A stretch of DNA of 29,523 nt from positions 1-29,523 of IMG/VR virus record IMGVR_UViG_3300043449_000693, one strand, 5' to 3'. The notes below the pieces were generated by a model. The model made no database searches and was not told where the DNA came from. It saw only the letters and a program-made list of their open reading frames with translations. Made by a program: the position numbers and the translations under genes. The DNA is from a virus. Numbering within the stretch: the first letter of the stretch is position 1; every line of letters starts with the position of its first letter. Shown one piece after another: positions 1 to 29,523 of this stretch.

Positions 1-2
1 CC

Positions 3-497
3 ATGTCAGAAGGTGACGCGGCCAAGCTCGGGATCGAGGACAGCCAGCGCCGCCGCTACGTCAGGGTCGACAACGCGAAGAACAACCTCGCCCCGCCGGC
101 CGACAGGGCCAGCTGGATCGAGCTCGTCTCGGTCGACCTCGGCAACGGGTCGGGCATCTCCGACCAGGGCGGCGACAAGGTCGGCGTCGCCACCGCATGG
201 GAGCCGCCAAGCGCCTTCGACGGCATCACCGAAGACCACATGCGGGCGGTCTTCAACTTCGTCCACAAGAACGGGCCGCAGCGGCAGAGCCCCAAGGCCA
301 CCGACTGGATGGGACACGCCGTCATCTCCGCCTGCGGGCTGGGCGACGGACAGGCCGCCGACGCCCGGGCGAAGGCGCTGCTGTCGCGCTGGGTCAAGAC
401 TGGCGTCCTCAAGGTCGAGAAGCGCCACGACAAGGGCGAGGGCAGGATGGTCCCCTACTACGTCTGCGGCACCCTGCCGGACAGGTCGGACCCATGA
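3..497 (+). CDS. RepA-like AAA ATPase / replicative helicase, C-terminal part (5' end outside window)
   Basis: The reading frame is open at the left edge and the first ATG at 3 is probably internal, so only about 164 C-terminal residues are seen. The segment YVRVDNAKNNLAPPADRASW (about residues 19-38), followed by the ELVSVDLGNG stretch and a GDKVGVATAWEPP strand, resembles the tail of RepA-like (AAA_25-type) ATPases found in many proteobacterial phages and plasmids. In that family it follows the hexameric ATPase core, which would lie upstream of this window. The C-terminal 100 residues look like a small winged-helix unit (ADARAKALLSRWVKTGVLKVEKRHDKGEGRMVPYYVCG). It would act in initiating phage DNA replication in the cytoplasm. 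The Walker motifs are not in view, so the assignment rests on the tail only. Its stop overlaps an ATG at 494 and is followed directly by a repeat block that may be the origin. Confidence 0.72.
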   Translation: MSEGDAAKLGIEDSQRRRYVRVDNAKNNLAPPADRASWIELVSVDLGNGSGISDQGGDKVGVATAWEPPSAFDGITEDHMRAVFNFVHKNGPQRQSPKATDWMGHAVISACGLGDGQAADARAKALLSRWVKTGVLKVEKRHDKGEGRMVPYYVCGTLPDRSDP

Positions 498-667
498 TTT
501 CCGCAGTTCCGCAGTCCTGTTTCCGCAGTCTTCCGCAGTGCGGAAAACACCGTTTCCGCAGTTCCGCACCGCAACCCCTATGGGGTGCGGGGTGCGGTGC
601 GGAAGGTGTTGATGTCGGCGCGGACCAGAAAAATCCCTCCGCAGTTCCGCAGTCGGGCGAGCCATGA
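494..667 (+). CDS. Possible 57-aa coupled ORF spanning the TTCCGCAG repeats
   Basis: An ATG at 494 overlaps the stop of the upstream gene (ATGA) and the frame stays open to a TGA at 665-667 that overlaps the ATG of the next gene at 664. The product would be 57 residues, dominated by what the DNA repeats spell (AVPQS, RSSAPQ, SAVPQS). The double coupling fits a real link in the operon. The low-complexity content and the strong hairpin inside it argue that the DNA or RNA structure is what matters and the peptide may be incidental. No family is recognised and no good Shine-Dalgarno precedes the ATG. Confidence 0.3.
   Translation: MISAVPQSCFRSLPQCGKHRFRSSAPQPLWGAGCGAEGVDVGADQKNPSAVPQSGEP
499..654 (+). 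repeat. Cluster of TTCCGCAG repeats (iteron-like)
   Basis: TTCCGCAG occurs at 499-506, 507-514, 521-528, 531-538, 554-561 and 645-652. Variants are present at 562-568 (TTCCGCA followed by C) and 638-644 (TCCGCAG). An inverted half is fused to one copy (CCGCAGTGCGG, 533-543). Such short spaced direct repeats beside a replication ATPase gene are typical of iteron origins, but they could equally be an operator or an RNA element. The assignment to an origin is inference from position. Confidence 0.6.
562..604 (+). repeat. Strong inverted repeat (hairpin) inside the iteron-like block
   Basis: Left arm TTCCGCACCGCA (562-573) is perfectly complementary to TGCGGTGCGGAA (593-604). Inside it a second stem, ACCCC (574-578) with GGGGT (582-586), closes on a TAT loop, leaving a six-base bulge (587-592) on the right side. 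No T-run follows, so it is a poor intrinsic terminator. It uses the same TTCCGCA unit as the flanking repeats. Confidence 0.75.
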
Positions 668-1203
668 AGACGGCGGACTACTCCACAGCCAAGGCCATCC
701 TCGACGGCGTAGACGAGGCGGTGGCGGCGTCCGAGCGGACCTGGGGCGTCGGCCGGCTCCGGCTGCTGGTCGAGGACGACCTGCGGGCGAGGTGGGACAG
801 GCAGTGGCTGGCGTGGTGCCGGGCCTGCGAGGCCTACGACCTGGCGGCGATCCGGACCCAAGGGGCGGCGGTCAGGCGGGCGATCGGGGTGCTCGAGCAG
901 GCGGCCCGGGCGGCGGGACATGCGCCGCTCCGGCCGGACGTCTGGGAGGTGCTGCACGAGGGCAGGGCGGTGGCGGTCTGCCGGACCTCGGCCGAGGCCG
1001 GCGTGGTCGCTCGCGACCGCCGCGACCTCGAGGTGTGGACCGTCGAGGAGCTCGTGCGCGTGGCGCTGGCCGGCAGGTCGGCCATCTCCGCGGTCAAGCA
1101 GGCGTTCCCCGGGGCCGAGGTGGTCGCCATGAGGTCGCCGGCGCCGGACATCGACTGGGAGCGGGGCGACGAGCTGCCGGCTGACCTGGCGGGTGCGGGA
1201 TGA
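664..1203 (+). CDS. Hypothetical phage protein, 179 aa
   Basis: A 179-residue, Ala/Arg-rich, apparently all-helical soluble protein with no signal peptide, TM segment or recognised domain. The N-terminal half contains several Trp residues (WGVGRLRLLV, RWDRQWLAWC, residues about 27-52). The C-terminal part has short alternating hydrophobic stretches (VLHEGRAVAVC, about 98-108) that could be a small beta element. Start ATG 664 overlaps the stop of the preceding short frame, and its own stop overlaps the next start (ATGA at 1200), placing it in a translationally coupled operon with the replication gene and the DUF6456-like gene. It is likely an early or replication-associated accessory protein, but no function can be assigned. 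Confidence 0.8.
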   Translation: MKTADYSTAKAILDGVDEAVAASERTWGVGRLRLLVEDDLRARWDRQWLAWCRACEAYDLAAIRTQGAAVRRAIGVLEQAARAAGHAPLRPDVWEVLHEGRAVAVCRTSAEAGVVARDRRDLEVWTVEELVRVALAGRSAISAVKQAFPGAEVVAMRSPAPDIDWERGDELPADLAGAG

Positions 1204-1793
1204 AACGGCGACGGGATCGGATGGAGGGTGTCGTGGTCGAGCGGAAGCGGAAGGCCGAGGTCATCGAGCTCGGCGACATGATGCGGGCGCCGGCCGAGCG
1301 AGCCCAGCACGACGACATCGAGATGGGCGAGCGGCTGCTGTTCTCGATCGACGGCGGCAGGGCGCGCACGCAGCGCACCTACGGCCAGCGGGTCGTGACG
1401 CAGCGGCCGGTGGACCGGTACGTCAGGAAGGGATGGATCTCGCAGCGTCAGTGGCAGGCGGCGGAGCGCATCGCGGCGCTCTGGCACGCCGCGGGCCTCG
1501 AGCCGAAGGTCACGGCGAACTGGAACGCCACGACGCAAGCTACGGCGCTCGGGAACGTCGGGATGGCGGCCAGCGAGCGCCAGGCGCATGCGCGGATGGA
1601 GCTCCGGCGGGTGCTGGCGAGGTGCGGCGGGCAGATCGGGGCGGCGGTGATCGTGGCGGTGGTGTGCGATCGGGAGAGCGTTGTTAGCTGGTCAGCGAAG
1701 ATGCAGTGGCCGCGCGAGCATGGCATGGGCGCGCTGAAGGTGGCGCTGGAGGCGGCGGCAGATGATCTGGGGCTTGACAGGCTGCGGCGATGA
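1200..1793 (+). CDS. DUF6456-like domain protein, 197 aa
   Basis: The C-terminal 115 residues fit the DUF6456 pattern common in alphaproteobacteria and their phages. ISQRQWQAAERIAALWHAAG and LEPKVTANW (about residues 80-108) are followed by a helical region, then IVAVVCDRESVVSWSAKMQW, PREHGMGALKVALEAAADDL near the end. The second part resembles a helix-turn-helix-like unit, so DNA binding is plausible, but the family has no established function. The N-terminus is basic (MKRRRDRMEG), with an alternative GTG at 1233. The ATG at 1200 overlaps the upstream stop (ATGA). It is the last gene of the left operon, since a 97 bp gap with a dyad follows before the packaging genes. Confidence 0.78.
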   Translation: MKRRRDRMEGVVVERKRKAEVIELGDMMRAPAERAQHDDIEMGERLLFSIDGGRARTQRTYGQRVVTQRPVDRYVRKGWISQRQWQAAERIAALWHAAGLEPKVTANWNATTQATALGNVGMAASERQAHARMELRRVLARCGGQIGAAVIVAVVCDRESVVSWSAKMQWPREHGMGALKVALEAAADDLGLDRLRR

Positions 1794-1813
1794 GCAATAG
1801 AGTTTCGTCAAGC

Positions 1814-1854
1814 TGGCGAACTGCGCAACAATGTTGCGTTATAGTGTATCGCCA
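1814..1854 (+). promoter_or_regulatory. Nested dyad, candidate operator/promoter ahead of packaging genes
   Basis: An inner perfect dyad CGCAACA-A-TGTTGCG (1824-1838) sits inside an outer inverted repeat TGGCGA (1814-1819) / TCGCCA (1849-1854). A -10-like TATAGT lies at 1840-1845, but no convincing -35 is visible at the expected distance. This AT-richer 97 bp gap is the only break between the early and packaging genes, so a regulated late promoter is a reasonable guess. Confidence 0.4.
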
Positions 1855-1890
1855 GAACCATCAACCGCTGCAGCCAATTAGGACCGAAGA

Positions 1891-2298
1891 ATGCCCGGCT
1901 ACGGCATGAAGCCGGAGACGCCGTGGCGCCACGCGCTGATGCGGGCGGTCAACCGGCGGATGAAGGGCGAAGGCAGCCCGAAGCGGCTTGAGCGGCTGGC
2001 CGACGTCGTGGTCGAGGCGGCGATGGCCGGCGACATGGCCGCTGCGCGCGAGATCGGCGACCGGCTCGACGGCAAGGCGGTGGCGCGGCAGGTGATCGAG
2101 GGCGACGGCCAGCTGCTGGCCGGGTTCGCGGCCATCCTGGCGGCGGTGAACGAGGAGCGCCGGCGGCGGGCGGCGGGCGACGAGCTCGGGCCTCCGATCG
2201 TCGACGTGACGCCCGAATATGGTGCTGTGCAACAACACTCCGAGGTTGTAGACCACGATCCGGAGGACGCGAAACACGCAGAAAAGCCCGTCGAATAA
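1891..2298 (+). CDS. Terminase small subunit-like protein, 135 aa
   Basis: The 135-residue protein lies just before the large terminase, the usual place of the small subunit that recognises phage DNA for packaging. The central segment SPKRLERLADVVVEAAMAGD (residues about 29-48) followed by AAREIGDRLDGKAVARQVIE matches the signature of small phage/DUF5681-like proteins found upstream of TerL. These carry the L..IAD..V..A..GD...KEIGDRLDGK pattern. Homology is to that short motif only, and no helix-turn-helix is obvious, so the functional label is contextual. The C-terminus is acidic and disordered-looking. Start ATG 1891 has a weak AGGA about 8 bases upstream. A hairpin overlaps its 3' end. Confidence 0.65.
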   Translation: MPGYGMKPETPWRHALMRAVNRRMKGEGSPKRLERLADVVVEAAMAGDMAAAREIGDRLDGKAVARQVIEGDGQLLAGFAAILAAVNEERRRRAAGDELGPPIVDVTPEYGAVQQHSEVVDHDPEDAKHAEKPVE

Positions 2299-2307
2299 GG
2301 GTTTCGC
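2269..2307 (+). terminator. Weak terminator-like stem at end of terminase small subunit gene
   Basis: GCGAAAC (2269-2275) pairs with GTTTCGC (2301-2307), with an inner CCC/GGG (2287-2289, 2299-2301), followed by ATTTTCG. The loop is long and the T-run is short, so termination would be inefficient at best. Confidence 0.3.
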
Positions 2308-2618
2308 ATTTTCGATAATCATCATTATGCGATGGTGCGCTGCACCAACGCAGCGAGATCAACGACTTGCGAGGGCCGCGCTTCGGCCTGCTGAACATCG
2401 CACCGCGACGACGAGCTCGCTGGCGGCGCGCCTCGTGCGCGGCGCAGCAAGCGAGCTCGAGGCCGCCGGCCTCTTCCGGCCTCTGGCCGGGCAGGGAAGC
2501 GCCAGGATGGCGCAGGAGCAACGCAGGGCGCCGGCTGTATCCAGCCTGCGGCCGCCCGCCTTCCGGCGTTCCTGAGTCATCCTGGCGCGACCGCGAGGCA
2601 TCAACCAGCCGGAGCCAG
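2299..2618. other. 320-bp non-coding gap filled with hairpins between terminase genes
   Basis: No credible gene is present. The large-terminase frame can be extended upstream to a TTG at 2367, but the added 84 residues are Arg/Ser/Pro-rich and unlike any terminase. The region holds at least five inverted repeats: TGGTGC/GCACCA (2333-2347), GGCCG/CGGCC (2374-2388), CGAGCTCGCT/AGCGAGCTCG (2412-2421 and 2450-2459), GAGGCCG/CGGCCTC (2459-2465 and 2477-2483), and the long imperfect palindrome at 2499-2588. Such density suggests a mobile palindromic repeat of bacterial origin or a packaging (pac/cos-region) element. Confidence 0.7.
2499..2588. repeat. About 90-bp imperfect palindrome
   Basis: The outer arms GCGCCAGGATG (2499-2509) and CATCCTGGCGC (2578-2588) are perfectly complementary. 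A second helix CAGGA (2513-2517)/TCCTG (2570-2574) and an apical stem GGCTG (2533-2537)/CAGCC (2542-2546) with a four-base loop continue the fold, with GC-rich interruptions between. It ends 30 bases before the terL start codon and could fold in the terL leader RNA. Confidence 0.7.
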
Positions 2619-4055
2619 ATGCCCAAGGTAGCGACCGCGCAGAAGCCGGCGAGCGCCGACGACTTCCGCCAGCTGATCGCCGCCTGGGCGGACGACCCGG
2701 TCCTGTTCGTGAAGACCGCGCTCGGCGCCACGCCCGAGCGCTGGCAGGCCGAGGCGCTCGAGGCGGTGCGCGACCACGACAAGGTGGCGATCCGCTCCGG
2801 CCACGGCGTCGGCAAGACGACCTACCTCGCGTGGCTGGTGCTCTGGTGGCTGATGACCCGCCACCCGGCGAAGATCGCCGCCACGGCGAACACGGCGCAC
2901 CAGCTGAGCGACGTGCTCTGGTCGGAGATCGGCAAGTGGCACCGCCGGATGCCGGAGGTGCTGCGGCGGCTGCTGGAGGTGAAGAGCGACAAGGTCGAGG
3001 TGGTCGGCGTGCCGGACAGCTTCGCGGTGGCCCGCACGGCCCGCCGCGAGCAGCCCGAGGCGCTGCAGGGCTTCCACAGCACCAACATGCTGTTCGTGAT
3101 CGACGAGGCGAGCGGCGTCGACGACCTGGTCTTCGAGGTCGGGCAGGGCGCGATGTCGACCGCCGGCGCCAAGACCGTGATGACCGGCAACCCGACGCGC
3201 ACCAGCGGGTACTTCTACGACGCCTTCCACCGCATGTCGGCCAGCTGGAAGACCATGCGGGTCGGCTGCGCCGACAGCACGCAGGTCTCGGCGGGCTTCC
3301 TCGCGGAGATGGCGGCGCGCTACGGCGCCGGCAGCAACGTCTACCGGGTCCGCGTCGAGGGCGAGTTCCCGCTGGCGGACAACGACAGCGTGGTGCCAGC
3401 GAGCCTCATCGCCGCGGCGATGGCCCGCACGGTCAACCCCGCGCCCACGACGCCGATCGTCTGGGGGCTCGACGTGGCGCGGTACGGCGACGACCGCACG
3501 GCGCTGGCGAAGCGCCAGGGCGAGCTGCTGATCGAGGTGAAGACCTGGCAGGGCGTCGACCTGATGGAGACGGCGGGCAGGGTCTACAACGAGTTCCAGC
3601 TGTGCGGGTGGAAGAGCCGCCCGACGGCGATCTACGTCGACAGCATCGGCCTGGGCAGCGGCGTGCTGGACCGCCTGCGCGAGCTCGAGCTCCCGGTGCG
3701 GGGCGTGAACGTGAGCGAGGCGCCGGCGTTCGGCGAGCGCTACCTGCGCCTTCGCGACGAGCTCTGGTTCCGGGTGCGCGAGTGGCTGGACGCCCGCTCC
3801 TGCGAGCTTCCGCGCGACGACGAGCTCGCGGCCGAGCTCGGGGCGCCGCGGTTCCGGATCATGTCGAACGGCAAGCTGCGGGTGGACAGCAAGGACGAAT
3901 TGAAGAAGCGCGGCGCGCGATCGCCTGACAAGGCGGATGCGGTCTGCCTGACGTTCGCGGCGACGGCGACGGCGCTGATGGGCGGCGGCGGCATGGGCCG
4001 CGCCCGTGCCCGGCGCGACGACGGCGTGTCCGACTACAGCCCGTTCGACTGGTGA
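2619..4055 (+). CDS. terL: Terminase large subunit (packaging ATPase/nuclease)
   Basis: The 478-residue protein has the full two-domain TerL architecture. The ATPase domain has Walker A SGHGVGKT (about residues 60-67), Walker B LFVIDEA (158-164) and coupling motif TGNP (189-192). The RNase H-like nuclease domain has acidic residues in GLDVARYGDD (D285), YVDSIGLG (D341) and SPDKADAV (D437/D440). It docks on the portal, translocates DNA into the prohead and cuts the concatemer. The start was set at ATG 2619 with GGAG at 2611-2614, because the upstream extension runs through palindromes and does not look like protein. Length is normal for the family. The stop overlaps the next start (TGATG). No intein or frameshift is seen. 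Confidence 0.95.
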   Translation: MPKVATAQKPASADDFRQLIAAWADDPVLFVKTALGATPERWQAEALEAVRDHDKVAIRSGHGVGKTTYLAWLVLWWLMTRHPAKIAATANTAHQLSDVLWSEIGKWHRRMPEVLRRLLEVKSDKVEVVGVPDSFAVARTARREQPEALQGFHSTNMLFVIDEASGVDDLVFEVGQGAMSTAGAKTVMTGNPTRTSGYFYDAFHRMSASWKTMRVGCADSTQVSAGFLAEMAARYGAGSNVYRVRVEGEFPLADNDSVVPASLIAAAMARTVNPAPTTPIVWGLDVARYGDDRTALAKRQGELLIEVKTWQGVDLMETAGRVYNEFQLCGWKSRPTAIYVDSIGLGSGVLDRLRELELPVRGVNVSEAPAFGERYLRLRDELWFRVREWLDARSCELPRDDELAAELGAPRFRIMSNGKLRVDSKDELKKRGARSPDKADAVCLTFAATATALMGGGGMGRARARRDDGVSDYSPFDW

Positions 4056-4516
4056 TGCTGGTCGGGGCGCTGGCGGAGACGCCGGTGGCGCGGGTGGCGC
4101 TGTCGATGCGCGCGTGGGACCGGCGGGAGATCTTCGCGGGGCGGTGGGAGTACGACCCGATCGTCCTGGCGCGACAGGTCTGCGAGTGGTCGGCGCTGGG
4201 CGCGGTGGTTCATGCGGCCGACGGCGAGCCCGTGGCGGTGGTGAACGCGGCGTGGTCGACGCCGGCGGTCTTGTCGGTGGGGATGTTCGCGACGGATCGC
4301 TGGGGCGAGGTCGCGCGGCCAGCCTCGCGCTGGTGCGCGACGACGTTCCGGTCGCTGCTGGTTGGTTCTGGTGCGCGGCGCGCGGAGTGCTGGTCGATGG
4401 TCGGCCACCTCGAGGCGCATGCGTGGCTGCGGTGGCTTGGGTTCCGCCCTGGGTGCGAGGCGGTGCGCGGCCGCGGCGGCGAGAGGTTCGTGCTGTTCGG
4501 ATGCGAGGTCGGGTGA
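4055..4516 (+). CDS. GNAT-fold-like phage protein, 153 aa (T7 gp13-like position)
   Basis: The protein resembles GNAT acetyltransferase-like phage proteins. A strand reports on the substrate side (GAVVHAADGEPVAVVNAAW, about residues 49-67), then comes FATDRWGEVARPASRWCATT, then the C-terminal signature RRAECWSMVGHLEAHAWLRW-LGF. That last segment corresponds to the acceptor-site helix and the classic 'LGF' strand of GNATs. The usual acetyl-CoA loop (Q/RxxGxG/A) is not evident, so enzymatic activity is doubtful. T7-like phages carry a comparable protein among their virion genes. Start ATG 4055 overlaps the TerL stop, and an in-frame GTG at 4052 is an alternative. The stop overlaps the next ATG (4516). 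Confidence 0.65.
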   Translation: MLVGALAETPVARVALSMRAWDRREIFAGRWEYDPIVLARQVCEWSALGAVVHAADGEPVAVVNAAWSTPAVLSVGMFATDRWGEVARPASRWCATTFRSLLVGSGARRAECWSMVGHLEAHAWLRWLGFRPGCEAVRGRGGERFVLFGCEVG

Positions 4517-4716
4517 TGTGCGTTTTCAGCATGCCGAAGCCTTCGGCTCCTCCCCCGCCGCCGTCGGATTCGGCGGAGGTGCAGGCGGCTGCCGAGGCCG
4601 AGCGTCGGCGCGCTGCGGCCGCGAAGGGCCGCGCCTCGACGATCCTGACCGGCGGCCAGGGCGACACGACGGGTGCGCCCGTCGAGCGCCCCGCCTTGAA
4701 GGCGCTGCTCGGTTAA
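4516..4716 (+). CDS. Small conserved phage protein with GRASTILTG motif, 66 aa
   Basis: The 66-residue protein has a Pro-rich N-terminal third (APPPPPSDS), a basic Ala/Arg helix (AAEAERRRAAAAKGRA) and the conserved tail STILTGGQGDTTGAPVER ending KALLG. The pattern 'GRASTILTG...KTLLG' marks a family of tiny proteins that recurs near the terminase and portal genes of podoviruses. It is probably a virion or head-assembly component, of unknown role. Start ATG 4516 overlaps the preceding stop (TGATG arrangement). A second in-frame ATG lies at 4531. Confidence 0.8.
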   Translation: MCVFSMPKPSAPPPPPSDSAEVQAAAEAERRRAAAAKGRASTILTGGQGDTTGAPVERPALKALLG

Positions 4717-4730
4717 CCGGAGGTCATGAG

Positions 4731-5156
4731 ATGAGCCAGGCTCTGTCGTTCCTGAAGCAGACCGTCGACGCCGTGAAGGGCGCGGCGGATGCGGTCTATC
4801 GCGAGATCCACGAGGCCGAGGGGCGCGTGGCTGGCGAGCTTGCCGGCCTGGGCGCGCGGCGTTCTGCGCTCGAGGGCGACATCGCTGCGCTCGAGCGGTC
4901 GCGCGACGCCACGAAGGCGGCGCTCGAGGAGGCGCAGGCGAAGGCCGCGGCGCGGTTCGCCGAGCTCGACGCGCTGCTGGCGGCGGCCGAGGAGAAGAGC
5001 CTCGCGGCGATCGCGGCGGCCGAGGCCGAGGCGGCCTCGTCGCGCGAGGCGGCGGACGCCGCGCTGGCAAGCTCGAATGCGAAGCTGGCCGAGGCCGAGC
5101 GTAAGTCGGCGGAGGCCGAGGCGCTGTTCTCGTCGCTGCGCGCGAAGCTGGGCTGA
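4731..5156 (+). CDS. Ala-rich coiled-coil phage protein, 141 aa
   Basis: An excellent Shine-Dalgarno (GGAGG at 4719-4723, 7 bases before ATG 4731) fixes the start. Almost the whole 141-residue protein is predicted helical with heptad character, alternating Ala/Leu with Glu/Lys/Arg from about residue 20 to the end (e.g. LEGDIAALERSRDATKAALE). No TM segment or domain is recognised. Position among head and accessory genes suggests a structural or assembly role, for example a spacer or scaffold-like coil. The stop overlaps the next start (TGATG at 5154-5158). Confidence 0.82.
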   Translation: MSQALSFLKQTVDAVKGAADAVYREIHEAEGRVAGELAGLGARRSALEGDIAALERSRDATKAALEEAQAKAAARFAELDALLAAAEEKSLAAIAAAEAEAASSREAADAALASSNAKLAEAERKSAEAEALFSSLRAKLG

Positions 5157-5467
5157 TGACGACGCTTGCGTCCGACAGCAACGGCAAGGCGATCCAGGCG
5201 CTGCATCCCGGCGCGACCGTCGTGGTCGCGGCTGGGGCGTCGAGCGCTGCGTCTGGCGTGTTGGCGTCTGGCGCGCGGGTCGTTCGGCTGTACGCGACGG
5301 TGAACGTGCGCGTCGAGGTTGGCGTGTCGCCTGTCGCGACGCAGGACTCGATGCCGCTGCTGGCCGGCACGCCCGAGTACTTCTCGGTCCCCCCGGGCGA
5401 GAGGGTTGCGGCCATCAAGGAGACCGGGGCGAGCGACGGGTCGTTGTACGTCACGGGCATGGAGTGA
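5156..5467 (+). CDS. Small beta-rich phage structural protein, 103 aa
   Basis: The 103-residue protein begins MTTLASDSNGKAIQALHPGA. This opening is shared by small hypothetical virion proteins that sit between terminase and portal in related podoviruses. The rest alternates short hydrophobic strands and Gly/Ser turns (VVRLYATVNVRVEVGVSPVA, YFSVPPGERVAAIKE, GSLYVTGME), consistent with a small beta-sandwich. Decoration or neck/tail surface binding is a guess from fold and position. Start ATG 5156 is coupled to the upstream stop. A GGAG in its last codons likely serves the next gene. Confidence 0.8.
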   Translation: MTTLASDSNGKAIQALHPGATVVVAAGASSAASGVLASGARVVRLYATVNVRVEVGVSPVATQDSMPLLAGTPEYFSVPPGERVAAIKETGASDGSLYVTGME

Positions 5468-5470
5468 TCG

Positions 5471-5953
5471 GTGGCCGACAACGTCACGGCGAACCCCGGC
5501 TCTGGCGGCGCGACGTTCGCCGCTGACGACGTCTCCGGGGTCCTGTTCCCCTACGCGAAGCTCGACATCGGGGGCGACGGCGCGTCGTCCCCGGTGACGG
5601 CCAGCAACCCGCTGCCGGTGTCCGGCCCGCTGACCGACACGCAGCTGCGCGCATCGCCAGTTCCGTCTGGCGTTCCGCAGGCATCGTCCGTCGTCATCAT
5701 GTCCCTGACGACCGCTGCAACCGGGTCGAACTACACCGCATTCTCGTCGCAGACATGCAATTCGCTCGACATCGTGAACAGCTCGTCCGTCGCGATTGAA
5801 TACAGGCGTGGCGCCACTGGGAATGCGATGACAATTCTCTCTGGGTCATCGCGACTTGTGGCCGGCATCACCAATGCCAATCAGATTGACGTGCGGAGAA
5901 CTGATCTGAGCAACACGCAGATCACCATCCCGGCCGAGGCGATCACGGTATGA
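5471..5953 (+). CDS. Hypothetical beta-rich virion-associated protein, 160 aa
   Basis: GTG start at 5471 with GGAG (5460-5463) upstream. The N-terminal 55 residues are Gly/Ser/Pro-rich (e.g. DIGGDGASSPVTASNPLPVS), typical of virion-attachment or linker segments. The C-terminal 100 residues form a beta-rich domain (SSVVIMSLTTAATGSNYTAF, IEYRRGATGNAMTILSGSSR). It resembles small phage proteins encoded next to fibre or decoration genes. The coding becomes visibly less GC-rich from about 5700 onward, a shift that continues into the next gene. The stop overlaps the next ATG (ATGA at 5950). Confidence 0.8.
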   Translation: MADNVTANPGSGGATFAADDVSGVLFPYAKLDIGGDGASSPVTASNPLPVSGPLTDTQLRASPVPSGVPQASSVVIMSLTTAATGSNYTAFSSQTCNSLDIVNSSSVAIEYRRGATGNAMTILSGSSRLVAGITNANQIDVRRTDLSNTQITIPAEAITV

Positions 5954-6879
5954 CTGGGACTCTGACGCGCCTTCCCGGCGGCGGGAGCCGCATCATCCGC
6001 GAATACACCAGCGGAGACACTTGGGTAGCGCAGCCTGGCCTCAAGTTCGTTGACGTTATTTGCGTCGGCGCTGGAGGCGGGGGTGGCAGCGGAAGGCGTG
6101 GAGCCGCATCTAGCGCTCGCTTTGGAGGCGGCGGTGGAGGTGGAGGTGCCATTGCTCGGAGGTTGATGCTAGCCAGCGAGGTTGGAACCTCCCAAACCAT
6201 TACGGTCGGGGTTGGTGGAACTGGTGGAATCGCTCAAACTGTAGACACACAAAACGGGAATCCAGCCGGAGCCGCAACGTCATCGTCCTTCGGTTCTCTG
6301 GTCATTGGCTATCGCGGCAATGCTGGGACTGGTGGAACAACAACAGCAGGAACTGGCGGCGCGACAACTGGAGTTAATAACGCAGTACCTACGCAATGGC
6401 CGACCATTCAAGGAAGCGCGGGCGCCAATGGATCCACTGGAACTCCCGCAGCACCCGCCGGTACATCTCTGGTTGGCATAGGAGTTCACGGAGGTGGCGG
6501 CGGGGGAGGCATTAACGCAAGCAACGTGACGGGCACTGGAGGAAATGGCGCGTCAATAATAACTATCGGAGCGACTGTTGTTTCTGGGCGAACTGGAGGA
6601 ACAGCCCCTGGCGGATCTGGAACAGATGGATTGGCAAACCAAGCATTGCAACTTCCAGGGAATTACATAGCAACCGCGCTAGTCACGAATGGAATCGGAA
6701 CATCTGGTTCTGGCGGAGGGCCTGGTGACACGGCCGGAACCATCGCAGGTGGAAACGGCGGCAACGGTGGCAATTACGGCGCTGGGGGCGGAGGAGGCGG
6801 AGCTTCAACCAATGGTGCCAACAGCGGAGCCGGTGGCAATGGCGGAAACGGCCTCGTGATCGTCATGGAGTATTACTGA
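5950..6879 (+). CDS. Glycine-rich phage surface/fibre-type protein, 309 aa
   Basis: The protein starts with a short beta segment (LPGGGSRIIREYTSGDTWVA, FVDVICVGAGGGGG) and continues as long Gly-rich runs with GAGG, GTGG and GGNGGN units, ending NGLVIVMEYY. This matches the 'glycine-rich domain' family seen in phage tail fibre and surface proteins. There a core of polyglycine-II-type or beta-helical packing carries variable loops and can bind the host surface. The gene lies between terminase and portal, away from the tail genes. Its codon use is unlike its neighbours (GGA/GGT/AAT rather than GGC/AAC) and it is notably less GC-rich, which suggests recent acquisition. Coupled to genes on both sides (ATGA at 5950, TGATG at 6877). 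Confidence 0.85.
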   Translation: MTGTLTRLPGGGSRIIREYTSGDTWVAQPGLKFVDVICVGAGGGGGSGRRGAASSARFGGGGGGGGAIARRLMLASEVGTSQTITVGVGGTGGIAQTVDTQNGNPAGAATSSSFGSLVIGYRGNAGTGGTTTAGTGGATTGVNNAVPTQWPTIQGSAGANGSTGTPAAPAGTSLVGIGVHGGGGGGGINASNVTGTGGNGASIITIGATVVSGRTGGTAPGGSGTDGLANQALQLPGNYIATALVTNGIGTSGSGGGPGDTAGTIAGGNGGNGGNYGAGGGGGGASTNGANSGAGGNGGNGLVIVMEYY

Positions 6880-7118
6880 TGTTTTGGGCGGTCCTGAAAG
6901 ACGGCGTGTGCATTGCCAAGGTCGTGTGGGATGGCAAGGCCGAGTATCGCTATCCGTTCCCGCACGACGAGATGGTCCACGACCCTAAAAACGAAATGCC
7001 GGTAGTCGACATAAGCGCGGCGCCATCGTCGTCGCTGATCGCTGCCGGCGTGGCCGAGGCGCTCGACGAGGGCTCGCTCGGAGGCTTCGCCGTGCCGATG
7101 CCGCGAGGCGACGCATGA
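6879..7118 (+). CDS. Small hypothetical protein, 79 aa
   Basis: The 79-residue soluble protein begins MFWAVLKDGVCIAKVVWDGK and has a beta-hairpin-like N-terminal half (IAKVVWDGKAEYRYPFPHDE), resembling small chaperone or tail assembly-type proteins that follow fibre genes. Its C-terminal half is helical and acidic (AAGVAEALDEGSLGG). An assembly factor for the Gly-rich protein is possible from adjacency, but no family is recognised. Start ATG 6879 overlaps the previous stop, and the end overlaps the ATG of the next small gene at 7115. Confidence 0.75.
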   Translation: MFWAVLKDGVCIAKVVWDGKAEYRYPFPHDEMVHDPKNEMPVVDISAAPSSSLIAAGVAEALDEGSLGGFAVPMPRGDA

Positions 7119-7243
7119 TCACCACGCACCTGATCTTCTTCTTTTTCAACGCCGATGCCGGCGGCGGTCCGCCTCCGGCGCCGATCATCGTTTCCCGCTT
7201 CGTGCGCGGGCTGCTCGTCGCTCCAGGGAAGCTCGTCCGATGA
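7115..7243 (+). CDS. Very small hydrophobic/Pro-Gly phage protein, 42 aa
   Basis: A 42-residue frame fills the space between the preceding gene and the portal gene, coupled on both sides by ATGA overlaps (7115-7118 and 7240-7243). It starts with a hydrophobic stretch (MITTHLIFFFFNADAGGG), then PPPAPIIVSR and a basic end. Because both junctions match the overlap style of every neighbouring gene, it is very likely translated. Tiny proteins with a Phe-rich start and Gly/Pro centre are common near podovirus portal genes. No function is known to me. Confidence 0.65.
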   Translation: MITTHLIFFFFNADAGGGPPPAPIIVSRFVRGLLVAPGKLVR

Positions 7244-8916
7244 CGTCCGCGAACGAACTCATCCGCCGGCAGGAACGACTGGCATCCGATCGCGCGAACT
7301 ACGAGACGCACTGGCAGGAGATCGCCGACCTCATGCTGCCGGGCCGCGGCGACTTCATCGCCCAGCGTGTTCCCGGCCAGAAGCGCACCGACAAGCTGTT
7401 CGACGGCACCGCGCTGACGGCGCTCGACAACCTGTCCGGCGGCCTGTGGGGCGCGGTGACGAACAGCGCCAACAAGTGGTTCGAGGTCCAGACCGCCGAC
7501 CCGTCGCTGATGCAGGATCACGACATCGCGTCGTGGTGCGACGCCGTGACGGATCGGATGCTCGCGGCGTTCGGCTCCAACGGCATGCGCTTCTACGCGC
7601 AGGCCATCGCTGCCTACCGCGACCTCGCGGCGTTCGGCACGATGGTGTTCTACACCGAGCACCCAGACCCGGCGTCGAACGTGCTGTCGTTCGAGAGCAA
7701 GCCGCTGGCGCGCTGCTACATCGCCGAGAACGATCGCCGGCGCGTCGACACCGTGTTCGAGCGGTTCAAGTACACCGCCCGGCAGGCGGTGCAGCGCTGG
7801 GGCGAGAAGACGCCCGAGAAGGTGCGCAAGGCGATCGAGAGCAACCCCGAGACCGAGTTCACGTTCCTGTTCGCCTGCATGCCCGCGCGCGAGTACGGCG
7901 CGAAGCTCCCGTCGTCGGACATGACCACCGCCGCGGTCTACGCCTGCGTCGACACGCAGGAGATCGTGCAGGTCGGCGGCATGTATGCCTTCCCCTACCA
8001 GGTCGCCCGCTGGTCGATCGGCAACAAGGGGCCATATGGCGACAGCCCGGCGATGCTTGCGCTGCCGGACGTGAAGATGGTCAACGCGATGGCGAAGACC
8101 ACCATCGTCGCGGCGCAGAAGCAGGCAGACCCGACGATCCTCGCGCCAGACGAGAACGGCATGCGTGGCGTTCGCTTCACGCCTGGCGGCATCGTTTACG
8201 GCGGCGTCGATGCCAACGGCCGCGCGATGTTCCAGCCCTTCCAGGCTGGCGGCCCGACTGGCCTGACGCTCGAGATCCAGAACCAGAGGCGCGAGGCGAT
8301 CCGCGACGCTTTTTACGCGACGCTCCTGCTGATGGCGGACAACGCCAACATGACGGCCACCGAGTGGCTGGGAAGGCAGGAAGAGAAGCTCCGGCTCATG
8401 GGGCCGCATATCGGCCTCGTGCAGGCGGAGTGGCTCGATCCGCTCGTCGACACCGCGTTCACGCTGATGGCGCGGGCGTCTGTGCCGATGTGGTCGCGCG
8501 GCATCGACGGCTGGCTGCCACGCCCGCCGGAGAGCCTGCCCGCGTCGCCCGAGCTCAAGGTGTCGTTCGTCAGCCCGCTCGCGCGCGCGCAGAAGGCGAC
8601 CGAGGCCGCGTCGCTCGACAGGTTCATGCAGTCGATCATCCCGGTGGCGCAGCTGCGCCCCGAGGTGCTGGACAACGTCAACGCCGACGAGTTCCTGCGG
8701 ATCATGGCGCAGGGCACCGGCGTGCCGGCCAAGGTGCTGAACGATCCCCGGCTCGTCGAGCAGATGCGCGCGCAGAAGGCGCAGCAGGCTCAGGCAATGC
8801 AGATCGCGCAGATGGCGGGGCCGCTGAAGGATGGGGCGAGCGCTGTCAAGACGCTGGCCGAGGCCAACGCGACCGCCGGCATCGGCGGTGATGCACCCGA
8901 AGGCATGGCGCAGTGA
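7240..8916 (+). CDS. Portal / head-to-tail connector protein (podovirus type)
   Basis: The 558-residue protein matches the podovirus head-tail connector family (PF12236-type, T7 gp8 and Bordetella phage Bbp21-like). It has the N-terminal ELIRRQERLASDRANYETHW-QEIADLMLPGR, the segment LFDGTALTALDNLSGGLWGA, and the later PYGDSPAMLALPDVKMVNAM and ATEWLGRQEEKLRLMGPHIG regions. Twelve copies would form the ring at one capsid vertex through which DNA is packaged by TerL and ejected. The C-terminal 60 residues are Ala/Gln/Met-rich and helical (MRAQKAQQAQAMQIAQMAGP), as expected for a crown/barrel. Length is normal. Start ATG 7240 and stop both overlap neighbours. Confidence 0.93.
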   Translation: MTSANELIRRQERLASDRANYETHWQEIADLMLPGRGDFIAQRVPGQKRTDKLFDGTALTALDNLSGGLWGAVTNSANKWFEVQTADPSLMQDHDIASWCDAVTDRMLAAFGSNGMRFYAQAIAAYRDLAAFGTMVFYTEHPDPASNVLSFESKPLARCYIAENDRRRVDTVFERFKYTARQAVQRWGEKTPEKVRKAIESNPETEFTFLFACMPAREYGAKLPSSDMTTAAVYACVDTQEIVQVGGMYAFPYQVARWSIGNKGPYGDSPAMLALPDVKMVNAMAKTTIVAAQKQADPTILAPDENGMRGVRFTPGGIVYGGVDANGRAMFQPFQAGGPTGLTLEIQNQRREAIRDAFYATLLLMADNANMTATEWLGRQEEKLRLMGPHIGLVQAEWLDPLVDTAFTLMARASVPMWSRGIDGWLPRPPESLPASPELKVSFVSPLARAQKATEAASLDRFMQSIIPVAQLRPEVLDNVNADEFLRIMAQGTGVPAKVLNDPRLVEQMRAQKAQQAQAMQIAQMAGPLKDGASAVKTLAEANATAGIGGDAPEGMAQ

Positions 8917-9194
8917 AGCGCGCGGTGCAGTGGCTGCGCAACGCCTGGCGCAAGCCGGGTCGCGCGCAGCAGGTTGGCTTTTCGTATCGCGCGGTCTTCG
9001 AGACGCCAGAGGGCAGGGCCGTGCTGCTTGACCTGGCGAAGTACTGCAACGTCGCGACCACCTCGTTCGTCGCCGGAGATCCGCACCAGACGGCGCTCAA
9101 CGAGGGCCGTCGCGACACGTTCAACCACATCGCCGAGATGCTGGGCCTCACCCCGGCTGACTTCCCCGAAATAGTGAAGGAGCAGGACGCATGA
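8913..9194 (+). CDS. Bbp19-like small phage protein, 93 aa
   Basis: The 93-residue protein has a basic N-terminus (MKRAVQWLRNAWRKPGR) and the family signature YRAVFETPEGRAVLLDLAKY-C followed by SFVAGDPHQTALNEGRRDTF. This is characteristic of Bbp19-type proteins encoded between portal and scaffold in podoviruses. The role is not established, though head assembly is likely given the constant location. It starts with GTG at 8913 overlapping the portal stop (GTGA), with a GAAGG upstream. Its end overlaps the scaffold start (ATGA at 9191), keeping portal, Bbp19 and scaffold coupled. Confidence 0.85.
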   Translation: MKRAVQWLRNAWRKPGRAQQVGFSYRAVFETPEGRAVLLDLAKYCNVATTSFVAGDPHQTALNEGRRDTFNHIAEMLGLTPADFPEIVKEQDA

Positions 9195-10072
9195 CGGAGC
9201 AGAACGAAGGGACAGGGGCGCCGGCGTCTTCGGTGAACGCTGGCGCTGGTGGCGCGTCTTCCGCGCCCCCGCAAGGGCAGGCTGCCGCTGGGACCGCTCC
9301 TGCCCAGGACTGGCGCTCTTCCCTTGCGCCTGACCTTCGCTCCGACCAGACGCTGGCGAAGTACCAGGGCGTCGATGCGCTGGCGAAGGCGCACATCGAG
9401 CTCCAGCGCACGATCGGCGGCCGGGTGAAGGTTCCCGGCGAGAACGACGCGCCCGAGGTGGTCGCGCAGTTCCGCAAGGCGCTGGGCGTTCCCGAGGCTC
9501 CCGATGGCTACCAACTCACCCGCCCCGATGGCTTCCCCGCCGACAGGTGGGACGCGGCCGGCGAGGCGGAGTTCCGCAAGATCGCCCACGCGCACGGCAT
9601 CCCGCCGAAGGCGGCGCAGGAGATCATGAGCGCCTACGCCGCGCGGCAGGCGGCGACGTACAAGGCGATCGAGGACGCGCGCGCCGCCACCGTCGAGAAC
9701 CTGCGACGCGACTGGGGCGACAAGTTCGACGCGCAGCAGGCGCTGGCCGACCAGGCCATCGAGGCGCACGCGCGCAAGGCGGGCTTCACCGACGACGACT
9801 TCGGTCGCCTCGCGGCGGCAGGGCTCGGCGAGAAGTTCATCCGCATGATGGCGACGCTCGGCACGGCTGCTGCTCCGGTGACCGGCCCGGGCGCGAACGT
9901 CGGCAGCGGCGGGCTGTCGCCCGATGGCATCCGCAAGCGCCTGTCCGAGATCGCCTCGCACCCGAAGTTCTTCGACAGCCGCTTCCGCAACGACCCAGAG
10001 CGCAAGGAGCTCGTGGCCGAGCAGTCGCGACTGTTCGAGCAGCTGACGTCCCTGCAACAGGGCGCGGCCTGA
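9191..10072 (+). CDS. Capsid scaffold protein (candidate), 293 aa
   Basis: Position directly before the major capsid gene, an acidic disordered N-terminus (about residues 1-45, Gly/Ala/Pro/Ser-rich), and a helical middle with PSE-like phage scaffold features identify it as the likely scaffold. That middle includes LRSDQTLAKYQGVDALAKAH, then VPEAPDGYQLTRPDGFPADR and ATYKAIEDARAATVENLRRD. The segment 'KY..VD.LAKA...L' and 'VP..PDGY.' recur in such proteins. The helical C-terminus (SDGIRKRLSEI-type, then RKELVAEQSRLFEQLTSLQQ) would contact the capsid protein. It acts during prohead assembly and leaves before or during packaging. AAGGAG (9176-9181) precedes ATG 9191. Confidence 0.82.
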   Translation: MTEQNEGTGAPASSVNAGAGGASSAPPQGQAAAGTAPAQDWRSSLAPDLRSDQTLAKYQGVDALAKAHIELQRTIGGRVKVPGENDAPEVVAQFRKALGVPEAPDGYQLTRPDGFPADRWDAAGEAEFRKIAHAHGIPPKAAQEIMSAYAARQAATYKAIEDARAATVENLRRDWGDKFDAQQALADQAIEAHARKAGFTDDDFGRLAAAGLGEKFIRMMATLGTAAAPVTGPGANVGSGGLSPDGIRKRLSEIASHPKFFDSRFRNDPERKELVAEQSRLFEQLTSLQQGAA

Positions 10073-10248
10073 GATCAAACAAAACCGCGGACACTCGTCG
10101 CCGGGCAACCGGGGGCGACCCGCTGCTAGTCGGAAAGACCGATCGCCCGGCGCTGCGCATGCGCAAGGCACGGACCCGCGCTGCGGACACTCCAGCCGTC
10201 AAACCCAACCGCCACCCAGGTGGCACTTGAACTGACGGAGGCTCATCA
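10073..10248 (+). promoter_or_regulatory. Structured 176-bp leader upstream of the capsid gene
   Basis: No coding frame is credible. The gap contains a direct repeat GCGGACACTC (10087-10096 and 10183-10192), the inverted repeat GTCGCC/GGCGAC (10097-10102, 10114-10119), the palindrome TGCGCATGCGCA (10155-10166) and GCCACC-CA-GGTGGC (10211-10224). It ends with a strong Shine-Dalgarno GGAGG (10237-10241) seven bases before the capsid ATG. A separate promoter or a stabilising leader for the most abundant virion protein is plausible, but no clear -35/-10 pair was found. Confidence 0.45.
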
Positions 10249-11169
10249 ATGAGCACGCAGATCACGACCGCAATGGTCAACCAGTTCAGCAGCAACGTCG
10301 CGCTGCTGTCCCAGCAGAAGGGCTCGAGGCTCCTCCAGGCCGTGCGCCAGGAGAGCCTCAACGGCGAGTTCGGCTACTTCGACCAGGTCGGCGTCGTCAA
10401 CGCCGTGGAGCGCACGTCGCGCCACGCGGACACGCCGTTCACCGAGGTGCCGCACGCCCGCCGGCAGGTCGCCATGCGCGACTTCGAGCTGTCGGAGATC
10501 ATCGACAGCCAGGACCGCGTGCGCACGCTCATGGAGCCGCAGGGCTGGTACACCCAGGCCTTCGCGGCGGCCATCGGCCGTGCGATGGACGACGAACTGA
10601 TCGCCGCCTACTTCCGCGCGGCGAACACCGGCAAGACCGGCGGCACCTCGACCTCGTTCCTCGCGGGCAACCAGATCGCGGTGAACTACGTCGAGACCGG
10701 CGCGGCCGCGAACTCCTCGCTCACGATCGGCAAGCTCCGCCAGGCGAAGCTGCTGCTCGACGCGGCGGAGGCGGGCGTCGACCCGGACGAGGAGCGCTAC
10801 ATCGCGTGCGGCGCCTACGAGCTCCGCCAGCTCCTCCGCACGACCGAGGTGGTCTCGGCTGACTACGCCTCGGTCAAGGCGCTGGTCGCGGGCGAGATCG
10901 ACACGTTCCTCGGGTTCAAGTTCATCCGCACGGAGCGCCTGCCGGTCGTCACGCCGGGCACGGCCTTCTCGGATGCCAACCCGCGGCGCGTCATGGCCTG
11001 GGCGAAGAACGGCGTGCTCATGGCCGTCGGCGAGAACCCGGTCACGAACGCGGCTCCGGACCCGACCAAGGGCTTCAACATCCGCCTGCACATGAAGGCC
11101 ACCTTCGGTGCGACGCGCATGGAGGAGGCCAAGTGCGTCGAGATCCGCTGCGGCTCCACCTACGTCTGA
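10249..11169 (+). CDS. Major capsid protein, 306 aa
   Basis: The protein forms the icosahedral shell (HK97-type fold expected for the family). Features typical of the podovirus capsid family are visible. These are the start MSTQITTAMVNQFSSNVALL-SQQKGSRL, the region FGYFDQVGVVNAVERTSRHA, then MRDFELSEIIDSQDRVRTLM, the helix LTIGKLRQAKLLLDAAEAGV and the late FLGFKFIRTERLPVV segment. At 306 residues it is on the compact side but normal for this group, with no visible cleavage peptide. Strong ribosome binding site (GGAGG, spacer 7), its own structured leader upstream and a terminator two genes on all fit high expression. Confidence 0.9.
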   Translation: MSTQITTAMVNQFSSNVALLSQQKGSRLLQAVRQESLNGEFGYFDQVGVVNAVERTSRHADTPFTEVPHARRQVAMRDFELSEIIDSQDRVRTLMEPQGWYTQAFAAAIGRAMDDELIAAYFRAANTGKTGGTSTSFLAGNQIAVNYVETGAAANSSLTIGKLRQAKLLLDAAEAGVDPDEERYIACGAYELRQLLRTTEVVSADYASVKALVAGEIDTFLGFKFIRTERLPVVTPGTAFSDANPRRVMAWAKNGVLMAVGENPVTNAAPDPTKGFNIRLHMKATFGATRMEEAKCVEIRCGSTYV

Positions 11170-11198
11170 TAACCAGCCAGCAGAAAGGGATCTGACAC

Positions 11199-11615
11199 AT
11201 GCCCAGCACGATCGCTGCCGCTCTCGCGGCGGTTCCCCGCAGCTATCCGCCGGTCTCGGCGGCTGGCGGCAAGACGCGCACCAGCATCGAGGTGTTCAAC
11301 TACGCCACCGATGCGCAGGGCGCGTACAACATCGGCCCGGCCATCCCGTCCGGCGCGCGCATCCTGTCGGTCGAGCTCAACACCTCGGTCTCGACCGGCT
11401 CGGCGACGCTCGCCATCGGCAACTCGGCGACCGCGGGCAAGTATCGCGCCGCCGCCGCGCTGACGAGCGCGGACCAGTGGGTCCAGTGCAACCTCAACGC
11501 CGCGGTCGGCGACGTCCTGTCGGCCGACGAGCAGCTGGTCATGACGGTGGCGGCGGCGACGCTGCCGGCGTCCGGCCGCCTGCTCGTGCGCATCACCTGG
11601 CAGGACAACTCCTGA
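11199..11615 (+). CDS. Small beta-rich virion protein after capsid gene, 138 aa
   Basis: The 138-residue protein is rich in Ala, Ser, Thr and Gly and looks like a beta-sandwich (e.g. GARILSVELNTSVSTGSATL, QLVMTVAAATLPASGRLLVR). It lies between the capsid gene and a terminator, with only a 29-base gap to the former containing AAAGGGA. It is therefore co-expressed with the capsid protein at presumably high level. A capsid decoration or cement role is the best guess from location, size and fold. No motif proves it. Confidence 0.82.
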   Translation: MPSTIAAALAAVPRSYPPVSAAGGKTRTSIEVFNYATDAQGAYNIGPAIPSGARILSVELNTSVSTGSATLAIGNSATAGKYRAAAALTSADQWVQCNLNAAVGDVLSADEQLVMTVAAATLPASGRLLVRITWQDNS

Positions 11616-11642
11616 CCTGACCGGGCAACCCTGACGAAGGGG

Positions 11643-11672
11643 AAGGGCGGGGCCTAGCGGCTCCGCCCTTTT
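11643..11672 (+). terminator. Intrinsic terminator after capsid operon
   Basis: AAGGGCGG (11643-11650) pairs perfectly with CCGCCCTT (11663-11670), with part of the intervening 12 bases (GCC/GGC) able to extend the stem, and the run continues TTTT (11669-11672). This is the clearest rho-independent terminator in the window. It lies between the capsid pair and the tail tube gene, whose ATG follows only four bases later. Confidence 0.8.
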
Positions 11673-11676
11673 CTGC

Positions 11677-12267
11677 ATGGCGAACTCGACCGTCGAAATC
11701 TGCAACCGCGCGCTCGACCTGATCGGCGCCGACGCGATCACGTCGCTGTCGGACAACAGCAAGGCCGCGCGGCTGTGCAACCGCAACTTCAACCCTGTGC
11801 GTGACGCGGTGCTGCGGTCGTATCCGTGGAACTGCGCCATCCGCCGCGCGCAGCTGCCTGCGCTCGTCGCAGCGCCCTCGTTTGGCTACGGGCGCGCGTT
11901 CCAGCTGCCGCAGGGTCCGGTGCCCGAGTATTGCCTGCGCGTGCTCGACATCAACGGCGAGCCCGAGTTCGACATCGACTACCGGGTCGAGGGCAGGAAC
12001 ATCGTCACCGACGAGGCCGCGCCGCTCGAGATCGTCTACATCGCGAGGATCGAAGATCCGACGCAGTTCGACCCGCTGCTCGACGACGTCATCGCCGCGC
12101 GCCTGGCGGCCGACATCGCGTTCTCGCTCGTCGCCAACGCGACGCTCGTCGGAGAGCTGCGCGACACCTACGCCCAGAAGATGACCGAGGCGCGGATGAT
12201 CGACGCGCGCGAAGGAAGCGGGCGCTCGTACACCGTCGCCGACCAGTGGCTGCAGTCGAGGCTCTGA
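11677..12267 (+). CDS. Tail tubular protein A-like (T7 gp11-like) adaptor
   Basis: The 196-residue protein opens with VEICNRALDLIGADAITSLS and continues ARLCNRNFNPVRDAVLRSYP-WNCAIRRAQLPAL. This is the hallmark of the tail tubular A / gp11 and related head-tail adaptor families (short helical bundle followed by a beta insertion). It would form a twelve-fold ring below the portal and connect it to the nozzle protein. The beta part is visible at VLDINGEPEFDIDYRVEGRN. The ATG at 11677 lies right behind the terminator T-run and has no recognisable Shine-Dalgarno, so initiation may be weak or need read-through. No nearby alternative start is better. Confidence 0.88.
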   Translation: MANSTVEICNRALDLIGADAITSLSDNSKAARLCNRNFNPVRDAVLRSYPWNCAIRRAQLPALVAAPSFGYGRAFQLPQGPVPEYCLRVLDINGEPEFDIDYRVEGRNIVTDEAAPLEIVYIARIEDPTQFDPLLDDVIAARLAADIAFSLVANATLVGELRDTYAQKMTEARMIDAREGSGRSYTVADQWLQSRL

Positions 12268-12270
12268 GGC

Positions 12271-14031
12271 ATGCCGCGCGTCGCGCCGATCCTCACGAGC
12301 TTCAACGCAGGCGAATGGTCGCCGCAGCTGTACGGTCGCGTCGACCTCCAGAAATACACTTCCGCGGCGCGCATCCTCGAGAACTTCGTGCCGCTGCCGC
12401 AGGGCGCGGCGACGCGCCGATCCGGCACGCGCTTCGTGGCGGAGGCCAAGTCGTCTGGCGACGGCATTCTGATCCCGTTCGAGTTCTCGACCACGCAGGC
12501 CTACATCATCGAGGCCGGCAACCTCTATTTCCGCTTCTACAAGGACCGCGGGCGGATCGAGACGTCGCCGGGCGTTGCATACGAGGTGACGACGCCATAC
12601 ACGCTGGCTGACCTCGCCAACCTCCAGTGGGTCCAGTCTGCCGACACGCTCTACCTCGCGCATCCGTCCTACGCTCCGCGCAAGCTGACGCGCACCGGCC
12701 ACACGTCCTGGACGCTGTCGACGATCAGCTTCACGGCCACCCCGGCGGAATGGACCGGATCGAACTGGCCCGGCACGGTGGCCTTCCACCAGCAGAGGCT
12801 GTTCTGGGGCGGCACGCCCGGCCAGCCGCAGACCATCTGGGCGTCGAAGTCTGCCGACTTCGAGAACCTCACGACCGGGACCGGCGCGTCCGACGCGCTC
12901 AAGTTCACCATCGCCGACGGCAAGGTGAACGCCATCCAGTGGATGGCTTCGTCCAAGGCGCTGCTGGTGGGAACGGCTGGCGCCGAGTTCAGCATCCGAG
13001 CGTCGACCCTCGGCGAGGCGCTGACGCCTGACAACATCACGGCATCGCCGGAGACCACGGTCGGCTGCGCCAAGATCCTGCCGATCCGCGTCGGGCAGAC
13101 CACGTTGTTCGTGCAGCGCGCCCGGCGCAAGGTCTTCGAGATGAGCTACAACTTCGAGAGCGACGCGCAGGTGTCGCCCGAGGTGTCGCTGCTGGCGCGC
13201 CACATCACGCGGCCGAAGGTTCGGTCGATGACCTACCAGGCGGAGCCGTGGTCGATCGTGTGGGCCGCGCGCGACGACGGCGTGCTGATCGGCTGCACCT
13301 ACATGCGCGACCAGCAGGTGGTGGGGTGGCACCGCCACCCGCTCGGCGGCTCCAACGTCAAGGTCAGGTCTGTCGCCGTGATCCCCGGCGACGGGCAGGA
13401 CGAGCTCTGGCTGCTGGTCGAGCGCACCATCAACGGCACGACCAAGCGCTACGTCGAGTACATGGAGTACGAGTTCTGGGCGGCTTCCTCGACGGATCGC
13501 GAGGACTGCTTCTTCGTCGACAGCGGGTTGACCTACTCGGGTGCATCGACGTCTTCGATCACCGGGCTGTCGCACCTCGAGGGCCAGACCGTGCAGGTGC
13601 TGGCGCAGGGCGCGGCGCATCCGGACGTCGTCGTCTCCAGCGGCGGCGTGACGCTCAACCGATCGGTGACCAAGGCGCAGATCGGCCTCGCGTGTCCTGC
13701 GCGTATCGAGACGATGACGCTGGAGGCGGGCAGCGGCAACGGGACGGCGCAGACGAAGACGACCCGCGTGGTCGAGGTCGGCGTCCGGTTCTGGAACACG
13801 CTCGGCGCGAAGGTCGGCTATGACGAGGCGGTGACCGGCGGCATGGAGGAAGTGCTGTTCCGCGATCCGTCGATGCCGATGGACAGCGCGCCCGAGCTGT
13901 TCACCGGCGACAAGGTGGTGAAGTTCCCTGGCGGCTGGGATCGCGGCGCAGTCGTTCGCGTCGTGCAGGACCAGCCCCTCCCCTGCACCGTCTCCGCGAT
14001 GGTGCCGCTCGTCCTCACGAACGACGGATAA
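12271..14031 (+). CDS. Tail tubular protein B-like (T7 gp12-like) nozzle protein
   Basis: The 586-residue protein begins APILTSFNAGEWSPQLYGRV-DLQKY and continues ILENFVPLPQGAATRRSGTR-FVAEAK, the standard opening of phage tail nozzle (gp12-type/stabilisation) proteins. Further family-like features are the WTGSNWPGTVAFHQQRLFWG-GTPGQPQTIWASKSADFENL region and long stretches of beta propeller-like repeats. Six copies would make the tail tip nozzle that the fibres attach to and that gates DNA. It starts four bases after the tail tube A stop with a GAGG close by. Shorter than T7 gp12 (about 790 residues), but typical for these phages. Confidence 0.88.
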   Translation: MPRVAPILTSFNAGEWSPQLYGRVDLQKYTSAARILENFVPLPQGAATRRSGTRFVAEAKSSGDGILIPFEFSTTQAYIIEAGNLYFRFYKDRGRIETSPGVAYEVTTPYTLADLANLQWVQSADTLYLAHPSYAPRKLTRTGHTSWTLSTISFTATPAEWTGSNWPGTVAFHQQRLFWGGTPGQPQTIWASKSADFENLTTGTGASDALKFTIADGKVNAIQWMASSKALLVGTAGAEFSIRASTLGEALTPDNITASPETTVGCAKILPIRVGQTTLFVQRARRKVFEMSYNFESDAQVSPEVSLLARHITRPKVRSMTYQAEPWSIVWAARDDGVLIGCTYMRDQQVVGWHRHPLGGSNVKVRSVAVIPGDGQDELWLLVERTINGTTKRYVEYMEYEFWAASSTDREDCFFVDSGLTYSGASTSSITGLSHLEGQTVQVLAQGAAHPDVVVSSGGVTLNRSVTKAQIGLACPARIETMTLEAGSGNGTAQTKTTRVVEVGVRFWNTLGAKVGYDEAVTGGMEEVLFRDPSMPMDSAPELFTGDKVVKFPGGWDRGAVVRVVQDQPLPCTVSAMVPLVLTNDG

Positions 14032-14036
14032 CGCGC

Positions 14037-14546
14037 ATGTGCCTTGAGACCGCCCTCGTCGCCGCGGGTATGTCCGCGGCGACCGCCTCGACCGTTGCCA
14101 GTTCGGTCGGATTCGCCGGCACGGCGCTGTCGGCTGTCGGCGCCATCGCCTCTGGCCGCGCGCAGGCGCAGGCCGCCGAGTTCAACGCGCAGGCTGCGGT
14201 GAACCAGGCGGCGGCCAACGAGGCGCAGCAGCGCCGGAACGCGGCCCGGGTGCTCTCGCAGGGTCGCGCGAACGTGGCCGCGTCCGGCATCGAGATGGAC
14301 GGCTCGCCGCTCGAGGTCATGGCCGACAGCGCCGCCGCCGCCGAGCTGGACGCCCTCACCATCCGCTACGGCGGGCAGGTGCGCGCGTCGCAGGAACGGA
14401 TGACCGGCGGCATGGCGCGGTCGGCTGGCTACACCGGCGCTGCGTCCACGCTTCTGATGGGCCTGAACAACGCCTCGAGGAGCAAGTCATCCGCCGCCGC
14501 GCAGGCAGCGCAGCCTGCGCAGCCACCCGCCTCGGTGAACAACTGA
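14037..14546 (+). CDS. Internal virion protein (T7 gp14-like), 169 aa
   Basis: The N-terminal 50 residues are hydrophobic, Ala/Gly/Ser-rich (AGMSAATASTVASSVGFAGT-ALSAVGAIASG), able to insert in membrane. They are followed by a helical Gln/Ala/Asn-rich segment with QAQAAEFNAQAAVNQAAANE and the family pattern RVLSQGRANVAASGIEMDGS, then LEVMADSAAAAELDALTIRY. These are features of the small core/ejection proteins that in T7 (gp14) form an outer-membrane pore during infection. It precedes the gp15- and gp16-like genes, the conserved order. Start ATG 14037, six bases after the nozzle stop. The stop overlaps the next ATG (TGATG). Confidence 0.85.
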   Translation: MCLETALVAAGMSAATASTVASSVGFAGTALSAVGAIASGRAQAQAAEFNAQAAVNQAAANEAQQRRNAARVLSQGRANVAASGIEMDGSPLEVMADSAAAAELDALTIRYGGQVRASQERMTGGMARSAGYTGAASTLLMGLNNASRSKSSAAAQAAQPAQPPASVNN

Positions 14547-16108
14547 TGCCGCGCATCCCGGTCTACCAGCAGCAGGTTGCCTCGCCTGACATCCGCGTCG
14601 ACGTCTCGCAGTTCGGCGAGCCGGGACGCGGAATGCAGCGCGCCGGGCAGGCGCTTGCCGAGGCTGGGAACGACGTCGCCGCGCGTTTCAAGGAGGCCGA
14701 GCGCGCGCAGAAGCTGATGGTCGCGCAGGGCCGCATGACGCGCGATCTCGCCGACCTCGAGATCGAGTTCCAGAACGACACCGAGTGGCAGACCATGCCT
14801 CGGCGATACGAGCAGCGCACGCGCGCGATGCTTGATGGGTATCGCGAGGCCTACGGCGCCGACCCCGTGGTGTTCGGCATGCTGCAGCGCGACTTCCAGC
14901 GCTCGCAGCTTCGCGGCTTCATCGACGTCAACAAGATGGCGCGCACGCGCCAGGTCGAGGCGGGAAAGGCCGATCTCGACTCGACGCTTGAGACCTACTC
15001 GCAGATGCTCGCCGGCACCGCCGATCCGCTCAAGACCGCGGAGATCGAGGGCAGGGCGCGGGCGGCGATCCAGGGCATGGTGTCGAGCGGCTTGATCGGA
15101 GCCGACGACGGGCAGAAGCGCGAGCGCCAGCTGTACGACCGCATCGCGCAGACACGCGCGATCGCGATGATCCGCGAGAACCCCGACGAGGCGTTCCGCC
15201 GCCTGTCCGACCAGGCCGATCCAGCCTTCGCGCGCCTCGACCCGAAGACCCGCGAGAGCCTGCTGACGCAGGCCAACAACCGGGCGACGACGCTGTCGAA
15301 CGAGCGCGCACGCCTTTCCGACCGGGCCGAGCGCCAGGCCGAGCGCCGGCTGCGCATCGAGGGCGACAGCCTCATGAAGGACATCGAGGCGAGGCTCGAC
15401 CGCGGCGATGTCATCAGCGAGGACGAGCTTGCCCGGCTGTCTCGCCACGGCGGCATCTCGCCGGCGGAAATGCGCATCCTTCGCCGCGCCATGCGCGACG
15501 GCCCGGCGCAGACCGACCCGCAGACCTACATGGACTTGAAGCGCTCCAACGTCGTCGACACGCCGGACGACTTCGAGCGCAAGGCGCGCGCCGCAGTCGA
15601 GGCTGGCAAGCTGAAGATCTCGGACTACAGCGCGCTCGTGAACCAGAACCGGGCCGACAACCGAGGCGACGCGCCGCCGTCGCCCTACAAGTCAGGCCGC
15701 GAGCTGGTGGCCCAGACGCTCGACCCGGGTGCCATCTTCCAAGGTTCGGCCGCGGCCATTGGGCGCAGCGCGCAGGCGCAGGCCATCGTCGAGTTCGACA
15801 ACTGGGCGCAGGCCAACCCGCGCGCCACCCGGTCGGACGCGATCAACGAGGCGCAGGCGGTGATCCGCCGCTACCAGGTGATCCAGTTCGAGCAGGTTGG
15901 CCTCGCGCTCGGGCAGCCGTCCTTCATTTCTGGCGGCCGGGAGGCGATCACGCTGCAGTCTCTGGATGCCGCCGAACGCGAAGTGCTGGCGCGCCTCGAT
16001 GGCGGCAGGCTGAGCCGCGAGCAGGCTGACCAGGAGCTCCGGAAGATCGAGGGCTGGCGCGCCATCAAGTCGCGGCCGCCCCAGCAGACGACCCCGCCGA
16101 GGCGCTGA
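14546..16108 (+). CDS. Internal virion protein (T7 gp15-like), 520 aa
   Basis: Largely helical, 520 residues, starting MPRIPVYQQQVASPDIRVDV, an opening often seen in gp15-type ejection proteins. It is followed by coiled regions (e.g. RYEQRTRAMLDGYREAYGAD, then RQAERRLRIEGDSLMKDIEA). In T7 the counterpart is ejected with DNA and builds the periplasmic channel with gp16. There is no enzymatic motif and no TM segment. Placement between the gp14- and gp16-like genes, with overlapping start and stop at both ends (TGATG), supports the role more than sequence identity does. Confidence 0.82.
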   Translation: MPRIPVYQQQVASPDIRVDVSQFGEPGRGMQRAGQALAEAGNDVAARFKEAERAQKLMVAQGRMTRDLADLEIEFQNDTEWQTMPRRYEQRTRAMLDGYREAYGADPVVFGMLQRDFQRSQLRGFIDVNKMARTRQVEAGKADLDSTLETYSQMLAGTADPLKTAEIEGRARAAIQGMVSSGLIGADDGQKRERQLYDRIAQTRAIAMIRENPDEAFRRLSDQADPAFARLDPKTRESLLTQANNRATTLSNERARLSDRAERQAERRLRIEGDSLMKDIEARLDRGDVISEDELARLSRHGGISPAEMRILRRAMRDGPAQTDPQTYMDLKRSNVVDTPDDFERKARAAVEAGKLKISDYSALVNQNRADNRGDAPPSPYKSGRELVAQTLDPGAIFQGSAAAIGRSAQAQAIVEFDNWAQANPRATRSDAINEAQAVIRRYQVIQFEQVGLALGQPSFISGGREAITLQSLDAAEREVLARLDGGRLSREQADQELRKIEGWRAIKSRPPQQTTPPRR

Positions 16109-19100
16109 TGGACGAGAAACTTTCCGACCCGAACGACCTCGGCGCCGGCTACGCGGCCTACCGCCAGGTCGCCAGCGCCGAAGACGCCATCGCCCGCGCC
16201 CGCGCGCGGGTGGCGGCACAGGAGGCTGGGCAGCCCGCAGTCGCGCCAGGAGCCCCCGTGGAAGGCGGAACGCCGCCGGCCGGGGCATCCATGCCCCCGC
16301 AGCCTTCCGCCGCTCCTGCGCCTTCCCAGCCCGTTCCCCCTCCGCCCGCCCAGCGGGATGGCGGGTCGGTCCTCGGCAAGGCTGGCGCGGTCGCTCGGGA
16401 CATCGGCAAGGGCGTGGTGGAGGCGCCACGGCAGGCCCTGTTCGGGATCTCGGACGCGGTCAACCGGACGTTCCGCGCGCTCGACGGCCTCGCGAACTGG
16501 CTGAACGCCAACGTGGCCGACTTGCGGATCGGCGAGGGCGAGGGCTTCAACCCGCTGCTGGCGATAGCCGGCCCCAACGACCCGACCGCCCGTGGCGCCC
16601 CGCCTGCCCAGTCGGCGACCGGCGGTGTCGTGCGCGAGGCGGCTCGGTTCCTGATCGGGTTCATTCCGGCCATGCGCGGGGTGCAAGCCGCCGGCGCGGG
16701 CCCGGCTGTCGCCGGCCTGACCGCCGGCGCGGTGTCGGACCTCCTGACCGCCGATCCGGATGGCGAGCGGCTGGCGGACCTGTGGAAGTCCGTCGGCCTG
16801 CCGCAGAACGTGCTGACCGACTGGCTGGCGCAGACCGGAAACGAGACCGACAGCGAGGTCGAGAAGCGCTTCAAGAACGCGCTCGAGGGCGCCGGCATGG
16901 GCGTCATGATGGAAGGCGTGGCGCTTGCCGCGCGCGCCACGCGCGCCGGGATGCAGGCTCGCAAGGCAGCGACCGGCGCCGTCGGCCAGGGCGTCGACGA
17001 GCTCGCCGCCGCGCGCGCCGAGTTCGGCAGCGTCACGCAGCGGGACTTCCTGTTGCTCGGCGACCCCAACGAGCCGCTCTTCGCGCTCCGCCAGCGCACC
17101 GGCGCAGACCCGCAGGGCAAGCTGAACGCAGCCAACGCGGCCACCGGCGACCTTGGCGTCCCGGCCGACGTCGCCGCCCGCGGGCTGGCGCGCTCTGGCG
17201 CGGCCGGCGGCGAGGAGGTCTTCGTCAACTTCGCGCGCATCAACACCACCGACGACATCAAGTCGGTGATCGGCCAGATGGCCGATGCCTTCGCTGGCGA
17301 CATCGACGCGGCCCGCCGCGGGGTGCAGTCCAACGAGGAGACCTCGAGGCTGGCGACGCAGCTCGGACTGTCGGTCGACGACCTCCTGTCGCGCCGGCGA
17401 GGCGAGCCGCTGAACGCCGAGCAGTCGCTGGCCGCGCGCCGCCTGCTCAACGCCAGCGCCGACAAGCTGCTCGAGATCGCGCAGAAGGCGGCGGCGCCCA
17501 CGGCCAGCGAGGTCGACCAGTTCCAGTTCCGCAAGATGATGGCGCTGCACTACGCCATCCAGGCCGAGGTCGTCGCGGCGCGCACCGAAACGGCGCGCGC
17601 GCTGCAGGCATGGTCGATCCCCGCCGACCTCGGCGGCGTCGAGACCAGCAGGGCCGTCAGCCAGATGCTTGGCAACATGGGTGGCCCAGACCTCTCGCGC
17701 GCGATGGCGCAGAGGCTGGCGATCCTGGCGCAGCAGGGCGCCCCGCCGGAGGCGATCAACGCGGTGATCCGCAAGTCGTGGGGCGCCGCGACGATGGATG
17801 CCGTGAAGGAGTCCTTCGTCATGGGCCTTCTCTGGTCGCCCACCACGCACATCGTCAACAGCACCTCGAACTCGGTGGTCGCGATGATGCAGGTCGCCGA
17901 GCGCGCGGCCGCTGCCGGCGTCGGCAGTGGCATGGGCCGCGGAGCCGGCGAGGGCGTCGCGGCTGGCGAGGCGATGGCGATGGTCTACGGCCTTGTGTCG
18001 TCGATGAAGGACGCCTTCCGGCTTGCCGGACAGGCGCTCATCAGCGGCACGAAGCCTGCGGCGTCAGGCACGCTCGACATGGTGCGCGAGCCCGCCGTGT
18101 CGGCGGCCGCCTTCGGCCTCGACCAGGCCGGCGCTGCCGGCAGGGTTGTCGACTTCCTCGGCCACGCCGTTCGCATCCCGGGGCACCTGCTGTCCGGCCA
18201 GGACGCCTTCTTCCAGACGATCGGCTATCGCATGGAGCTCCATGCGCAGGCGTTCCGACAGGCCGCGAGCGAGGGCCTGCAGGGGCCTGACGCCGCCCGC
18301 CGGATGGCCGAGATCGTCCACAACCCGCCCGAGAACATCCGGATCGCCGCAGCTGATGCCGCGCTCTACAGCACGTTCAACAACGAGCCCGGCGGGTTCG
18401 CGCAGCAGATCATGAAGCTGCGCAACTACCAGGGCGATGACGGCAGCGCGCTGGCGAAGATGAACCCCCTGTTCCTCGTGCTGCCGTTCGTCAGGACGCC
18501 GGCGAACATCCTTTCCTACTCGTTCGAGCGCACGCCGCTCGCCCCGCTCGTCGGGCAGTGGCGTGCAGACATCGCCGCTGGCGGCGCGCGTGCGGACCTT
18601 GCGATGGCGAGGATCTCGATGGGCACGACGACGCTGCTGCTGGCGGCGGATCTCGCGTCCAACGGCGTCGTGACGGGCGCCGGGCCGACGGACGTGGCGC
18701 AGCGCGAGGCGTTGATGCGCGACGGCTGGCAGCCCTACTCGATCAAGGTCGGCGACACCTACTACGGCTACAACCGCCTCGACCCCTTCGGGATGCTGAT
18801 GGGGTTCGCCTCGACCGTTCAGGAACTGACCGAGCGCGGCGAGATCGACCCCGACAAGATGGACGAGTGGAACGAGGTCGTCGCGGGCGCCATCAACGCG
18901 GTCTCGCAGACGGTCGTCGACAAGACGTTCTTCACGGGCGTCGCGTCCCTGTTCGAGGTCCTGGGCGACCCCAACAAGTACACCCGCGACTACGTCAACC
19001 AGCTGGTCGGGTCGATGGTGCCGTTCAACTCGGCCCTCGGGTTTGCCGAGCGCGTCGCCGATCCGACGATCTCCGAGGTGAACTCGCCGTGGGACGCAGT

Positions 19101-19641
19101 GATGTCGCGCATCCCCGGCCTGTCGTCGTCGCTGACGCCGCGCAGGACGCTGTGGGGCGAGGAGCGCAAGCCGCAGGCCGTCTTCGGCGAGGCGTTCGAC
19201 GCGGTCTCGCCGGTGCGCGTGTCGCGCGAGGTCGGGTCTCCGATCGACCAGGAGATGACGCGGCTGAACTACGCGCCGGCCCGCATCCCGAAGAAGACCA
19301 GCATCGGCGGCGCCGACGTGAACCTCGGGGACTTCCCCGAGGCCTACGACGAGTACGTCAGGCTTGCCGGCAACGAACTCAAGCACCCGGTCTGGGGCCT
19401 AGGCGCGAAGGACTTCCTCGACGCCGTGGTCACCGGCAAGCACGACATGTCCGAGATCTACCGGATGGGCACCGACGGCAAGGATGGCGGCAAGGCCGAC
19501 TTCATCCGCCGCACCGTCCAGGAGTACCGGAAGCTCGCGCAAGAGCAGGTGCTGAACGACCCGAGGTTCGTCGAGCTTCGCGCCGTCGTCGACGAGAAGC
19601 GAGCGCACAAGGAACGGCAGCGCATGCCCGTGATGCAGTGA
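16108..19641 (+). CDS. Large internal virion / DNA ejection protein (T7 gp16-like), 1177 aa
   Basis: The largest gene of the window. The product has a Pro/Ala-rich N-terminal linker (about residues 45-90), Gly/Ala helices with membrane affinity (e.g. FLIGFIPAMRGVQAAGAGPA; later MGLLWSPTTHIVNSTSNSVV) and a conserved C-terminal half. That half contains NPLFLVLPFVRTPANILSYS, YYGYNRLDPFGMLMGFASTV and PFNSALGFAERVADPTISEV, typical of very large ejection proteins in podoviruses. It would be ejected ahead of DNA to complete the trans-envelope channel. A lytic transglycosylase signature (ES...P, as at the T7 gp16 N-terminus) was looked for and not seen. A start overlap (TGATG) couples it to the gp15-like gene. 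Confidence 0.85.
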   Translation: MDEKLSDPNDLGAGYAAYRQVASAEDAIARARARVAAQEAGQPAVAPGAPVEGGTPPAGASMPPQPSAAPAPSQPVPPPPAQRDGGSVLGKAGAVARDIGKGVVEAPRQALFGISDAVNRTFRALDGLANWLNANVADLRIGEGEGFNPLLAIAGPNDPTARGAPPAQSATGGVVREAARFLIGFIPAMRGVQAAGAGPAVAGLTAGAVSDLLTADPDGERLADLWKSVGLPQNVLTDWLAQTGNETDSEVEKRFKNALEGAGMGVMMEGVALAARATRAGMQARKAATGAVGQGVDELAAARAEFGSVTQRDFLLLGDPNEPLFALRQRTGADPQGKLNAANAATGDLGVPADVAARGLARSGAAGGEEVFVNFARINTTDDIKSVIGQMADAFAGDIDAARRGVQSNEETSRLATQLGLSVDDLLSRRRGEPLNAEQSLAARRLLNASADKLLEIAQKAAAPTASEVDQFQFRKMMALHYAIQAEVVAARTETARALQAWSIPADLGGVETSRAVSQMLGNMGGPDLSRAMAQRLAILAQQGAPPEAINAVIRKSWGAATMDAVKESFVMGLLWSPTTHIVNSTSNSVVAMMQVAERAAAAGVGSGMGRGAGEGVAAGEAMAMVYGLVSSMKDAFRLAGQALISGTKPAASGTLDMVREPAVSAAAFGLDQAGAAGRVVDFLGHAVRIPGHLLSGQDAFFQTIGYRMELHAQAFRQAASEGLQGPDAARRMAEIVHNPPENIRIAAADAALYSTFNNEPGGFAQQIMKLRNYQGDDGSALAKMNPLFLVLPFVRTPANILSYSFERTPLAPLVGQWRADIAAGGARADLAMARISMGTTTLLLAADLASNGVVTGAGPTDVAQREALMRDGWQPYSIKVGDTYYGYNRLDPFGMLMGFASTVQELTERGEIDPDKMDEWNEVVAGAINAVSQTVVDKTFFTGVASLFEVLGDPNKYTRDYVNQLVGSMVPFNSALGFAERVADPTISEVNSPWDAVMSRIPGLSSSLTPRRTLWGEERKPQAVFGEAFDAVSPVRVSREVGSPIDQEMTRLNYAPARIPKKTSIGGADVNLGDFPEAYDEYVRLAGNELKHPVWGLGAKDFLDAVVTGKHDMSEIYRMGTDGKDGGKADFIRRTVQEYRKLAQEQVLNDPRFVELRAVVDEKRAHKERQRMPVMQ

Positions 19642-19651
19642 GGCCAAAGCC

Positions 19652-20605
19652 ATGACGATCAACACCACCACGACCCGCGTCAGCTACACCGGCGACGGCG
19701 TGACTGTCGCGTTCGCCGTGCCGTTCGTGTTCTTCGGCGCGTCCGAGCTCGAGGTCATCAGCCGCGACATCGCGACTGGCAGCGAGACCGTCCTGTCGCT
19801 CACGACCAACTACACGGTGAGCGGCGGCAACGGCTCGACCGGAACGGTGACGGCAGTCTCCGCTCCTGCCGCGACCGTCCAGTGGGTGATCCGCCGGAAG
19901 ACGGCGCGCACGCAGCTGGTCGACTACGCGCCCAACGATCCGTTCCCTGCCGAGACCCACGAGCGTGCGCTTGATCGACTGACGGCGCTTGCGCAGGAGG
20001 TGGGCGAGGAGAGCGACCGTTCTCTGAAATACCCGAAGACGGACCCGACGAGCATCAGCACGACGCTACCGTCGAGCGTGGCGCGCGCCAACAAGATCGC
20101 CGCCTATGACGGCACCGGCGCTCCGGCCGTGTTCGAGCTCGCGACCCTCGGCGCGATCGCACTGCCGCTGTCTGTCGCGCAGGGCGGCACGGGTGCCACG
20201 AGCGCACCAGCAGCCCTGACGGCGCTCGGTGCCGAGCCGTCCGCCTTGAACCACGGCTACCTCGACCAGAGCCAGACCTGGAGTGCCGGCCAGACGCCGT
20301 TGACCGCGACGCTGACGGACGCGGCGACGGTGAACTGGGACGTCAGCACGGCGCAGGTTGGCGCGGTGACTTGCACCGCCGCGCGCACGTTCGCGGCCCC
20401 GACCAACCAGGTCGCCAATCGGTTCTACGCGCTGTCGATCACCAACAGCGGCGGCGCGTGGGCGCACGCCTTCAACGCGGCGTATATCTTCGACAGCAAC
20501 GACGGCACGCCGGGCTCGTTCCCGGCGAGCGGGCGGCTGCATCTGATCTTCCGCAGCGACGGCACGAACCTGCGCGAGTGGGGTCGCCGGCAGGTGGCTT
20601 CCTGA
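19652..20605 (+). CDS. T7 gp17-like tail fibre protein (N-terminal adaptor), 317 aa
   Basis: Residues about 6-135 match the N-terminal domain of T7-type tail fibres (TTTTRVSYTGDGVTVAFAVP-FVFF ... PFPAETHERALDRLTALAQE), which binds the nozzle/adaptor. The middle contains LPLSVAQGGTGATSAPAALT, a motif common in phage fibre shafts. The C-terminal 100 residues form a beta-rich tip (VTCTAARTFAAPTNQVANRF ... RLHLIFRSDGTNLREWGRRQ). At 317 residues it is much shorter than T7 gp17, with little shaft, so it may serve mainly as the adaptor for the large protein encoded next. Start ATG 19652 is ten bases after the gp16-like stop, with GAGG upstream. Confidence 0.85.
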   Translation: MTINTTTTRVSYTGDGVTVAFAVPFVFFGASELEVISRDIATGSETVLSLTTNYTVSGGNGSTGTVTAVSAPAATVQWVIRRKTARTQLVDYAPNDPFPAETHERALDRLTALAQEVGEESDRSLKYPKTDPTSISTTLPSSVARANKIAAYDGTGAPAVFELATLGAIALPLSVAQGGTGATSAPAALTALGAEPSALNHGYLDQSQTWSAGQTPLTATLTDAATVNWDVSTAQVGAVTCTAARTFAAPTNQVANRFYALSITNSGGAWAHAFNAAYIFDSNDGTPGSFPASGRLHLIFRSDGTNLREWGRRQVAS

Positions 20606-22929
20606 TGTTGTCCCCTGAGTTCCTCGGGATCGGTGGCGGCTCCTCGAGCTATCGCGTGGCGAACTCGCTGCGCTTCCGCGCGTCGAACAGCGCCTACCTG
20701 TCGCGCACGCCTGCCGGCGCGGGCAACCGCAAGACCTGGACGTGGTCGGCGTGGGTGAAGCGCGGCGCTCTGAGCGGCGCCACGTCGATGAACCTGTTCG
20801 GTGCCAACCGCAGCGGCACGACGGACGCGACCTACACGACGATCACCTGGACACCGTCGAACCAGCTAGCGACCGGCGGCTACGCCACGAACTGGCGCAT
20901 CACCAACGCGGTCTTCCGCGACCCAAGCGCGTGGTATCACGTCGTCGTTGCGTTCGACACGACGCAGGCGACGGCGGGCGACCGGGTGAAGGTCTACGTC
21001 AACGGGTCGCAGATCACCTCGTTCAACACGAGCAACGACCCGGCGCTCAACGCCGACCTTGGCATCAACCAAGCGGCGCTCCATTCGCTCGCGCAGGACG
21101 TGTCCGGCGGCCCGACGTTCTTCGACGGGCACATGGCGCATGTGCATTTCATCGACGGCCAGCAGCTCACCCCGGCTTCGTTCGGCAAGACCGACGCGAC
21201 GACCGGCGAGTGGGTGCCGATCCGATATTCCGGCACCTACGGCACCAACGGGTTCCGGCTGGCGTTCGAGGACGCGACGACGACCACGACGATCGGCAAC
21301 GACAGCTCGGGCAACGGCAACAACTGGACGAGCAGCGGCATCTCGGTGACGGCTGGCGTCACGTTCGACCAGAGCCTCGACACGCCGACGCTGAACTACT
21401 GCGCGCTCAATTCAGTTGACCAAGTCGGCGGCACCAACACGATCACCGCTGGACTGGACATCACGACAAGTGCCGGCGCGATCTCTGCTGCGCTTGGCAC
21501 GATCTACGTCTCGACCGGAAAATGGTACTGGGAGTTCACCGTCAACGGTGTTGGCGGGTCGCCTCAGCTGGGCATCGCCAAGGCGCCCGTTGGGACGATC
21601 AGCACGAACGGGCCCGGCCAGAGCGCCAACGCCTATGTCTATGCGTCGAGTGGCAGCAAGGGGAACAACAACTCGTTCACGGCATACGGAGCGACGTTCA
21701 CGACCAACGACGTGATCGGCGTCGCTCTGGATCTCGATGCTGGAACGATCGTCTTCTACAAGAACAACGTTTCGCAGGGGACGGCGTTCTCGGGCCTGAC
21801 GGGCGAGTTTTCCGCGATCGTCGGCGACGCCGGCGCCGCGACCACGATTTCTGGCTCCATCAATTTCGGCCAGCGCGCCTTCGCCTACTCGCCGCCATCG
21901 GGCTTCGTCGCGCTCAACACCGCGAACCTCCCGGCGCCGTCGATCAAGCGGTCGCGCCAGTATTTCGACGCGCGGCTCCGCACCGGCACGGGCGCCGCGG
22001 CCAGCGTGTCCGACCTTGAGTTCTCGCCGGACCTCGTGTGGATCAAGAGCCGCTCGGCGGCGACGAACCACAACCTGTTCGACAGCGGTCGAGGCGTGCA
22101 GAAGGGTCTTGGGACGAACTGGTCCGGCGCAGAATATTCCGACGCCAACACGCTGACCGCGCTCAACAGCAACGGCTACTCGCTCGGCAGCGACGCCTCC
22201 AGCCGCGGCGTCAACGTCAGCGCCGCGACCTATGTCGACTGGGCGTGGAAAAAGGGTTCGACGCCAGGCTTCGACGTCGTGACGTTCACCGGGAATGCGA
22301 CCAACCGGACGATCGCTCACGGGCTCGGCGTCGTCCCTGAGATGATGATGATCCGCACCCGTGGCGCTCCCACCGGATCTGAGCCCTTCGTCGTCTACCA
22401 TTCCAAGCTGAACGGCGGGACCACCCCCGCGAACTACTACCTGTATTCCACAAGCACCGCTGCCGAAGCGGCGACCGCCATATTCTTCAACAACACGATG
22501 CCGACCTCCTCGGTGTTCACGGTTGGAACTGACTCGTTCGTCAACCAGAGCGGCACGGGCATCGTGGCCTACCTGTTCGCTGGCGTGGAGGGCTTCTCCA
22601 AGTTCGGCAGCTACGTCGGCAACGGCAGCACGGACGGGCCGTTCGTGTGGTGCGGTTTCCGCCCGCGTTTCATCATGCTGAAGGACAGATCGAACGTCGC
22701 CTATTGGGTGATGATCGACACCGTCAGAAACACGTTTAACGTGGTCGCTGACGAACTTCTTGCGAACACCGCGAATGCGGAAAACGGGCTCGCGATCACG
22801 ACCGCGATCGACGTGACCGCGAACGGATTCAAGATCCGCACGTCCGACGCGAACCTCAATCAATCGTCGGACAACTACATCTTTGCCGCTTTCGCCGACG
22901 TCCCCTTCAAATACTCGAGGGCTCGCTGA
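20605..22929 (+). CDS. Receptor-type tail protein with LamG-, SPRY- and DUF7483-like domains, 774 aa
   Basis: Three modules are visible. The first (about residues 15-260) is a concanavalin/LamG-like fold: SLRFRASNSAYLSRTPAGAG, WTWSAWVKRG, WYHVVVAFDT, KVYVNGSQIT, FFDGHMAHVHFIDGQQLTPA. The second (about 280-435) is a SPRY-like domain: GKWYWEFTVNG, DVIGVALDLDAGTIVFYKNN and SINFGQRAFAYSPPSGFVAL. The third (about 445-774) resembles DUF7483: SIKRSRQYFDARLRTG, FSPDLVWIKSRSAATNHNLF, DWAWKKGSTPGFDVVTFTGN, FRPRFIMLKDR and SSDNYIFAAFADVPFKYSRA. This chain is found in phage tail proteins that bind surface glycans. No catalytic residues are evident. The start at ATG 20605 (TGATG coupling) was chosen over an in-frame extension to 20371 that merely overlaps the fibre gene. 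Confidence 0.85.
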   Translation: MLSPEFLGIGGGSSSYRVANSLRFRASNSAYLSRTPAGAGNRKTWTWSAWVKRGALSGATSMNLFGANRSGTTDATYTTITWTPSNQLATGGYATNWRITNAVFRDPSAWYHVVVAFDTTQATAGDRVKVYVNGSQITSFNTSNDPALNADLGINQAALHSLAQDVSGGPTFFDGHMAHVHFIDGQQLTPASFGKTDATTGEWVPIRYSGTYGTNGFRLAFEDATTTTTIGNDSSGNGNNWTSSGISVTAGVTFDQSLDTPTLNYCALNSVDQVGGTNTITAGLDITTSAGAISAALGTIYVSTGKWYWEFTVNGVGGSPQLGIAKAPVGTISTNGPGQSANAYVYASSGSKGNNNSFTAYGATFTTNDVIGVALDLDAGTIVFYKNNVSQGTAFSGLTGEFSAIVGDAGAATTISGSINFGQRAFAYSPPSGFVALNTANLPAPSIKRSRQYFDARLRTGTGAAASVSDLEFSPDLVWIKSRSAATNHNLFDSGRGVQKGLGTNWSGAEYSDANTLTALNSNGYSLGSDASSRGVNVSAATYVDWAWKKGSTPGFDVVTFTGNATNRTIAHGLGVVPEMMMIRTRGAPTGSEPFVVYHSKLNGGTTPANYYLYSTSTAAEAATAIFFNNTMPTSSVFTVGTDSFVNQSGTGIVAYLFAGVEGFSKFGSYVGNGSTDGPFVWCGFRPRFIMLKDRSNVAYWVMIDTVRNTFNVVADELLANTANAENGLAITTAIDVTANGFKIRTSDANLNQSSDNYIFAAFADVPFKYSRAR

Positions 22930-23330
22930 TGCGCTTCCAATTCCCTGACGGCCAGACCGTCATGCTCGACCGCGCCTTCGTGCGCGATGGCACGCAGTAC
23001 CCGGCCGAGTGGCTGCGCCAGATGTCGCCCGCCGACCGCGCGGCGTGGGGCCTCGTCGAGGTGCCCGAGCCCGCGCCGCCCGTGACGCCGGCGCCGCCGG
23101 CCGTGCCGGGCTCGGTCAGTCCGCGCCAGGCGCGCCTCGCGCTGCTCGCCGCCGGCAAGCTTGACGCGGTCGAGGCTGCGGTGGCGGCCGGGCCGCAGTC
23201 CACGCGCATCGCGTGGGAATACGGGCTCGAGATCAGCCGCGGCGACCAACTCGTGGTCGATCTCGCCGCCGCCCTGTCCATGAGCGACGCGGAGGTCGAC
23301 GACCTCTTCCGCGCCGCTGCTGCGTTGTGA
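22929..23330 (+). CDS. Small tail-assembly-like protein, 133 aa
   Basis: The N-terminal part (MRFQFPDGQTVMLDRAFVRD-GTQYPAEWLRQMSPADRAAW) reads like the substrate-type N-terminus of small tail proteins. A Pro/Val linker (about 47-62) leads to a C-terminal helical domain SPRQARLALLAAGKLDAVEA ... ISRGDQLVVDLAAALSMSDA. The 'PRQ.RLAL...G.LD.V......' pattern is common in small phage proteins encoded after fibre genes and thought to be tail or assembly factors. A role as chaperone or attachment factor for the receptor protein is inferred from adjacency. Start overlaps the previous stop. GAGG precedes it by eight bases. Confidence 0.75.
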   Translation: MRFQFPDGQTVMLDRAFVRDGTQYPAEWLRQMSPADRAAWGLVEVPEPAPPVTPAPPAVPGSVSPRQARLALLAAGKLDAVEAAVAAGPQSTRIAWEYGLEISRGDQLVVDLAAALSMSDAEVDDLFRAAAAL

Positions 23331-23338
23331 GGCGTGTC

Positions 23339-23512
23339 GTGAACCAGCTGCAAGAAACCGAGAAGCACCTCATCGACGCCGCCGCGATCGGCGCGTGGCT
23401 CGGCGCGCTAGCGGGCTGGCTGCCGGCGATCGCCGCGCTGCTGTCCATCGTCTGGACGGTCATCCGCATCTGCGAGACGCGCACCGTGCAGCGTTGGCTG
23501 AAGAGGGATTGA
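23339..23512 (+). CDS. Single-TM holin-like protein, 57 aa
   Basis: A small membrane protein with a polar N-terminus (NQLQETEKHLIDAAAIGAWL), one long hydrophobic segment rich in Leu/Ile/Trp (GALAGWLPAIAALLSIVWTV, about residues 21-42) and a basic C-terminus (RTVQRWLKRD). This is the pattern of small holins or holin-like proteins opening podovirus lysis cassettes ('LP.IAALLSI.WT.IRI.ETRTVQ'). The likely start is GTG 23339 (GAGG upstream). GTG 23327, overlapping the previous stop, would add four residues. Its stop overlaps the metallophosphoesterase ATG. A second, three-helix holin is encoded downstream. Confidence 0.7.
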   Translation: MNQLQETEKHLIDAAAIGAWLGALAGWLPAIAALLSIVWTVIRICETRTVQRWLKRD

Positions 23513-24717
23513 TGCCCTATCCCCGCCTGTCTGCCGACGAAGCCACCCGCCGGATCGAGGCGATCGAGCAAGCCCTGCGCGAGGGCCACACGCCGCCGGG
23601 GCACCCCGGCAAGTTCGGCCAGCGCAACGCCGTGGCCGCCGGCCTGCTCCGCTGCGGCGTCAAGTCCAACACGTCGGCCGATGTCGTCACGCGCATGGAA
23701 GAGGCCGCCGGCCGCAAGATCAACTGGTCGCTCTACCCCGGCCCGCGCGTGGCGCTCGACGCGCCGACGCCGAGGTTCGACCCGCCGTTCATCCCGCCCG
23801 ACGACGTCCCCGTCGAGCAGCTGATCGAGCAGCTGTCCGAGCGCTTCGAGCGCCGGGCCGAGCATGCGGCGGCGAAGAAGTGGATGCGCTTCGAGCTCAA
23901 GGACGCAGGCCCGTACCTGCTGGCCTTCGTCGGCGATCCTCACCTCGACGACAACGGCTGCAACTGGCCGCTGCTGCGGCGTGACGTCGAGCTCATGCGC
24001 CGGCCGCATGTCCACGGCGTCATGCTCGGCGACGTCACCAACAACTGGAGCGGCAAGCTCCAGCGCCTCTACGCGCACCAGGATGTGAGCCGCGACCGGG
24101 CGTGGAAGCTGGCGGAATGGTTCTGGCAGGCGGTCCCGTGGCTGCTGCTGGTCAAGGGCAACCACGACATCTGGTCCCAGTCCCACGGCCAGGGCGACCC
24201 GCTCGACTGGATGAGCAGGGGATCGGCGGCGCTCGAGGACTGGCAGGCCCGCATCGAGATCGTCGCCGGCGAGCACAGCCTGCGCGTCTGGGCATCGCAC
24301 GACTTCAAGGGCAGCTCGCTCTACAACCCGCTCCACGGCCCGATGCGCGCGCAGCGCTTCTCGCCTGGCGACGCCGACATCCTCGCCGCCGGCCATCAGC
24401 ACCACTGGGAGCTCTTCTCGGGCGAGGATGCGGACAAGACAACGCGGCCGCACTGGCTGGTCCGCGCGCGCGGGTACAAGTACCTCGACCCGCACGCCGA
24501 CCGTCACCAGTACGCGAGCCAGCAGCACGGAGCGACCATCGCGGCGGTGATCGACCCGGGCCGCGACGGCCCGGCGGCTGTCCAGTGCTATGCCGACCTC
24601 GCCGAGGCGGTCGAGATCCTCGAGTTCAAGCGCGCGCGATGGGAGGCCACATGCCGAAGCGTCGAGCCGAAGACGACGACGACTGGAGCGAAGCGGCCTC
24701 GCACGCCGGCGAAATGA
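23512..24717 (+). CDS. Calcineurin-like metallophosphoesterase, 401 aa
   Basis: All metal-binding motifs of the family are present in order: GDPH (residues 141-144; D142, H144), GD (173-174), GNHD (216-219), H263 in ASHD, and GHQHH (294-298). The enzyme would hydrolyse phosphomono- or diesters with a dinuclear metal centre, substrate unknown. The N-terminal 75 residues include a helix-turn-helix-like region (HPGKFGQRNAVAAGLLRCGV ... DVVTRMEEAAGRKINW), suggesting nucleic-acid contact. Such phage proteins often sit close to the lysis or fibre genes. The gene is placed between two holin-like genes, unusual for a lysis function, so it may act on host nucleic acid or as exclusion/anti-defence factor (speculation). 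GAGGG precedes ATG 23512. Confidence 0.85.
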   Translation: MPYPRLSADEATRRIEAIEQALREGHTPPGHPGKFGQRNAVAAGLLRCGVKSNTSADVVTRMEEAAGRKINWSLYPGPRVALDAPTPRFDPPFIPPDDVPVEQLIEQLSERFERRAEHAAAKKWMRFELKDAGPYLLAFVGDPHLDDNGCNWPLLRRDVELMRRPHVHGVMLGDVTNNWSGKLQRLYAHQDVSRDRAWKLAEWFWQAVPWLLLVKGNHDIWSQSHGQGDPLDWMSRGSAALEDWQARIEIVAGEHSLRVWASHDFKGSSLYNPLHGPMRAQRFSPGDADILAAGHQHHWELFSGEDADKTTRPHWLVRARGYKYLDPHADRHQYASQQHGATIAAVIDPGRDGPAAVQCYADLAEAVEILEFKRARWEATCRSVEPKTTTTGAKRPRTPAK

Positions 24718-24857
24718 TGGCGGGCTCGATCAGCGAGCTCCGCAGCGCAGATCCGCCAGGTCGTCCGTTCGAGCCCAAGCGCGGGCCGCTCGGCTTCTGC
24801 ATCGACCCGGCCGCGTATCGCTCGGCCCCGCGCACCAGAAGAAGGAAGCAGACATGA
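24651..24857 (+). CDS. Small hypothetical protein overlapping the phosphoesterase 3' end, 68 aa
   Basis: ATG 24651 has a near-ideal ribosome binding site (GGGAGG, 24640-24645) even though it lies inside the preceding gene, overlapping its last 67 bases in another frame. The 68-residue product is charged (KRRAEDDDDWSEAASHAGEM), lacks TM segments and ends in a basic tail (RTRRRKQT). The segment EPKRGPLGFCIDPAAYRSAP is distinctive, but I cannot match it to a family. Its stop overlaps the holin start (ATGA at 24854), so it is a coupled member of the lysis cassette. It is not recognisably a spanin. Confidence 0.7.
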   Translation: MPKRRAEDDDDWSEAASHAGEMMAGSISELRSADPPGRPFEPKRGPLGFCIDPAAYRSAPRTRRRKQT

Positions 24858-25243
24858 TCGCAGCACTCCTCCCGGCGCTCGTGCCGATCCTCGGCAAGGC
24901 GCTCGGCAACCTCATCCCCGACGCATCCGCCCGCGCCCAGGCCGAGGCCGAGATCGCGAAGCAGCTGCTCGCGTCGAGCGCCGAGCTCGAGCGCGCGGCT
25001 GGCGACGTCATCCTGGCCGAGGCGAAGAGCGAGCATTTCCTCGCGGCCTGCTGGCGGCCGATCCTCATGCTCACGTTCGGCGCGCTCATCGTGGCGCGCT
25101 GGCTCGGGTACTCGGCGCCTGGCATCTCCGAGGCAGAGGTGCTGAAGCTCTGGGACATCGTCCAGATCGGGCTCGGCGGCTACGTCATCGGGCGCAGCGC
25201 AGAGAAGATCGCCCCGCAGATCGCGGCGGCGCTCAAGCGGTGA
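24854..25243 (+). CDS. 3-TM holin (gene-transfer-release type), 129 aa
   Basis: Matches the '3TM holin' family known from alphaproteobacterial gene transfer agents and phages. It has a hydrophobic amphipathic N-terminus (MIAALLPALVPILGKALGNL), a central charged helix (SARAQAEAEIAKQLLASSAE), then the signature EHFLAACWRPILMLTFGALI-VARWLGY (residues 60-86) and EAEVLKLWDIVQIGLGGYVI-GRSAEKIAP (94-121). It would permeabilise the inner membrane at lysis to release the endolysin encoded next. Two strong TM segments (about 68-85 and 100-116) and a weaker N-terminal one are visible. Start and stop overlap neighbours (ATGA, GTGA). Confidence 0.9.
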   Translation: MIAALLPALVPILGKALGNLIPDASARAQAEAEIAKQLLASSAELERAAGDVILAEAKSEHFLAACWRPILMLTFGALIVARWLGYSAPGISEAEVLKLWDIVQIGLGGYVIGRSAEKIAPQIAAALKR

Positions 25244-25755
25244 GCGCGGCAACCTGGCCGCAGGCTCTGGCCGCCGTCTTGCGCCATGAAGGCGGATGGT
25301 CAGACCACCCGCGCGATCCCGGCGGCGCGACCATGAAGGGGATCACGCTTGCCACGTTCCGCGCCGACCGGGGCGAGGAGCGCACCAAGGCCGACCTGCG
25401 CGCGATCAGCGACGCCGACGTCGAGCAGATCTACCGCCGCCGCTACTGGAACGCCGTGCGCGGCGACGAGCTGCCGGCCGGGGTCGACCTGGCTGTGTTC
25501 GACGCCGCCGTGAACAGCGGCCCCGGTCGCGCGACGCGCTGGCTCCAGCAGGCGATCAGCGTCTGGCCGGATGGCGTGATCGGCCCGCGCACGATGGCCG
25601 CGGTCGCGCAGCAGGACGCCGCGGATCTGATCGACCGCATGTGCGACCTGCGCCTCGGCTACCTCAAGGCGCTGCCGACGTTCGACGTCTTCGGCATGGG
25701 CTGGACGCGGCGCGTCGCGGCAGTGCGGAGCGAGGCGAAATCCTTTGCCACTTGA
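25240..25755 (+). CDS. Endolysin, glycoside hydrolase 108 family, 171 aa
   Basis: N-terminal catalytic domain with the GH108 signature HEGGWSDHPRDPGGATMKGI (residues about 16-35). The Glu in EGG (E17) is the expected catalytic acid of this muramidase-type family. VDLAVFDAAVNSGPGRATRW and QQAISVWPDGVIGPRTMAAV mark the following peptidoglycan-binding-like domain. There is no signal peptide, so export relies on the holin. Length (171) is typical of phage GH108 enzymes. GTG start at 25240 overlaps the holin stop (GTGA). It is the last rightward gene, and the next gene converges on it. Confidence 0.92.
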   Translation: MSAATWPQALAAVLRHEGGWSDHPRDPGGATMKGITLATFRADRGEERTKADLRAISDADVEQIYRRRYWNAVRGDELPAGVDLAVFDAAVNSGPGRATRWLQQAISVWPDGVIGPRTMAAVAQQDAADLIDRMCDLRLGYLKALPTFDVFGMGWTRRVAAVRSEAKSFAT

Positions 25756-25904
25756 TGCTGTTTGCCGAGGATTCCGCGAGGTGGTTTCGGCTCAGAAATG
25801 GCAAAAAAGACAGCGTTTTCAATAGGTTCTAGATTATCTCGAAGCGTTTGAGCGACTTGCAACCCATTGCAATCATTAGCGCGATTTCCACTCCCTTGCC
25901 ACTT
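25745..25904. other. attP: Less GC-rich convergent gap between endolysin and integrase; candidate attP region
   Basis: Between the endolysin stop (25755) and the integrase 3' end (25876) lie 120 bases clearly richer in A/T than their surroundings. A near-identical 9-12 base motif flanks it: TTGCCACTT at 25745-25753 and 25896-25904 (both preceded by CC and one variable base). TTGCAA occurs twice in close spacing (25857-25862, 25867-25872). The place next to an integrase is where many phages keep attP, but no tRNA-end sequence is recognised and core or arm sites cannot be proven from one sequence. Confidence 0.35.
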
Positions 25905-26946
25905 TTCGATGATTTGTTCCGCGTTTGTCCTGCGCGCCTCGTGCCGCGCTTTCGTCCGGCACGACGTAGCGCTGCAGGCTGCTCATGTCCGCGTGGCCGC
26001 CAAGCGCCTTCAGTTCGATGACCGTAGCGCCGCCTGCGCCGGCCTCTGACAACGCAGTCCGGCGAAGGTCGTGGAATCGCAGATGCTGCAGCCCGGCCTT
26101 GGCGCGGATGCGATTGAACGCGGCTCGGAAGGTGACGTCCGCCCAGCGCGACCCGTCTTCCCTGGCGATGATGGTCATGCCGCGGCGCCCGCTAGCCTCA
26201 AGCTGTCCGAGGAGCTCGGCAGACAGCGGCACCGCCACCCTCGCGCCGGTCTTCTTCTGCACCACCTGCAGCGTCGTGCCGTCCAGATCGCGCCAGGATG
26301 CCCGCAGGACGTCGGAGATGCGCTGGGCGGTCTCGTAGGCCAGCAGCACCGCCAGCGCCACGCTCGGCTGCCCTGCGGCCTCGGCGGCGCGGCAGAACGC
26401 GCCGACCTCGTCCGGTTTCCAGACCTGCGTTCGCGCGCGTCCAGCGGCAACCTTGAGCTTCGTCGCCGGGTTGTCGGGGCGCAGGCCCTCGTCGACCGCA
26501 TAGCCCAGCAGGATGCGCCAGAAGCGCATGTGCGCGGCGGCCGTCGAGACGCCGCGCGGCAGCAGGCTCCTGTAGAGCGCCTTCATGTCCTTGCGGGTAA
26601 TGCCGTTCACAGGCAGGTCGCCGGCGTTGGATCTGATCTCGCGCATGATCGACAGGTACTGCTTGCGAGTGTTCGCGGCCAGGCTGGCGAAGTGCTCCTC
26701 GCGCTCGTAGCTCGTCAGCAGCGCGGCGATGGTCCCGACAGGATCGCCATGCAACTCGCGGTCGATCCCTGCCAGGCGCTCGGACACCTCGCGGTTGAGC
26801 CTGTCGGCATGCGCGATCGCGATGATCAGGTCGGCGCCGAGAGGCACCATGCGGAACCCGATCTTCTTGATGGCCGGCGCCGGCCGCCAGTAGTAGCGGC
26901 CGGCAATCCGTCGCAGGCGCTTCACGCGCAACGTGACCTCTCCCAT
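25876..26946 (-). CDS. int: Tyrosine recombinase / phage integrase, 356 aa
   Basis: The catalytic set of the tyrosine recombinase family is complete: R209 (AYETAQRISDVL), K232 (QKKTGARVAVP), H292-x-x-R295 (RFHDLRRT), H318 (LGGHADM) and the nucleophile Y327 (SSLQRYV). An N-terminal arm-binding region and a core-binding domain (NTRKQYLSIMREIRSNAGDL, about residues 92-111) precede it. It joins phage and host attachment sites and, with the excisionase, excises. The start overlaps the 3' end of the AlpA-like gene by 25 bases, with AGGG seven bases before the ATG at 26946. It is the last gene of the leftward operon and converges on the endolysin gene. Confidence 0.95.
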   Translation of the reverse strand: MGEVTLRVKRLRRIAGRYYWRPAPAIKKIGFRMVPLGADLIIAIAHADRLNREVSERLAGIDRELHGDPVGTIAALLTSYEREEHFASLAANTRKQYLSIMREIRSNAGDLPVNGITRKDMKALYRSLLPRGVSTAAAHMRFWRILLGYAVDEGLRPDNPATKLKVAAGRARTQVWKPDEVGAFCRAAEAAGQPSVALAVLLAYETAQRISDVLRASWRDLDGTTLQVVQKKTGARVAVPLSAELLGQLEASGRRGMTIIAREDGSRWADVTFRAAFNRIRAKAGLQHLRFHDLRRTALSEAGAGGATVIELKALGGHADMSSLQRYVVPDESAARGAQDKRGTNHRKVAREWKSR

Positions 26947-27155
26947 CGTGCCGCCCTCTCCGCCAACGTGGGCGCAGAGGGTTCCTCGGCGCCGGCGGCC
27001 CGGTCAAGCGCCCGTTCGATCGCCAGCCTGTCCCACCTGGCGGTGCCGGCGACCGGCGGCGGGATGATCCCCTTCTCGATCCAGCGCGCGAGCGTGCTGC
27101 TGCCGACCTGCAGCAGCTCGAGCACCTGTGCGCGGCGGAGGAGGCGGGGCGTCAT
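26922..27155 (-). CDS. AlpA/excisionase-like helix-turn-helix protein, 77 aa
   Basis: MerR/AlpA-type small DNA-binding protein: LLRRAQVLELLQVGSSTLAR (helix-turn-helix) then WIEKGIIPPPVAGTARWDRL (wing) and AIERALD. Proteins of this type regulate integrase genes or act as directionality factors. Placement directly upstream of, and overlapping, the integrase gene (25 bases) supports an excisionase role. The ATG at 27155 overlaps the stop of the micro membrane ORF before it (ATGA). An alternative GTG at 27185 would add ten residues, MGHHPVDAAE, which are not part of the domain. An Ala/Glu/Arg tail ends the protein. Confidence 0.82.
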   Translation of the reverse strand: MTPRLLRRAQVLELLQVGSSTLARWIEKGIIPPPVAGTARWDRLAIERALDRAAGAEEPSAPTLAERAARWERSRCA

Positions 27156-27238
27156 TTCTGCGGCATCCACAGGGTGATGGCCCACAGGGCGATGTAGGAC
27201 GCAACCGCCACGGCGGCGGCGACGGTGTGGAGGGTCAT
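27152..27238 (-). CDS. 28-aa single-TM membrane micro-protein
   Basis: The 28-residue frame is almost entirely one membrane-spanning helix (HTVAAAVAVASYIALWAITL, about residues 4-23) ending WMPQK. GGAGG sits nine bases before ATG 27238, and the stop overlaps the ATG of the AlpA-like gene (ATGA). This gives ribosome binding site, hydrophobicity and coupling together, strong support for a translated peptide despite its size. It has no known family. It could be a toxin-like, holin-modulating or superinfection-exclusion membrane peptide, which sequence alone cannot decide. Confidence 0.65.
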   Translation of the reverse strand: MTLHTVAAAVAVASYIALWAITLWMPQK

Positions 27239-27431
27239 GGCTTGGCCTCCTTCACTTCGAGCACGTGGAAGAGCACATTAATGCGATGGCTTGCACGTCG
27301 TTGCTGTCGAGCATCCACGGCGCGTAAACGTGAATGCAGAAGAGCTGCGCTCCGACACCAACTGCGATGCAGACGCATATGAAGGCAACGATGCAGGGGA
27401 TTATGAAGTGCCCGCTCATGGCTTGGCCTCC
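27235..27431 (-). repeat. Duplicated 16-bp gene-junction/leader (27235-27250 and 27416-27431)
   Basis: TCATGGCTTGGCCTCC occurs identically at 27235-27250 and 27416-27431. Read on the minus strand each copy carries GGAGG, codons for the C-terminal EAKP, and the ATGA start/stop overlap of the following small membrane gene. It suggests duplication of a gene-junction cassette. Confidence 0.7.
27252..27419 (-). CDS. Cys-rich small membrane protein, 55 aa (possibly frame-broken)
   Basis: The product starts MSGHFIIPCIVAFICVCIAV with one TM helix (about residues 5-28) and holds six or so Cys residues. Start ATG 27419 overlaps the upstream stop (ATGA), with GGAGG upstream. Unlike its neighbours it does not couple to the next gene but stops 13 bases short (TGA 27254-27252). 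In the adjacent frame the sequence reads VLFHVLEVKEAKP and stops at 27235, overlapping the next ATG exactly as all other genes of the chain do, and resembling the EAKP end of the upstream gene. A one-base indel near 27275-27290, in nature or in assembly, is possible. Confidence 0.65.
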   Translation of the reverse strand: MSGHFIIPCIVAFICVCIAVGVGAQLFCIHVYAPWMLDSNDVQAIALMCSSTCSK

Positions 27432-27691
27432 AGCGCGGCGCTGGCCTTTCCCTCGGCCCGGTCCCATCCGACGCCATACAAATCACCATGAGTTTCTCGG
27501 ATGTATCGCCAGCCAGACAGCATGTCGCGCAGAGCCGCCTCCAGCATCTCCACGCGGGCGCGGAGGCGCTCGATCTCGTCGAGCAGAGGCTGCACATCCT
27601 CAAACTCGACGTAATCGCCTCCATCAAACTCCACCATGTAGCCGTCGTAGTTACCAACGGACCACCGCTTGGGCATCTTGGCTTCGCTCAT
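27416..27691 (-). CDS. Phage-type coiled-coil protein, 91 aa
   Basis: The N-terminal 30 residues form a small acidic/aromatic unit (KRWSVGNYDGYMVEFDGGDY-VEFEDV), followed by a coiled coil (LLDEIERLRARVEMLEAALR, residues about 36-55) and a Trp/Tyr-rich end. Similar small proteins with a '.LLDEIERLRA.' coil are common in early regions of siphoviruses and podoviruses and have no defined role. Excellent ribosome binding site (GGAGG, seven bases before ATG 27691). Start overlaps the previous stop and the end overlaps the next start (ATGA). Confidence 0.8.
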   Translation of the reverse strand: MSEAKMPKRWSVGNYDGYMVEFDGGDYVEFEDVQPLLDEIERLRARVEMLEAALRDMLSGWRYIRETHGDLYGVGWDRAEGKASAALEAKP

Positions 27692-27852
27692 CGTCCATCC
27701 TCCCCTTCCACGACCGCCATCCCGGCGGCCTCGATTGCGTTGACCACCCGCACTAGGAACGCCAGCCGATGCTGATCGACCGGGCAGTCGGGATCGGGTG
27801 CGTACTGGTAGAGCTGCCGGAATGCGCGGCGGGCGGTTTCGTCGGGGGTCAT
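27688..27852 (-). CDS. Small hypothetical protein, 54 aa
   Basis: A 54-residue acidic helical protein: DETARRAFRQLYQYAPDPDC followed by HRLAFLVRVVNAIEAAGMAV and an EGEDGR end. There is no TM segment or known motif. It is coupled to both neighbours by ATGA overlaps (27849-27852 and 27688-27691), between the methyltransferase-like gene and the coiled-coil gene, so it is very likely expressed with them. Its single Cys and the central helix give no functional hint. Confidence 0.72.
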   Translation of the reverse strand: MTPDETARRAFRQLYQYAPDPDCPVDQHRLAFLVRVVNAIEAAGMAVVEGEDGR

Positions 27853-28475
27853 GCTGCCGACCTCCACGCATGCTCGGTCCATTGCTCGGCCATTGCCGCA
27901 GCGATGCCGGGATAGAAGCGCGAGCGTTCCTTCCAGCGCGTCGGGCTCGGCGGCATCCGGTGGACGCGCTGCTCGCGGCCCTCGACGACGTTCGTCGGCC
28001 GCAGCGGAGGGAGGTTCCGCAGCCAGAGGCAGGTGCGCTTCGTCTCGCCGTGACCGAACTGCCAGGGCTGCACCGACTGCGCCGGCGGCTGGTAGCCGCG
28101 GATCAGCGCCTTGGCGTGCTTGTGCATGACGGGGTTCTCGACCGCGACGTGCGGCGCGGGTGCGTTCCAGAGCGCCGAGAACAGGTCGGCGCCCGCCCGC
28201 AACTCGTCCCACATGTCCGCGCGGCTGCGGCCAGGCGGCGGCTCTGCGAGCCAGCGGACGCCCGAGTTGCAGAGCCTGGTGCATGGCGGATGCGCGACGA
28301 CGATCATGTCCCAGCGCTCGTCGAGCACGTCGCGCACGTCGCCGCGAATGTGGCGGTTCGAGCCGCGCTCGTCGGGCAGCAGGTCGCACGACCATGCGTC
28401 GTGGCCGCGCTCGAGGAAGGCCTCGCGGACGGTGCCCGAGAACTCGCAGGCCACGAGGACGCGCAGCGGGGTCAT
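27849..28475 (-). CDS. Solo phage DNA methyltransferase-like protein (cytosine-type), 208 aa
   Basis: Rossmann-type SAM site at the N-terminus: VLVACEFSGTVREAF (residues about 6-20), acidic D31 in SCDLLP, and GDV (45-47). The catalytic-loop equivalent is HPPCTRLCNSGVRWL (62-76), holding the PC of C5-methyltransferases, and VENP (112-115) corresponds to ENV. The C-terminal ETKRTCLWLRNLPPL and SRFYPGIAAAMAEQW segments are conserved in a group of short phage methyltransferases. It would modify phage or host DNA, probably against restriction. It is about half the size of standard Dcm enzymes and lacks an obvious target recognition domain. No partner endonuclease is encoded nearby. Start ATG 28475 is coupled to the upstream stop. 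Confidence 0.78.
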   Translation of the reverse strand: MTPLRVLVACEFSGTVREAFLERGHDAWSCDLLPDERGSNRHIRGDVRDVLDERWDMIVVAHPPCTRLCNSGVRWLAEPPPGRSRADMWDELRAGADLFSALWNAPAPHVAVENPVMHKHAKALIRGYQPPAQSVQPWQFGHGETKRTCLWLRNLPPLRPTNVVEGREQRVHRMPPSPTRWKERSRFYPGIAAAMAEQWTEHAWRSAA

Positions 28476-28633
28476 CGCAACCCCATCAGCACGATCACCA
28501 CCGCGCCAGTCGCGACGCCGAGCAAGGCGAAGGCAAGCCAGTAGGCAGCGGTGCCGCGCGATCGGCGGTCGTCGTCCATCCAAGCCCATGCCTCGCCGCT
28601 GGCGCGCACCAGGCGCTCCTGCTCGTCGCTCAT
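28472..28633 (-). CDS. Small single-TM protein, 53 aa
   Basis: A polar, charged N-terminal half (SDEQERLVRASGEAWAWMDD, then DRRSRG) leads to one C-terminal TM helix (AAYWLAFALLGVATGAVVIV, about residues 29-48). Tail-anchored topology is likely, with the N-terminus in the cytoplasm. Start ATG 28633 overlaps the previous stop, and the stop overlaps the methyltransferase-like ATG (ATGA at both ends). No family is recognised. It is one of several tiny membrane proteins in this operon. Confidence 0.72.
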   Translation of the reverse strand: MSDEQERLVRASGEAWAWMDDDRRSRGTAAYWLAFALLGVATGAVVIVLMGLR

Positions 28634-28833
28634 CGGTTGACCTCCTCGAGCTCGAGCGGGCGCCGGAACGCCGCAGCGATCTCGTCGCGGATGCGGTCGG
28701 CCTGGTGGACCGAGACCTGCAGCGTGATGTCGCCGACGCTGATGGCGACGAACTCCACCTCGCCGGCGTGGTAACGGACCGACACGAGCGCGTCGCTCGA
28801 CGGCATCAAGCTGGCAAAGCAGCACCGGCTCAT
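28630..28833 (-). CDS. Small hypothetical protein, 67 aa
   Basis: The 67-residue protein opens with two Cys (MSRCCFASLMPSSDALVSVR). A beta-rich centre (GEVEFVAISVGDITLQVSVH) and a C-terminal helix (QADRIRDEIAAAFRRPLELE) follow. This alpha/beta pattern with a final 'QA..I.D.I..A' helix resembles that of the neighbouring 66-aa gene at 29095 (TNWIRLAMTAAQAEQLIVRL), so the two may be distant paralogues. Coupled to both neighbours by ATGA overlaps. Confidence 0.75.
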   Translation of the reverse strand: MSRCCFASLMPSSDALVSVRYHAGEVEFVAISVGDITLQVSVHQADRIRDEIAAAFRRPLELEEVNR

Positions 28834-29018
28834 CGCCCGCCCTCCAACGCCGCGAGCTGGCGCTCAAGCTCGGCAATGCGCTGTTGCTGGTTGAGGTAGC
28901 GGACGCTCTCGACGTCGACGCCACGAAGCAGCTCCGCGCGTATGGCGATGCGCCCGCGCAAGACGGCCGGCGTCACCGGCAGGTCGGCGCGGTAGCCGGT
29001 GGTCAGCGGCTTGCTCAT
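28830..29018 (-). CDS. Small hypothetical protein, 62 aa
   Basis: The N-terminus SKPLTTGYRADLPVTPAVLR is followed by IAIRAELLRGVDVESVRYLN and a short coiled end (QQQRIAELERQLAALEGGR). There is no TM segment or recognised domain. The amphipathic C-terminal helix could mediate self-association. ATG 29018 overlaps the stop of the 27-aa membrane ORF, and the stop overlaps the next ATG at 28833, so it is a link of the leftward coupled chain. The longer upstream frame (to 29126) is only antisense overlap of neighbours. Confidence 0.75.
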   Translation of the reverse strand: MSKPLTTGYRADLPVTPAVLRGRIAIRAELLRGVDVESVRYLNQQQRIAELERQLAALEGGR

Positions 29019-29098
29019 GGCGTCACCACGAGCAGGCCGTAGATCATCGCGGCGGCCATGATCCCGACCGCCCAGTCGCTGACGGATGGCATCTTCAT
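29015..29098 (-). CDS. 27-aa single-TM membrane micro-protein
   Basis: The 27-residue frame starts MKMPSVSDWAV and is otherwise one hydrophobic helix (GIMAAAMIYGLLVV, about residues 12-25) ending TP. Start ATG 29098 overlaps the preceding stop and its own stop overlaps the next ATG (ATGA at both ends), with GGAGCGG about ten bases upstream. It fills exactly the 77-base space that would otherwise be a rare gap in this tightly coupled operon. This is a second membrane micro-ORF alongside that at 27152. Role unknown. Confidence 0.62.
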   Translation of the reverse strand: MKMPSVSDWAVGIMAAAMIYGLLVVTP

Positions 29099-29295
29099 TG
29101 CGCCGCTCCATCGGATCGACCGGCAAGCGCGTCGCCGAGCCGCACGATCAGCTGCTCGGCCTGCGCGGCCGTCATCGCCAGGCGTATCCAGTTCGTTGCG
29201 GTGTCTTCCGCGGCGATCGACACGATCCTCGCGTCGCGCTTGTGGAGCTTGGCCGTCATGGCCGAGCGCTCGGAGATGTTGATGGACACGATCAT
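29095..29295 (-). CDS. Small hypothetical protein, 66 aa
   Basis: A small alpha/beta protein: first strand MIVSINISERSAMTAKLHKR, second DARIVSIAAEDTATNWIRLA, then helix MTAAQAEQLIVRLGDALAGR. Resembles small phage proteins of this strand-strand-helix pattern, of unknown function, and possibly related to the 67-aa gene at 28630. ATG 29295 is seven bases after GGGAG. A GTG at 29298 (GTGA overlap with the upstream stop) is the alternative, adding one residue. Its stop overlaps the ATG of the 27-aa membrane ORF. Confidence 0.75.
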   Translation of the reverse strand: MIVSINISERSAMTAKLHKRDARIVSIAAEDTATNWIRLAMTAAQAEQLIVRLGDALAGRSDGAAQ

Positions 29296-29477
29296 CACGC
29301 CGCTCCCGCGATCCTCGACGCGACGAGCGCGTCGATCTCGAGGTGCAGCGCGATGCGGTGCTGGCGGAGCCGGCTGATCTTCTGAAGGTCCGCGCCGCGG
29401 TCGGCGGCCTCCTCGATCAGCAGGAAGCGCTCGACGTCAGCGAGGCGCTCCCGCAACTGGGAAAGCTGGTCGTCCAT
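29295..29477 (-). CDS. Small coiled-coil protein, 60 aa
   Basis: A helical protein with heptads (DDQLSQLRERLADVERFLLI, RLRQHRIALHLEIDALVASR). ATG 29477 is preceded by GGAGGAGG, fixing this start. An in-frame TTG at 29498 would add MAARRRD without a binding site. First gene of the leftward chain visible here, because its upstream partner, if any, would lie beyond the right edge. Ends overlap the next gene (TGATG). No family is recognised. Confidence 0.72.
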   Translation of the reverse strand: MDDQLSQLRERLADVERFLLIEEAADRGADLQKISRLRQHRIALHLEIDALVASRIAGAA

Positions 29478-29490
29478 GTCCCTCCTCCGA

Positions 29491-29507
29491 GCCGCCAATG
29501 GGGCGGC
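29491..29507 (-). repeat. Short hairpin ahead of the first visible leftward gene
   Basis: GCCGCC (29491-29496) pairs with GGCGGC (29502-29507) across a five-base loop, just upstream of the GGAGGAGG binding site of the 60-aa gene. Without a T-run on either side it is not a clear terminator. The remaining bases to the right edge show no start codon or complete gene. Confidence 0.35.
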
Positions 29508-29523
29508 AACGGATGGGACGATA

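Follow-up and report, generated by a model that had tools for sequence, protein, structure and literature searches.

A hairpin-forming palindrome between the terminase genes of a small podovirus may belong to a conserved DNA packaging or terminus region

Why should a compact phage keep several hundred non-coding bases between the two genes of its terminase? The question is raised by a linear record of 29,523 bases from a viral metagenome, called the window here. Its virion genes, which encode internal virion and tail proteins, are podovirus-like, and direct terminal repeats are common in the podoviruses. A terS-like gene of 135 aa (1891-2298, plus strand; a weak DUF5681-type match) precedes terL, the gene for the terminase large subunit (2619-4055, plus strand; phrog_2, Terminase_6N), and in the clade to which the window belongs the terS-like gene always stands immediately before terL. 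Between the terS stop at 2298 and the terL ATG at 2619 there are 320 non-coding bp (2299-2618), just as the first-pass annotation had it, and its expectation that such phages should have only a very short gap proved equally sound: in phages with a DUF5681-like TerS and other types of TerL, the terS and terL genes mostly overlap, with no gap. The ORF at 2327-2575 was considered as a possible coding sequence and rejected, as it has no Pfam match and the gap sequence is non-collinear among relatives. A tRNA search found none, and Rfam searches, both with the gathering score and by E-value, gave no family, just weak chance-level miRNA matches. In a scan of 1750-2700 the gap had neither a sigma-70 promoter nor an intrinsic terminator (hairpin plus T run); the sole sigma-70-like promoter in the region scanned, TTGACA-18-TAGAGT, is at 1774-1803, upstream of terS. 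A genome scan for prophages found relatives in a mixture of records, most of them MAGs, and yielded no clear host.

The distal part of the gap is occupied by a GC-rich, extragenic, imperfect palindrome of 90 bp (2499-2588, plus strand). As originally described, its outer arms (GCGCCAGGATG/CATCCTGGCGC) are perfect over 11 bases; the 32-nt arms are 78% complementary. Folded as RNA it reaches -65.1 kcal/mol (z -6.4), which was equalled by none of 200 shuffles, and none of the 736 windows taken stepwise along the contig scores as low, although the one at 521 is close. A TerL search of IMG/VR produced 68 loci, eight of which have a related terS and terL and span the gap. Together with the window, these (L005, L006, L007, L008, L010, L011, L013 and L014) make up what we call the window clade of nine members. 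The palindrome is found at the same position in all eight relatives, with a length of 90 bp (92 bp in L005), and is thus retained in 9/9 members, which diverge to as little as 80% DNA identity, and has fold z-scores of -4.2 to -9.3. The 3′ arm (TTCCTGAGTCATCCTGGCGC) and the apical segment (TGTATCCAGCCTGCG) are nearly invariant and the 5′ arm is more variable. Four of the 37 hairpin pairs have changed on both sides, in few independent lineages, and the covariation score is higher than those of all 500 shuffles and of all slid versions of the hairpin. Because so few independent lineages are involved, the covariation supports a hairpin that has been kept, without proving that it acts as RNA.

The description of the gap as a dense array of five inverted repeats has to be qualified. 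The final palindrome is real and further repeats do exist, for example a short hairpin, TGCGATGGTGC-GCT-GCACCAACGCA (2328-2352, plus strand), whose GTGC-NNN-GCAC core is kept in all nine members; it is within a segment (2299-2369) that is conserved and mildly structured (z -2.8). However, an array beyond chance was not confirmed. The GC-rich stretch at 2370-2498, which has several inverted repeats (such as 2405-2429/2442-2466), has a joint fold (z -1.1) that is ordinary for such a GC-rich composition, and it is mostly unconserved, being largely exchanged for unrelated sequence between lineages.

Is the palindrome then a bacterial element that the phage has captured? The annotation had suggested a mobile REP/BIME-like repeat, for which many dispersed chromosomal copies would be expected, and a GC-rich palindrome of BIME-like size is indeed what the gap contains. 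The searches revealed no dispersed copies. The hairpin arm pattern was found once each in eight related viral contigs and nowhere else in IMG/VR (2.9 million viral contigs); the upstream motif has the same distribution; and the arm GTTCCTGAGTCATCCTRGCGC has 0 matches in 84,980 bacterial and archaeal genomes. Similarity searches at the DNA level in phage and plasmid collections gave either no homologue or weak GC-rich chance matches. A single-copy arm that is confined to one phage clade and missing from all of these genomes makes the capture of a REP/BIME repeat extremely improbable. The window itself has no second real copy of the palindrome: an imperfect palindrome at 16236-16326, 68% identical to the hairpin of the gap, is in the coding region of a 1177-aa ORF (16108-19641) and is probably a coincidence of low-complexity coding sequence.

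A broader view of the locus was obtained by a search for conserved blocks upstream of terL, over 500 bp, in 41 deduplicated loci from the wider TerL clade. Block A is an IHF-consensus-like site (GATCAACGACTTG; 2357-2369, plus strand). The perfect consensus, WATCARNNNNTTR, is present in 30 of the 41 deduplicated relatives, versus 0.65 expected from shuffles; the window has 12 of the 13 consensus positions, differing at the first, and its block A is a putative IHF-type site as judged by sequence. Block B is a single-copy dyad, ATAATCATCATTATGCG (2315-2331, plus strand), within the conserved string AAGGGTTTCGCATTTTCGATAATCATCATTATGCGATGGTGC. The dyad pattern ATAATNNNNNTTATGCG occurs in 13 of the 18 records searched, exactly once in each, in the terL sense and just before terL, and its reversed control gave zero matches in the records searched. 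In block C a short loop separates a C-tract from the G-tract after it, and in many loci a second C-tract follows; the regular expressions for blocks B and C match in most of the 41 loci. C7 tracts are rare, most of the records searched having them only in block C. The order of the blocks is not uniform, since A precedes B elsewhere and B comes before A in the window clade.

The window is one of the exceptions with regard to block C. Its pre-terL stretch (2589-2618, plus strand), which carries the ribosome-binding sequence GGAG, corresponds in seven relatives to 149-167 bp that include block C, with two C-tracts and one G-tract; in the window and L005 the block is absent, and these two nonetheless retain A, B and the hairpin. 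A GCCATC repeat is found at both edges of block C in the relatives, and this suggests that it was lost from the window and L005 by deletion or, alternatively, that it was skipped in assembly. The whole window record has no run of C or G of at least 7, against about 5 expected from shuffles, and the runs of the relatives are almost exclusively in block C.

The blocks also bear on the partner with which this DNA has evolved. The TerS of the window clade is a weak DUF5681 match, and an Sf6-type TerS (PF20901) is found elsewhere in the TerL clade; blocks A, B and C persist across this switch of TerS family. Considering that the relatives by TerS are mostly gap-free and that the blocks are kept when TerS is switched, the gap evidently travels with TerL. 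The suggestion that the small terminase recognises the gap is accordingly unsupported for A, B and C, as the TerS family changes and the blocks stay; a layout that survives such a change argues that something besides sequence recognition by TerS maintains it. As an observation in its own right, the different TerS families beside a conserved TerL and conserved DNA blocks (window 1891-2298 compared with L027, L030 and L079) amount to the swapping of the small terminase as a module.

The most informative characterised phage is the Sinorhizobium phage phiM5 (MF074189), whose TerL is about 50% identical to that of the window. Its annotation includes a direct terminal repeat of 357 bp (left copy 1-357, right copy 43648-44005), after which terL comes at 393. 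The right border of the repeat, at base 357, falls after a terS-like ORF and before terL, in a block that resembles block C and about 14 bases beyond its C-tract/G-tract; in the entire 44 kb of phiM5, C7 tracts are present only in the two copies of the annotated repeat. On the other hand, phiM5 has neither dyad B nor the 90-bp hairpin, the window has no C-tract block, and the window phage is known from a linear contig.

Conservation, single copy number, fixed place and orientation, a hairpin with some covariation and the coincidence with the annotated phiM5 repeat are all direct observations, and, on this sequence evidence, we consider the chances to be about even that the gap is a cis-acting DNA packaging or terminus region of a small phiM5-like podovirus. 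The packaging role that had been proposed at the outset thereby receives indirect support, from the presence of A, B and C across the TerL clade and from the phiM5 repeat that ends there, whereas its corollary of recognition by TerS does not. In such a region block A would be bent by a host IHF-type protein, and the concatemer would be marked for the terminase by the adjacent single-copy dyad B. In the relatives, cleavage to form the chromosome end would take place in or close to block C, immediately upstream of terL. The window clade has, between these putative recruiting signals and terL, the 90-bp palindrome with its hairpin, which would most likely serve in the processing of the terminus by folding back as DNA or forming a cruciform, either beside block C or in its stead. 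Several facts count against this packaging reading: block C is missing from the window and L005, which is odd if it is the cut site; block A of the window misses its first base and those of L005 and L013 deviate further; the order of A and B is swapped in the window clade; and phiM5, with a TerL of only 50% identity, has no B and no perfect A. The evidence for the hairpin is likewise tempered by the two-sided change of just 4/37 pairs in few lineages. The contig ends that occur near terL were not used as physical ends, since contigs also break inside terL. A bolder proposal, which we regard as rather unlikely, is that a DNA hairpin at the terminus has replaced the C-tract block in its function; terminase processing in the window phage and L005 would then rely on the fold-back palindrome. 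If true, this would be a type of terminus whose end is set by structure in place of the ancestral C-tract sequence.

How would such a region compare with well-described packaging systems? In the cosB of phage lambda, a site bent by IHF serves the assembly of the terminase (PMC4856287). The likeness is that of an IHF-type site (I1 in lambda) beside a proposed terminase-recruiting sequence, near the terminase genes. However, the window region is between terS and terL and not before terS, it has one dyad where lambda has three R repeats, and a long palindrome is added. The several repeated TerS-binding sequences typical of a cosB were not found, there being one dyad per genome and no such direct repeats in the gap, and no cosN was identified for the window phage in what was purely a sequence comparison. 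With T7 the possible parallel is that a palindrome near a terminal repeat could fold back while the repeat is being duplicated. A hairpin end of the T7 concatemer is attributed to Chung et al. 1990, as cited in PMC4925675, whereas the hairpin of the window phage is one predicted from sequence. Should the gap element be an RNA, its role would be analogous to that of the phi29 pRNA, a phage RNA hairpin that is tied to packaging; nevertheless, the window hairpin has no Rfam match in sequence or structure, comes from a different phage group and is a candidate RNA only.

This last possibility leads to the main competing explanation, also envisaged in the first pass, namely that the hairpin is part of a structured leader in a terS-terL transcript and sets the level of TerL via RNase III processing, mRNA stability or translational control. 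Since the promoter-like site precedes terS, such a leader needs no promoter within the gap, and the absence of both promoter and terminator there fits with it. The compensatory changes also agree with a leader, as does the better fold of the terL-sense RNA, which is favoured over the other strand by 7-16 kcal/mol in all nine members, with 50 G-T/T-G versus 8 A-C/C-A cells in the hairpin alignment. The hairpin also ends 27-30 nt ahead of the terL start codon in the window and L005, but across the clade this distance ranges from 27 to 167 nt. Moreover, the strand bias is weak when set against a control, in which 28% of strongly folding 90-nt windows have an equally large strand difference; we have therefore dropped the asymmetry as proof of an RNA and placed a role in the DNA terminus somewhat ahead of the leader. 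A leader would, in addition, leave the dyad, the IHF-type site and the link to the phiM5 terminal repeat unexplained, and no Rfam family speaks for it. All in all, it seems a possible but doubtful explanation.

An AT-rich dyad, an IHF-type site and a palindrome are typical of replication origins as well, and dyad B, block A and the hairpin would suit an origin or another DNA transaction site, such as a resolution site, beside the packaging genes; in the relative C72C1, a gene annotated as encoding a replication initiation protein is situated two genes before terS. Against this, the gap has no iterons, the iteron-like TTCCGCAG repeats being elsewhere (near 519-570), and the blocks remain linked to terL across TerS replacement and not to a replication gene, so that an origin appears unlikely. 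Less probable still is that the long palindrome has no function and is a by-product of fold-back copying at a terminus hot spot between B and C that then persisted. Between B and C, most other relatives have 28-53 bp, for the most part without structure; a longer, structured interval is seen in the window clade and in L166, and less markedly in L246. In favour of such a hot spot, L166 carries at 2050-2120, after dyad B and ahead of its C-tract, a perfect inverted repeat of unrelated sequence (arms of 27-28 bp, loop of 14 nt). However, L166 is a low-coverage MAG contig in which the palindrome may be an assembly artefact, and its close relatives L244, L248 and L249 have no such repeat. In view of this, we treat the recurrence of structure at this place as a mere lead and not as proof. 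A by-product is also difficult to reconcile with the retention of the palindrome throughout the window clade, even at 80% DNA identity, and with the strict conservation of its 3′ arm and apical segment.

Few phages have a known packaging site, and such sites are difficult to recognise from sequence alone. In the present case a layout of an IHF-type site, a single-copy dyad and a C-tract block can be traced through a large, uncultured TerL clade, and the hairpin variant offers a natural case without the C-tract block, so that the role of each part is directly testable. Elsewhere in the window, at 510-610, a strong hairpin (z -3.9) comes after the TTCCGCAG repeats in the 3′-terminal part of the ORF 1-612; the repeats could be either origin iterons or an operator.
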